Positions 1 through 52,097 of a DNA stretch of 52,097 nucleotides are shown piece after piece (position 1 is the first letter of the stretch; the number at the start of each line of letters is the position of its first letter). The notes beneath the pieces were generated by a model, which made no database searches, had not been told where the DNA came from, and saw nothing but the letters and a program-made list of their open reading frames with translations. This DNA comes from Akkermansiaceae bacterium (GTDB taxonomy: Bacteria; Verrucomicrobiota; Verrucomicrobiia; Verrucomicrobiales; Akkermansiaceae). The translations under genes were made by a program, and so were the position numbers. The stretch covers positions 1 to 52,097 of the forward strand of contig JAQWZU010000135.1 of NCBI GenBank assembly GCA_029253285.1, written 5' to 3'.

Positions 1-10
1 TTCGTCAACC

Positions 11-1432
11 TTACCCGATGATTCCTTTGACGACTTTGGCCGGGTTGACGCCGGTGAGTTTTTGATCCAGGCCCATGAAGGGGAAGGTGAGTTTGTCGTG
101 GTCGATACCGAGTTGGTGCAGGATGGTAGCGTTGAAGTCGCGGACCCGGACTTCGTCTTTGACGACATTGTAGCAGTAATCGTCGGTTTTTCCGTAGGTC
201 ATGCCACCTTTGATGCCGCCGCCGGCCATCCAGGTAGAGAAGCATTTCGGGTGGTGGTCGCGGCCGTATTGGTCGCGTTCGAGTTTGCCCTGACCGTAGG
301 TGGTGCGGCCAAACTCACCGGCGAAGACGACGAGGGTTTCGTCGAGCATGCCGCGTTGTTTAAGGTCTTTAATGAGACCGGCGCAGGCTTGGTCGACATC
401 GTAAGCCTGGCCGCGGATTTTCTTGGGAAGAGTGGAGTGGTGATCCCAGCCCCGGTGGAACAGTTGGATAAAGCGGACGCCTCGTTCCGCCATGCGTCGG
501 GCGAGGAGGCAGTTGCGGGCGAAGGATCCGGACTTCTTCATTTCGGGACCGTAAAGTTTTTCGTTTTGGGCTTCGTTTTCGCCGGAGAGGTCGGTGAGCT
601 CGGGAACGCTGGCTTGCATCCGGAAAGCCATCTCTTGTTGTGCGATGGTTGTTTGAATTTCCGGGTCGCCGACTCTGGCCATATGCTCTTCGTTGAGCTT
701 GGTAACGAGGTCGAGCATCTTGTGCCGGGATTCCCGGTTGACCCCTTTGGGGTTGGAGAGGAAGAGGACGGGGTCGCCGGAGGGTTGGAAGGGAACGCCT
801 TGGTGTTTTGAGGGGAGGAATCCCGATCCCCAGAGTCGGGAATAGAGGCCCTGGACATTGCCCATGCCGCCGGTCCAGAAGGCGGAGTTGAGGACGATGA
901 AGTCGGGTAGGTTTTCGTTGAGGCGTCCGAGACCATAGGAAAGCCAGGCGCCCATGGACGCTTTGCCGGGAATTTCGGTGCCGGTGCAGAAGAGGGTTTT
1001 TCCAGGATCGTGATTGATCGCGGTAGTGGAAGTGGAATTGATGAGGGCGAGGTCATCGGAGACTGAGCCCAGATTCGGGAGGAGTTCGGAAAGCCACATG
1101 CCATTGGAACCATGTTGCTTGAATTTGAACATGGAGGGCGCGACGAGCTTGGCCTTGCCTCGGGTCATCGCGGTGACGCGTTGGCCTTTGTGAATGGACT
1201 CGGGGAGAGCTTCCTTGAAACGTTTGTGGAGTTCGGGTTTGTAGTCAAAGAGATCGAGTTGGGACGGCGCGCCGCCCATGAAAAGGAAGATGACGCGCTT
1301 GGCGGGGGACTTTGGGAGCCGGAATCCGTGCGCGCCAGTTTCGGCTTGCGCGGCGAGGTTGCCGAGGACGGTGGCCCCGAGGCCCATGCCCGTAGTATTC
1401 AGGAATTGGCGGCGGGTTTGTAGATCGAACAT
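11..1432 (-). CDS. DUF1501 family protein, Tat-exported
   Basis: A 473-residue protein whose N-terminus carries a twin-arginine signal (RRQFLNTTG at residues 7-15, then a short hydrophobic stretch ending near AAQA), so it is probably exported folded. The body matches the DUF1501 family, which belongs to the alkaline-phosphatase/sulfatase-like fold. Visible family landmarks are FLFMGGAPSQLDLFDYKP near the N-terminus, a GRTTYGQG stretch and RDHHP near residue 385. The enzymatic role of the family is not established. It usually sits beside a DUF1549-DUF1553 protein; no such partner is visible here, though the gene is 66 bp downstream of a sugar-isomerase-like gene and the window ends just after its stop. 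A paralogue lies at 33520-34974. Start is the ATG giving the Tat signal. Confidence 0.92.
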   Translation of the reverse strand: MFDLQTRRQFLNTTGMGLGATVLGNLAAQAETGAHGFRLPKSPAKRVIFLFMGGAPSQLDLFDYKPELHKRFKEALPESIHKGQRVTAMTRGKAKLVAPSMFKFKQHGSNGMWLSELLPNLGSVSDDLALINSTSTTAINHDPGKTLFCTGTEIPGKASMGAWLSYGLGRLNENLPDFIVLNSAFWTGGMGNVQGLYSRLWGSGFLPSKHQGVPFQPSGDPVLFLSNPKGVNRESRHKMLDLVTKLNEEHMARVGDPEIQTTIAQQEMAFRMQASVPELTDLSGENEAQNEKLYGPEMKKSGSFARNCLLARRMAERGVRFIQLFHRGWDHHSTLPKKIRGQAYDVDQACAGLIKDLKQRGMLDETLVVFAGEFGRTTYGQGKLERDQYGRDHHPKCFSTWMAGGGIKGGMTYGKTDDYCYNVVKDEVRVRDFNATILHQLGIDHDKLTFPFMGLDQKLTGVNPAKVVKGIIG

Positions 1433-1498
1433 AGCGAGCGAAAGAAGGAGTTTGGACCGCGGTTGAACTATTCTTTGGATTTCTTTTACCCGTTCTCC

Positions 1499-2512
1499 TT
1501 ATTGTTGCGCGTCCCGGACCTTGAGCATGGTGTCGAGGATGGTGTTCCAGGTTTGTTGTTCTTCTAACAATTCATTGGAGAACATGCAGCCGTCCCAACA
1601 GATGTGTTCGATTTTTCGGTCGGCGTGGTCTTTAAGCCATTCGGAGGAACAGCTGACGATGTCGAGTTTTCCGTTCGGGTCGTCGGCGCGGCAGTGGCGG
1701 CCGGTTTTGTCGTGCGCGCCGGTGCCGTGGACGGTGCCGTCGTTTTGGGCGACGTGGAAGTCGATGGTCCAGGGGCGAAGCTTGTCGACCATAGGGCGAT
1801 AAGCCGCCCAGAATTCTTCGTCGGTGTGGTCCTCTTTGACGAGGGCATGCTCGGGAGCATTGTAGCCGAGAAGATAGAGGTAAGTGTGGGCGAGGTCGGA
1901 TTGGAAACCGACGGTCTCGGGTAGGCCGATAGCTTCAAGGAGATCGAGGGTGTCCTTCCAGGAATGGATTCCGCCCCAGCAGATCTCTCCTTCCATAGCG
2001 AGGCGTTCTCCGTTGTCGGCGGCTACGGCGGCGGCTCGTTTGATGGTGTCGGCGGCGAGTGCGGTGTTGCCAGCCGGGTCCTTGGCCCAGTCCTCCACAC
2101 CCCCGGCGGTATCGATGCGGATCGTTCCGTAATCACGCACGCCGTGATTTTTGAAGATGTTGGCGACGCGGCATGCTTTTTCGACAGCGAGGACGAAATT
2201 GTCCCGATCGTCCTGCGATCCGAAGGCGGGACCTCCGACGGTACCCTCCCAGACGGGAGCGACAAGGGTGCCCACTTTGAGGTTCTTGGAGGCGATGAGA
2301 TCGGCGATTTTTTTAAGATCGTCTTCCGAGGCATCTGGGTCGGTGTGGGGGTGGAAGAGGAAGTAATCGACGCCGTCGTATTTCTGTCCGTCGACCTCGG
2401 AATTGGTGGTGAGTTCGAGCATGCGCTCGAGAGAAATTGGAGGATGGTCGGTACCTTCTTCTTTCCCGACGAGACCGGGCCACATTGCGTTATGAACTTT
2501 GAGAGCACTCAT
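1499..2512 (-). CDS. sugar phosphate isomerase/epimerase-like TIM-barrel protein
   Basis: A 337-residue soluble protein of the xylose-isomerase-like TIM-barrel superfamily. Candidate metal ligands and catalytic residues in the expected order are E174/E176 ([10 protein letters not shown]), D206/H209 (FQSDLAHTY), H253 (IDFHVAQND) and H262 (TVHGTG). No signal peptide is present, so it acts in the cytoplasm. Members of this superfamily isomerise or epimerise sugars or inositol derivatives; the exact substrate cannot be read from sequence. It lies 66 bp upstream of the DUF1501 gene on the same strand and may be co-transcribed. The ATG start gives a normal-length protein. A second, shorter member of the superfamily is at 43750-44571 and differs clearly in sequence. 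Confidence 0.85.
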
Positions 2513-2563
2513 GATGATTGGTAAATTATCGGGATGATTTGCGGGGGCAAGGATATTGCGGAT

Positions 2564-2719
2564 TTAGAGGGAAGGTGAATTGCGTAATTGGTTAACCCAT
2601 CGAATGGCAATGAGGAGGCCGACGAGGAAAATAAGAATTGTGACGACAGAAGGTGAGCTGAAGATTCGAGGAATTAGGTCAATGGACATGATGATCTCTG
2701 AAAGTTTTTGAGGGTCCAT
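2564..2719 (-). CDS. possible small single-pass membrane protein
   Basis: A 51-codon frame starting at ATG (MDPQKLSEII) with one strong hydrophobic segment (about residues 22-40, SVVTILIFLVGLLIAI) followed by a short positively charged tail. That pattern is typical of small inner-membrane proteins, but there is no convincing ribosome binding site and I recognise no family. The open frame extends upstream to 2866, where the sequence looks less protein-like. It lies between tonB and the isomerase gene on the same strand. It could be a chance frame. Confidence 0.3.
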   Translation of the reverse strand: MDPQKLSEIIMSIDLIPRIFSSPSVVTILIFLVGLLIAIRWVNQLRNSPSL

Positions 2720-2881
2720 TGATTCTACTATTTCGATTCGGGTTTTAGAACGAGGTCGGAAAGGCTTCCGGTGACCAATGCGATGATGACAATCCATGCT
2801 CACATTTTTCGCCGTCTGAGCCACCTGGCCAAATAATTGGTAGAATGTGTATACGAATCCGCGCAATGTAGGGATTGCTCC

Positions 2882-3679
2882 TCACTCTAGTCGAAAGGGA
2901 ATGGATTGCTTGTAGGTGTAGGGGACGGCGTGGCCGAGGCCGCTGCGGGCGGGGGTGAAGCGCCATGTGCGGACAGCTGAAATGGCGGCTTGGTCTAGGG
3001 CGGCGTGTCCACTGGATTTGGTGACCTGGGCCGAGGTGACTCTTCCGGAGGTTCCGACGACGAAGGTGATGATGGTGGTTCCTTGATGGCCGGCTCGGCG
3101 GGAGGAGGAAGGGTATTTGGGTGATTTTCGGCTGACGGAGGCAGGTTTGATGGCGACGCGTTTGGCTTCGGCGGCGCGCTTGGCCGCTGCGGCTTTTGCC
3201 GCGCGGTCTTTGCGCATTTTTTCGGCGACGCGTTTTTTGGCGAGTTCCCGCTGGCGGTCTTTTTCTTTTTGCATGGCCGCAGCGCGGGTCTTTTCCTCGG
3301 CTTGCTTTTTGAGGAGGGCTGCCTGGCTGGCTTTTTCCTCTGCTTGTTTTTTGAGAGGGTCTGGATCGGGGGCTGGTGGTTTGACTGGCTCAGGTTTCGG
3401 CGGCGGAGTGGGCTCTGGCTTGGGAGGAGTGGGTTCCGGTTTGCGAGGTTCTGGCTTGGGAGGATTGGGGGCGGGAGCGGGCTTTGGTGGTTTTGGGGCC
3501 TCCTCTTTCTTCTTTTCGGGAGCGAGGAGGATGCTCAGATCGAGGAGGACAGGTTCATCTTCAATTGATGAAAAAGGTTCCCGCTCGAGAACGATCCAAG
3601 CTACAGCGACGGCATGGAGAAGGATGGTGATAAAGATCACGCAAACCCAGATTAGGGGGTGACTACTTCGCGGAGGCAT
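2882..3679 (-). CDS. tonB: TonB family protein
   Basis: A 265-residue energy transducer with the standard TonB layout. It has an N-terminal membrane anchor (residues about 9-29), a long Pro/Glu/Lys repeat region (about 50-107, KPEPTPPKPEP-like units), a Lys/Ala-rich charged helix (about 108-180), and a C-terminal TonB domain (about 186-265: YPSSSRRAGHQG, then SGHAALDQAAISAVRTWRF). TonB couples the inner-membrane proton gradient, through ExbB-ExbD, to outer-membrane transport. The start overlaps the end of exbD by 17 bp, so the three genes form one operon in the order exbB-exbD-tonB. No TonB-dependent receptor gene is visible in the window. The nearest outer-membrane protein is the divergently transcribed porin at 5336. 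Confidence 0.93.
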   Translation of the reverse strand: MPPRSSHPLIWVCVIFITILLHAVAVAWIVLEREPFSSIEDEPVLLDLSILLAPEKKKEEAPKPPKPAPAPNPPKPEPRKPEPTPPKPEPTPPPKPEPVKPPAPDPDPLKKQAEEKASQAALLKKQAEEKTRAAAMQKEKDRQRELAKKRVAEKMRKDRAAKAAAAKRAAEAKRVAIKPASVSRKSPKYPSSSRRAGHQGTTIITFVVGTSGRVTSAQVTKSSGHAALDQAAISAVRTWRFTPARSGLGHAVPYTYKQSIPFRLE

Positions 3680-4076
3680 CTTTTTTGTGATAACCGAGAT
3701 CGATAATCCCGCATTCGCGGGCGGTTTCGATCACCTTGATGAAGGTTCCAAGGTGGGAGGTGCTGTCGCCTTTGATTTCGAGTGAAGTGATGTCGGTGTG
3801 GTGAACGAGATCACGGAGACCGTCGGAAAGGGCGTTGAGTTCGATGGGGTTTCCTTCGAGGAGAAGCTTGTTGTCGGCGAGGATGACGAGGGTGAGGGAT
3901 TCCAGTTCTTCACTGACGGGAGCGGCGGCAACGGGTCCGGTGGGGAGATCGACGCGGCGGTCGGGTTTGATGAACTGACTGCTCACCATGAGAAAGATGA
4001 GGAGCTGGAAGACCACGTCAATGAGCGGGGTCATATCGATCCCGGCATCTATGCGGCGCTTGCGGGTGATCAGCAT
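3663..4076 (-). CDS. exbD: ExbD/TolR family biopolymer transport protein
   Basis: A 137-residue protein with a single N-terminal membrane segment containing the ExbD/TolR signature (IDMTPLIDVVFQLLIFLMVSSQF). The second Asp in PLIDVVF is the family's proton-pathway residue. The rest is a small periplasmic domain. The reading frame starts three bases after the stop of exbB and overlaps tonB at its end, consistent with a translationally coupled operon. TolR is an alternative assignment, but the directly linked TonB-domain gene and the absence of tolA/tolB/pal favour ExbD. Confidence 0.93.
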   Translation of the reverse strand: MLITRKRRIDAGIDMTPLIDVVFQLLIFLMVSSQFIKPDRRVDLPTGPVAAAPVSEELESLTLVILADNKLLLEGNPIELNALSDGLRDLVHHTDITSLEIKGDSTSHLGTFIKVIETARECGIIDLGYHKKDASAK

Positions 4077-4079
4077 GGA

Positions 4080-4682
4080 CTACTCGTCGTTTTTGGGAGT
4101 GGAGAAATACCATTCGCGGAGGTGCGAAGTGATTTCGTTGAGATCGTGGACCAGCTTATCGACACGGGCTTCGAAGATCTTGGCCATGGCCATGGCGGGG
4201 ATGGCAACGAGGAGTCCGGCGACGGTGGTGAGGAGGCCGGTCCAGATACCATCGGCAAAATCGGCCGGAGTAACCGTTTTGCCGAGTTTGGCGATTTTGG
4301 AAAAGGCGATTACCATACCCCAGACGGTGCCGAGGAGTCCGATGAGAGGTGAGATGGCCGCGATGAGGGCGAGAATACGAAGGCCGCGCTCGTGGCTATT
4401 GATGAGTTGGGAGGCGTGGCGCTCAGTGATGTTGAGACAATGCTCTTCACCGCCCTGGGCTGAGGATTGGAAGGCGCCGCCGAGCGAGAGCAGGGGATTG
4501 ACGTGGCCTTCGGGAGTATGGTTTTGCTGGAGTTGGGAGAGGGCCTTTCCGGTGCGGTATCGTCGCAGGGCATAGAATACGAGGCGCTCGAGGATGATTG
4601 CCACGGAGATGAGAGAGAGAATCAGGAGGGGCCACATGAAGCCGCCGCCTTTGAGAAAGAGATCTTTTACTGAAAAGTCCAT
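4080..4682 (-). CDS. exbB: MotA/TolQ/ExbB proton channel family protein
   Basis: A 200-residue inner-membrane protein with three predicted membrane segments: residues about 13-33, and a pair at about 103-127 (ALIAAISPLIGLLGTVWGMV) and 150-172 (GLLTTVAGLLVAIPAMAMA). The GLLGTVWGM and TGLLTTVAGL stretches are the conserved channel motifs. With ExbD it forms the proton-driven motor for TonB. Start is ATG giving MDFSVKDLF. Oddly, the same frame stays open for 84 more codons upstream (to a stop at 4935-4937) without an ATG, GTG or TTG, and reads as a plausible charged helix. See findings. Confidence 0.92.
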   Translation of the reverse strand: MDFSVKDLFLKGGGFMWPLLILSLISVAIILERLVFYALRRYRTGKALSQLQQNHTPEGHVNPLLSLGGAFQSSAQGGEEHCLNITERHASQLINSHERGLRILALIAAISPLIGLLGTVWGMVIAFSKIAKLGKTVTPADFADGIWTGLLTTVAGLLVAIPAMAMAKIFEARVDKLVHDLNEITSHLREWYFSTPKNDE

Positions 4683-5335
4683 GAAGGTGGGGGAATGTTG
4701 GCGTTCTGTGCGCTGGATCGAAAGCCAGAAATCCCAATTTACGAATTGTTTGTCGATCTCGGTGATTTTTGGTTGAACTGGTTCGGTCGCTAGCTGGCCT
4801 TGGATCGATCGGATTCGTTCAATTTCTTTGCGAACAATTTCGGAGAGAATTTCACTCTTCTTCAGAATGCTTTGGTGAGCATTAATGGCGATGACCCTAC
4901 CGAGTTGTTTAACAATGGTTTCGTTTTCGATTTCTCAGGAGATCCTGATACTTGTGGGAATGGGGAAGCTTGGGACTATGCAGATTGATTTGCGACCCCG
5001 ACCGGAGGGGGGAGGGTGTTTTTGATCAAGCAAACTATTCTGGTAATGCTCTCGCTCTTGATACTTTGACCGAGCAGCAGCACATCCATGTCTTTTTCGC
5101 TGCTGGATTTACCGTTCTTTTTGAGCTGAGTTCTGCTCTTCTCCTCGGGTTGGCCGGACTTGAATCCTTGTGTCGTCGGCGATAAAGCACCTTTTTTCAG
5201 AGGGTTATACCGGTTAAGGTCGGCTTTTTTTTGGTCTGGAAATACCGGGCGGTTTCTCAGTCTAAAAAGTTATTTTTGAATTCCTTCATTTTCCTCTTGA
5301 TAATGAGACTCTATCTCAATAGAGCTTTTTTCGAC
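4683..5335. other. 650-bp intergenic region between divergent exbB and porin genes
   Basis: No gene can be called with confidence. On the minus strand two stretches are open and look weakly protein-like but lack usable start codons: an in-frame extension of exbB (4683-4934) and a frame from about 5262 to 4987 rich in Lys, Ser and Gln. Plus-strand frames are short (62 and 77 codons) and match nothing I recognise. The region must carry the divergent promoters for exbB-exbD-tonB and the porin operon; the Fur-box-like palindrome at 5298-5318 lies at its right end. Confidence 0.6.
5298..5318 (+). promoter_or_regulatory. putative Fur box upstream of the porin operon
   Basis: The 21-bp sequence TGATAATGAGACTCTATCTCA is an imperfect inverted repeat. 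It matches 16 of 21 positions of the extended Fur consensus (two overlapping TGATAAT-type 7-1-7 units), counted by eye. It ends 17 bp before the ATG of the porin gene, a position where bound Fur would block transcription or initiation. The downstream operon encodes redox and outer-membrane proteins suited to iron assimilation, which supports the call. No fur gene is in the window and the lineage's actual Fur consensus is not known to me. Confidence 0.5.
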
Positions 5336-6451
5336 ATGAATACAAAGTCAGCATTACTTGCATCCATTACCGTATTATCCGCCGCTCCAGTTTTCGGAGA
5401 AGACATTGACCAAGCCTATCTCAGCGGAAGTGATAGCGGAGTCCAAGGAGGGTGGTGGGAAAAGACCACGATAGGCGGCTATGGGGAGCTTCACCTTAAT
5501 CAAGGAGACAAAGAGCAGATTGATTACCACCGCTGGGTTCTCTTTTTCAATCATAAATTTACTGATCGGATCAAAATGTTCTCCGAGTTTGAATTGGAGC
5601 ACTCTCTCGCAGGAAATGGAGAGGACAAACCCGGGGAGGTTGAATTGGAGCAGGCCTATATTGAGTTTGCGCTTGAAAATGGCTGGTCGGTCAAAGCTGG
5701 TCAGTATTTGATTCCGGTGGGGACTTTGAATGAGACTCATGAGCCCAATACTTTTTTCGGAGTTGAGCGTAACAATGTAGAAAAGAACATTATTCCCACG
5801 ACCTGGTGGGAAGGTGGAGCGAGCGTAACCAAAGTTTATGACAGTGGTTTAAGTTTTGACTTTGCGGTGCATTCTGCCTTGGCCGTGACGACAGATGCGA
5901 CTAAATCCAGTCGCTTTAGTATTCGCAGTGGTCGCCAGAAGGTGGCTGAGGCGGATGCGACTGACTATGCTGCGACGGCCCGTGTGCGTTATTCGGGGAT
6001 TGAGGGGCTTGATCTGTCTGCCTTCGCAAATTACCAGAATGACATCGCTCGTGATAACGACGAAGACAACTCGGCTCTCTTGCTTGGGGCAACCGTGAGT
6101 TATCGCAACGGTGGATTTGGCTTGAAGGGCCTGATTGGTGATTGGGATATCGACGGAGCATCATTCGAAGCAAACGACGCTGACAGTCAATGGGGCTATT
6201 ATATTGAGCCTTCCTATACCTGGAGTTTTGGCGGAGATCAGAAGGTGGGTGTCTTCGCTCGCTACAGTTATTACGACTATGCCAAAGTAGACGTAGCTAA
6301 AGTCAAAGGTGGAGAATACGATGAGTTTGCTGTTGGGGTGAATTATTGGCCCACTGACAACGTAGTTCTCAAGGCCGACTTCTCTCAGTCTGAGAAGAAA
6401 GGTGGAGATAACACTGAAACCTATAACTTTGGAGTTGGCTACAGCTTTTAA
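5336..6451 (+). CDS. outer-membrane beta-barrel porin
   Basis: A 371-residue protein with a Sec signal peptide (MNTKSALLASITVLSAAPVFG) and a body of alternating amphipathic strands ending in an aromatic residue (NFGVGYSF), the classical C-terminal signature of outer-membrane barrels. Features such as TTIGGYGELHLN, FSEFELEHS and VKAGQYLIPVGTLNETHEP resemble the phosphate-selective/OprO-OprP-like porin group. An earlier upstream start is possible, but only this ATG gives a clean signal peptide. It is the first gene of a four-gene run with overlapping or near-overlapping junctions (porin, FMN-binding protein, PepSY-like protein, ApbE) and is preceded by a putative Fur box. The role is inferred to be passage of an iron-related or redox-related small solute across the outer membrane. 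Confidence 0.85.
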   Translation: MNTKSALLASITVLSAAPVFGEDIDQAYLSGSDSGVQGGWWEKTTIGGYGELHLNQGDKEQIDYHRWVLFFNHKFTDRIKMFSEFELEHSLAGNGEDKPGEVELEQAYIEFALENGWSVKAGQYLIPVGTLNETHEPNTFFGVERNNVEKNIIPTTWWEGGASVTKVYDSGLSFDFAVHSALAVTTDATKSSRFSIRSGRQKVAEADATDYAATARVRYSGIEGLDLSAFANYQNDIARDNDEDNSALLLGATVSYRNGGFGLKGLIGDWDIDGASFEANDADSQWGYYIEPSYTWSFGGDQKVGVFARYSYYDYAKVDVAKVKGGEYDEFAVGVNYWPTDNVVLKADFSQSEKKGGDNTETYNFGVGYSF

Positions 6452-6956
6452 AAAACTCTGTTTCTTTTTCATGACGGCGTTCCTCCTGTGCGGGGGGAGC
6501 GCCTTCTCTGCTACCCGGGTGTATCAGAAGCCGTCGGATTTTGTGAAGTCGGCGCTCGGAGCCTTGCCGCCAACGCAGGCGCTCAAGTTGACGGCGGCCC
6601 AGCAGAATGCGGTGAGTCGGTTACTCGGGAAGCGGTATAAGACGACGACCATTCGCTATTGGACCCGCAACGGAAAGACGGCATACATATTGGAAGAGAT
6701 CGGGAAGGTGGAATACATCACCACTGGGATCTCGGTTAAAGGTGGTCGCATCGAAGGAATGAGAGTGCTGGTTTATCGAGAGACACACGGTATGGAGGTG
6801 GCGCGAACTGCGTTTACGAAGCAATTCAATGGAGTGTCGGTTAAGTCTGACAGCCAGTTGAGCCGTAATCCTCGTAATATCGCTGGAGCAACTCTTTCGG
6901 TACGGGCATTGACCAAGTTGGCCCGCTTGGCATTGTATCTCGAAACCCTGAGATGA
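6435..6956 (+). CDS. exported FMN-binding domain protein (covalent flavin carrier)
   Basis: A protein of about 173 residues with an N-terminal signal sequence (KKLCFFFMTAFLLCGGSAFSA) and a C-terminal FMN-binding (RnfG/NqrC-type) domain. Near residues 149-155 it carries IAGATLS, matching the G-A-T core of the ApbE flavinylation motif; T153 is the predicted attachment site. The usual preceding Asp is not obvious, as Asn/Arg occupy that region. An ApbE flavin transferase is encoded two genes downstream, which supports covalent flavinylation outside the cytoplasm. The start is uncertain. TTG at 6435 gives a proper signal peptide and overlaps the porin; GTG at 6402 and ATG at 6471 are alternatives, the last leaving no charged n-region. 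It overlaps the next gene by 4 bp. Confidence 0.8.
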   Translation: MATAFKKLCFFFMTAFLLCGGSAFSATRVYQKPSDFVKSALGALPPTQALKLTAAQQNAVSRLLGKRYKTTTIRYWTRNGKTAYILEEIGKVEYITTGISVKGGRIEGMRVLVYRETHGMEVARTAFTKQFNGVSVKSDSQLSRNPRNIAGATLSVRALTKLARLALYLETLR

Positions 6957-7693
6957 ATTCTGAACCAACAAAGCGCCGCCGTGTTGCCCGTCATTGGCAT
7001 CGTTGGTTGGGGCTTTTTGCCGCCGTGCCTCTCTTGTGGTTGTCGGTGACGGGATTGCTTTTGAATCACATCGTTGATCTCGGGCTCAATGATAAGCGGG
7101 TCTCTACCGAATGGATTTTAAAAAGGTATCATCAGCTTCCTGAAGGGAAGCCGGTAGCCTTCAAGGCGAATGAGCGCTTGGTCGTGGGGTGGGATGGCGC
7201 GCTTTATCTCGATGGGAAGTTCCTCGAGGGATTCGAGGGTGAATTGGTCGGCGCGGTGGGGGTGAAGGACAAGCTCGTGATCGCAACCAAGGAGTCGGTG
7301 GGAGTTTTCAATGGGAGTGATGTCATGGAGATCGAGCTCGATGAGCTGTCTCTTCCAGCCTTGCCTTTGCAAGGAGTGGTTGTCGCGGAGAATGTCTTGC
7401 TGGTAAAGTCGGACAGCGGATGGTCGTCGTTTTCAGATGATTTTCTTTTGTTCGAAGAATGGAATGATTCAGCTGAAGCGGTGACGTTTAATTTGCTGAA
7501 TGATGAGGAGTTGGATGAATTAAAATCGGCGATTGCCTCCAGCCGCTCCATGCCTCTGGACCGGGTCATTGGCGATGCGCATTCCGGAAAGCTCTTTGGA
7601 TGGCCGGGTTGGTTGATCACGGATCTCACTGCGCTTGGCGCGATTATCTTGACAATATTGGGGCTGCGATTGTTTCCAAAGCGTAAGTCATGA
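6953..7693 (+). CDS. PepSY-associated transmembrane protein
   Basis: A 246-residue protein with one membrane segment near the N-terminus (about 18-38, after RHWHRWLGLF) and one near the C-terminus (about 218-240). These enclose a domain of about 180 residues outside the membrane. The HWHRWLGL start, NHIVD just after the first helix and DAHSGKLFGWPG before the second are typical of PepSY_TM proteins; the conserved histidines are candidate haem ligands. Such proteins pass electrons across the inner membrane and are known in flavinylated extracytosolic redox systems and ferric reductases. It overlaps its neighbours by ATGA on both sides, so it is translationally coupled to the FMN-binding protein and ApbE. 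The length fits the short two-helix form of the family. Confidence 0.8.
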   Translation: MNSEPTKRRRVARHWHRWLGLFAAVPLLWLSVTGLLLNHIVDLGLNDKRVSTEWILKRYHQLPEGKPVAFKANERLVVGWDGALYLDGKFLEGFEGELVGAVGVKDKLVIATKESVGVFNGSDVMEIELDELSLPALPLQGVVVAENVLLVKSDSGWSSFSDDFLLFEEWNDSAEAVTFNLLNDEELDELKSAIASSRSMPLDRVIGDAHSGKLFGWPGWLITDLTALGAIILTILGLRLFPKRKS

Positions 7694-8547
7694 AGAGGCG
7701 GCTTTTTCTTGGGTTGGCCGGGGGCGCGCTTTGTTCATGTGGTGAGAAATCCGGTGGGCATTCCTGGAAGGGAATTGTTTTTGGTATCCCGGTGGGGATT
7801 CGTTTTTGGAATGTCACCGAGAAAACTGCGGAGGGCTTGGGACAGCAGTCGTTGAAGCTAGCGCAAAAGTATGAGGCCTGTTTTTCCTTATGGGATGAAA
7901 ACTCAGAGTTGAGTCTGTTAAATCGCGAAGGAGCATTGCCTTCTCCATCCGAAGGCTTGTTGGACTGTCTGAAGATTGCGAAGGACTTTCACGCCAAAAG
8001 CAATGGATTGTTTGATCCTACGATTCATTCCTATCTGGAATGGACCAAAAGCGAGTATGCCGCCGGGAGGATTCCTGATGATTTGGAGGCAGAACGTCGA
8101 CGGAAGTTGGTTGATTTCTCACGAGTTGAGATTTCGGAAGACCTCATCAAGTTGGATCCGGGAATGTCGCTGAGTTTGAATTCTTTGGTCCAAGGTTATG
8201 TCACCGACCGGGTTTGTGAGTTTTTGGAAGAGCATGTTCTGTCTGCTCTGGTGAATTTTGGGGAGTATCGCGTGGTGGGGAGTCATCCCTTTGATGTCGA
8301 GGTTGAGGGGCAGACGATACTCATCCGCCATGCCTTGGCTGTTTCGAGCGGAGGCGGACAGCGGCTCAGTGCGACCGCTTCTGCGAATCATTTGATCAAT
8401 CCACAGGACGGAGTTAGTCCTGACCCCAGACGGGTGATTGCGATCGAAACGAGGAAGGCAGTGAATGCCGATGCGATTGCCACCATCGTTGCTTTGGGTG
8501 GGGAGGTACCCGAAGGTTGTGGGACTGTAAGGACCTGGAAGTTCTAG
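7690..8547 (+). CDS. apbE: FAD:protein FMN transferase (ApbE family)
   Basis: A 285-residue ApbE protein. It attaches FMN from FAD to a Thr/Ser of FMN-binding domains on the outer face of the inner membrane, using a divalent metal. Landmarks in order are a signal sequence with a lipobox-like LCSC (C17 probable lipid site), GLFDPTIHSYLEW, SLNSLVQGYVTDRV (usual LGGIAKGYAVD region), NFGEYRVVG, NHLINPQDG (usual H-L-I-D-P-x-T-G) and NADAIATIVALGG (usual D-A-L-A-T). It is somewhat shorter than many ApbE proteins but all core regions are present. It is the last gene of the porin/FMN-binding/PepSY run; its likely substrate is the FMN-binding protein at 6435. Its stop overlaps that of the convergent sulfatase gene by 4 bp. 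Confidence 0.9.
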   Translation: MKRRLFLGLAGGALCSCGEKSGGHSWKGIVFGIPVGIRFWNVTEKTAEGLGQQSLKLAQKYEACFSLWDENSELSLLNREGALPSPSEGLLDCLKIAKDFHAKSNGLFDPTIHSYLEWTKSEYAAGRIPDDLEAERRRKLVDFSRVEISEDLIKLDPGMSLSLNSLVQGYVTDRVCEFLEEHVLSALVNFGEYRVVGSHPFDVEVEGQTILIRHALAVSSGGGQRLSATASANHLINPQDGVSPDPRRVIAIETRKAVNADAIATIVALGGEVPEGCGTVRTWKF

Positions 8548-10079
8548 TCGCCGGGGTTCAGCGAACCCCACCAGGTTTTGTTGGGCTGGTAGTCAGGCTT
8601 CAGGAAGTTGGCGTGTTGTTGTTCCAGACGGGCCTTTGAGTCGGTGGCGGCCTTCTGAAGTTGCACTTTCTTTTTGGCTGAATCGAAACGTGAATCTGGC
8701 AGAGGGATCTTGGCTCCGACTTCTTTTAAGTGAGCGGAAAGCTCTGCTCCGAGCCGGGTGACGATTTCGGGGTTTGCTTGGGCGAGGTCTTTGGTTTCGC
8801 CAATGTCGTCCTTGAGGTTATAGAGCTCTTCGTGTCCGTCTTCGTAGTAGCGGATGAGTTTAAGGTTGCCTTTGCGAATGATGCCCGATGGTTCGCCACC
8901 TTGGTTTCCGTAGTGCGGATAGTGCCAGAAAAGCGAGCGCTCGGACTGCTTTCCCTGGAGGGCCTCGACGAGTGATTGGCCGTCGATGTGGTTTTTGGGA
9001 CGAAGCTTCAGTCCGGCGAGTTCGAGAAGAGTAGGAAAAAAGTCGGTGCCGGTGGCGAATTGATCGGAGCTTGAGTCTGGTTTGGCGATGCCCGGAGCCT
9101 TGATGTAAAACGGTTGGCGAATACCGCCTTCCCATTGACGTCCTTTTCCGCCGCGCAGAGGAAGGCAGGCGGTGGCGAAGGCGTCGCCGGAAGAGACACC
9201 GCCATTGTCGGAGGTGAAGATGACGATGGTGTTGTCATCGATGCCGAGATCTTTGAGGGCCTTGGTGACGATGCCAACGGCATCATCCATGGATTCCATC
9301 ATGCCGCCATAAATGGGACAGTCCTGCACCTGGCGGACAGATTTGGTTCGATCGAATTTAAAGCGCTCCTTGGCTAGTCCGGCCGCAGTCGCTTTGTTAC
9401 GGTATTTTTCCCAAAGGTCGGGAGTGGTTTGAATCGGGCCGTGTACGGAGTAGAAGGAGAGGAAAGCGAAGAAGGGCTTTTTGTCGTCCTTTTTGATGAA
9501 CTTTACGGTTTCGTTAGCAAGACGGATAGGGAGAGACTCGCCCTTGGGGCCGTCTTCGAGGTCAGGGTTCTTGTAGGGAGAGAAAAAGCCCCCCGGAGGA
9601 CCGCCTCGATGATGGCCGCCTTTGTTGATCTCGAACCCATGATGCTCGGGCTTCGAGGTATTGCCCCCGAGGTGCCACTTGCCGGCGAAGAAGGTGCGGT
9701 AGCCGCCCTCCTTCAGGGCTTCAGCCATGGTGGTGGCCTCAGCAGGAAGGTTGTGAGCATATTCAGGCGGGAGGACGCGGTCGTTGCGCTTCCACTTCGT
9801 GCCGGTGGCTGCCCCAATCCAATCGGTGATGCCAATTCGGGCCGGGTATTGCCCGCTCATGATGGAAGCGCGGGAGGGAGAGCAAACCTGGCAGGTCGAA
9901 TAGCCATTGGTGAAGCGCATCCCCGACTTGGCAAGAGTATCGATATGGGGAGTCTCGTAAAAGGTGGAGCCCTCGATGGAGAGGTCTTTGATGCCAAGGT
10001 CATCGGCGAGAATAAAAACGATGTTGGGTTTTCCCGGCGCGATGAAAGGAATGAGGAAGAGGAGAGAAAAGAGTTTCAT
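8544..10079 (-). CDS. S1-family sulfatase, exported
   Basis: A 511-residue arylsulfatase-type enzyme. The N-terminus MKLFSLLFLIPFIAPG is a signal peptide, followed by NIVFILADDLG, whose Asp pair binds calcium. The active-site motif C66-S-P-S-R-A-S carries the cysteine that must be converted to formylglycine. Further conserved blocks are GKWHLGG and FTSDNGGVSSGD. It hydrolyses sulfate esters, probably on polysaccharide-derived sugars in the periplasm or outside. I chose the ATG at 10079 because a frame-internal GTG at 10124 only adds residues ahead of the signal peptide. It faces the addB-like gene across an 88-bp divergent promoter region. No formylglycine-generating enzyme gene is visible in the window. 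Confidence 0.93.
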   Translation of the reverse strand: MKLFSLLFLIPFIAPGKPNIVFILADDLGIKDLSIEGSTFYETPHIDTLAKSGMRFTNGYSTCQVCSPSRASIMSGQYPARIGITDWIGAATGTKWKRNDRVLPPEYAHNLPAEATTMAEALKEGGYRTFFAGKWHLGGNTSKPEHHGFEINKGGHHRGGPPGGFFSPYKNPDLEDGPKGESLPIRLANETVKFIKKDDKKPFFAFLSFYSVHGPIQTTPDLWEKYRNKATAAGLAKERFKFDRTKSVRQVQDCPIYGGMMESMDDAVGIVTKALKDLGIDDNTIVIFTSDNGGVSSGDAFATACLPLRGGKGRQWEGGIRQPFYIKAPGIAKPDSSSDQFATGTDFFPTLLELAGLKLRPKNHIDGQSLVEALQGKQSERSLFWHYPHYGNQGGEPSGIIRKGNLKLIRYYEDGHEELYNLKDDIGETKDLAQANPEIVTRLGAELSAHLKEVGAKIPLPDSRFDSAKKKVQLQKAATDSKARLEQQHANFLKPDYQPNKTWWGSLNPGD

Positions 10080-10167
10080 TTGATTGGAGGAGGGAAACGC
10101 AAAACAGAGACAAAGACAATTCACTTTGGAGTTTCCGCTTTCTGGGGTTTCAGACAGACTACCGGGG

Positions 10168-12915
10168 ATGCGACCGACTTGTGACTATCTGGGCTCCGAT
10201 TCTCTGTTCGGCCCTGCGGTGGTTGATTGGCTTTGGGCGGGAAAGGAAGCTCTGCCGGGGATGTTGGTGGTGGTGCCAACTTCGCAGAGTGGTCGGCTTT
10301 TGAGGGAAGGGCTCGCTGAAAAGGGCGGGGCCTTGGCTCCACAGGTGGTGACATCGGGGTATTTCCTGCATACGGGGGAGGGAGCTCCGGAAGCGGTTGA
10401 AGTGTTGGCTTGGGTGGAGGTTCTGGAAGGGATTGAGGACTGGACCCGGTATGAGGCGGCGTTTCCACAGCAGCCGGGCGTTGGAGAAGAGGCTTCGTGG
10501 TCCCTGCCCTTGGCGAAGTCTTTGTTTGGAGTGCGTGCGGGATTGGTCGAGGGAGGGATGATGATTGCCGGGGCTGCGGAGCGGATGGGGGAATCGATTG
10601 AGGCCGATCGTTGGCAGGTTTTGGCTGATTTGGAGAGGAAGGTGGAAAGCTTACTGGAAAGCTGGGGCTTTGAGAGTCGGAGTGCCTTGGTCTCACAAAA
10701 TAAGATCGATTGGCCGTCGGGAATAACCGAGGTCGTTTTGGCTGGAATGGTGGATGTTTCACCGGCAGTGGTGAAGGTGATGGAATCGAGCCCGGTTCCG
10801 GTGAGAGTGCTGGCTGGAAGCGACGAAGGTTTGGATGACTGGGGGCGACCTGATCAGGAGCATTGGAGGGACCGTGAGATTTCGTGGCCGAAGAGTGGTT
10901 CGGTGACGCTTTCGGGTGATCCCATTCAACAGGCCGAGTGTGCCCTTGGGAAAGTGGCGGAAGGCGGACGGGCATCGGATCAGGTGACTTTGGGGTCGGT
11001 GGATGAGGAAGTGGCGGCGGAGCTGGTTCGGACTTTTGGTCGGGCTGGGTGGACGATTCATAATCCCAGTGAAACCGCGAATCATTCCCTCGTGGCCTGG
11101 TTGAGTGCTTGGCGGGCCTACTTGCGACGACCGGAAGCGGCCGAGGTGATGGATTTGCTTTCGTTTAAGGAAACCGGCGTGCTGGTGAAGCATCGTCGCG
11201 TGGCTCGGTCCCGGGCTTTGTCCTCGCTGCGTAATGATTATCTGGTGCGGGGGTCTGACGATGCGACACGGGTGGTTGATTTACTGGAGCGTGAGGTCAA
11301 AGCGGCTGGTGCAGAGCGTCGGGCGAAATATCTCAAACGCTCGCTGGAGGAAGCGGAGCTCACGGTGGAGACGTATGCTAACTTGGCGAAGTCGCGTGAT
11401 CGTTTTTTGAGTGGGAGTTTCCACGAGGGGATGCGGTCGCTTCTTGCGATTGTTGATCCGGAAAATGAGAGTGGATCGCTGGAGTGGTTGCATGAGACTG
11501 AACCAGTGGCCGGAGAGACGAGACGTCCGGCGAGTTTTTGGTTGGAATTGTTGCAGAGTGGGCTGCAGCCGGTAGTGGATTATGCCCCGGAGGAGCGGGC
11601 GCTCGATGTGCAGGGGTGGTTGGAGTTGTCTTTCGAGAAAGGAAATCATCTCGTGATTTGTGGGATGAACGAGGGCCTGGTTCCGGGGCGTCCGGGCAAT
11701 GACTCGTGGTTGCCGGAGGGCACGCGAAGAGTATTGGGTTTGTCGAATTGCGAGTCGCGACGGGCGCGCGATGCCTATTTGTTGGCGGGAATGATCGCGA
11801 GTCGGGAAGCGAGTGGACGGGTGGATCTGTTACTTGGAAAGTCGACCGGCGGTGGTGATGTGCTACAGCCGTCGAGTTTGCTTTTGGCGAGCAAAGGTGA
11901 AAAGTTGGCCCGGAGGGTGAGTAAGCTTTTTAAGGAGGTGCCGCCTCCGGAAGATGGCTTGTCCTGGAGTCACGAACCGGCCTGGGATTGTCAGGTGAAG
12001 AAATTGCCACCACCCGAGAGGCTGAGTGTGACCGCGTTTAGCGATTACTTGACCTGTCCGTTTCGTTTTTATCTCAAGCATGTCGTGAAGATGCAGGAAT
12101 CCGAGCCCGAGCGGATCGAGTGGAATGCGCGGGATTTCGGGACCTTGGTGCATGTGGTGTTGGAGGGTTTTGGGCGTGATCCAGAAGTGCGGGACTTGTC
12201 CTCGGAAAAAGAAATTGGAGATTGGATCCATCAAGACCTGGAGCGTGTTCTTCAGGAACGGATCGGGCGCGAATTACCAGCGGCGATTCGTATTCAAAAG
12301 GAGGTGATGAAGAAACGGCTTTCTTGGTTCGCCGAGTGTCAGGCGGCGCAGTATGCCGAGGGTTGGCGGATCACTGAAGTGGAGAAGAATTTCCAGCTGA
12401 AGATTGGTGGGATTGAGGTTCGGGGGCAGATTGACCGGATTGAAGAGAACGAGGAGACTGGAGCGAAACGGGTACTGGATTATAAGACCAAGAGTAAGGA
12501 CCACGGGGTGGTCAAAGCTCATGCAGTGCAGATCAAGAGTAATACGAATTGGCCGGAGCATTTGAAGGAGGTGGAGGCGGTGAAAGCGGTGCTGCCATTG
12601 GGGTATCGAGGAAAGGAGGCGGAGGCGCGATGGACAAATTTGCAGGTTCCTCTCTATGCGCTTGCGATGGGTGAACTCGATTCAGTGGGCTATTTTGGTT
12701 TGGGAGCCACGCGATCAAACGTGGGTGTTTATCTATGGCCGGATTTTGGTTCGGCTGATGTGGAAGCGGCGCGGGAATGCGCTGAGTGGATTGTTGGGCA
12801 GGTGGAAGACGGAGTGTTTTGGCCGCCTGCAGAGAAAGTGAAGTATGACGATTACGAGAAGTTACGTTTCGGAAAGTCACTCCAGAATGTCATCAAACCC
12901 ACGTTTACAGCATGA
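10168..12915 (+). CDS. addB: PD-(D/E)XK nuclease family protein, AddB-like
   Basis: A protein of about 915 residues with a degenerate helicase-like N-terminal region (VVVPTSQSGRLLREGL replaces a Walker A). Its C-terminal RecB-type nuclease domain runs from about residue 618 to 870: SVTAFSDYLTCPFRFYLK with C630, FGTLVHVVLEGF, GQIDRIEE and LDYKTKS with D771 and K773. With the directly following AddA-like helicase it would process double-strand DNA ends for recombination. The ATG at 10168 follows a divergent promoter; an upstream TTG at 10084 is less likely. The C-terminus lacks the Cys cluster that, with an upstream Cys, binds an iron-sulfur cluster in Bacillus AddB. Its stop overlaps the addA start by 4 bp. 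Confidence 0.82.
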   Translation: MRPTCDYLGSDSLFGPAVVDWLWAGKEALPGMLVVVPTSQSGRLLREGLAEKGGALAPQVVTSGYFLHTGEGAPEAVEVLAWVEVLEGIEDWTRYEAAFPQQPGVGEEASWSLPLAKSLFGVRAGLVEGGMMIAGAAERMGESIEADRWQVLADLERKVESLLESWGFESRSALVSQNKIDWPSGITEVVLAGMVDVSPAVVKVMESSPVPVRVLAGSDEGLDDWGRPDQEHWRDREISWPKSGSVTLSGDPIQQAECALGKVAEGGRASDQVTLGSVDEEVAAELVRTFGRAGWTIHNPSETANHSLVAWLSAWRAYLRRPEAAEVMDLLSFKETGVLVKHRRVARSRALSSLRNDYLVRGSDDATRVVDLLEREVKAAGAERRAKYLKRSLEEAELTVETYANLAKSRDRFLSGSFHEGMRSLLAIVDPENESGSLEWLHETEPVAGETRRPASFWLELLQSGLQPVVDYAPEERALDVQGWLELSFEKGNHLVICGMNEGLVPGRPGNDSWLPEGTRRVLGLSNCESRRARDAYLLAGMIASREASGRVDLLLGKSTGGGDVLQPSSLLLASKGEKLARRVSKLFKEVPPPEDGLSWSHEPAWDCQVKKLPPPERLSVTAFSDYLTCPFRFYLKHVVKMQESEPERIEWNARDFGTLVHVVLEGFGRDPEVRDLSSEKEIGDWIHQDLERVLQERIGRELPAAIRIQKEVMKKRLSWFAECQAAQYAEGWRITEVEKNFQLKIGGIEVRGQIDRIEENEETGAKRVLDYKTKSKDHGVVKAHAVQIKSNTNWPEHLKEVEAVKAVLPLGYRGKEAEARWTNLQVPLYALAMGELDSVGYFGLGATRSNVGVYLWPDFGSADVEAARECAEWIVGQVEDGVFWPPAEKVKYDDYEKLRFGKSLQNVIKPTFTA

Positions 12916-15908
12916 CGTTAAGCGAGCATCTTCTGGATAAGAATCTCATGATTCTCGCTTCGGCGGGATCGGGGAAGACCTATCAGTTAGGGAACCGGAT
13001 CATTGGGATGATCGGGGCGAAGGAGGTCGATCCCGAGCGCATGGTGGCCTTGACTTTTACTCGTAAGGCGGCGGGTGAGTTTGCGGATTCAGTGCTGACA
13101 AAGTTGGCGGCGGGAACGTTAGATGAAGACGAAGCTCGCGAGATTCAAGAAGCGGTGGATGGCGAGTTCGATGTTGTCGAAGTTCTCGAAAGCGTCGTGC
13201 GGGTCTTACCACGCTTTCAACTGGGAACGATTGACTCCTTCTTTTCGCAAATCGTGAGAGGCTTTCAGTATGAACTGGGTCTGAGCGGGGGGACCTTTGA
13301 ATTGATCGAAGGTCGAAAGCAGGACCTCGTGATGGGTGAGCTGATTCACGGGGTGCTGAGCGAAGTGCTGGAGTCGGAGGAGGGCGATGAATTTGTGCAG
13401 GCTTTTCGTCGGGCCACGATGGGTAAAGAGGAGCTGCGGGTGATCAAGGATCTCGAACAGTTTTTGAAATCCTGGCATGGGCTTTGGAAGGCGGGATTGA
13501 GCCTCGAACACTTTCGTGGAAATGGTCGTTTTGATCACTTGCCTAGGGTTGATGAGTGGGAAAAGCAAAAGCTGGGACTGGTGCAGGAGTTGAGTGAGGA
13601 GTTTGAGGGGTTTGATGGCTGGACACATGGCAGCCAAGAGAAGGGGGTGATTAAGTTGTTAGAGGCTTTTAAGAAGCACACTATTGGCAGCGGAGTTCTG
13701 ACTTCTTTCAAGGGGCTTTTTGATAAATTGGTGGAAGCTGTGGCCGCAGGAGGTCAGATTGTCTTGCAACACCACAAGTCCTTGGAGTTCACGCAGGAGC
13801 AGTCAAAGTTGCTTTCTGATCTCGTGCTCCTGGCGGCTTCTTGTGAGTTGGTCTCGGCTATTGAGCGGAGTGAAGGCGTGGGGTTTTTGGTGAAACGAAT
13901 CGATGAAGAATGTGAACGTCAAATGCGGAGCCGTGGGATGCTTGGTTTTGATGATGTGAAGAATCTTCTCGGGCGATGGAAGAATAACGAGGAAGCGCGG
14001 CTTCAGCGGGAGCAAATTGATTTTCGTCTCGATGGGTGCTATGACCATTGGTTCCTCGATGAATTTCAGGACACCAGTCCGACCGAGTGGGATGGTCTGG
14101 AGCCTCTGATTACCGAAGCGGCTAGTGAGGGTGAAGGAAGTCTCTTTATTGTGGGGGACAAGAAGCAGGCGATTTACGGATGGCGTGGAGGCGACGTGCG
14201 TCTTTTTGATCAAGTGAAGGATCATTTTGGCAAGGAGATGACGGCAGTGCCCATGGATAAGTCGTATCGCTCCTCCCCGGAGGTATTAGCTTTAGTTAAT
14301 GAAGTTTGTGGGAATCTTGCTCTGATCGGGAGGCTCTTTGGGGAGAGGGTGGCGGCGCGTTGGGATTGGCATGATCACGAAGCGGCGAAGACTTCGATGC
14401 CCGGTGAAGCTCGGGTGGAAACGGTGGAGAAAGAGGAAATGATGGAGCGCCTTGTTGAGACTTTGAAAGAGGTCGGAGTGGGGGAGAAGAAGCTGGCTTG
14501 TGGGATTCTCGTAAGGACGGGGAAGCAGGTGACGGAAATCTCCGATCATTTGAGGGAAGAAGGGTTTGATGTCATCGAGGAGGGTCGGCGTAAGCCGATG
14601 GAGGATTGTGCGGTGGGAGCGGCAGTAATGATGTTGGCGGAGTTGTTGGCTGATCCAGTGAATCCATTTGCAAGAGAAGCCGTGGAGATGTCACCGATCA
14701 ACGCCGTGATTCAACACCGCTTCAAGGATGTAGAACGATTTCCTTGGGAGGACTTGCTGGATGAAGCTCGCGAGGAAGGCTTTGCCATGATGATCGAGCG
14801 TCTGGTTGAGCCCCTTCGGGAAAGCTTGTCCGAATTTGGGCGCCGACGTCTGGGCGATATTTTGCGGTCGGTAGAGGAGTTTGATCACTCGGGGAATGGC
14901 ACTCCGCGCGCGCTGCGCGATTGGTTGACGGGATTGGAAGTCAGTCAGGCTCCCGGTGATGCTGCAGTGCAGGTGATGACGATTCATAAATCAAAAGGGC
15001 TTGGTTTTGATGTGGTGGTTTTGCCGAATCTCAATGACGAACAGGTTCCTGATCGAGCCAAATACGAGGTGGCGAAGGCGCCGGGCGAATGGGTCTTGCA
15101 GACACCGGCGTCCTGGGTGCGATCGCTTTTTCCTCCATTGGTGGATGCTGAAGAGTGTTGGGAAGAAGAGCAGCGTTATGAGGCGCTCTGTTTGCTGTAT
15201 GTTGCCCTCACACGGGCCAAGCAGGGCTTGTATGTCTTTTTGCCGAGGGAGAGCAAGAGTCGCGGTAAGGCTGCTGCTGATTGGTCCTCGATGGCGAATG
15301 TCGTTCGGCAGAGCGTGGGAGATTATCAAAGCGCACCAGGGGAATGGCCGAAGTGTGTTGAGCCGCGTGAAGTGAAGGAGTTTCCTGAATTGCCGGCTTT
15401 GGGGGATGCGGTGCCCTTGCGGGAGCGGACGACGCCATCAAAGTTGAAGTCATCCGGCGCAGGCTTTCGCGGGGGAACAGGCGCTGCGGTTGGTCTTGAA
15501 GTTCATCAGTTGTTTGAATCGATCGCGTGGTTGGGGGAGGGCGAGAAACCCGAGACTCCGCAAAATCTCGCGGGCATGATTGTGGATCACGCATTGGCGA
15601 TCCCGGAGATTCGGGCCATTTTTTCAGAGCAAGGTCAGGTGACCCTCTATCGAGAACAGGCTTTTGAAGTGATGGTGTCTGGCAAATGGATGTCGGGCGT
15701 GATTGACCGGATGCACGTCGGGCCGGAAGGTGTGTGTATCTATGACTACAAGACCGATATGGCGGTGGATACGGATTCACTTCGGACAAAATACGAAGGG
15801 CAGATGAAGGCCTACCGTGAAGCGATGGGTTCGGTGATGAAGGTGCCCGCGGAGTCAGTGAGAGTCTATCTCTTGTCGACTCATCTCAAAACTTTGATCG
15901 AGGTATGA
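12912..15908 (+). CDS. addA: UvrD/RecB-type helicase-nuclease, AddA-like
   Basis: A 998-residue superfamily 1A helicase with a C-terminal nuclease domain. Helicase motifs in order are Walker A ASAGSGKT (residues 16-23), ALTFTRKAAGEF (motif Ia), FLDEFQDTSPTEW (motif II), VGDKKQAIYGWRGGD (motif III), VMTIHKSKGLGFDVVVLP (motif V) and LLYVALTRAKQGLYVF (motif VI). Near the C-terminus GVIDRMHVGPEG and IYDYKTD form the PD-(D/E)XK active site. With the AddB-like protein upstream (4-bp overlap) it forms the end-resection machine expected in place of RecBCD. The length is shorter than Bacillus AddA (about 1230 residues) but all motifs are present. It overlaps the following hydrolase gene by 4 bp. Confidence 0.88.
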   Translation: MTLSEHLLDKNLMILASAGSGKTYQLGNRIIGMIGAKEVDPERMVALTFTRKAAGEFADSVLTKLAAGTLDEDEAREIQEAVDGEFDVVEVLESVVRVLPRFQLGTIDSFFSQIVRGFQYELGLSGGTFELIEGRKQDLVMGELIHGVLSEVLESEEGDEFVQAFRRATMGKEELRVIKDLEQFLKSWHGLWKAGLSLEHFRGNGRFDHLPRVDEWEKQKLGLVQELSEEFEGFDGWTHGSQEKGVIKLLEAFKKHTIGSGVLTSFKGLFDKLVEAVAAGGQIVLQHHKSLEFTQEQSKLLSDLVLLAASCELVSAIERSEGVGFLVKRIDEECERQMRSRGMLGFDDVKNLLGRWKNNEEARLQREQIDFRLDGCYDHWFLDEFQDTSPTEWDGLEPLITEAASEGEGSLFIVGDKKQAIYGWRGGDVRLFDQVKDHFGKEMTAVPMDKSYRSSPEVLALVNEVCGNLALIGRLFGERVAARWDWHDHEAAKTSMPGEARVETVEKEEMMERLVETLKEVGVGEKKLACGILVRTGKQVTEISDHLREEGFDVIEEGRRKPMEDCAVGAAVMMLAELLADPVNPFAREAVEMSPINAVIQHRFKDVERFPWEDLLDEAREEGFAMMIERLVEPLRESLSEFGRRRLGDILRSVEEFDHSGNGTPRALRDWLTGLEVSQAPGDAAVQVMTIHKSKGLGFDVVVLPNLNDEQVPDRAKYEVAKAPGEWVLQTPASWVRSLFPPLVDAEECWEEEQRYEALCLLYVALTRAKQGLYVFLPRESKSRGKAAADWSSMANVVRQSVGDYQSAPGEWPKCVEPREVKEFPELPALGDAVPLRERTTPSKLKSSGAGFRGGTGAAVGLEVHQLFESIAWLGEGEKPETPQNLAGMIVDHALAIPEIRAIFSEQGQVTLYREQAFEVMVSGKWMSGVIDRMHVGPEGVCIYDYKTDMAVDTDSLRTKYEGQMKAYREAMGSVMKVPAESVRVYLLSTHLKTLIEV

Positions 15909-16945
15909 TCGAAGATCACTTTCAACAAATGCTCGAGGACGAGGAGTTGGGGATGTCCTTCGTGGCTTGGAAGGATGGGAAGGAGTTTGTTTCATTGCAT
16001 GGTGGCTGGAGGGATCGGCGTCATGAGGAAGCGTGGACTGAGGAGACGATCGCGCCTGTGTGGTCGGCGACGAAGGGGCCGATGGCAGTGAGTTTGCTGA
16101 TGGCCTTGCATCGGGTTGGGATGGATGGTGATTCTCTGGTGGAGCGCGTTTGGCCGGAGTTGGCGGCGCCGAATATTACGATCGGCGAGTTGATGTCGCA
16201 TCAGGGAGGGTTGGCCGCGCTCGATGAGCAGGTTTCGATTTGGGATCGCGAAGCGGTGGTGGCGGCTTTGGAAAAACAGGAGCCAAAATGGCCGGTTGGC
16301 GAGCACGGGTATCATCCGCGGACGATTGGTTTTTTGGCTGATGAATTGGTTCGTCGGGTGGATGGGAGATCGTTGGGAGTATTTTGGTCCGAGGAAATCG
16401 CGGAGCCTAATGGGATTGAATTTTGGATCGGCCTACCGGAGAAAGAGCATGACCGGGTTGCGGAGCTTGTTCCTGCCAGAGTGGGCAAAGGAGGGAAGCC
16501 GGAAGCTTTTTATGAGGCCTTGCTAACGAAGGGGTCTGTGACGCGACTGGCCTTCGCTTCTCCATCGGGCTTGGCTGGCGTAGCGGAGATGAATGAACCG
16601 AAATCGTGGCGGGCTGGATTCCCGGCGATGGGTGGGGTAGGTTCGGCAAGAGGTTTGGCGAAGTTTTACGATTGGGTGTTGAGGCAGGACAGTCTCGAAG
16701 AATTGATTCGCCCGAGGATCTCCGGACCCGATCACATTCAACGGATCGAAAATTCCTTCGGCTTCGGGATGATGCTGGGCTTGGGACCAAATATGGACTG
16801 CTTTGGCCACCCCGGGGCGGGCGGGAGCTATGGCTTTGCGAATGCCAAGACAGGTGAATCCTTTGCCTTTGTGATGAATCGGTTTGAGGCGAACCTTTAT
16901 CCGAGTGAGGAGAGGTTGGCGTTGTGTAATGAGCGAATGAGCTAG
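15905..16945 (+). CDS. serine hydrolase, class C beta-lactamase/EstB-like
   Basis: A 346-residue protein of the beta-lactamase class C/penicillin-binding-protein-like esterase family. The nucleophile motif is S54-A-T-K57 (VWSATKGPM). The second catalytic element is the Tyr of EHGYHPRTIGFLADELVRR, the form seen in EstB-type esterases. The third conserved region is GHPGAGGSYGFAN near the C-terminus. No signal peptide is visible, so it is probably cytoplasmic and an esterase rather than an antibiotic-resistance enzyme. Its ATG overlaps the stop of the AddA-like gene, so the three genes form one transcription unit, although no functional link to DNA repair is obvious. Confidence 0.85.
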   Translation: MIEDHFQQMLEDEELGMSFVAWKDGKEFVSLHGGWRDRRHEEAWTEETIAPVWSATKGPMAVSLLMALHRVGMDGDSLVERVWPELAAPNITIGELMSHQGGLAALDEQVSIWDREAVVAALEKQEPKWPVGEHGYHPRTIGFLADELVRRVDGRSLGVFWSEEIAEPNGIEFWIGLPEKEHDRVAELVPARVGKGGKPEAFYEALLTKGSVTRLAFASPSGLAGVAEMNEPKSWRAGFPAMGGVGSARGLAKFYDWVLRQDSLEELIRPRISGPDHIQRIENSFGFGMMLGLGPNMDCFGHPGAGGSYGFANAKTGESFAFVMNRFEANLYPSEERLALCNERMS

Positions 16946-16951
16946 TTAGTT

Positions 16952-16967
16952 AGCTTTTTTAAAAGCT
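16952..16967. terminator. possible bidirectional hairpin after the nuclease-helicase-hydrolase unit
   Basis: AGCTTTTTTAAAAGCT folds into a perfect 7-bp stem with a 2-base loop, 7 bp after the hydrolase stop. It is A/T-rich and has no run of T after the stem on the plus strand, so termination is uncertain. The rest of the 150-bp gap to the convergent peptidase gene shows no gene. Confidence 0.3.
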
Positions 16968-17069
16968 CCACATGCGACCTGGCTCAGTCCCGCTTTGGTC
17001 CCAGTTGGATTGCCTTACGGGAAAATTTAAATTTAGCTGTGGTGTCTCTCTGGAGATGCACAGGGAGAA

Positions 17070-17104
17070 GGAAATAATTTCCATGAATCAAAAAATCATT
17101 TTTT
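17070..17104. repeat. two short A/T palindromes at the convergent peptidase gene end
   Basis: GGAAATAATTTCC (17070-17082) and AAAAAATCATTTTTT (17090-17104) are perfect inverted repeats around single central bases. The second spans the stop codon of the minus-strand peptidase gene. The paired A and T runs could act as weak terminator elements for either direction. Confidence 0.3.
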
Positions 17105-18031
17105 AAACTGTAATCTCAAGCCTCTGGTAGACCAGAAGCGAGTGAGTTTCTTCTTGAGATCTTTGGCTTGAGAGGGAACGAAGAGGACTGGCTGGGGGGA
17201 GCGCCGGGTGATGACTTGGTCAAGGGATTCAAGGTAGGTTTTCACTTCGGCACGTCGCTCCGCTCCGCCGTGAAAGGCGTAATGAATGAGGAGGAGCGAG
17301 GTCGTGTAGGGTTCGAAGGATTCCCAATCAACGGCTTCCTTGGTCCGGTTGTGCCAGCCTCGTTCGGTGAGAGTGAGGAGAACCGCGGGATCGAGGGCAT
17401 TGGCGATTTTTGATTCCGGGCGGTGGTGTTTTTCAATGTGGCTTTCGATGTCGTTTTCGATCTCGGTGAAACGGAATCGTCCGGCACCGAGATGAGCTGC
17501 GGCGAGATATTCGGCGACTCCTTCATGAAACCAGGGTGGGCATCTCCACAGGATGTTGGTCATGCAGAGGTGGGCCAATTCGTGAACGAGGAGGTCGTCC
17601 ATGGGGCGGGCAATACCACTGGTGGGATAGAGTTGGTCCCAGCGGATAAGAACACGGGCATCGCGACCGTTGTAGTATCCGGCGAATCCTTTCGGTCCTC
17701 CGGCGCGCACGAAGCTGGTTTCATCCGGGCAGATGAGAATGCGCGGACGGTTTTGGACGGGGGGCGAGTAGAGCGGGAGGGGGATGGACTTAATGACCAC
17801 GGCGACCGACTCGATGGTTTTGGCGAAGTCGGTGAGTTTGGTTCGATCAAGAGGAGTGGAGCTCTCGATGAGGTAATTCTTCGTGGCGTAACGATGAAGT
17901 TCGCCTTCGGGATCGAGCGTTTGGTGTTTCCCGAGAGCGGCGGAAGGAGAGAAGTTTTTCGGCCATTCCTTGGCGGAAAGGCTGGCAAGGAGTGCGAGAA
18001 AAAGAGTCGAGCTATGAATCTTCCGAATCAT
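17096..18031 (-). CDS. exported gluzincin-type metallopeptidase (peptidase MA-like)
   Basis: A 311-residue protein with a signal peptide (MIRKIHSSTLFLALLASLSA) and a zinc-peptidase active site. HELAH at about residues 150-154 supplies two His and the catalytic Glu. WFHEGVAEYLA about 20 residues later supplies the third ligand Glu, as in gluzincins of the peptidase MA clan. It probably acts in the periplasm or cell envelope; the substrate is unknown. I chose the ATG at 18031 because it opens the signal peptide. The frame can be extended upstream to 18130, but that would run deep into the preceding gene. Even so it overlaps the end of the IscU-like gene by 20 bp, so the two are likely co-transcribed. 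Confidence 0.82.
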   Translation of the reverse strand: MIRKIHSSTLFLALLASLSAKEWPKNFSPSAALGKHQTLDPEGELHRYATKNYLIESSTPLDRTKLTDFAKTIESVAVVIKSIPLPLYSPPVQNRPRILICPDETSFVRAGGPKGFAGYYNGRDARVLIRWDQLYPTSGIARPMDDLLVHELAHLCMTNILWRCPPWFHEGVAEYLAAAHLGAGRFRFTEIENDIESHIEKHHRPESKIANALDPAVLLTLTERGWHNRTKEAVDWESFEPYTTSLLLIHYAFHGGAERRAEVKTYLESLDQVITRRSPQPVLFVPSQAKDLKKKLTRFWSTRGLRLQFKK

Positions 18032-18485
18032 TGAGTGGGACGATCTTGATTCTTCCGCCCTGGGGTTGGAGGCCGCTGGCGAGAGTCTCGGTGGGCTTTT
18101 GGGCTGGAGCGTCTTTGCCGTCGAGGGCACTTTGGAGAGCTTGCTCGACGAGCTGGCCGCAATGAATTTTCATGGGAGGAAGCGGACCGAGATCGCCGGA
18201 GAGGTCGTTGGGTTTCAGGTTGCGGGCTTCCTCGGGGGTTTTCCCTTTGAGAAGTTCGGTGGCCATGGAGGCCACGGCGATGGCGGTTTGACATCCGAAT
18301 GCCTGAAAAGAGGCGCGGTCGATGACTTTCTTGCCATCTTTTTCGGTGAACTTGAGCCACATGCGGAGCATGTCGCCGCAATCCGGAGAGCCGACGGTGC
18401 CGACGCTATCGGCGTCCTGCATTTCGCCCACATTTTGAGGGGCGGCCATGGCATCACGGGCTTTGTCTTCGAAGTTGTCGCTCAC
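18012..18485 (-). CDS. IscU/NifU N-domain-like iron-sulfur scaffold protein
   Basis: A 157-residue cytoplasmic protein with all residues of the IscU/NifU-N cluster-assembly site: C36-G-D38 (SPDCGDMLRM), C65 (FQAFGCQTAIA) and C109 (PPMKIHCGQLVEQAL). IscU holds a nascent [2Fe-2S] cluster delivered with sulfur from a cysteine desulfurase. The KIHC region resembles LPPVKLHC of IscU, and the residue before that Cys is the typical His. Beyond residue 120 it has an extra C-terminal tail of about 35 residues, rich in Pro, Gln and Gly. No desulfurase, IscA or ferredoxin gene is near; it sits between two peptidase genes, which is unusual. Start ATG gives MSDNFEDKAR. Confidence 0.83.
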   Translation of the reverse strand: MSDNFEDKARDAMAAPQNVGEMQDADSVGTVGSPDCGDMLRMWLKFTEKDGKKVIDRASFQAFGCQTAIAVASMATELLKGKTPEEARNLKPNDLSGDLGPLPPMKIHCGQLVEQALQSALDGKDAPAQKPTETLASGLQPQGGRIKIVPLNDSEDS

Positions 18486-18525
18486 GGGGGAAAGTTAGGG
18501 TATCTTTTCGAGATGTCGAGCGGGG

Positions 18526-19971
18526 TTAAATGTCGATGACGTAGCCGCTTTTGTTGCTGACAGCTTCGGCTTCGTCGACGTGGACCCACCGGATGGTGTA
18601 GCGCTTGCCCCAGGAATCGCTGACGGCGACTTCGTTGGTGGCTGCGTTGTAGCCGATGATCATGCAGATGTGGTAGTTGCCTTTGGCCTGCAGGTTGGGG
18701 AGGTTGCTTTGTGCTTCGCCCGCGATCTTGGTGGCATAGGCGGGCCAGTCTTTGACGTTACGGCGTTCCATGGTGCGCTTGTTGGCAACCATGTTGTAGG
18801 TCGGGAGGCTGCACATTTGCCAGAGGAGGGGGACGCCTTTGTCGATATACTTTTTGATTTTGGACGGCGAGAGCGAGCGGAGTTGCAGTTCGCGGGCGGT
18901 GCGGCTGCCTTTGCTTCGGGTGGTGAAGGCGACTTCGTTGTAGAGTTTCCTGGTGTTGGTTCCTCCTCCGCCTGTAGTGGCGAGCGTGGCGAGGAGATAC
19001 ATGTCGGCGGCGACTCCGGCGTGGCGCATGGCGCGTTCGAAGGTGGCGGGTGCGCAGTATCCTTTCGGGCCTTGGTCGACCATCGGGATGTTGTTGATAA
19101 AGGTGTCACCGTTTTCTCTCGTGACGACATTGCCTTGAAGGCGTTTGCGCATATCACCATCGCTAACTCGTTCGTATTTGCCTTTGTTGTCGGCGAAGAG
19201 GGATTTGGTGATACGGAGGCCGACGTATTCCTCTTTGACGTGAGTAAGGAGGAAAGAGTGATCGAGCCAATCCCAGCGTTGGGTTTTGTGGGTCTTGTTC
19301 CCCTGGCCGAGGATGCGCTGTTCGGTGGGCTCGCCGAGGACGGCGGTGAGGTTTTTGGCGATGGTGCGGGTATCGAAGATCATCGCCCCGTTCAAGGTGT
19401 TACGATCGATACTTTTGCCATTTTCTTTGAAGTGATCCTCGCCGGAGCCGACGGTGCTCAGGCTGTCTCCCTTATTGGAATAGATGAGGGAAAAGGATTC
19501 CGCTTTTCCGGTTTCATTTCCGTAAGCTACCACCGTCTTGGGTTGGGCCCCGGCGAATTTGTATCCCGGCCGGGTGTAGAGGCGGTAGCTGCTGGTGAAA
19601 GGCGTGGATGATTCGAGGGGCCACTTGAGTCGCCTCGCAATGTCCGCGACGGGTTCATTCCAGAGATTTCCGGTCTTTGAGAAAAGCTGGTGGCCAAGAG
19701 TCTTGTTGATCGGGGCGAGGTTTTTAGAGACTTCGATCTGATATTCCTGCCAGAGTTTTTTGAGTTGGACTCGTGAATCGGCCGAGAGATAGGCGAGAGG
19801 GGTGGCGAACTCCTTGCCGTCCGATCTGCGCAGGAGGGCCGTGTTATCTTCAAGATTGATGAGTTCGGCGCGCAGTTGGTCTCCGCTGTCACTGGAGATG
19901 TCGAGCATGACCTTCTTGCCTTGGGCGGAGATGATTAAAAGGCCGATAAGAGAAATCGTGCGAAGTTTCAT
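18526..19971 (-). CDS. exported SHD1-C39-like cysteine peptidase
   Basis: A 481-residue protein with a signal peptide (MKLRTISLIGLLIISAQG). An SHD1-like beta domain follows at about residues 28-75 (SGDQLRAELINLEDNTALLRRSDGK, then LAYLSADSR), a module common in PVC exported proteins. The C-terminal third is a papain-like C39-type peptidase domain: C306 in DQGPKGYCAPATFERAM, H434 in GNYHICMIIGYN and D452 in VAVSDSWG form the likely catalytic triad, with the preceding Gln as oxyanion residue. It would cleave peptides outside the cytoplasm; the target is unknown. The middle (about 80-290) has no recognised domain. It lies 40 bp upstream of the IscU-like gene on the same strand. Confidence 0.82.
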   Translation of the reverse strand: MKLRTISLIGLLIISAQGKKVMLDISSDSGDQLRAELINLEDNTALLRRSDGKEFATPLAYLSADSRVQLKKLWQEYQIEVSKNLAPINKTLGHQLFSKTGNLWNEPVADIARRLKWPLESSTPFTSSYRLYTRPGYKFAGAQPKTVVAYGNETGKAESFSLIYSNKGDSLSTVGSGEDHFKENGKSIDRNTLNGAMIFDTRTIAKNLTAVLGEPTEQRILGQGNKTHKTQRWDWLDHSFLLTHVKEEYVGLRITKSLFADNKGKYERVSDGDMRKRLQGNVVTRENGDTFINNIPMVDQGPKGYCAPATFERAMRHAGVAADMYLLATLATTGGGGTNTRKLYNEVAFTTRSKGSRTARELQLRSLSPSKIKKYIDKGVPLLWQMCSLPTYNMVANKRTMERRNVKDWPAYATKIAGEAQSNLPNLQAKGNYHICMIIGYNAATNEVAVSDSWGKRYTIRWVHVDEAEAVSNKSGYVIDI

Positions 19972-20159
19972 TGTAGGTGTGAGCGAAACAGATCAGAAGA
20001 TTGTCCCGTAGTGAATGAAAATTGTGAGATTTGAGGGTGTGAGGAGCTGTGCATATTGTCACGAGGACTTTTAGGGCATTCGTCAAGGTGACTTCTCCGT
20101 TTTTAAGGCGGGAATCGAAGTGCTAGAAGCCGGGGGGGAAGGCGCATGAACCGCGCATT

Positions 20160-20693
20160 CTATTTCTTCGGTCCGATGAGTTCGATGAAGTTGCCGTCGG
20201 GGTCGTGGAAGACGGTGATGAAGTTACCACCTCCGAGATCGGTGGGAGTTTTCCCGAGGAGCTTCACTTTGGCTGCTTTGAGCTTCTCGACGGATTTATT
20301 CATGTCGGTGACGAAGAGGGTGAGGTAGGAAACGCCGATAGAAGAGTGGATGAATTTTTGGTCCTGCATTTTCCCTGGAGCGCCGGGGAATGACATGAGC
20401 TTGAACTTGGTTTTTGGTCCCTTTGCTTTCGGATTGAGCACGAAGACACGGATCGTCGCGGGTTGGTTGTCGGTAAGACCAAGCCCAGCTGCTTTCTCGG
20501 CGGGGACGCTGAAGCCTTTGACCTCGGTCAGGCCGAGGGTTTCGGTGTAGAATTTGGCGGATTTTTCGAGGTCTTTCACCACGATGCCGATATCGGCGGT
20601 GGCAGCGGAGAAGACGGGAGCCTTTTCTTCCTGGGCGAGGCCGAAGGTTGAGAAAGCGAGCGAAGTGGCGAGAATACGTAGTGTTGGCGTCAT
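20160..20693 (-). CDS. exported VOC (glyoxalase/dioxygenase-fold) protein
   Basis: A 177-residue protein with a signal peptide (MTPTLRILATSLAFSTFGLAQ) followed by a vicinal-oxygen-chelate fold. ADIGIVVKDLEKSAKFYTETLGL opens the first beta-alpha-beta module and YLTLFVTDMNKSVEKLKAAKVK the second. The end HDPDGNFIELIGPK carries the usual final Glu metal ligand. VOC proteins include lyases, dioxygenases and binding proteins, normally cytoplasmic; an exported one is less common and the substrate cannot be told. It is divergent from the thuA gene across 82 bp that must hold both promoters. The 188 bp between it and the downstream peptidase gene appear empty. Confidence 0.87.
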   Translation of the reverse strand: MTPTLRILATSLAFSTFGLAQEEKAPVFSAATADIGIVVKDLEKSAKFYTETLGLTEVKGFSVPAEKAAGLGLTDNQPATIRVFVLNPKAKGPKTKFKLMSFPGAPGKMQDQKFIHSSIGVSYLTLFVTDMNKSVEKLKAAKVKLLGKTPTDLGGGNFITVFHDPDGNFIELIGPKK

Positions 20694-20775
20694 CAGGCGA
20701 GCGTAGGAGGAGGCTGGACGAGATCAAGGATCTTTCTGGAAGTCCGGGACCTGAGTTGCGTATAGTTATTTCAAC

Positions 20776-21798
20776 ATGAAACGTCTCTCTCTCGTTATTC
20801 CGCTTCTTCTGGCTTTGGTCTGTCCTTTCTTTCTTTCAGCCAAGAAGGAAGATCCAAAGAAAATCGTCTTTATCGCGGGAAGTCGTAGTCACGCTTCGGG
20901 CGAGCACGAATTCCGGGCCGGCTGCATGTTGCTGGCGAAAGCGCTCAATGAGCAGAGTGGCTTGAATGTCGAAGCCGTCGTGGTAGGCAAGGGTTGGAAG
21001 AAAGACAAATCAGTTCTCGATGATGCCGATGCCATCGTGATTTTCGCGGATGGAACCAGTGGGATTGCTGGTGAGTGGGAATACCTCGATGGATTGGCCA
21101 AGAAGGGCGTGGGGTTTACCTTCATGCACTATGCGGTTCATCCGAGTGCCGAGGATGGCAAAAAGTATTACCAGCCGTGGATCGGCGGAGCGATGGAGTC
21201 AGGTTGGTCGGTCAATCCTCATTGGGTGGCTGACATGAAGGTAATGCAAGGTCACGAGATTTCCAACGGAGTGCCGAATGTCGTGACTTGCCTAGATGAG
21301 TTCTATTACAACATGCGATTCGTGGATGATCGTAAGAGTGTGCACAACTTGGTGACTGCCACGCCAACTCGTGATAACATGGCCCGTTACATCAACCTGT
21401 GGAATCAACATGGCGTCGATGGATTGAATAAGGAGCAGACGCTCATGTGGGGCTACGAGCGCCCTGATGGTAAAGGTCGTGGCGTTGGATTTACCGGTGG
21501 TCACTATCACCACGGTTGGGCCCTCGATGGCTATCGGACGGTAGTGCTGAATGCCATTGCCTGGACTGCGGGGATTAAGGTGCCTGAAAGCGGTGTGAAA
21601 TCAAAGTCACTGACGGAAGACGATCTCAATGCGAATTTGGATGACTACGGAAAGAAGCAAAAACGTCTGAAGCTCCCGAATGTGGAGGATTGGAAAAAAA
21701 TGCCGCCGGCCAAGGTGAATGAAGGACGCGAAGCAGGATTCAAGAACGAAGCCGAGCCAAAGAAAAAAGCTTCGACGTCAGGCTCAAAAAAAAAGTAG
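20776..21798 (+). CDS. ThuA domain protein, ends at a frameshift-prone site
   Basis: A 340-residue protein with a signal peptide (MKRLSLVIPLLLALVCPFFLSA) and a ThuA domain, a glutamine-amidotransferase-like (class I) fold linked to carbohydrate use in this phylum. Landmarks are FIAGSRSHASGEHEF, ADAIVIFADGTSG, GFTFMHYAVHPS and GFTGGHYHHGW near the end of the domain. The C-terminus is a low-complexity Lys/Ser tail (EPKKKASTSGSKKK) that stops within a run of nine A. The -1 reading frame from that point continues without a stop into the PVC cytochrome at 21846-24836. The intact product may therefore be a ThuA-NPCBM-cytochrome fusion of about 1350 residues, with this 340-residue form made when no shift occurs. 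Confidence 0.9.
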   Translation: MKRLSLVIPLLLALVCPFFLSAKKEDPKKIVFIAGSRSHASGEHEFRAGCMLLAKALNEQSGLNVEAVVVGKGWKKDKSVLDDADAIVIFADGTSGIAGEWEYLDGLAKKGVGFTFMHYAVHPSAEDGKKYYQPWIGGAMESGWSVNPHWVADMKVMQGHEISNGVPNVVTCLDEFYYNMRFVDDRKSVHNLVTATPTRDNMARYINLWNQHGVDGLNKEQTLMWGYERPDGKGRGVGFTGGHYHHGWALDGYRTVVLNAIAWTAGIKVPESGVKSKSLTEDDLNANLDDYGKKQKRLKLPNVEDWKKMPPAKVNEGREAGFKNEAEPKKKASTSGSKKK

Positions 21799-21838
21799 AG
21801 GGTGAATGGATTTACCAAAGTCCGCTGATAAAAAGCGG
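21786..21838 (+). other. candidate -1 frameshift site joining ThuA to the PVC cytochrome
   Basis: The run A9-G (21786-21795) is read in the ThuA frame as AAA AAA AAG followed at once by TAG (21796-21798). It thus contains the heptamer A_AAA_AAG (21789-21795), the same slippery sequence used by E. coli dnaX. In the -1 frame translation passes straight into GTA GAG GGT and the region before the NPCBM domain; that frame is open from 21723 to 24836. A small hairpin (CCGCT at 21822-21826 pairing with AGCGG at 21834-21838) lies 26 bases further on, more distant than usual. An indel or sequencing error in the A run would look the same. Confidence 0.55.
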
Positions 21839-21845
21839 CGGGAAG

Positions 21846-24836
21846 GTGAAGTTGGCGGAGATCGATCTTCCGCTTAGAAAACGGGATCTCTATTTGGCAG
21901 TATCTGGTGAGGGAGATATTAGTCACGACTGGGCGGACTGGTTGGAGCCAAAGATTACCTTGAAGGATGGAAAGCTTGTCGATCTCACTGGAATCAAATG
22001 GGAGTCGGCAACCACCGGGCACGCAAGGGTTCAGATCGGAAAGAACTGTGAAGGAAAGCCGCTGATTGTAGGGGGCAAGGTTTATCAAAAGGGGGTCGGA
22101 GTGCATGCCCAGTCAATGATTCACTATCGACTACCGGAAGGGGCGAAGAGGTTTCAAGCCAAGGTGGCCTTGGATGACGGGGGAGCGATCAGGGATAGCG
22201 GGAGGACGCCGGCCTCGGTGCGATTTTTCGTGTTTGATAAAAAGCCTGCCAAGATTCCCGAGGGACAGGCCGAAGCCTTCGACCCCGATTCGCTTGAGGC
22301 GGAGAAAGTTCCCGTCACTGCGTTTGAGGTGCCGGATGATTTGGAGGTGACCGTCTGGGCGACCAGCCCACTGCTCTACAACCCCACCAATATGGATACG
22401 GATGCCGCGGGGCGGATTTGGGTGGCGGAAGGAGTGAACTATCGTCGGCATCAAAAGCGTCGGCCCGAGGGAGATCGCATTGTTGTCCTCCAAGACACCA
22501 ATGGCGATGGAAAGGCGGATAGCTCGCATACCTTTGTGCAGGATCCCGAGTTGGTTGCTCCGCTTGGCGTGAGTGTGCTCGATAATCAAATCGTAGTGGC
22601 CCAGCCGCCTCATCTAATCGTCTACACCGACGTTGATCGGAATCTCCGGTTCGACCCGAAGATTGATAAGCGGGAGAATCTTCTCTCGGGTTTCAATGGC
22701 AAGAATCACGATCATAGTCTCCATGCCGTGGTGGCCGGGTCGGATGGGAAGTGGTATTTCAATCAGGGAAACTGCGGGGCGATGTTTACCTCGAAAGACG
22801 GCAAGACCTTCAGGGTTGGCGGCCCGTATCGAGGCGGTGGGGGAGAGTGGTTCGTCGATAACATCAAATTCGGCGGCGAGAAAAGTGATGACGGTCATGT
22901 CTGGGTCGGCGGCTTTGCTGGCAAGATGGATCCTGATGGGAGGAACGTGCAGATCATCGGGCATGGCTTTCGGAACAGCTACGAACACACCGTGACTTCG
23001 ATGGGCGATGTCTTTCAGAATGACAACGACGATCCGCCGGCTTGTCGAACCACATGGTTGATGGAGGGTGGATTCCTGGGCTTCTTTTCGCCCGATGGAA
23101 AGCGAACCTGGCAGGCTGATCGCCGACCGGGGCAATCAGTTCCGCGCGCGCATTGGCGTCAGGATGATCCGGGGACACTTCCGCCGGGAGATGTTTATGG
23201 TGGTGGATCACCGACTGGCATTTGCTACTACGAACACGGAGCCTTACCGAAGAAGTACGAAGGTCTGCTCTTGAGTTGCGAGGCGGCGAAGCGGGTGGTT
23301 TATGGATATCACCCGAAGCCCGAAGGCGCGAACTTCAAGCTGGAACGATTTGATTTCTTCAAGAGTAAGACCGGGAATATGTTCCGCCCCTCTGATGTCA
23401 TGGTTGGAGCCGATGGTGCGATTTATGTTGCGGATTGGTATGATCCAGGAGTCGGTGGCCACGCGGACCGGGATGGAAGTTGCAGTGGAACGATTTATCG
23501 AATCGCACCAAAAGGATTTAAGGCGAAGCTTTCGCAAGCAGGGCAATCGAATCCCATCACAGCGGCGATCAAGATGCTGAAGAGTCCGGCGATCAATGTG
23601 CGCTATGCGGGATTCGAAATACTCCGCGAGGCCGGCCCCAAGGTCTTGCCTGCCCTCATGGAGGTGATGAGAGATTCGAACAAGTATATTCGGGCTCGCG
23701 CGATTCACTTGCTGCCATACATGGGGCAAGAGGGAAGGATGGTGCTGAATGGCTTGCTCGGGCATAAGTCCGCAGGAATGCGCCTGATGGCGATGCGTTC
23801 TTTGCGTGCCGCTGGCGAAGATCCCTTGAGGCTCGCAAGAGTTCTGGTAGTTGATGCGAGTCCTCAAGTGCGCCGGGAGGTTGCGGTCGCTCTGCGAGAT
23901 GTTGATCCACAGGCGAAGATCCCTTTGGCTGTGGAATTGCTTCACCGCTACGACGGAGATCGAACCTATCTTGAAGCCTGCGGCTTTGCTGCGGAAGGAG
24001 TTGAGGAAAAAGTTTGGAATGGATTGCGTCTGGTTAAGAAGGGAGCCGGTGCTTTGGATTGGACTCCGGACCTGGCGAGGATCGCCTGGCGACTCAAGAT
24101 TCCGTCTTTGATTCCTGCTCTTCAAGAACGCGCGGCAAGTTCGACTCTCTCTGATGCAGAGCGCTTGTTTGCGGTTGATTCATTGGCCTTCATTGATGAC
24201 CCCAAGTCGGTGCCCGCGATGGTGTCGCTTGCCAAAGTTCCCGGCCCGGTGGGAGTGTCGGCTTCACAGTGGTTGATTCATCTTTCCAATACCCGGTGGT
24301 CTCAGTTCGGAGTGAAGGATGTCCTTAAGAAGGAAGGTATCTACGATCCTGGCAAGGTGGAGATTGTTTCGGTGCGTGTTCCCAGGCCTGCGAAATCTTC
24401 GCTTCCTCCGCTAAAGGACCTGATGAAGTTGAAGGGCAATATTGCCCGGGGGAAGACGACCGCAGCGCGTTGTATCATGTGTCACCAGATCGAAGGACAG
24501 GGCGTGAACTTTGGTCCTGATCTGAAGGGGTGGATTGAGCGGCAGGGCAAAGAGATGTTTTTGCGTTCCGTGGTCAATCCGTCCGAGCAGATTGCGCAGG
24601 GCTATACTGGCTCGTCGGTCAAGTTGAAGGAGGGTGGCGAAGTTCAAGGCTTGGTCTTGAGTAAGTCGAATCCGGTCATCGTGCAGTCCCAGGGTGGGCT
24701 GGTGCAGATGATTCCTGCCGACAAGGTTGAGAAAGTGAGCAACATGAAACATTCGCTGATGCTTTCGGCCGATCAATTGGGACTGAGCGCCCGTGATTTG
24801 GCTGACCTGACCTCGTATCTTGAAACCTTGAAGTGA
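21846..24836 (+). CDS. PVC-type haem-binding CxxCH protein with NPCBM domain and HEAT repeats
   Basis: A 996-residue protein if begun at GTG 21846. Domains in order are an NPCBM-like carbohydrate-binding module (about 45-130: IKWESATTG, GVGVHAQSMIHYRLP), a large PVC membrane-bound-dehydrogenase-like beta-propeller (about 140-560: VWATSPLLYNPTNMDTD, ADGAIYVADWYDPGVGGH), HEAT-like repeats (about 575-800) and a c-type cytochrome domain with C876-I-M-C879-H880. Cytochrome c must be exported for haem attachment, yet this start gives no signal peptide, and the NPCBM-leading strands (WIYQSPLIK) lie before it. The frame is open from 21723 but has no ATG, GTG or TTG there. I infer that it is expressed by fusion to ThuA or is broken by an indel. 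The role is probably periplasmic sugar oxidation or electron transfer. Confidence 0.82.
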   Translation: MKLAEIDLPLRKRDLYLAVSGEGDISHDWADWLEPKITLKDGKLVDLTGIKWESATTGHARVQIGKNCEGKPLIVGGKVYQKGVGVHAQSMIHYRLPEGAKRFQAKVALDDGGAIRDSGRTPASVRFFVFDKKPAKIPEGQAEAFDPDSLEAEKVPVTAFEVPDDLEVTVWATSPLLYNPTNMDTDAAGRIWVAEGVNYRRHQKRRPEGDRIVVLQDTNGDGKADSSHTFVQDPELVAPLGVSVLDNQIVVAQPPHLIVYTDVDRNLRFDPKIDKRENLLSGFNGKNHDHSLHAVVAGSDGKWYFNQGNCGAMFTSKDGKTFRVGGPYRGGGGEWFVDNIKFGGEKSDDGHVWVGGFAGKMDPDGRNVQIIGHGFRNSYEHTVTSMGDVFQNDNDDPPACRTTWLMEGGFLGFFSPDGKRTWQADRRPGQSVPRAHWRQDDPGTLPPGDVYGGGSPTGICYYEHGALPKKYEGLLLSCEAAKRVVYGYHPKPEGANFKLERFDFFKSKTGNMFRPSDVMVGADGAIYVADWYDPGVGGHADRDGSCSGTIYRIAPKGFKAKLSQAGQSNPITAAIKMLKSPAINVRYAGFEILREAGPKVLPALMEVMRDSNKYIRARAIHLLPYMGQEGRMVLNGLLGHKSAGMRLMAMRSLRAAGEDPLRLARVLVVDASPQVRREVAVALRDVDPQAKIPLAVELLHRYDGDRTYLEACGFAAEGVEEKVWNGLRLVKKGAGALDWTPDLARIAWRLKIPSLIPALQERAASSTLSDAERLFAVDSLAFIDDPKSVPAMVSLAKVPGPVGVSASQWLIHLSNTRWSQFGVKDVLKKEGIYDPGKVEIVSVRVPRPAKSSLPPLKDLMKLKGNIARGKTTAARCIMCHQIEGQGVNFGPDLKGWIERQGKEMFLRSVVNPSEQIAQGYTGSSVKLKEGGEVQGLVLSKSNPVIVQSQGGLVQMIPADKVEKVSNMKHSLMLSADQLGLSARDLADLTSYLETLK

Positions 24837-24870
24837 TCTTGTTTTGACGAATGGGGAGCGGCGGGTTTGT

Positions 24871-27105
24871 ATGACTCCTATGGTTCGTTTGATATTAGTG
24901 GGGCTGTTGCTCCCTGGTCCGCTATGGGCGCAAGGTCTCCCCGCGCTTCCCGATGGCAAGGCTCCGAATGATTCGCGCTTAAAGCCGCCGGTCACGCTGC
25001 ATGATTACCATCCTTTTCGTCCGGTTACTTCCAAAGAAGAGTGGCCCGAGCGTCAGGAGGAAATCGTGCGTCGGATTGCGGTAAGTTGTGGCTTGTGGCC
25101 ACAGCCGACCAAGACGCCGCTCAATGCCGTCATTCACAAAAAGATTGATCAAGGAGACTATACTGTTGAAGCAGTGTTATTTGAATCGATGCCGGGTCAT
25201 TATGTGACAGGGAGTTTGTATCGTCCCGCCGGTGAGTCCCTGAAGATCGGGGTGAAGAATGGCAATCGTCCGGGCGTGCTTTGTGCACACGGGCACTGGC
25301 ATGACGCCCGCTACGCGCACAAATCCGATGACCATGCGAAGCGAGAGATCGCGATTGGAGCCGAGCGATTTTTGAATGGCGGGAAATCGGTGCATCAGGC
25401 GCGCTGTGTGCAGTTGGCGAGGATGGGGTGTGTTGTTTTCTTTTACGACATGCTTGGCAATGCCGACTCGATGCAGTTTCCCGATCACCGCCGTGGGCCT
25501 CGTCCCGAAACCAATGGCGAGAAGATGGGCGAGTGGGGCTTTGTCTCAAAAAATGCCTCGGCGCGATTGCAGACGAACTTTGGATTGCAGACCTGGAACA
25601 GCATACGCTCACTGGATTTTATTTTGAGTCTCGATGGCGTTGATACAAATCGCATTCTCGTGACCGGTGCGAGTGGTGGAGCCACGCAGACAATGATGGT
25701 AAGCGCCTTGGACGAGCGAGTGACGGCGTCCTTTCCTTGCGTCATGGTTTCGACCGCGATGCAAGGCGGTTGCACTTGTGAGAACGGGCACTACTTGCGA
25801 ATAGGGCAGGGGAATATTGATATCGCGGCGGCGGTTGCTCCCCGTCCCTTGGGATTAACGGCCGCTGACGACTGGACGATTGAGTTGAAAGAAAAGGGGC
25901 ACCCGGATTTGGACAAACTCTACCAGATGATCGGAGCGAAGGGAAAATACGAGGCGCATTTCGATATTCATTTCAAGCACAACTACAATCACGTCTCGCG
26001 GACGCATCTCTACCAGTTCGTGAACCGGCACTTTGGCCTGGGATTAAAATCGCCGGTTCTGGAGAGTGATTTCAATTTATTGGGAAAGAAGGAGCTTTCG
26101 GTTTTCAACGACAAGCATCCAGCTCCATCGGGTGATCAGACGGGTATGTCTCATGAGAAGGCCTTGAACCGCTGGTGGGCCGAGGATTCGGATAAGCAGA
26201 TCAACGCTTTGTTAAATCCCAAAACGGAAGAGGAGTTTGCTAAGACCAAGGATGTGATCGGAGGAGCGCTCGATGTCATGATTGGACGAAAACTTCCGGC
26301 GAAAGGAGAGGCGAACTATGAATTGGTCAGCAAAGAGGCTCGTGATGGTTTTATGGAACTCTGCGGGCTTGTTCAAAACACAAAGCATGGCGAAGAAATC
26401 CCCGCATCGTTTTTGTATCCACTCGGGAATTGGCAAGGGCACGTTGTTATCTGGTTATCGCCGGATGGAAAGAGCGGGATTTTCAAAAAGGGAGCAGAGC
26501 CGAAAGACGATGTGCGTAAACTTCTCGAAAGTGGAATCGCCGTAATGGGTTTGGATCTGTATGGCCAGGGCGACTTCTTGAATGCGGAGAGTTTGGCCAA
26601 ATCCAAGGGAGCCAATCCCGGACTAATCTATTCAAAAAATCAGAATGCAAAGTTGCCCGCCAATAGCTGGCAACGATCTCCGGTTTACTACTATGGCTAC
26701 AACCACAGCACCTTTGCTCGTCGCGTTCATGATGTGCTGACTGCGGTGGCATTTGCGCAGCATAGCGAAAACTATGACGTAAAAAAAATCTCTTTGGTCG
26801 CTCCGAAGGGTGCCGGGCATTGGGCGGCGGCTGCTCGGGCCGTGGTCGGAGGAGAGGTGATTCAAAAAGCGTGGATCGATACGAGTGGGTTTAGTTTCGC
26901 CAATCTGAAAAACCACTGGGACGCCAACTTCCTTCCAGGCGCGGTAAAGTATGGTGATATCGCCGGTCTTCTCACCCTGAATGCGCCCTTCGACACTGCC
27001 TTGCTCGATACAGAGATACTGAGCGAATCGCTAAAGAAATTAGCAGCTAAAACCGGAGGTAAGGTTTCCCCAAGGAAAGACCTCGTGGCCTATTTCTTGA
27101 AGTGA
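24871..27105 (+). CDS. exported acetylxylan-esterase-like alpha/beta hydrolase
   Basis: A protein of about 744 residues with a signal peptide (MVRLILVGLLLPGPLWA after MTP). The first half is an alpha/beta hydrolase of the acetyl xylan esterase type: GVLCAHGHWHD (oxyanion region), YDMLGNADSMQF, nucleophile S268 in GASGGATQ, and a His in FKHNYNHVSRTH. The second half (about residue 420 onward) is a further alpha/beta-like domain of unclear activity (VIWLSPDGKSG, GLDLYGQGDF, APKGAGHW). It probably removes acetyl or other esters from polysaccharides in the periplasm. The start at 24871 is preferred over TTG 24844 because it opens the signal peptide. It follows the PVC cytochrome by 34 bp on the same strand. 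Its last 16 bp overlap the convergent esterase gene. Confidence 0.82.
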   Translation: MTPMVRLILVGLLLPGPLWAQGLPALPDGKAPNDSRLKPPVTLHDYHPFRPVTSKEEWPERQEEIVRRIAVSCGLWPQPTKTPLNAVIHKKIDQGDYTVEAVLFESMPGHYVTGSLYRPAGESLKIGVKNGNRPGVLCAHGHWHDARYAHKSDDHAKREIAIGAERFLNGGKSVHQARCVQLARMGCVVFFYDMLGNADSMQFPDHRRGPRPETNGEKMGEWGFVSKNASARLQTNFGLQTWNSIRSLDFILSLDGVDTNRILVTGASGGATQTMMVSALDERVTASFPCVMVSTAMQGGCTCENGHYLRIGQGNIDIAAAVAPRPLGLTAADDWTIELKEKGHPDLDKLYQMIGAKGKYEAHFDIHFKHNYNHVSRTHLYQFVNRHFGLGLKSPVLESDFNLLGKKELSVFNDKHPAPSGDQTGMSHEKALNRWWAEDSDKQINALLNPKTEEEFAKTKDVIGGALDVMIGRKLPAKGEANYELVSKEARDGFMELCGLVQNTKHGEEIPASFLYPLGNWQGHVVIWLSPDGKSGIFKKGAEPKDDVRKLLESGIAVMGLDLYGQGDFLNAESLAKSKGANPGLIYSKNQNAKLPANSWQRSPVYYYGYNHSTFARRVHDVLTAVAFAQHSENYDVKKISLVAPKGAGHWAAAARAVVGGEVIQKAWIDTSGFSFANLKNHWDANFLPGAVKYGDIAGLLTLNAPFDTALLDTEILSESLKKLAAKTGGKVSPRKDLVAYFLK

Positions 27106-28325
27106 TGATCGGCGAAGTTCATGAACTGAGTCCAGTCGAACGTTTCAATAGAGTGGCCTCCGTTGCGGATGTGGTAACCGACGTCTGATTTGATGATGGC
27201 TTCACCGACCGGCGGAGATTCCTCGGATTCAAGGCCCTTTTTTCCGAGGAGTTCGTAAACTGGGCTGGCGTGGTAGGCGGAAAGGTATTCTCCTCTGCCG
27301 TCTGCCCAGGTGTCTCCGACAGCGCTGTGAACGTAGATGGGGCGTGGAGCAATGCATGCGAGGAGCATGTGTTGATCGACGGGAAGGTCGTCTTCGTTGT
27401 TGACGAATTTCCAGGCATTACGACAAAGCCAGTAGGGGAATCGGGTGACCATTTTTTCGAGGGTCTCGCCTGATTTACGTCGCCACAGAGCGGCGCCGGC
27501 GCAACCGGACTGGGCAGAGATAGCGAGAGCGAAACGTCGATCCTGGGCCGCAGTCCAGAGAGTTGCCTTGCCCATCTTGGAATGTCCCATGATTGCGACA
27601 CGTTTGGCGTCGATGTCTTTGTCGGTTTCGAGGTAGTCCATCGCCCGTGAAGCGCCCCAGGCCACTGTGGAGAGAACGCCCCATTCAGATGCCTTTGGGA
27701 AACTCTGACCTTCAGGGTAAAAGAGCTTGTGAATGCCTTTTAGGAATTCCACTTCATTGTGTCTCACGAGATCTTGTTGGTAGACCGCGATAAAGCCGTA
27801 GCCGCGCTTGAAGAACTCTCCGATGGGCCATCCGTTTTTGAAGCAATTTCTTTTTAGGAAGTGAACATCGAAATCGTTTCCATGAGTGCTGCTGAAGCTG
27901 TGTTTCATGAAGGCAGGGACGGGTTTGTCGACATTGTTGGGAAAGAAGACGAGGATGAGCATGTCAACCCGGCCTCTCTCATTTTCGAATCTGATACGGA
28001 CGTCTTTGCGTGTGCCTTTTCCACCGAGAAAGTTCTTGTCCTCTTTGATAACCTTGAAGCTTGTCTTGATTGGCGAAGATGGCTTTGGGACGGTGCCGTA
28101 AACCAAATTCCCAAAGAGGGACATAATTTGGGGGCGCCGAATATTGATCCATTCTTCGGGTGTCGTGATGGGCTTGCCTTCCGAAGAAGTTAAGAGAGGG
28201 GGGAGGTCGTAGGCCGGAAGATTCTCTTCGTCGTAGTTGACGTCTTTGTCGAGTTCCTTGGGCTCTTTTGCCTCAAGAGTGCAAATTGACGCGATACACA
28301 GAAGGAGCGATAGGATGGATTTCAT
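27090..28325 (-). CDS. exported CE15-like (glucuronoyl esterase family) hydrolase
   Basis: A 411-residue protein with a signal peptide (MKSILSLLLCIASICTLEA) and an alpha/beta hydrolase domain resembling carbohydrate esterase family 15. The nucleophile elbow is G-H-S249-K-M-G-K-A (IMGHSKMGKATLW). It is followed by SAQSGCAGAALWRRKSGET, the typical block after the nucleophile, and a late RNGGHSIETFDW with the catalytic His. CE15 enzymes cleave ester links of glucuronic acid; the family motif normally has Arg after the Ser, here Lys250. It is 9 bp downstream of the sugar dehydrogenase gene, so probably in the same operon. Confidence 0.8.
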   Translation of the reverse strand: MKSILSLLLCIASICTLEAKEPKELDKDVNYDEENLPAYDLPPLLTSSEGKPITTPEEWINIRRPQIMSLFGNLVYGTVPKPSSPIKTSFKVIKEDKNFLGGKGTRKDVRIRFENERGRVDMLILVFFPNNVDKPVPAFMKHSFSSTHGNDFDVHFLKRNCFKNGWPIGEFFKRGYGFIAVYQQDLVRHNEVEFLKGIHKLFYPEGQSFPKASEWGVLSTVAWGASRAMDYLETDKDIDAKRVAIMGHSKMGKATLWTAAQDRRFALAISAQSGCAGAALWRRKSGETLEKMVTRFPYWLCRNAWKFVNNEDDLPVDQHMLLACIAPRPIYVHSAVGDTWADGRGEYLSAYHASPVYELLGKKGLESEESPPVGEAIIKSDVGYHIRNGGHSIETFDWTQFMNFADHHFKK

Positions 28326-28334
28326 CGGGCGCTA

Positions 28335-29489
28335 CTATTTGGATGAAATTGTATAGATCTTGTGGTCGTGCGACAGGATGAGCATTTCACCCGAGGCGTC
28401 TTGGACAAAAGCAGTGGGACGGAACTTGGCCATCTTTTCGGGGCGGTTAAAGATTTTGGTGTTCTTGGGATTTTGTCCTTCCCGATATTCGAGGGCCCAG
28501 ATCGTTCCGAATCCCCAATCGGCGTAGATGTATTGGTCCTTTAGGCTGGGAACTGACTTTCCACGGTAGTGGTATCCGCCGGTGATAGAGATGCCGTCTT
28601 GGCGGCCATATTCAAAGATGGGATCGATGAATCTGGACCCTTCGGGCGGGTCATCCTGACGAATGGTTTTGGCGTGAGTTCCTTCCATGAAGGACCAGCC
28701 GTAGTTGCCGCCTTTTTTGATGATGTTGATTTCCTCGTAATGCCCTTGGCCTACGTCGGCGCACCAGAGTTCTTTGGTTTTGGGATGGAAGGAAAGTCCC
28801 CAGGGGTTACGAAGTCCGAGAGCGTAGATTTCCGGATGCCAGCCTTCTTTTTTCAGGAAAGGATTGTCCTTTGGCAGTCCATAAGGACGGTTACCGCTAC
28901 GCGAGTCGGGGTCGATGCGGAGGATCTTACCACTGTAGGTGAAGGTGTTTTGCGCGAGGCGTTGCACGTCGTTACTCTTTCCTCCATCGCCAACCGCGAT
29001 GTAAAGAAGGTCGTCGGGTCCGAAGAGGATGTTCCCGGAGTTGTGGTTCCAGAACGGTTGCGGGATGCGAAGGAGAACGCGCTCGGTGGAGGGGTCTGCT
29101 TTGGACGGATCATTCGTTGAGGCCTGCATTTCGCTCAGCACGGTGTGCTTGGGCTCCTGAAGGGTGTAGTAGATGTAAAACTTCCGGTTCTTGGCGAAGT
29201 TAGGATGAAAGGCGAGTCCGAGGAGGCCTTCCTCAAATTGCTTTCTGATCATATCCCGGGAGGTGAGATCGAGAAAAGTCACGTTGTCGGACGAAGAACG
29301 GTCTTTGGGAAGAATTGTGATTTTTCCAAATTGCTCAACGAGAAAGAGCCGGTCAGAGCCATCGGGCGGAATGGCGAGGTCGACCGGGAGCTTGAGTTTC
29401 TGGTTTTCGAAAGTCTGCGTGAGCTTGATCTGCGGAGCCGCGGCTGCGAGGAGTGAAGCCGAGAAGAAGAACGTGAGGAGGAATCTCAT
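28335..29489 (-). CDS. PQQ-dependent sugar dehydrogenase (glucose/sorbosone dehydrogenase family)
   Basis: A 384-residue exported protein (signal MRFLLTFFFSASLLAAAA) of the soluble aldose dehydrogenase six-bladed propeller family. Blocks visible are DLAIPPDGSDRLFLVEQFG, EEGLLGLAFHPNFAKNRKFYIYYT, WNHNSGNILFGPDDLLYIAVGDGG, GLRNPWGLSFHPKTKELWCADVGQ and GGYHYRGK. Members oxidise aldose sugars with PQQ in the periplasm and pass electrons to quinone or cytochromes. The HN pair in WNHNSG fits the PQQ/active-site region. It leads a two-gene unit with the CE15-like esterase and is divergent from the sulfatase at 29618 across 128 bp. Many PVC members are not biochemically tested, so PQQ use is by family. 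Confidence 0.87.
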   Translation of the reverse strand: MRFLLTFFFSASLLAAAAPQIKLTQTFENQKLKLPVDLAIPPDGSDRLFLVEQFGKITILPKDRSSSDNVTFLDLTSRDMIRKQFEEGLLGLAFHPNFAKNRKFYIYYTLQEPKHTVLSEMQASTNDPSKADPSTERVLLRIPQPFWNHNSGNILFGPDDLLYIAVGDGGKSNDVQRLAQNTFTYSGKILRIDPDSRSGNRPYGLPKDNPFLKKEGWHPEIYALGLRNPWGLSFHPKTKELWCADVGQGHYEEINIIKKGGNYGWSFMEGTHAKTIRQDDPPEGSRFIDPIFEYGRQDGISITGGYHYRGKSVPSLKDQYIYADWGFGTIWALEYREGQNPKNTKIFNRPEKMAKFRPTAFVQDASGEMLILSHDHKIYTISSK

Positions 29490-29617
29490 GAGGGTATTGA
29501 AGGCGAAATTGAGGATCTTGCAAGCAGGCGCTCGGAAAATAGGGATTGCGGCTCGGAGCCTCCTCTGTCTGGTTGATTTTGCTCGCCGAGGCTTTGGCCT
29601 TGGCTAAATTACTAGGG

Positions 29618-31099
29618 ATGCGTTTGAAGATTTTATCAGGGTTTTTCATGCTGGGATCAATGTGCCTGGCTGAAGCGGCTCGTCCTAATGTCGTTTTCAT
29701 TTTGACCGATGACCAGAGGTCCGATGCTTTGAGTTGTATGGGGCATCCTCATTTGAAGACGCCCCGGATTGACCAGTTGGCCGCCGAAGGGGTCTTGTTT
29801 AAGAATCACTTCTGCACGACCTCCTTGTGCTCGCCGAGCCGGGCCTCGATTTTGGGTGGGCTGTATGCCCATTCCCATGGGGTGGTGAATAATTTCACGG
29901 ATTACCCGAAGGATCTTCCGACCTTTCCGCGTCAGCTTCAGGGCGCGGGATATTCCACGGCCTACATTGGCAAGTGGCACATGGGCGAAGCGGACGACAG
30001 TAAGCGTCCGGGTTTTGATCACTTCGTGACTCATCGGGGACAGGGGAAATATTTCGATACGGAGTTTCGAGCCAACGATGGCGAGCGGAAAGTGGTCCCC
30101 GGCTACTACACCACGGTGGTCACAGACATGGCGATTGATTGGTTGGAAAAGCAGGAGGGTGGGGAGAAGCCCTTCATGTTGATGCTGGGGCACAAGGCGC
30201 CGCATAGTTTTTATTTTCCCGAGCCGAAGTATGAGAAGGCTTTTGATCAGGTTCGCGTCCCTTATCCGCAGACGGCTTTCCAGTTGGATGACAAGCCGAC
30301 CTGGATCAAGCAGCGTCTGAGCACCTGGCATGGGATCTACGGACCGCTTTTCGATTGGCGGAAGAAGTTCCCGGATACTTCGGCGGCGGGAATGCTTCAC
30401 TTTGAGGATATGGTGCGGGCTTACTGGGGGACTTTGCTTTCAGTGGATGATTCGGTGGGTCGCATCTACGATTATCTCAAGCGGACCGGTCTGCTGGACA
30501 ACACGCTTTTCATTTTCACCAGCGACAATGGTTTGCTCGAAGGGGAACACGGAATGGTGGACAAGCGGACGGGGCATGAGCCTTCATTGCGGATTCCCTT
30601 GGTTGTGCGCTATCCGGCCTTGGTCTCGCCCAAGTATCCAAAGAAGATCGAGGCGCAGACTTTGACTTTGGACTTTGCTTCCTCGATTTTGGAAATCTGT
30701 GGAGCGCCGCCCTTGAAGAAGACGCAGGGTAAGTCATGGAAGAAGCTCATCACTACCGGAGATCCCGAGTGGCGCACCAGTTGGTATTACGAATACAATT
30801 ACGAGAAACAATTTCCCTACACACCCAACGTGCGTGCTTTGCGGACCGACGAGTGGAAGTATATTCGCTATCCCCATGGTGATGGTTCTCCGGATAAGCA
30901 CATGGCGGAACTCTACAACTTAAAATCCGACCCCGGTGAAACGAGGAACTTGATCAAGGATGCCCGTTATGAGGCGCTGGTTGCCAAGTTGCGCAAGGAA
31001 CTGGACCAGCGGATTCAAGAGGCCAATCCTGGGAAGAAGGATGAAATGCCCATGGATGAGGGAATTAAGGGAGAATTACCTGACGAGAAGATTCGATAG
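29618..31099 (+). CDS. S1-family sulfatase, exported
   Basis: A 493-residue sulfatase with a signal peptide ([20 protein letters not shown]), metal-binding [13 protein letters not shown] and active-site C71-S-P-S-R-A-S. Later blocks are [34 protein letters not shown] and [19 protein letters not shown]. It is close in layout to the sulfatase at 38839 (shared [13 protein letters not shown] and the following H-rich stretch), suggesting related substrates. The ATG at 29618 is chosen for its signal peptide; the frame is open further upstream without need. It is 15 bp upstream of the DUF1549-DUF1553 gene, and with DUF1501 forms a three-gene operon. Confidence 0.93.
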
Positions 31100-31114
31100 A
31101 GCCCTTTTTGTATC

Positions 31115-33523
31115 GTGAACTCAGAAATTCGTCTCCTCGTTCCAGCTTTTGTTGGCTGGGCCTTGGTGGCGGAAGCTTGGAGCAAGCCTGATCCCAATCA
31201 TTGGTCGTTTCAGGAGGTGGCGGAGCAGAGAGTTCCGGATTTCGGGGAGGAAAATGGCATCGATGGCTTTTTGCTGCAGCGGTTGAAGGAGGAAGGGCTT
31301 TCATTTTCGAAGCGTGCAGAGCCTGTTAATCTGCTGCGACGTATCTTTCTGGATTTGACCGGGCTGCCTCCGACGCCAGATGAAATTGATTCGTTCGAAA
31401 AATCTTGGAAGGAAGATGCTACCGAGGCCTATGAATCTGCGGTGGAGCGCTTACTCGTGTCTCCCCGATATGGGGAGCGCTGGGGGCAGCATTGGCTCGA
31501 TGCGGTGCGCTTTGCTGAGACTCATGGATTCGAGGTGAATACCCCGCGCCCAAACGCCTGGCCGTATCGCGATTACGTGATTCGGGCATTCAATGAGGAT
31601 CTTCCATACGATCAGTTTGTCTTCGAACAACTGGCTGGCGATACGGTGTCGGAAGACGCGGCCACGGGTTTTTTGGTGACAGCTGCAGCGCTTCTACAGG
31701 GGCAGGTGGGGAAGGATGACGAATCGATCAAGCGGGCGCGTCAGGATGAGTTGAATGAGATTGTCATCAACACTTCGGCGACTTTCCTGGGGTTGACGGT
31801 TCATTGTGCACGCTGTCACGATCACAAATTCGATGCCATTTCTCAAAAGGACTACCATCGGATGCAAGCGATCTTCGGTGGTGTTCGTTACGGAAATCGC
31901 CCATTTCGGGATGGTTCCGCAAAGCGGGAAGAGGAAATCCGGTCTCTCGATATCCAGATTGCGTTGGCTGAGCAGGGACTCAAGGAGATGGGCGTTCGTC
32001 TTCCCGTTAATCCTTTTTTGAATACGGAAAGTTTCACACCGATTTCGGCTCGCTACTTTAAATTCACGATTCGGAAGACCAATGGTGTAGAGCCCTGCAT
32101 TGATGAGTTGGAAGTTTGGTCTTCTGGAGAGAAATCAACGAATGTTGCTCTGGCATCAAATGGTGTCGCCGCAAGTTCCTCGGGAGACTACCAGGATCCG
32201 TCGAAGCATCGCTTGGAATACATCAACGATGGTAAATACGGCAATGGCCGGAGTTGGATCGCCAGTGAGACCCAGGGTGGTTGGGTTATGCTGGATCTAG
32301 GAGAGCCGATCTTGATTGATCGCGTGACTTGGGGCAGGGACCGCGAGGGTGTCTACAAGGATCGCTTGCCGATTGATTATGTCATCGAGGTGGCCGCAGA
32401 AAAGGATGCTTGGCAGGAGGTCGCAGGTTCGAAGGATCGCCTGATGAGTCTCGATCCAAGTAAGCTGGAAGGGCCGCAGCACTCGGCAGTGTTGAATCAC
32501 CAAAGTCTGACCGAGGCTCGTCGCCGACTCGATGGAAAGAAGATGATTTTTGGAGGAGTCTTTCAAAAGCCACCGCTGATGCACCTCCTCAATCGGGGTG
32601 ATGTGAAGCAGCCGAAAGAAGAAGTTTTTCCGGGGATTCCGGAGGTGTTTGGTTCATTGGAAATGTCTTCTGCAACGAGTGATGTCGATCGAAGAAAGGG
32701 TTTAGCCCGGTGGATTGCTTCGCCAAAGAATCCGCTCACTGCGCGCGTGATGGTGAACCGGGTGTGGCATTTGCATTTCGGAACGGGCCTGGTGAATACA
32801 CCATCCGATTTTGGTGGGATGGGCGGAAAGCCCTCGCATCCCGGGCTTCTTGATTGGTTGGTGGTGCGCTTCGTAAAGGATGGATGGTCGATCAAGAACT
32901 TGCATCGGCTCATTCTAAGTTCGAAAGCCTACCAGCAATCCGGACGTCCAAATTCCCTGGGTATGGAGAAGGATGCCAATAATCGATTGCTTTGGCGGTT
33001 TCAGCCACGGCGTCTCGAAGCTGAGGCGATTCGGGATTCGATTTTACAAGTTTCGGGTTCCCTCGATCTCAAAATGGGTGGGCCGGGATTCAGTTTCTTC
33101 GAGCCTAATACGAATTACGTGCGGGTTTATAATCCAAAGGAAGAATTTGGTCCGCTGGAATGGCGTCGCATGATTTACGGACACCGCGTGAGGATGGAAC
33201 AAGATGGGGTATTTGGGGTGTTTGATCGACCGGACGCGGGATTGATTTGTTCCAAGCGAACGCAATCAACGACGCCTCTGCAGTCCTTGAATCTTTTCAA
33301 TAGTCGTTTCGTGGAGCAGCAGTCTGAGATTTTTTCGAAACGTCTGGTGGCAGAAGCGGGAGAGAAAGTTGACGGGCGGATTGCCTTGGCTTTCCAATAT
33401 TGTTTTGGACGGCTCCCTACGGCGGATGAGGTAAGCAGAGGTGCGGATTTTGTGAAGCAACATGGTTTGCCACAATTTTGTCGCGTTCTTTTTAACACCA
33501 ACGAATTTCTCTTTCTGCCATGA
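31115..33523 (+). CDS. DUF1549-discoidin-DUF1553 protein with CxxCH
   Basis: An 802-residue exported protein (signal about residues 1-22, from a GTG start). It contains DUF1549/PSCyt2 (about 50-260; [34 protein letters not shown], and C231-A-R-C234-H235-DHKFDAI, a possible c-haem site). A discoidin/F5-8C-like carbohydrate-binding domain follows (about 315-440; [33 protein letters not shown]). DUF1553/PSD1 (about 535-790; [42 protein letters not shown]) ends the protein. The function of these families is unproven. It has no separate N-terminal PSCyt1 cytochrome domain. The stop overlaps the DUF1501 start by 4 bp, the usual pairing of these two families. Confidence 0.88.
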
Positions 33524-34974
33524 TCGATGCCTATCGTGCGGCCTTGATGAATCGCCGAAACTTCCTCGGCCGGGCGGGTTCGGGTCTTAGCGGAATTGCT
33601 CTCAGTCAGCTCCTAAGTTCGCAGGGTCTGTTGGCGAATCCTTTAATAGATCCATTGCAACCGAATGCCCCTCGGGAGCCCGAGTTTGATCCTCCGGCGA
33701 AGCGGGTGATTATGGTCTTTTGTTCGGGCGCGCTGAGCCAGTTGGAAACTTTTGACTACAAGCCGGAGTTGGTGAAGCGATCAGGGCATCCGCTTCCAAC
33801 GATGGCGAAGGGTTTTAAGAGTTTTCAGGGAGAGAATGGAAATTTGGCGGCTCCGCAGTTTGAGTTTCGTCCCCGGGGGGATTGCGGGAAGATGACTTCG
33901 GATCTTCTCCCTGAGATTGGAAAGTTGGTGGATGAATTCTGTTTTATTCATTCGCTGACGAGCAAGACGAATACCCATGGACCAGGGGAAAATTTCATGT
34001 CGACCGGGTTTACCTTGGATGGTTTTCCAAGCATGGGGGCATGGGCGACCTACGCCTTGGGAAGTGAATCGGAAAACCTCCCGGGTTTTGTGGCGCTGCC
34101 GGATCCCCGCGGTGTGCCGCAGTCAAGTGTGAACAATTGGGGGCCGGGATTTCTTCCGGCGGTTTTTCAAGGAACGCCCTTCAATATGCAAAAGCAGATT
34201 GGCAATTTACAAAGTCCGAAAGGAGTGGGCAAGGAGACTGACGAGGCGGCGAGGCGATATTTGAAGTTTTTGAACCAACGCCATCAGGAGGAATTTCCAG
34301 GCGATACGGAGTTAGCGGCAAGAATTGCGAGCTATGAGCTGGCGGCGCGAATGCAGTTGAGTGTTCCCGAAGTGACCGATCTTTCAAAAGAACCCGCTTC
34401 GCTCAAAAAACTCTACGGAGCGGATAGTCGTGATCCGGTGAAGGCTGGCTTCGCTAAAAATTGTATGCTGGCCCGCAAGTTGGTGGAGGACGGAGTGCGC
34501 TTTGTGCAGGTGTTTAATGGAGCCTACGCCATGGGTGAGGGTGTCGGGAACTGGGACGGGCATCGCGCCTTGAAGAAACAATATGGTATCCACGGCGCGA
34601 TTCTTGATCAACCGGTGGCGGCCTTGATTCGTGATCTCAAATCGCGTGGCTTATTCGATGATACTTTATTCGCTTTTGTGACCGAATTCGGACGTATGCC
34701 AACATTCCAAAAAGGCGCAAGTGGACGTGATCACAATCCGGATGGCTTTACCGTCTTCTTAGCGGGAGCAGGCGTGAGGGCTCCGATGAGCTTTGGCGCG
34801 ACCGACGAATTCGGGCACCGGGCGGTGGAGAAGGTTGTGACGATGCATGATTTCCACGCGACGCTTCTCCACTTGCTTGGGTTGAATCACGAGAACCTGA
34901 CCTTCTATCACAACGGTATCGAGCGACGACTCACCGATGTCCATGGTCATGTGTTGAGTGATCTTTTGATCTGA
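33520..34974 (+). CDS. DUF1501 family protein, Tat-exported
   Basis: A 484-residue DUF1501 protein with a twin-arginine signal ([19 protein letters not shown], beginning at residue 10). Sequence landmarks are [65 protein letters not shown] and [13 protein letters not shown] with GRDHNP. The coupling to the DUF1549-DUF1553 gene (4-bp overlap) suggests the two products work together outside the cytoplasm. It diverges markedly from the DUF1501 protein at 11-1432. It ends 9 bp from the stop of the convergent large cytochrome gene. An internal ATG at the Tat motif (33547) is an alternative start. Confidence 0.93.
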
Positions 34975-34983
34975 TAGGAAGGA

Positions 34984-37900
34984 TTACTCGGTGGGAAATC
35001 CAGAAGCCATTACGCGCTCGGCGAGAATGGCTGGGTCAAAGAAAGAGAGATCTGATTCGTGAATTAAGATGGAGTAGCGAAGACGGTAGTGTTCGCCTTT
35101 TTTTACGGTAGTTGTGATGTAGGGCTCCCTTCGTTCCTTTGGTTGCTTGGGAAATGGGTTGGAAGCGAGGACTCCGTAGTCGCGACTGTGGGACCAGCAT
35201 CTGCGAGGGTTTTCCGGGTGTGGGAGGACCAAGATTCCCGCCTGCTTGTCGTTTATGGGGCCTGAGTAGTCGATCCAACGGAATTTCTTTCCCCAGGTCC
35301 CGGAACCATTGAATTCATTGCGATTATTGGTGATTCGGCCCTTTCCTCCTTCAACCCGAAGAGGGCTGGCGATGCGTAGAGCGAGTCCGCTTTCTTCTTG
35401 ATCACCAAAGGTGAAATCGCGTTCGTCGTTGTAGAATTTTGAATCCCAGTGAAGGAGAATCCCTTCCTCGACGTGTTGAAAGTGATAGCGGGTATCTTGG
35501 ATGCAGATTGTTTCTTTACGATCTTTTGAGAGGTAGCGATCGCGGGTCTCGAAACATGCCCAACCGGGTTTGTTGGTCGGGACTTCGGAGAAGTTTTCGA
35601 GCACTACCGGAGAAGTAAGCCTCCAGTAGTCATTGCCGTTAATCCAGCCGAAGCTCATCCAAAGCCCGGGGTGCATCAAAGGATGAATGATGCTTTTTCC
35701 GTTACGATCCAGGTCTTCCGGAGCGCGGGCGGGAAAATTACGGGTGACCTGAATTCCCGAAGGAGTCCTAAAATTAATAAAGGCTCGTCGGGTGATCTTG
35801 GGATGATCAAGCAGGTAACTCGCGATTTGTTTTTCATTCAGGATGAGTTGGAGTTCGTTGTCCTTTTTGTGGAATTGAAAAACGCCATTTGCGGGTTGAA
35901 GCGCCTTGGGCTTTTTTAGCGTCAGCATCCACGCGGTGATGTCAGCCAGTTGTTGACTGGTGAGCATGGCTGCGAATCCTTCGGGCATGGCGGATACACT
36001 GAGTGCGGCACGGACTTTGATTTCCTTGCGGGGTATTTCTATCGTTGATCCGCCGGTTTGAGCGAGGGTGATGCTGCGCCCTGTCTCCTGAAGGATAATA
36101 CCGAGGTGGGCTTTGCCTGAATCAGTGGTGATTTGGTGGGCTGCGAAGCCTTCGACGATGCTGGCGCTGGGTTTGATGATTGATTCGATGATGGCTGAGG
36201 CATCGGCACGCGAACCGATGTCGGAAAGGTCGGGTGCGTGATTGTTGCCCCGGCCGAGAACCTGATGGCAAGAGCTACAGTTGGCTCCGAGAGGACTAAA
36301 AAAGAGATCATGTCCTCGGGCTGGATCGGCTTCTTCGAGAAGAGGGAGGATGGTTGATTCTGTGGCAAGTTTACCGCCGGATGAAAGAAAAGTGGGTCGC
36401 GCAGCCAGGAGATAGTTTCCTTTTCTGGCTCGAATATCGTCGCGATTTGATCCGAGCGTTAATGGTCCTGCAGGAAGATCTGCGCGATAGACTTTCATTT
36501 TCTTTGGATCGTCCCCCTCGATGATAAGCGGAGTTTCTTTCCATTTGCCACGCGCCCAGAATGGAAGTTTTTCACCGCGAGCGTCATCGATGAAATAGAC
36601 GGTGGAGGGGTATTTGAGATTGAGGCTTACCGTAGTTCCACTGGAAGCGTCGGCATCGCTGCAGGCGGTCTGCAGAAATGCCAAACCGGCAAGTTCGGGC
36701 GGAACCTTGGTGATGCGATATCCCCGGTCGGTATAGAGACGGGTTCCCGCTTGTAGAAGGGCAGTGCGGTAAAGGTGGTCTGAACTTGGTGTGATGTCGG
36801 AGAATGGAATGACAAGGGGAGCTTGATGTTTGAGTTCTTCTTCCGACTCCAGCGGACGGCCACGCAGTTCGTGTTGATGTTTTCCCCCAAGACGTTTTGC
36901 AGCGATCTGAGCGACGGGAGGATGGATGTCGTCGAGCAGTGTTGTAATTTCCTTGTCGGAAAGGGCGTCTTTTTCGAGGAGCGTGAGGAGGATTGCGAGA
37001 CGAACCTGAGGGCGCTTGTCGGTCAGAAGTCTCTTTTGTTCGGGGATTGTGAGGAGATCCATAAGCGCTCCCCAGGCTGCGTAGTAGACTACTCGGTCGG
37101 ACTCCCTGGCCAAGAGGTCGATAATCGATTGAGAGGAGTCCTTTTGGTCGAGTTCGCGAAGAGCAATGACGGCGGCGAGACGCACCTGCGGATTGGGGTT
37201 TTTGAGCGCGGCGAGGATTCTGGGATCCATTCTTCCATTGAAGGCGGCAAGACGAATGCTCTGGATGAGTTGATTCGGGGTGGAATCAAACCACGACTTG
37301 GGATTGATCCGTCCGAGCGTCCAAACTAGCCAGGTCTCGTGTGCGGTCGTGCGTTTGGGATTACGAAGCGCGGCCAGGAGTTGGGATTTCACTTTGTTCC
37401 CACGATTGATGAGTTCCTCCTGGGCATTACTTCGCCAAACCGGAAGGTGGCTTCCGAGTTGCCCGATGAGTGCCTCTACGGTATTCGCTTTGTCGGCTTT
37501 GTCTGCTGGTGAGAATCCCTTCGGCCAGAGTCGATAGATTCGACCTTCATTGGCGAGTTTGTTGTGTTCGAAATGGGCGCCATATTGGCGTCCCCAACTT
37601 GAGATCCAGATTGCTCCATCGGGACCGATTTCGATGTCAACCGGATCGAAGGATCGGCCCTTGCTGATGGGCATGCTTCGCCCGCCCTCGGCATGGGCGA
37701 GGACGGGGAGTTGAGTTGTGGCAGATTTTCGCCAGGCACCATCCCAGCGGGATTTGTAGATGAGAACTTCCCGGTTGAGCCAGTCGTTGATGAGGAAAAC
37801 GTCGCGATATCTTTCGGGATAGCCGGGATGGTTGGCGTAGATCACACCAGCTCCCGAGCCTTCGAAAAGCGGCCCGCTGGAGGGTGCGGTGGGGAGATGC

Positions 37901-38775
37901 TTGTCTCCTTTCCAGTCGTAGCTCCAGGCGTGTCCCCAGCCAAAGTGCGATCCGAAGAAAGGAGTAAAAATCTTGTCGCCGTGGGTTTGGTCATTATCGC
38001 TACCTAGCCAGTCGAAGTGATCGTCGAAAGCAATGTCCCAAGGGTTACGAAACCCCCGTGAGATGATTTCGAGATTCAAACCGTCATCGTCGCATCTTAG
38101 AATTCCTCCGGAGATGCCCCAATCGTCCCGGGGATCGTGGAAGTTCTTTTGGTAGTCTTTCGATGTGAAAGACCTTGGCTTGGGTTCTTCCGTTCCCGGT
38201 GGAACATGAACTCCCCAAAGTTCCCGAAATGGAGCGGGAGCGAGACGATCTGGAAGTTGGGTGAGCCCTTTGGAATTCCCTTTAGACATGTAAAGACGAC
38301 CGTCGGGGCCAAAGTTGAGCCCATGGAGTCCGTGCTCGAGATTTCCCAGATCAGTAAAGACTCGGATGTATTCGTCGGCCAAATCATCACCATCGGTATC
38401 ACGAACGCGGGTAAGGTCGGGAGCGTTGGCAATCCACAGCCAGTCGCCCTTCCAGGCCAAGCCTTGAATAGAGTTGAATCCCGTTGCGAACTGGTGGCGC
38501 TTCTCGGCCTTCCCGTCGGAGTCTTCGTCTGTGATGATCCAAACCGAGTCGGGCTTGGTATCGGGTTTTGGGGAGCGATATTGGGGGCCCATTCCGACGC
38601 AGAGTCGTCCTTTGGCATCGAAAGTGATAGCGCAGGGATTTCTGACGATGGGTTCGCGAGCGAAGAGCGAGACCTGAAAATCTTCGGGAACGATGGGGAA
38701 ATCTTTTTGGGCCAGAAGGGGCGGTGCGGCAATGGCCCACAGTGAAAGGAGGATGAGAGGCGAACGAGTGGGCAT
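34984..38775 (-). CDS. PVC-type haem-binding CxxCH protein fused to a PmoA/DUF6807-like domain
   Basis: A 1263-residue exported protein (signal MPTRSPLILLSLWAIAAPPLLA). In order it holds a large PVC membrane-bound-dehydrogenase-like propeller (about 25-420; FAREPIVRNPCAITFDAKGR, GFRNPWDIAFDDHFD, IGPDGAIWISSWGRQYGAH), HEAT-like repeats (about 440-640), a middle beta region, and a c-type cytochrome domain with C833-S-S-C836-H837. The C-terminus (about 965-1263; HPLMHPGLWMSFGWINGNDYWR, HWDSKFYNDERDFTFGDQEESGLALRI) resembles the PmoA/DUF6807 family. The haem domain suggests periplasmic electron transfer coupled to sugar chemistry, but no member is characterised to my knowledge. It is divergent from the sulfatase at 38839. 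Confidence 0.87.
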   Translation of the reverse strand: MPTRSPLILLSLWAIAAPPLLAQKDFPIVPEDFQVSLFAREPIVRNPCAITFDAKGRLCVGMGPQYRSPKPDTKPDSVWIITDEDSDGKAEKRHQFATGFNSIQGLAWKGDWLWIANAPDLTRVRDTDGDDLADEYIRVFTDLGNLEHGLHGLNFGPDGRLYMSKGNSKGLTQLPDRLAPAPFRELWGVHVPPGTEEPKPRSFTSKDYQKNFHDPRDDWGISGGILRCDDDGLNLEIISRGFRNPWDIAFDDHFDWLGSDNDQTHGDKIFTPFFGSHFGWGHAWSYDWKGDKHLPTAPSSGPLFEGSGAGVIYANHPGYPERYRDVFLINDWLNREVLIYKSRWDGAWRKSATTQLPVLAHAEGGRSMPISKGRSFDPVDIEIGPDGAIWISSWGRQYGAHFEHNKLANEGRIYRLWPKGFSPADKADKANTVEALIGQLGSHLPVWRSNAQEELINRGNKVKSQLLAALRNPKRTTAHETWLVWTLGRINPKSWFDSTPNQLIQSIRLAAFNGRMDPRILAALKNPNPQVRLAAVIALRELDQKDSSQSIIDLLARESDRVVYYAAWGALMDLLTIPEQKRLLTDKRPQVRLAILLTLLEKDALSDKEITTLLDDIHPPVAQIAAKRLGGKHQHELRGRPLESEEELKHQAPLVIPFSDITPSSDHLYRTALLQAGTRLYTDRGYRITKVPPELAGLAFLQTACSDADASSGTTVSLNLKYPSTVYFIDDARGEKLPFWARGKWKETPLIIEGDDPKKMKVYRADLPAGPLTLGSNRDDIRARKGNYLLAARPTFLSSGGKLATESTILPLLEEADPARGHDLFFSPLGANCSSCHQVLGRGNNHAPDLSDIGSRADASAIIESIIKPSASIVEGFAAHQITTDSGKAHLGIILQETGRSITLAQTGGSTIEIPRKEIKVRAALSVSAMPEGFAAMLTSQQLADITAWMLTLKKPKALQPANGVFQFHKKDNELQLILNEKQIASYLLDHPKITRRAFINFRTPSGIQVTRNFPARAPEDLDRNGKSIIHPLMHPGLWMSFGWINGNDYWRLTSPVVLENFSEVPTNKPGWACFETRDRYLSKDRKETICIQDTRYHFQHVEEGILLHWDSKFYNDERDFTFGDQEESGLALRIASPLRVEGGKGRITNNRNEFNGSGTWGKKFRWIDYSGPINDKQAGILVLPHPENPRRCWSHSRDYGVLASNPFPKQPKERREPYITTTVKKGEHYRLRYSILIHESDLSFFDPAILAERVMASGFPTE

Positions 38776-38838
38776 TGGTTTTTGGAAAAGAAGAATGGCG
38801 CGGATCTTGTTTTGACGAATGCCCCCTGGGGCCTTTCA

Positions 38839-40296
38839 ATGGGGGTGATGCTTCGATCTATTTTAACGGCTTTGATTCCCGGGGTTCTTACAGGAGATCC
38901 CTTAAATATTGTATTTTTGCTCAGTGATGACCATCGGTATGATTTGATGGGCTTTCATGAGGAAGCTCCGGAATGGCTGGAGACCCCGGCGATGGATCGT
39001 TTGGCTAAGGAGGGAGCGCATTTAAAAAATGCTTTTGTGACAACTTCCTTGTGCTCGCCTAGCCGGGCTTCGATTTTGACTGGGCAGTATATGCATCACC
39101 ATCGTGTCGTGGATAATCAACGTCCGGTGCCGAAGGGGACCGTGTTTTTTCCACAACACTTACAGAAGGCCGGATATGAAACGGCTTTTGTGGGTAAGTG
39201 GCATATGGGGCATGATAATGACGAACCGCGTCCGGGGTTTGACCATTGGGTCAGTTTTAAAGGGCAGGGGACATACTTTGACCCAGAACTCAATATCAAT
39301 GGCAAGCGCAAGACCTTCGAGGGATACAATGCCGACATTCTGACCGATCGGGCGCTTGATTGGTTGAAGGGGCGCAAAGATGAAAAACCCTTCCTGCTCT
39401 ATCTCTCATACAAAGCGGTGCACTTTCCATTCACCCCCGCGCCACGCCACGCCAAGCGATACGAAGGGAAGAAAATCGACTATCCCGCGACGATGGCGAA
39501 CACCGAGGAGAATTACGCGACGCAGCCACGCTGGGTTAAGGAAAGACGCTATGGGATCCACGGGATCGACCACATGGAGACTGGAGCGCTGGATCACGAT
39601 CCGGTTCCGGACTTCGACGAGCTCTATTGGAATTTCTGTGAAACCATCCACGGACTCGATGAAAATGTCGGTCGTGTTTTAGATCATCTCGATCAAGCCG
39701 GGCTCGCGGAAAATACCCTCGTGATCTACATGGGAGATAACGGCTTCGCCTTGGGCGAGCATGGTTTTTACGACAAGCGGGATGCTTTCGAGGAATCAAT
39801 CCGTGTTCCGATGTTGGCGCGAGGGCCCGGGATCAAGCCTGGAACTGAAGTCCCACTGATGGTGCAGAATATTGATATCGCCCCCACCTTGATGGATGCG
39901 GCTGGAGCGGCAGTGCCACAGGGCGCGCCAAAGATCGATGGCCGTTCATTTCTTCCACTTCTCAAGGGTGAGAAGCTCGCGGAAGATTGGCGGGATCACA
40001 TTCTCTACGAATATCATTGGGAGTGGAATTTTCCGGCCCAACCGACGACCCTGGCGATTCGAACGAATCGGTGGAAGTATGTTTACTATCATGGGCAGTG
40101 GGATATCGACAGTCTACACGACCTTGAGAGCGATCCACACGAGCGGCATAATTTGATCAATGTCCCGGCTTTCAAGGAAAAGGCGGCTGAACTGCGGGCG
40201 CAACTTTTTGGCGAGATGGAAAAATCTGGTGGGCTGCATTTGCCTCTGAGAGTTCCTGCCGGTGATCCCTATCATGATCGCAAATTGAAGCGCTAG
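38839..40296 (+). CDS. S1-family sulfatase, exported
   Basis: A 485-residue sulfatase. Signal MLRSILTALIPGVLTG (after MGV), metal-binding NIVFLLSDDHRYD, active-site C72-S-P-S-R-A-S, then GKWHMGHDND, FLLYLSYKAVHFPF and YMGDNGFALGEHGFYDKRDAFEESIRVP. It probably removes sulfate from polysaccharide fragments outside the cytoplasm. Start may be ATG 38839 or ATG 38848, which has GGGGG in front; a TTG at 38782 is unlikely. It is 12 bp upstream of the TAXI gene and may head the run of sugar genes up to 47201. Confidence 0.93.
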   Translation: MGVMLRSILTALIPGVLTGDPLNIVFLLSDDHRYDLMGFHEEAPEWLETPAMDRLAKEGAHLKNAFVTTSLCSPSRASILTGQYMHHHRVVDNQRPVPKGTVFFPQHLQKAGYETAFVGKWHMGHDNDEPRPGFDHWVSFKGQGTYFDPELNINGKRKTFEGYNADILTDRALDWLKGRKDEKPFLLYLSYKAVHFPFTPAPRHAKRYEGKKIDYPATMANTEENYATQPRWVKERRYGIHGIDHMETGALDHDPVPDFDELYWNFCETIHGLDENVGRVLDHLDQAGLAENTLVIYMGDNGFALGEHGFYDKRDAFEESIRVPMLARGPGIKPGTEVPLMVQNIDIAPTLMDAAGAAVPQGAPKIDGRSFLPLLKGEKLAEDWRDHILYEYHWEWNFPAQPTTLAIRTNRWKYVYYHGQWDIDSLHDLESDPHERHNLINVPAFKEKAAELRAQLFGEMEKSGGLHLPLRVPAGDPYHDRKLKR

Positions 40297-40308
40297 ACTT
40301 TACAAACC

Positions 40309-41613
40309 ATGCCCGCTGACTTTCTGAAATCCGAACGACGATGGATCGTAATCATTCCAGTTGCGATCATCGTAGTCTCTGTGGTGGTATGGTTCGTAAC
40401 TCGTGAGACACTTCCCAAAACAATTCGAATCGCTACGGCGCAGGACGGCGGCCTGTATCATGAATTTGGTGAGGCCTTGCAAAAGTCGCTAGAGGAGAGA
40501 ACCGGCAGAAAGGTTGAGCTTATCCAGACGGAGGGTTCTGTCGAGAATGCGAAGCTATTGCGGGAGGGGGAGGCTGATGTTGCGATTGTGCAGGGAGGTT
40601 CGAGTTCGTTTGATGATTTGTCGGTTATCGCGCCACTCTATCCCGAAGTGGTTCATATTTTGGCGCGGAGTAATTTGTCATTGGATTCATTAGTGGATCT
40701 TAAGTCGCATCGGGTGGTTTTCGGTCCAAGCGGTTCAGGGATGAGAGCCAGTGCTGAGCGCTTGCTCGAGCACTATGGAATTTTAGGAGAAGTGACTGAT
40801 TCATCCGATGTCTATTTTAAGGGCTTATTGGAGCGGGAGGGAGTCGACGGGGCGATTGTGACGACTGGGTTTATGAATAGCGATCTCCAGGGAGTGCTTT
40901 CTACTGGGGAGTTCAAGCTATTGCCCATTGAGAGTGCCGAGGCTGTCGCTACCAAGGATCCGTTCTTTCAAGTTTCCCGGATCCCTCGTGGGCTTTATCG
41001 CGAGGGGAATTCCATTCCGCCAAAAGATGTTCCGACGGTTTCGACTATGGCTTTTCTGGTGGTGCAAGATGATGAAAGCGAATTGCTCATTCGCGCGGTA
41101 ATGGAAGCGATTTATGATGAGGGGCTCGAGATGGAGTTTCCTACTTTGGTCTCGAGAAACGACGTGTTAAGCAGATCCCCCGTGGCCTTGCATGCTGAGT
41201 CGCGCGGCTTTTTTAACCCACCTGATCGGATCGGCCAATTGGCCAAAGTGGTGGAAACCCTGGCGGCTTTTAAAGAATTGTCGATTGCTCTGGTTGCGGG
41301 CCTGTATCTCGTTTGGAAGCGTCGTAAGAGTCAACGTGAAGTTAAGGAATCTGAATATGTGCAGATGCAAAAGGATCATCTCGATTCCTTTCTGGAAAAG
41401 ACGTTGAAAATTGAACGGGCGCAGATGGATACGGTCAATGTCGATGAGTTGCAGGGCTTTTTGGATCAGGTGACCGAGATCAAGCTGGAGGCCTTGACGC
41501 AGTTGACTCACGAAGAGCTTCGAAGCGATCAGGCTTTTTCTATTTTCATTCTACAATGTGGCAATCTCATCAGTAAGATTCAGATGAAGATTTTGAATTG
41601 TCCCTCTCCGTAG
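40309..41613 (+). CDS. membrane-anchored TAXI-family solute-binding protein
   Basis: A 434-residue protein. An N-terminal membrane anchor (about 12-31) is followed by a TAXI-type (TRAP-associated extracytoplasmic immunogenic) solute-binding domain (about 36-310: IRIATAQDGGLYHEFGEAL, EADVAIVQGGSS, VVFGPSGSGMRASAERLLEHYG). A second membrane segment lies at about 320-337, and a cytoplasmic tail of nearly 100 charged residues (KRRKSQREVKESEYVQM and following) likely forms a coiled coil. No TRAP permease (fused DctQM) is present. The two-anchor form with a cytoplasmic tail suggests a sensor or scaffold role rather than transport. It lies 10 bp upstream of the aldose epimerase gene. Confidence 0.82.
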   Translation: MPADFLKSERRWIVIIPVAIIVVSVVVWFVTRETLPKTIRIATAQDGGLYHEFGEALQKSLEERTGRKVELIQTEGSVENAKLLREGEADVAIVQGGSSSFDDLSVIAPLYPEVVHILARSNLSLDSLVDLKSHRVVFGPSGSGMRASAERLLEHYGILGEVTDSSDVYFKGLLEREGVDGAIVTTGFMNSDLQGVLSTGEFKLLPIESAEAVATKDPFFQVSRIPRGLYREGNSIPPKDVPTVSTMAFLVVQDDESELLIRAVMEAIYDEGLEMEFPTLVSRNDVLSRSPVALHAESRGFFNPPDRIGQLAKVVETLAAFKELSIALVAGLYLVWKRRKSQREVKESEYVQMQKDHLDSFLEKTLKIERAQMDTVNVDELQGFLDQVTEIKLEALTQLTHEELRSDQAFSIFILQCGNLISKIQMKILNCPSP

Positions 41614-41623
41614 CTATTTCCCG

Positions 41624-42691
41624 ATGCAGTCTAATATGCCCGGTATTCAAGAAACGGTGGTCCCTGGATTTTCCGGGGCGGTGTGGACGTTGATGGGGGG
41701 CGGTGGGATGGTGGTGAAGGTGCTGACTTATGGGGGAGTTGTGCAGGAGATTCTTGTGCCGGATGAGGACGGGGAATTGGTTGATGTGGTGCTCGGTTTT
41801 TTCAGGGCGTCTGATTACGAAGGAGATCATCCTTATTTTGGTGCGACTGTCGGAAGGATTGCGGGCCGTGTTTCGAATGCGGAATTGAATATCGATGGTA
41901 AACGGTTTCCTCTTCTTGCAAATGATCCACCGAACCACCTACATGGAGGCAAGGAGTCGTTCGATCGACGAGTGTGGCAGGCTGAGGCGATTCCCAAGCT
42001 TGATGGTGCGCCTTCGCTTCGCTTGTCCACGATGAGTGCCAACGGTGACAATGGATACCCGGGGAGGGTAGAGTTGGCGGTAATTTATACTGTCACGAAT
42101 GACAATCGTCTTGTCTATGAAACTGAAGTCCGGAGTGATTGTCGCACGCCGGTGAGTTTGACGCATCATAGTTACTTTAATTTGGCCGGTGAGGCTTCAG
42201 GGACGACAGATGATCATGAAGTCGTAATTTTAAGCGAGGCGGCTTTTTGCGCTGACGAAAAAATGGGGCTGACTGGCGAGTGCCGATCTGTCGAGGGCCA
42301 GGCGAATGATGCTCGAAGGGCTATCCGCATGGGGGATTTCGTAGCCGGGCTTTGGCAGGAGCACGGAGACCTATACTGGTTGGGTGAAAGTGATGACGTT
42401 CGACTTGTAGCAAGGCTTCGTGATCCGGGATCGGGCCGAACGATGGAAGTTGCGACGGATTGTACGTGCATCCAATTTTATGGAGGAAAGGGATTGAATG
42501 GGGAGCTTGTCGGGAAAGGAGGAGTTCCATACAATGCGGGTGCCGGAGTGTGCTTCGAATGCGAGGGATACCCAAATGCCTTCGATGGAAGCGGAGAGTT
42601 TGGGTCGATTCTTGTTGAGCCGGGCATTCCTCAGAAAACTCGAACAGAATATCGTTTTTCCAACCAATCCAACTCCTTGATGAAACTATGA
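41624..42691 (+). CDS. galM: aldose 1-epimerase
   Basis: A 355-residue galactose-mutarotase-like protein. It interconverts alpha and beta anomers of aldoses, here probably in the cytoplasm as no signal peptide is seen. Landmarks are YFGATVGRIAGRVSNA, NHLHGGKESFDRRVW, the catalytic H182 in SLTHHSYFNLAGE, YTVTNDNRLVYET and, near the C-terminus, VCFECEGYPNAF with the catalytic Glu. The length fits the family. It is flanked by the TAXI gene (10 bp) and a Gfo/Idh/MocA oxidoreductase gene (4-bp ATGA overlap), consistent with one sugar-catabolic operon. Confidence 0.92.
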   Translation: MQSNMPGIQETVVPGFSGAVWTLMGGGGMVVKVLTYGGVVQEILVPDEDGELVDVVLGFFRASDYEGDHPYFGATVGRIAGRVSNAELNIDGKRFPLLANDPPNHLHGGKESFDRRVWQAEAIPKLDGAPSLRLSTMSANGDNGYPGRVELAVIYTVTNDNRLVYETEVRSDCRTPVSLTHHSYFNLAGEASGTTDDHEVVILSEAAFCADEKMGLTGECRSVEGQANDARRAIRMGDFVAGLWQEHGDLYWLGESDDVRLVARLRDPGSGRTMEVATDCTCIQFYGGKGLNGELVGKGGVPYNAGAGVCFECEGYPNAFDGSGEFGSILVEPGIPQKTRTEYRFSNQSNSLMKL

Positions 42692-43743
42692 ACCCAGATG
42701 TGACAAACACCCGGATCGGAATTCTCGGGAGTGGATTTATTGTCAATGACTGTCATCTTCCAGCTTACCAAAAATTGGGGCTGAACGTTGTCGCAATTGC
42801 TTCGCGGACAAAAGGAAATGCCGAGCGGGTTGCCGGCAAGCATGGTATCGAGACGGTTTATGAAAGCTTCGAGAGATTATTGGCGGATGCTTCGATCGAA
42901 ATTCTAGATATTGCGGTGCCTCCGCAGCATCAGGCTGATCTCATTCGCGAAGCTTGTCGGCGGGGAACGGTCAAAGGGATTCTGGCCCAGAAACCGCTCG
43001 CTCTTGACTACGCTGAGGCGCTCTCGATTGTAGAGGAGTGTGAGAAGACAGGAATCGTTTTGGCAGTGAATCAAAACATGCGCTTCGACCCTTCAGTGGT
43101 GGAGGCTGATCGCTTGTTGAAGAGCGGTCGGTTTGGTGATCCCGTCTTCACCACCATTGATATGCGTGGTATTCCTCACTGGCAGCCCTGGCAGGCTGAG
43201 TTGCAAAGTGCTTCATTGAAGATTATGTCGATTCATCATCTCGATTGTATCCGGCATTGGCATGGAGATCCGGAGGCGATCTATTGCAGCACGCGCCCTG
43301 ACCCACGGACGGAGTTTCCTCATCAGGACGGGATTTGCACTAGTATTTTAGAATACGGCAATGGTTTTCGGGCAGTCGTGATTGATGATGTCTGGACCGG
43401 GCCGGCCCAGGAGGGGTGTCCGGGCGATATTCGAATCGAGTATCGTATTGAAGGAAGCGATGGTCTTGCAATTGGAGATATCGGTTGGTGTAAGGATCCC
43501 TATACCAGTCCTTCGAGTTTGCGGCATGCCGCGAAAGGAGACGAGGGATTCACGACGGCACAACTGGACGGGAGTTGGTTTCCTGATGCCTTCAAGGGAA
43601 CGATGCTCGATCTCTTGACGGCCTTACAGGAGGATAGGCCTCCGATGCTCAATGGTCGTGACAATTTGAAGACCATCGCCTTGGTGGATGCGGCGGTGAG
43701 AAGTTCCCGGGAACAACGCCGGGTCCGCTTGAACTCAATTTAA
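42688..43743 (+). CDS. Gfo/Idh/MocA family oxidoreductase
   Basis: A 351-residue NAD(P)-dependent dehydrogenase of the glucose-fructose oxidoreductase/inositol dehydrogenase/MocA family. The Rossmann motif is GILGSGFIVNDCHLPAY at the N-terminus. The conserved E-K-P segment reads Q-K-P (LAQKPLALDYAEA), and SIHHLDCIRHW contains the catalytic-region histidines. Members oxidise or reduce a carbon of a sugar, inositol or sugar acid; the substrate is not evident. It has no signal peptide. It is coupled to the upstream epimerase by a 4-bp overlap and followed after 6 bp by a sugar isomerase-like gene, a pairing common in inositol- or rare-sugar pathways. Confidence 0.88.
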   Translation: MNPDVTNTRIGILGSGFIVNDCHLPAYQKLGLNVVAIASRTKGNAERVAGKHGIETVYESFERLLADASIEILDIAVPPQHQADLIREACRRGTVKGILAQKPLALDYAEALSIVEECEKTGIVLAVNQNMRFDPSVVEADRLLKSGRFGDPVFTTIDMRGIPHWQPWQAELQSASLKIMSIHHLDCIRHWHGDPEAIYCSTRPDPRTEFPHQDGICTSILEYGNGFRAVVIDDVWTGPAQEGCPGDIRIEYRIEGSDGLAIGDIGWCKDPYTSPSSLRHAAKGDEGFTTAQLDGSWFPDAFKGTMLDLLTALQEDRPPMLNGRDNLKTIALVDAAVRSSREQRRVRLNSI

Positions 43744-43749
43744 GAATTT

Positions 43750-44571
43750 ATGAAACTAGGAATTATTAATAGCGCTTTTGGCCAGGCCGGAGTGGACACC
43801 TTGACCGGGCTTGAGCATATCGCCCGGATCGGATTTGACTCCGTTGATATTTTCACCGAGCCGTCAATGCTTTCGGCTGAGGAGATTTCCCGGATTGGAA
43901 ATTTGTGTGAGTCGAAAGGTCTGCCGATTCTTTCTCTTCCTGTGGTGGCGATCGGCTTGATTGATTTCAATGACCCTGTTCGCGATTATCACATCGAGCG
44001 ATGCAAGAATTTCATCGACCTCGCTGCGCAGTGGGGAGCGGGGAACATCCTTCTGGTGTTGGGAGAGTACATTTGGCAGCGCGAAGTGATCGGGCCTGAA
44101 GATCAGTGGCGGTGGGGTTTGGAATCCTGTCGAATTCTGGGTGACTACGCTGATAGTAAAGGGATCGACATTGCGCTGGAACTGGAGCCCTTCCGTTTGA
44201 GTTTGCTCAATAGCATCGACGAAATGTCCCGCTTCGTCAGCGAGTGCGACCATCCAAGAGTGAAGGCCAACATTGATGTCTCTCATCTTGTTTTGGCAGA
44301 CAACGGGCCAGAGGAGGTGGCAAAGCTCGCGGGACAGGCCATTCATGTGCACATTAGTGACTGTGATGGAAAGGTTCACGGCGATCTTCCTCCGGGACGT
44401 GGCGTAGTGAAGTTTGCGCCTTATCTTCAAGCGATCAAGGAGCTGAATATCGATGGCGCGGTTTCAATTGAACTGGAGTATTCTCCAGACCCGGCCCGTA
44501 TTGTGGAGTGGGTGGAAGAAGCCTACACCGAAACGGCCCGCTTGATGGATCAGGTTGGTCTGCGTGGATAA
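43750..44571 (+). CDS. sugar phosphate isomerase/epimerase-like TIM-barrel protein
   Basis: A 273-residue cytoplasmic protein of the xylose-isomerase-like/IolE-tagatose epimerase superfamily. Candidate metal site residues appear at the ends of barrel strands: Glu in DIALELEPF, Asp in VKANIDVSHL, His in HVHISDCDG and Glu in AVSIELEYSPD. It likely epimerises or isomerises a keto-sugar produced by the Gfo/Idh/MocA enzyme encoded just upstream. It is 3 bp upstream of the desaturase-Rieske gene. The sequence is unlike the 337-residue relative at 1499-2512. Confidence 0.88.
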   Translation: MKLGIINSAFGQAGVDTLTGLEHIARIGFDSVDIFTEPSMLSAEEISRIGNLCESKGLPILSLPVVAIGLIDFNDPVRDYHIERCKNFIDLAAQWGAGNILLVLGEYIWQREVIGPEDQWRWGLESCRILGDYADSKGIDIALELEPFRLSLLNSIDEMSRFVSECDHPRVKANIDVSHLVLADNGPEEVAKLAGQAIHVHISDCDGKVHGDLPPGRGVVKFAPYLQAIKELNIDGAVSIELEYSPDPARIVEWVEEAYTETARLMDQVGLRG

Positions 44572-44574
44572 GTC

Positions 44575-45993
44575 ATGAGTGAAGTGGTGTCAGATCAATC
44601 GCGATATCTTCTCAATCGGAAGAATTCGCAGAAAGCTATCGAAGCCGGGCTTGCCGAGGCGGAGTGGTATCAAAGTCCCATCCCGCGCGAGACGCTGCGG
44701 GAATTATTGGTGCGGCGTGATGGTCCGGCGATTCGGGATACCCTGGCCTGGTTTGGAATTATTTTTGGCTCGGCGGCAGCAACAATTGCCCTCTGGGGAT
44801 CATTGTGGGCAGTCTTCCCGTATCTGATCTATGCCGCGATTTACGCGGGTAGTGCCGACTCCCGTTGGCATGAAACATTGCACGGGACTGCATTCAAAAC
44901 GGATTGGATGAATAGTGTCCTCTACGAGATCGCCTCCTTCATGGTTCTTAGAGAGGGTGTGATCTGGCGGTGGTCTCATACGCGGCATCACAGCGACACC
45001 ATCATCGTGGGACGGGATCCGGAGATCGCCGCGCCCCGGCCTCCAGATATTGCCGGGATTCTCTTGGGCCTCTTTGCTATTCGCACCTACCCCCAATATT
45101 TTAAGAATCTCTTTCTACATTCGGTGGGGAAGATCTCGGAACGGGAGATGGAATTCATCCCGGAAAGTGAGTATTCCAAAGTGACTCGGACTGCTCGTGT
45201 TCATTTGTTAATTTACTTTTTGGTAACCGTTTCCTCGATCGTTTTTCAAAGCTGGATACCAGTTTTATTTATTGGCCTGCCCAATTTATTTGGAACGTGG
45301 TTGATGCTTGTATACGGCCTCACCCAGCACACCGGATTGGCGGAAGATGTGCTCGATCATCGTTTGAATTCGCGGACCTTCCTGACCAATCGACTGAATT
45401 GCTTCCTCTACTGGAATATGAACTACCACGTTGAGCATCACATGTTCCCCTTGGTGCCTTACCATGCTGTGCCGAGGCTTTACGAGTTGATGAAGGGCGA
45501 TTGTCCGCCTGCTTATTCGAGCCTTTGGTCTTGTTGGAGGGAGATTGTCCCGACCCTTGAGCGGCAGTGTCGGGAGCCCGCCTATCATGTGGAGCGAGTT
45601 CTCCCCGAGTCAGCTGGAACAGATGTTCAAAGGACTCGACGTGCCGGTAAATCAGTCGATGAGGAAGGCTGGATTGATGTGTGTGGCGGAGAGGAATTAC
45701 AGACGATGGATGTCTTACGCTTTGATCACGAAGAAAGAACCTACGCCATTTATCGGGGGAGCGAGGGCGAGTTATACGCGACCGATGGGATTTGCACCCA
45801 TGGGAAGACTCATTTGGCAGAGGGTTTGATCGTTGGAAAGATGATTGAATGTCCCAAACACAACGGAAGATTCAATCTCGAGGACGGTAGCCCTGCCCGT
45901 AAGCCGGTTTGCAAAGCTTTGAAGACTCATGAAGTGAAGGAGTGTGATGGGAGGGTGTTTTTTCGAATTGGTGATCGCTTGGTGAAAAATTGA
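44575..45993 (+). CDS. fatty acid desaturase-like membrane diiron oxygenase fused to a Rieske domain
   Basis: A 472-residue two-part protein. The first 320 residues form a membrane-bound diiron enzyme of the desaturase/hydroxylase superfamily: hydrophobic segments near 56-92 and 210-250, and three histidine boxes (H99-E-T-L-H103, H135-T-R-H138-H139, H285-V-E-H288-H289) plus H252. The C-terminus (about 365-468) is a Rieske [2Fe-2S] ferredoxin domain with C407-T-H409 and C426-P-K-H429. The fusion should bring the oxygenase its own electron carrier. Its place in a run of aldose and polyol enzymes, not lipid genes, points to hydroxylation or oxidative demethylation of a small or sugar-linked substrate, but lipid desaturation cannot be excluded. 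Start ATG is 3 bp after the upstream stop. Confidence 0.85.
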   Translation: MSEVVSDQSRYLLNRKNSQKAIEAGLAEAEWYQSPIPRETLRELLVRRDGPAIRDTLAWFGIIFGSAAATIALWGSLWAVFPYLIYAAIYAGSADSRWHETLHGTAFKTDWMNSVLYEIASFMVLREGVIWRWSHTRHHSDTIIVGRDPEIAAPRPPDIAGILLGLFAIRTYPQYFKNLFLHSVGKISEREMEFIPESEYSKVTRTARVHLLIYFLVTVSSIVFQSWIPVLFIGLPNLFGTWLMLVYGLTQHTGLAEDVLDHRLNSRTFLTNRLNCFLYWNMNYHVEHHMFPLVPYHAVPRLYELMKGDCPPAYSSLWSCWREIVPTLERQCREPAYHVERVLPESAGTDVQRTRRAGKSVDEEGWIDVCGGEELQTMDVLRFDHEERTYAIYRGSEGELYATDGICTHGKTHLAEGLIVGKMIECPKHNGRFNLEDGSPARKPVCKALKTHEVKECDGRVFFRIGDRLVKN

Positions 45994-46028
45994 GTTTTAC
46001 CGAAAAGAGAAATTGTTCAATCTCGTGT

Positions 46029-47201
46029 ATGAATTTGATTTCGACGAGTTCGATCTTTACCGGAATTTTGATGGGATTTGTTTCCTGTTTATCTGCAGCA
46101 GAGTGGAAGAAGCACACCGTTGTTTCAGCGGGAAAAGGTTCGATCAATGGAGTCTCCGCGAGTGACTTTGACAAGGATGGTCAGGTCGACGTTATCACCT
46201 CGGTTGGCGGTGGGGTTATCGTTTTGAAAGGGCCGGATTGGAAGAGGTTTCCGGTGCATCAGTTTGTGAAGGGGCTGGCTCGCAATAAACCACGTCCGGC
46301 TTGTATTCATAGCTGTCTTATGGATGTCGATGGCGATGGAGACATGGACTTCATTGGTTCCAACCAAACTGTTTTCTGGCTTGAATGTCCGGACAATCCG
46401 TTTTCAGGGACGCCTTGGAAGTATCGCACGATTGATGATGAAATTCTCGGAACGCATTGCGTTATTACCGGGGACGTGAATCGAGATGGGAAGCTGGACT
46501 TGATTGCCAATTCTTTCCGGGATCCGAATTCGACGAAGTTTTATAATTCTATTGTCTGGCTCGAAGTTCCCAAAAACCCCCATGAGGCCAAGAGTTGGAT
46601 TCGGCATGTCTTTGCTGACAAAGATGCGCCGGGTGGTTCCCACTACATGGGATTTGGTGATGTCAATGGCGATGGGCGACCTGATATCGCTGCCGGAGCG
46701 AAAGGGACCCAAGGCTTTGTGCGAGGACAGTGGTTTGCCTGGTGGGAACAGGGAGAAGACGCGACCAAGCCGTGGAAAAAGCACCTCTTGGCAACCGATG
46801 AAGAGGGTGCATCCAACATCATCCCGGCCGACTTCAATGGCGATGGAAAGATGGACTACTTCGCCAGTCGTGGACACGGGAAGGGCGTTCTTTGGTTTAA
46901 AGGTCCGAAGTTTGAACAGATTGAAATCGATCCTGAAATTGCCTATCCGCACAGTCTTGATGTTGCGGACCTTAATAGAGACGGACATCCCGATGCTGTG
47001 ACTTGCGGAAAGGAAACAGATGGTGTGGTGAAGTGGTATGAGAATGACGGGAAAGGAAAATTCACCTCACATCTCATCGGGAAAGATCAGGGGAGTTATG
47101 ACACCCGAACCATTGATATGGATAAGGACGGAGACCTCGATGTTCTCATCGCGGGACACGGAAGCAAGAACGTGGTGTGGTATGAAAATCCCTTGAAGTG
47201 A
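46029..47201 (+). CDS. exported FG-GAP/VCBS repeat protein
   Basis: A 390-residue protein with a signal peptide (MNLISTSSIFTGILMGFVSCLSA) and about seven FG-GAP-type beta-propeller repeats, each with a Ca-binding loop: DFDKDGQVD, DVDGDGDMD, DVNRDGKLD, DVNGDGRPD, DFNGDGKMD, DLNRDGHPD and DMDKDGDLD. Such propellers bind ligands or carbohydrates or act in adhesion; no catalytic motif is seen. A TTG at 45990 overlapping the desaturase stop is possible, but the ATG 36 bp downstream of that stop gives the signal peptide. It is the last gene of the plus-strand run that begins at 38839 and ends 7 bp from a convergent gene. Confidence 0.87.
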   Translation: MNLISTSSIFTGILMGFVSCLSAAEWKKHTVVSAGKGSINGVSASDFDKDGQVDVITSVGGGVIVLKGPDWKRFPVHQFVKGLARNKPRPACIHSCLMDVDGDGDMDFIGSNQTVFWLECPDNPFSGTPWKYRTIDDEILGTHCVITGDVNRDGKLDLIANSFRDPNSTKFYNSIVWLEVPKNPHEAKSWIRHVFADKDAPGGSHYMGFGDVNGDGRPDIAAGAKGTQGFVRGQWFAWWEQGEDATKPWKKHLLATDEEGASNIIPADFNGDGKMDYFASRGHGKGVLWFKGPKFEQIEIDPEIAYPHSLDVADLNRDGHPDAVTCGKETDGVVKWYENDGKGKFTSHLIGKDQGSYDTRTIDMDKDGDLDVLIAGHGSKNVVWYENPLK

Positions 47202-47208
47202 GGTCCGG

Positions 47209-47976
47209 TCACTGGCGCTTGTGCTTTAGGAACCATTCGTAGAGTTTTGGATTCGCGTAGGTGCGGGTGTAGGAATCGTGTCCCACTCCGGGATAAATGG
47301 TAAGCTTGGCGTTTCCCTTGGCAGCCTTAATGGCGTCGACCATCTCGCGGGATCGTTCGACTGACACCACGCGATCATCGTCTCCATGAAAGGCCCAGAC
47401 GGGGAGCTTGCCAATACTCTTGGCTGAGACGGGATCTCCTCCGCCACAAATTGGGGCGGCTGCGGCGAAGTGATCTGCGTGTTTTTCGATGGCGGCCCAG
47501 GTTCCATACCCTCCCATACTGAGACCCGTGAGATAGATTCGCTTGGGATCGAGGTGGTAGTTGGTCAGGAGGTGGGCGAGGAGGATAATGAGATCGTCAG
47601 GTTGCCAGCAGGTTTGCCAAGGGTGTTTGGAGAGGGCCTGGGGGGAGGCCACGACGAATTCAAAATCGTCCCGCTTGTCTATCAAAGGTGCGAGGCCGTT
47701 GGCTTTGACCTCTGCGACATCGCGACCGCGTCGACTGCTACCATGGAGGTAGATGATAAGTGGCATCGGCTTTTCTTTGCTCGCTTGCTTGTATCTTTTA
47801 GGGAGATAGAGCCAGAAGCGATCGTTGAGATTGTCGGTCCGGTCTGCCACCTCTGGAGGCAAGGTTTGAATCGTGTGGCGATCACTCTCAGTGGCCTTCG
47901 GCTTGCCGATGGCGAAAATCACCAAGCCAGCAATGATGGTGAAAAGGGTCGGAAGCATTAAAAGTTGTCTCTTCAT
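47209..47976 (-). CDS. exported alpha/beta hydrolase (esterase/phospholipase-like)
   Basis: A 255-residue protein with an N-terminal hydrophobic signal or anchor (MKRQLLMLPTLFTIIAGLVIFAIG) and an alpha/beta hydrolase domain. The oxyanion region is PLIIYLHGSSRRG, the nucleophile lies in YLTGLSMGGYGTW, and the Asp and His are in FHGDDDRVVSVE and GVGHDSY. It resembles the phospholipase/carboxylesterase and feruloyl-esterase-like group of exported hydrolases in this phylum. It probably cleaves esters on polysaccharides or their breakdown products. The 140 bp upstream, between it and the sulfatase stop, appear empty. Confidence 0.85.
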   Translation of the reverse strand: MKRQLLMLPTLFTIIAGLVIFAIGKPKATESDRHTIQTLPPEVADRTDNLNDRFWLYLPKRYKQASKEKPMPLIIYLHGSSRRGRDVAEVKANGLAPLIDKRDDFEFVVASPQALSKHPWQTCWQPDDLIILLAHLLTNYHLDPKRIYLTGLSMGGYGTWAAIEKHADHFAAAAPICGGGDPVSAKSIGKLPVWAFHGDDDRVVSVERSREMVDAIKAAKGNAKLTIYPGVGHDSYTRTYANPKLYEWFLKHKRQ

Positions 47977-48118
47977 TGGTCTTCCAGATTGACGCTGCGT
48001 TTTGGGAGGGCTTTCATCAGTCGGGCTATTTTGCGAGATGTTTGATTCCGGTATCAGTGACTGCAGTGTCGCGTAAGCCGAGGTAGTATACCTTGGGAAG
48101 GTGGTAATATTTCAGTCT

Positions 48119-49522
48119 CTATTTCTTCTTTTTCTTTCCGCCACGAGGTTTCCAGTTGAACAGAGTGCTTTCCGTTGCGACTTCATTGGCGAGTTCGTTG
48201 AAGATGACCTGGAGCTCCGGACGTTTTGACGCGAGGTTTGTTTTTTCGCCGGGGTCGGAGGACAGGTCGTAGATTTCCCAAGGACCCTTGGCTCCTAGTT
48301 TTATTCGGTCGAGACGAACAGCTTTTATGTTTCCTTTACGAATGGCCTGTTTGCCGCCTCGTTCATAAAATTCCCAGTAGAGATGATCGTGAGATTTTTG
48401 TTCTCCCTTGCCGAGGAGTGAGGGTAGAAATGAAATTCCGGTGTGATCGTCGGCGGGGGAGGTGCCGGTAAGTTCGGAGACGGTGGCCATGAGATCCCAA
48501 TGAGCGGAAACGTGATTGCTGCGGGATGCCGCTTCAATTTTACCGGGCCAGCGGGCGATGAGAGGAGCGCGGATGCCGCCCTCGTAGAGGTCGCGTTTAA
48601 TGCCTTTATAAATACCGTTGCCGTCGAAGTATTCGGGATCGGCGCCGCCGGCCGGGGTGGGGCCGTTATCGCTGGAGAACATGATGATTGTGTTTTTTGA
48701 GAGCCCCAGTTTGTCGACAAGATCGAGGATTTTTCCGACGTCGCGATCCAGTCTGGAGGTCATGCCGGCAAAGCAAGCGCGCGGGGTGGGGTGGCTGTGG
48801 TATCCTTTTTGGGGAGAATTGGGGTTTTTGTAAGGGCCTTTTTCGTTGATGGTCTTCAGGTAGGGCTCCATTGAGTCATCGGGGACGTCGAGGTCCACAT
48901 GGGACAAGGTGTAGGCCATGTAGAGGAAGAAGGGTTCGTCTGTTTTGCTCTGCTTTTCGATCCAGTTCAGACCTTCCCTGGTGAAGTTGTCATGTATGTA
49001 GGTTTCGCGTTTGGTGGGGTTGCCAGGATAGTGTTCCTTCTTTTGGTTTCGCCAAATGTAGTCCGGATAAAAACGATGGGCGCGCGATTGATTGAGGTAA
49101 CCGAAAAAAAAGTCGAATCCCTGTTTGTTGGGGATGCCGGGAGAGCCCGCTTCACCCAGACCCCATTTGCCAACGCAGCCGGTGGCGTATCCCGCTTTCT
49201 TGAGTACTTCAGCGACGGTGACGTCTTCAGGTTTGAGATGTGCTTTGGAGTTCCCGCGAATGCGTGTCCGTCCCGTATGTTGGCCGGTCATGAGACATGA
49301 CCGGGTGGGAGCGCAAACGGTGCTACCGGAGTAGTGATTGAAGAATTGCATACCTTCCTTTGCCATCTGATCGATACGAGGTGTCTTCATGATCTTCTGG
49401 CCGTAGCAGCCGAAGTCATTGATGCCGAGATCGTCGGCAAGAATGTAGATGATATTGGGTTTCTCTGCGGCCGAGGTTGCGAGGGATGCGGTCAGGGAAA
49501 TGAGAGCCAAAAGTTGTTTCAT
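48119..49522 (-). CDS. S1-family sulfatase, exported
   Basis: A 467-residue sulfatase with a signal peptide (MKQLLALISLTASLATSAA), metal-binding NIIYILADDLGINDFG and an active site C70-A-P-T-R-S, a variant of the C-x-P-x-R motif of the other three sulfatases here. Later blocks are GKWGLGEAGSPG and FSSDNGPTPAGGADPEYFDGNG. It ends in a Lys-rich tail (RGGKKKKK). It is the most divergent of the four and resembles arylsulfatase A-like enzymes. The ATG at 49522 is preferred over an upstream alternative at 49543 because it starts the signal peptide. It lies downstream of DUF1552 on the same strand. Confidence 0.93.
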   Translation of the reverse strand: MKQLLALISLTASLATSAAEKPNIIYILADDLGINDFGCYGQKIMKTPRIDQMAKEGMQFFNHYSGSTVCAPTRSCLMTGQHTGRTRIRGNSKAHLKPEDVTVAEVLKKAGYATGCVGKWGLGEAGSPGIPNKQGFDFFFGYLNQSRAHRFYPDYIWRNQKKEHYPGNPTKRETYIHDNFTREGLNWIEKQSKTDEPFFLYMAYTLSHVDLDVPDDSMEPYLKTINEKGPYKNPNSPQKGYHSHPTPRACFAGMTSRLDRDVGKILDLVDKLGLSKNTIIMFSSDNGPTPAGGADPEYFDGNGIYKGIKRDLYEGGIRAPLIARWPGKIEAASRSNHVSAHWDLMATVSELTGTSPADDHTGISFLPSLLGKGEQKSHDHLYWEFYERGGKQAIRKGNIKAVRLDRIKLGAKGPWEIYDLSSDPGEKTNLASKRPELQVIFNELANEVATESTLFNWKPRGGKKKKK

Positions 49523-49643
49523 GGTGATTGATTGGGCGACCACTAGAGAGGTTTGGGAGAGAGGGTGCGAAGATATTCTCCCAGCTGTTCGTCTTGCCGA
49601 ATAGTGCGGCTAATTCAACCTCCTCGAAAGCAGTAGGGATGAA

Positions 49644-50921
49644 TTAAACGAGCAAGCTCTCCAGTGGTCCGGTGCTATCGGCGAATTTTTTCATGCCGGT
49701 TCCCATCAATTGCGCTTGTGATAGCCAGAGGTTTGCCAGAGGAGTATTTTCGGGGCAGTTGATGACTCCGCCTGTCTTGATTTTCCCATTAGCGGAACCT
49801 GCCACGATGATCGGGAGTTCGTTCATGGTGTGATCCTTGCCATCGCCCAGGCCCGAGCCCAGGGTGACCATGGAATGATCCAAGAGTGTTCCTTCTCCTT
49901 CGCTGATGGCATCCATTTGCTCAAGAACCTCCGCAAATAACTCCACGTAGAACCGGTCAACCTGCACCAGAAACTTCTTCACCTCCTGGTTGTCCTGACC
50001 GTGGGTGAGGCCATGGTGTGATTTGGTAAACCTCAATTCATGATAGCGTTGCGGCGAGCCCCACCTCTCGGGCGCGAGCATGAAGGTCGCGACGTGGGTC
50101 AGGTCTCCTTGAAAAGCCGCGACGAGAAGCTTGCCCATGAGTCGGATATACTCTCCGCGGGTCATGGGCCCCTCACCGGGCTCGTCCATTTCTGCTCTCT
50201 TGTTGTCGCTATAATATTTGTTCAGCTTCTCGATTTGCCTTTCGATTTCTCTAACGGATTCGAAGTATTCGTCCAACTTGTCCTTGTCTTGATACGTCAG
50301 GTTCTTTTTGAAATTGGCGGCATCTTCTAAAATTAGGTCGGTGATGTCTTGGTCCGAGTTTCTCGTCTTAAAAAGTCGCTGGTAGACCTGGCTCGGATCT
50401 TTCATGGCCGTCGCGACATGCTCCGGGCCATACCAGGAGATGTTGTCCAGATAGATTGACTCCTTGAGATCTTTGAAGCTATTACAGTTCAATTCCAGGG
50501 ACCGGATCGGCGTTCGATGGCTCACCTTGTCTGCGATGAGATGGTCGAGGGTTCGGTCCATCGGGTAGGGGGACTTGAGTTCTTCATATGGATTAGCTGA
50601 AGAGAGGAAGCAGGAGCTGGCTTGGTTGTGAACATCGGTGCCTCTCACATTGACCCTCGATAAACCGGTGATCATGGTGACTTTGTCGCCTACGCTTTTG
50701 AGCGAGCGAAGGGTGGGCATGGAAAGGAAGTCAGAGTTGCCTTTTTCCGTGAAAAAGTGATCCCGCACAAAACCCATCGGCGAATAAAATGAGGCGAAAC
50801 GTAGTGATGGATCTTTCGTCTTTTTCGTTTTCGGGTTATCTGCATGCGCCTCCAGCCAGGGGAGGGCCATGGCGCTGCCGCTGGCGCCGAGGAGAAACTT
50901 CCGCCGATTCATCGATTTCAT
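49644..50921 (-). CDS. DUF1552 family protein, Tat-exported
   Basis: A 425-residue DUF1552 protein with a twin-arginine signal (MNRRKFLLGASGSAMALPWLEAHA). Landmarks are RFASFYSPMGF, TMITGLSRVN, SLELNCNS, ERQIEKLNKYY, a Leu-rich region, THVATFMLAPERWGS, HHGLTHGQDNQE and GSGLGDGKDHTMNELPIIVAGSANG. The function of DUF1552 is unknown; it regularly pairs with DUF1592-type proteins, and here its start overlaps the end of one by 4 bp. This mirrors the DUF1549-DUF1553/DUF1501 pair at 31115-34974. Confidence 0.92.
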   Translation of the reverse strand: MKSMNRRKFLLGASGSAMALPWLEAHADNPKTKKTKDPSLRFASFYSPMGFVRDHFFTEKGNSDFLSMPTLRSLKSVGDKVTMITGLSRVNVRGTDVHNQASSCFLSSANPYEELKSPYPMDRTLDHLIADKVSHRTPIRSLELNCNSFKDLKESIYLDNISWYGPEHVATAMKDPSQVYQRLFKTRNSDQDITDLILEDAANFKKNLTYQDKDKLDEYFESVREIERQIEKLNKYYSDNKRAEMDEPGEGPMTRGEYIRLMGKLLVAAFQGDLTHVATFMLAPERWGSPQRYHELRFTKSHHGLTHGQDNQEVKKFLVQVDRFYVELFAEVLEQMDAISEGEGTLLDHSMVTLGSGLGDGKDHTMNELPIIVAGSANGKIKTGGVINCPENTPLANLWLSQAQLMGTGMKKFADSTGPLESLLV

Positions 50922-52097
50922 GATTTGGTAATTTGGGAAAATATGGGATGGACCGCAACGTTTTTGATGACGCTCCGCATCCGGTAGCGATCTTTCTTAC
51001 TCGCCTCGGCGATTTCACCAGCGGCAATTCGGTCCGCCAGGGTCAATTCCCGTCCCAAGGCGTAGGAGAGGAGATGCCCAATGAAGGCCTTCGCGAAGAC
51101 CTCCTTCTCCGCGAGGACGGCGTCCTTGAATCCCACGACATCGTCGAACTCATGTTTGCCAAATAATTTCCCGCTCGCATCCACCTTCAAGCCGGTCCGG
51201 TAGTCCTCTCTCCAGCGCCCGAGCAAATCGTAATTTTCCAGGACGAATCCCAGAGGATCGATCTTTTGATGACAACTCGCACATTGTGCGTCGCTGCTGT
51301 GCTGTTTGAGTTTTTGGCGAACCGTCAAACCTTGTTTCTTGAGCGTCTCGTCATCCGCCCTCAAGTCCGGCACATCATCGGGCGGAGGCTGGGGCGGGTC
51401 GTTGAAGATGACCGAGGAGACCCAGGAGCCCCGCGTGATTGGCAGGGAACGAAATGGACTCGACGTCATTACCATCACTGCGCCGGTCGTGATCACGCCG
51501 CCATATCGTCTGTCTTCAAGTGGTGTCCGGGTGAAATTAATGTTGCGGAGGTTGACATTGATTGCATAGGTCGCGGCTCGGCCCTGATACCATTCCGACA
51601 AGAGGTGGCTTCGGTAGGTGAAGTCGGAGTCCACCAGTTCCACGATTGGCCGGTCCTCGATGAAGACCGTTTCAAAATTCAAGAGCGGTTCCAGCATCAT
51701 GTGCATTCCCCTCTTGTAGGAGATTTTGTCGTCACCTCCGAAGTAGTATTCCCGATGCGTTTTAAAGTCAGGAGATGCCGAAACCACGTTGTTTAACTTC
51801 AACCACTGAGGGGCAAAGCTGTCACAGAAATTTTTCACGCGAGGGTGATTGAGCATGCGATCCACTTGCTTGTCCAACACGACAGAGTCCTGAAGTTTTC
51901 CATCCTCTGCTAATTTTAGCAATTCATCGTCAGGAATAGAGCTCCATAGAAAGAGCGCGAGGCGTGTGGCCAGATTGAACGACTTTTGATTCGGCGAAGC
52001 TTTGTCTATTTCGTTGTGAACACAAATGAATCTCGGAGAAGCCAGGGCTGCCGATACGACGTCCTTCATGCTACGGGTGAAGTTGCCGGTTTTCTTA
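50918..52097 (-). CDS. DUF1592-DUF1588-DUF1585 family protein with CxxCH, partial (5' end beyond window)
   Basis: The C-terminal portion of a large exported protein; the frame is open to the right edge of the window, so the start is missing and at least 392 residues are visible. It begins in DUF1592 (SMKDVVSAALASPRF, FNLATRLALFLWSSIPDDELL). Next is DUF1588 (RRYGGVITTGAVMVMTSSPFRSLPITRGSWV; QCASCHQKIDPLGFVLENYD with a CxxCH motif), and it ends with DUF1585 (AFIGHLLSYALGRELTLADR). The role is unknown. Full-length members usually have an N-terminal cytochrome-like domain and a DUF1587 region, which would lie outside. It is coupled to DUF1552 by a 4-bp overlap. Confidence 0.9.
   Translation of the reverse strand, partial: KKTGNFTRSMKDVVSAALASPRFICVHNEIDKASPNQKSFNLATRLALFLWSSIPDDELLKLAEDGKLQDSVVLDKQVDRMLNHPRVKNFCDSFAPQWLKLNNVVSASPDFKTHREYYFGGDDKISYKRGMHMMLEPLLNFETVFIEDRPIVELVDSDFTYRSHLLSEWYQGRAATYAINVNLRNINFTRTPLEDRRYGGVITTGAVMVMTSSPFRSLPITRGSWVSSVIFNDPPQPPPDDVPDLRADDETLKKQGLTVRQKLKQHSSDAQCASCHQKIDPLGFVLENYDLLGRWREDYRTGLKVDASGKLFGKHEFDDVVGFKDAVLAEKEVFAKAFIGHLLSYALGRELTLADRIAAGEIAEASKKDRYRMRSVIKNVAVHPIFSQITKS

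Follow-up and report, generated by a model that had tools for sequence, protein, structure and literature searches.

Runs of nine A's (A9) at the junction of two open reading frames are known from a set of bacterial genes expressed through RNA-polymerase slippage, including T. thermophilus dnaX, IS elements, S. aureus mapW and so-called 'pseudo pseudogenes', as set out in the portion of PMC1088944 drawn on here. There, T. thermophilus dnaX is described as slipping on its A9 so that about half of the product is short, a large share of bacterial genomes is said to select against A/T runs once these reach nine, and a 2005 survey of 108 bacterial genomes counts seven cases in which both the ORF organisation and the 9A are conserved, of which six belong to insertion sequences (PMC1088944). 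Insertions in transcripts rise exponentially with run length, up to 9 nt, the longest run in E. coli, and the same excerpted text reports for E. coli and Buchnera transcripts no transcription error that restored the frame of a frameshifted pseudogene (PMC5574713).

The locus described here lies in a 52,097-nt contig of an Akkermansiaceae bacterium (JAQWZU010000135.1, hereafter the window). A ThuA-domain ORF of 340 aa (20776..21798, + strand; Pfam PF06283, E 1.3e-12; no match in an NCBIfam search, and no solved structure by sequence search at E 0.01) ends in the letters GGC TCA AAA AAA AAG TAG, i.e., inside an A9 run (21786..21794), with the heptamer A_AAA_AAG in the ThuA frame (21789..21795) and the stop TAG immediately 3' of it (21796..21798), confirming the ending reported in the first-pass annotation. 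Its N-terminus, MKRLSLVIPLLLALVCPFFLSA (20776..20841), is visibly signal-peptide-like in translation, as had also been claimed, and two relatives in which ThuA is fused in frame (L011 and L057) open with a nearly identical peptide, with signal-like scores of 2.74 and 3.35 on a scale on which 38 of 49 examined loci reach 2.0.

Starting at 21723, the -1 frame stays open up to a stop codon at 24834-24836, as first reported, and contains no ATG, GTG or TTG before GTG 21846-21848, its earliest possible start in the window, from which the ORF caller gives 996 aa. Past the run, this frame continues on the + strand for 1013 codons, from GTA GAG GGT to the stop (21795..24836), with neither a conserved near start nor a signal peptide. 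It encodes an NPCBM domain (21984..22235; Pfam PF08305, E 4.1e-22), a PVC-type propeller (TIGR02604/DUF7133; 22338..23516) with a PQQ/GSDH-like fold in its AlphaFold model, HEAT repeats (23562..23717; Pfam PF13646) within a helical repeat region that is longer in the model, and a TIGR02603 cytochrome c domain (24435..24827) with its CxxCH at 24471-24485. Pfam assigns DUF7133, NPCBM, HEAT_2 and Cytochrom_C to this second ORF, and both family models of the PVC-type heme-binding CxxCH proteins exceed their NCBIfam cut-offs (TIGR02604, 457.2 bits against 122.2; TIGR02603, 128.5 bits against 68.15). The propeller model resembles soluble PQQ glucose dehydrogenase (5min; E 1.6e-10, TM-score 0.58 by the target's length), and the solved structures matched by sequence in the second half, namely a diheme cytochrome, artificial helical-repeat proteins and a match in the NPCBM region, each cover parts only.

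The order propeller, HEAT repeats, cytochrome c is that of other PVC-type CxxCH proteins, and the part of PMC5615132 consulted reports NPCBM as one of the modules found in cytochrome c genes of planctomycete type; in contrast to these proteins, an N-terminal ThuA is here joined across a frame break. A verrucomicrobial protein of TIGR02604-HEAT-cytochrome type with measured beta-galactosidase activity, Lac161_ORF7, is alike in architecture, a likeness not drawn from sequence, and its description in the excerpted PMC5342196 names neither ThuA nor NPCBM. The export signal of such a protein is absent from the downstream frame and would be present only if that frame were joined to ThuA: no signal-like stretch follows any -1-frame start as far as 50 codons beyond the run (best score 0.75), in agreement with the earlier claim that a cytochrome protein started at the GTG lacks a signal peptide.

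With the A9 slippage genes, the locus shares an A9 at the ORF junction, a downstream ORF that one added A would bring into frame, and an ORF arrangement repeated in several homologues that are not identical, with one-frame homologues elsewhere, insofar as these are described in the excerpted PMC1088944; nine A's end the upstream ORF, and by sequence slippage would give the longer product. It differs from them in being a non-mobile metabolic gene, in which the putative slip would join a 340-aa exported enzyme to a 1013-aa module. The heptamer, the stop directly after it and a predicted hairpin 5 nt downstream also recall dnaX-type -1 ribosomal frameshifting. In E. coli dnaX it is the shorter product that arises by the shift, whereas here it would be the longer one. 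The hairpin is weak (GGUGAA-UGGA-UUUACC, 6 bp, 21801..21816, + strand; z -2.5 for a 50-nt segment), as is a second one predicted by folding (21821..21842, + strand); z-scores for the downstream hairpins range only from -2.1 to -3.2, and in the related genome G017 another fold is the minimum-energy one. The 5-nt spacer is within the usual 5-9 nt between slippery site and hairpin given in the excerpted text of PMC5009743. Unlike in dnaX-type sites, no clear Shine-Dalgarno-like stimulator was seen by eye 10-14 nt upstream, the only AGG being close to the heptamer. An Rfam scan of 21650-22000 returned no frameshift element, its single match falling far under the gathering score, and a known RNA element at the junction was rejected. 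Of the proposed dnaX-type programmed shift, the heptamer and its frame are borne out; that the shift is programmed, or ribosomal rather than due to RNA polymerase slipping on A9, is conjecture.

A shorter junction pattern was found in four of 27 genomes of the genus. The full junction, GGCTC-A9-GTAGAGGGTGA, is common to three species-level genomes, the window's own (G000), G002 and G017, with one synonymous base difference in G017 within the letters GTAGAGGGTGA. G002 has the A9-TAG junction and an open downstream frame, and in G017 the frame is open to the contig end, i.e., over 936 of 1013 codons. The fourth genome, G005, has an A8 run and a deletion of about 2.7 kb in the downstream part, the remainder being disrupted, so that the relaxed constraint of a pseudogene is clear there. 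From A8 the downstream frame is unreachable by a -1 ribosomal slip or one added A, while one lost A would reach it. In a ThuA tree G005 is nested within the A9 clade (support 96/86), so by parsimony A9 predates the split of the four. Two other pattern matches were set aside: a second AAAAAAAGTAGAGG site in the genome (C101) has A7 at the start of an unrelated gene, and eight matches of a degenerate junction pattern in viral contigs were taken as chance.

Start codons in the downstream frame were compared among the window, G002 and G017. GTG 21846 is present in the window and G002 and is GTA in G017, and no ATG, GTG or TTG before TTG 21894 is common to the three; G017 has its own TTG and GTG 6 and 9 bases beyond the 21846 position, and ATT, CTG and ATA codons nearer the run are common to all three. 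The 17 codons from the run to GTG 21846 hold three variable sites among these genomes, none of which changes an amino acid in the -1 frame. Entry from farther upstream in the -1 frame is excluded in G002 by a TAA upstream of the run, and was rejected for the window as well, which has no canonical start before 21846.

Between the window and G002, the shifted frame shows 199 substitutions, no stops and 53 amino-acid changes, where random placement gives an expectation of 6.4 stops and 131 amino-acid changes and yields no stop in 0.35% of 2000 runs. The two remaining pairs, whose sequences overlap with the first pair, also have no stops (3.8 and 4.1 expected). NG86 dN/dS of the shifted part is 0.115, 0.111 and 0.087 in the three pairs, a comparison of three A9 sequences only, with G017 known to codon 936 of 1013. 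Four control pairs of intact PVC genes, matched for dS (0.15-0.24), give 0.078-0.095 (YN00: 0.112-0.143 for the shifted part versus 0.074-0.127 for the controls), so the shifted frame is close to intact pairs or slightly above them, and about double what ThuA shows within this clade (NG86, 0.037-0.058). Part of the low dN/dS could be older than the break, should the break be a recent or recurrent one. Recombination may also have a share in the agreement among the three A9 sequences, because ThuA of G002 is diverged by 14-18%, versus 4-8% over most of the compared stretch, in a tract that ends at about the junction.

Outside this clade, in a sampling of 38 genomes of the same order and 260 of the family, relatives with ThuA fused in one frame, which the first-pass annotation had suggested looking for, were found at 18 distinct loci, and separate ThuA and PVC genes at eight. 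Of 80 named loci, only seven with a ThuA match entered this count, which left out 17 further loci (L038-L054) and the window genome's own paralogues (L002-L008). Many relatives have a PVC gene without ThuA, or both as separate genes, a neighbouring ThuA being visible only within flanks of about 1.5 kb. In the PVC tree, the shifted clade has the in-frame fusion L011 as its sister, with the likewise fused L057 next; the locus was therefore most likely one gene originally, as had been supposed. Separate genes whose second member has its own signal peptide, named earlier as evidence to the contrary, do occur, all eight second genes having a signal-like N-terminus, but they form one derived clade adjoining a fused gene. 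The A_AAA_AAG is identical in G000, G002 and G017, but is absent from an A9 run elsewhere: no run of nine lies near the junction in any of the 18 fused or eight split loci, the longest being A8 in L033.

The broken-off half of this marine bacterium's gene is open and constrained in three species, which suggests slippage to a joined protein. We think it probable, on the sequence comparisons above, that an ancestral fused gene was broken once at A9 and is still expressed via slippage as ThuA and a 1353-residue fusion. The ancestor would have been an exported protein with signal peptide, ThuA, NPCBM, sugar-dehydrogenase-like propeller, HEAT repeats and cytochrome c, and a single length change in a small Roseibacillus-like clade would have left A9 at the ThuA/NPCBM linker. 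RNA polymerase adding one A at the run, or dropping two, would then reach the fusion frame, and/or ribosomes may slip -1 on A_AAA_AAG; as unshifted products would end at TAG and third-frame products at TGA, the fourth codon past the run, the output would be ThuA on its own, of about 340 aa, together with a certain proportion of the exported fusion. That slippage occurs, its level and the importance of both products are what we infer. A reading of the gene as a mid-point of fission is more tentative, and we would not favour it over its negation: slippage would keep the fusion alive and set the ThuA-to-fusion ratio, a sister lineage would have split the gene fully and acquired a new signal peptide, and a single species would have lost A9 and then the second half, placing all stages in one family. 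Alternatively, the A9 break may be recent and have inactivated the downstream part, with ThuA alone kept and G005 as the next step. The A8, deletion and disrupted remainder of G005, the slightly raised dN/dS of the shifted part, and the many relatives with PVC genes lacking or separate from ThuA fit such decay, which we nevertheless regard as unlikely, given that G005 nests in the A9 clade, so that by parsimony A9 is older than the four-way split, and that three genomes have kept the frame without a stop and at low dN/dS.

Run length itself bears on two other readings. The claim that 8 or 10 A's would make an ordinary fused gene or an artefact holds for 10 (or 7), which give one frame, but not for 8, at which the junction would read TCA AAA AAA AGT AGA GGG TGA and stop. 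Replication slippage could produce phase variation, with A10 (or A7) cells making the fusion, A9 and A8 cells not, and the sampled genomes all off; lengths of 9/9/9/8 among the four genomes fit this, homopolymers are hypermutable, and phase variation is named as a cause in a survey of prokaryotic frame transitions (PMC3711429, in the part seen). We hold it to be quite improbable, as none of the four genomes (one per species) is in frame and none of the 19 A9-or-longer runs in the window's genome (both strands, 4.31 Mb; 170 exact A8) exceeds nine, the other 18 each being exactly nine long. On our reading, the junction is the sole one of the 19 that stops a long ORF with homology resuming in another frame. 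Eight of the other 18 sit inside sense open frames of at least 261 aa that read on past the run, and the assembly is therefore not generally breaking genes at A9. Homopolymers are the usual site of such errors, and an A10 misread here as A9 would make the locus one frame; nevertheless, an isolated assembly indel, which the first-pass annotation had allowed for, is unlikely, as the same A9 recurs in three genome assemblies, and with the unbroken frames at the eight other runs we give a sequencing or assembly artefact the least credence of all. Two of these assemblies are TMED86 (MHASMcontig) and P03SWT0bin.3 (NODE contig, presumably a SPAdes-style name). Among biological readings, two independent genes is the weakest, as had been judged, since there is no common start codon and no signal peptide. 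The second gene would have to initiate by translational coupling at GTG 21846, or at one of the shared near-cognate codons nearer the run, and act in the cytoplasm, where a c-type cytochrome is not expected to receive haem. With the GTG unconserved in G017, only synonymous variation in the 17 codons ahead of it, and separate-gene relatives that all bear their own signal-like N-terminus, an independent start there was rejected, and we consider this arrangement highly improbable.

A literature search by title and abstract opening, with most subscription journals outside its scope, found no paper on ThuA-cytochrome fusions or Verrucomicrobia slippage describing this fusion or break. The event would be of a known kind, here in a further gene, a non-mobile metabolic one. 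ORF calling alone yields a lone ThuA and a cytochrome protein without an export signal, a warning for annotation. The fused, shifted, split and lost states found among close relatives would allow a test of whether slippage sustains broken genes in evolution.

The ThuA reading frame (20776-21798, + strand) ends in TCA AAA AAA AAG TAG, with a run of nine adenines (A9) at 21786-21794, and the -1 frame is open on the same strand from 21723 to 24836, where profile matches place an NPCBM domain, a TIGR02604 propeller, HEAT repeats and a TIGR02603 cytochrome domain (the PVC part). The first-pass annotation's description of a ThuA gene ending in an A9 run with an open -1 frame is confirmed by the sequence, the ORFs and the domain matches, and its inference that the ThuA and PVC parts belong to one gene is well supported. 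The earliest canonical start codon of the -1 frame in the window is GTG 21846, and no signal-like stretch follows the candidate starts of this frame in the window or in its congeners G002 (P03SWT0bin.3) and G017 (TMED86), where the top score was 0.75. By this simple hydrophobicity score, which has more candidate starts to work on in a fused locus than in a short frame, 38 of 49 loci reached at least 2.0. The 11 below that value are these three and eight others, namely three truncated at a contig end (L071, L146 and L153), four with a visible signal peptide that fell marginally short (L016, L018, L020 and L023; 1.88-1.95), and L014, in which the score detected no signal peptide.

The shifted frame was compared pairwise from the codon after the A run. 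Between the window and G002 there are 199 differing sites and 53 amino-acid changes, between the window and G017 120 and 33, and between G002 and G017 154 and 35, with no stop codon in any pair. Random placement of the differences predicts, in the same order, 6.4, 3.8 and 4.1 stops and 131, 80 and 102 changes, and yielded zero stops in 0.35%, 2.4% and 1.75% of runs. The dN/dS of the shifted frame is 0.087-0.115 (NG86), compared to 0.078-0.095 in four intact control pairs with dS of 0.15-0.24 (L012/L141, L012/L143, L141/L143 and L016/L018, the first three having sequences in common) and 0.052-0.234 across all intact PVC pairs listed; with YN00 the values are 0.112-0.143 for the shifted frame and 0.074-0.127 for the same four controls. 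Given these stop and change counts, and dN/dS values near those of intact pairs, the shifted frame is clearly under constraint, with slight relaxation at most. All three variable sites between the A run and GTG 21846 are synonymous in the -1 frame. ThuA of the A9 clade has a lower dN/dS (0.037-0.058, NG86).

A search of all 27 genomes available for the genus found the short junction pattern in four. The A9-TAG junction is identical in the window's genome, G002 and G017; in G017 the frame can be read up to the contig end, at codon 936 of 1013. The fourth congener, G005, has an A8 run and about 2.7 kb missing from its downstream part, the remainder of which is out of frame. Among 54 locus entries, a subset including, of the 80 named loci, just those 7 that matched ThuA, 19 are in-frame ThuA fusions (18 distinct), 20 have no ThuA match beside the PVC gene, nine have ThuA and PVC as separate neighbors (8 distinct) and six belong to the A9 clade (4 distinct). 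No run of nine adenines lies near the junction in any of the 18 distinct fused or 8 split loci. The fused relative L033 has an A8 in its ThuA/NPCBM linker, one base below slippery length, and junction runs in the other fused and split loci do not exceed seven. A fused orthologue from a Spartobacteria MAG (L101) has a frame change of its own in its second half, at about 7100, which is either an artefact or a second break. The window's genome alone holds 62 stretches matching the PVC protein, several per gene, indicating a large paralogous family.

The PVC tree, built from 48 sequences, unites the three shifted genes in one group, sister to the fused L011 (support 87), and adjoining them is the fused L057 with eight split genes, themselves a single group (support 100); some long branches in the PVC and ThuA trees are unreliable. 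Because the shifted group sits beside one fused gene and next to another with the split group, the likeliest history is a fused starting state within this clade, followed by one break and, separately, one complete split. Fused and ThuA-less genes are intermixed in the deeper PVC tree, which requires 8 changes of the fused label, so the ThuA fusion arose or was lost several times. G005 is nested within the A9 group in the ThuA tree (96/86); A9 is therefore probably older than the split of the four genomes, and the A8 run with its deletion derived. In six of the seven split rows of that tree (L012, L140-L142, L144 and L145) the ThuA is more distant, sharing only about 42-45% identity with that of the window, and is perhaps a replacement; L058 of the split clade retains an orthologous ThuA, and L143 is cut at its ThuA.

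The window differs from G002 by 4-8% in most 250-base steps. The ThuA region (20750-21750) is 14-18% diverged from G002 and only 3-8% from G017 and G005, with window/G002 dS (NG86) of about 1.1 in ThuA versus 0.23 downstream, and the diverged tract stops at about the frame break. This points to recombination with one end near the A9 junction, and the A9 agreement between the window and G002 is thus weaker evidence than it appears; the reading-frame constraint is independent of that agreement. Inside the AXE1-like gene (24844-27105), divergence from G002 is 16% at 25500-26000 and 24-32% at 26000-26750, with 4-10% in steps further out, and this segment was likely recombined or replaced.

Within the 4.31 Mb, 224-contig window genome, eight of the 18 other A9 runs (L154, L160, L165-L169 and L171) lie in sense open frames of at least 261 aa that continue past the run. 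At the other ten (L155-L159, L161-L164 and L170), inspection found no long sense gene that spans the run. The closest look-alike is L170 (contig C222), where a 318-aa sense ORF stops about 10 bases before the A9; it differs in that the next overlapping frame, which encodes a related protein, has its own ATG and hydrophobic leader after the run. Tandem related genes occur there, with the A9 just after the first gene, and at L166 (C140), with the A9 near the end of the first; both look like ordinary duplications with their own starts. The genome has 170 A8 runs.

Rescue of a broken gene by slippage is the best explanation of these sequences, and we hold it with moderate confidence; recent decay of the downstream part and phase variation of the A run are both live rivals. 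Under slippage, RNA polymerase would slip on the A9, adding one A or losing two to give a single frame, or ribosomes would slip on A_AAA_AAG into the downstream frame. For the polymerase route, a length of nine is described as critical in a large share of bacteria, with a precedent in T. thermophilus dnaX (PMC1088944). For the ribosomal route, a predicted hairpin begins 5 nt past the heptamer, within the usual spacer of 5-9 nt (PMC5009743), but its fold beats shuffled sequences by just 2-3 standard deviations, and G017 prefers another fold. We favor polymerase slippage, to which ribosomal slippage may add. Both out-of-frame outcomes reach a stop within four codons, so that the products would be a ThuA about 340 residues long and a fusion of 1353 residues, and the cytochrome would leave the cytoplasm only as part of the latter.

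The downstream 1013 residues were modeled with AlphaFold from 22 sequences, giving a mean pLDDT of 83 and a pTM of 0.71. The best matches of its predicted propeller are soluble PQQ glucose dehydrogenase and AA12 pyranose dehydrogenase, the top match having an E-value of 1.6e-10 and a TM-score of 0.58 by the target's length. A GSDH-like gene and esterase-like genes are among the neighbors, and beta-galactosidase activity is described as measured for a verrucomicrobial propeller-HEAT-cytochrome protein (PMC5342196). It is a reasonable guess that the fusion would work in the periplasm as a sugar-oxidizing enzyme, handing electrons on to the cytochrome it carries, and that ThuA would act either on this same substrate or on the next one.
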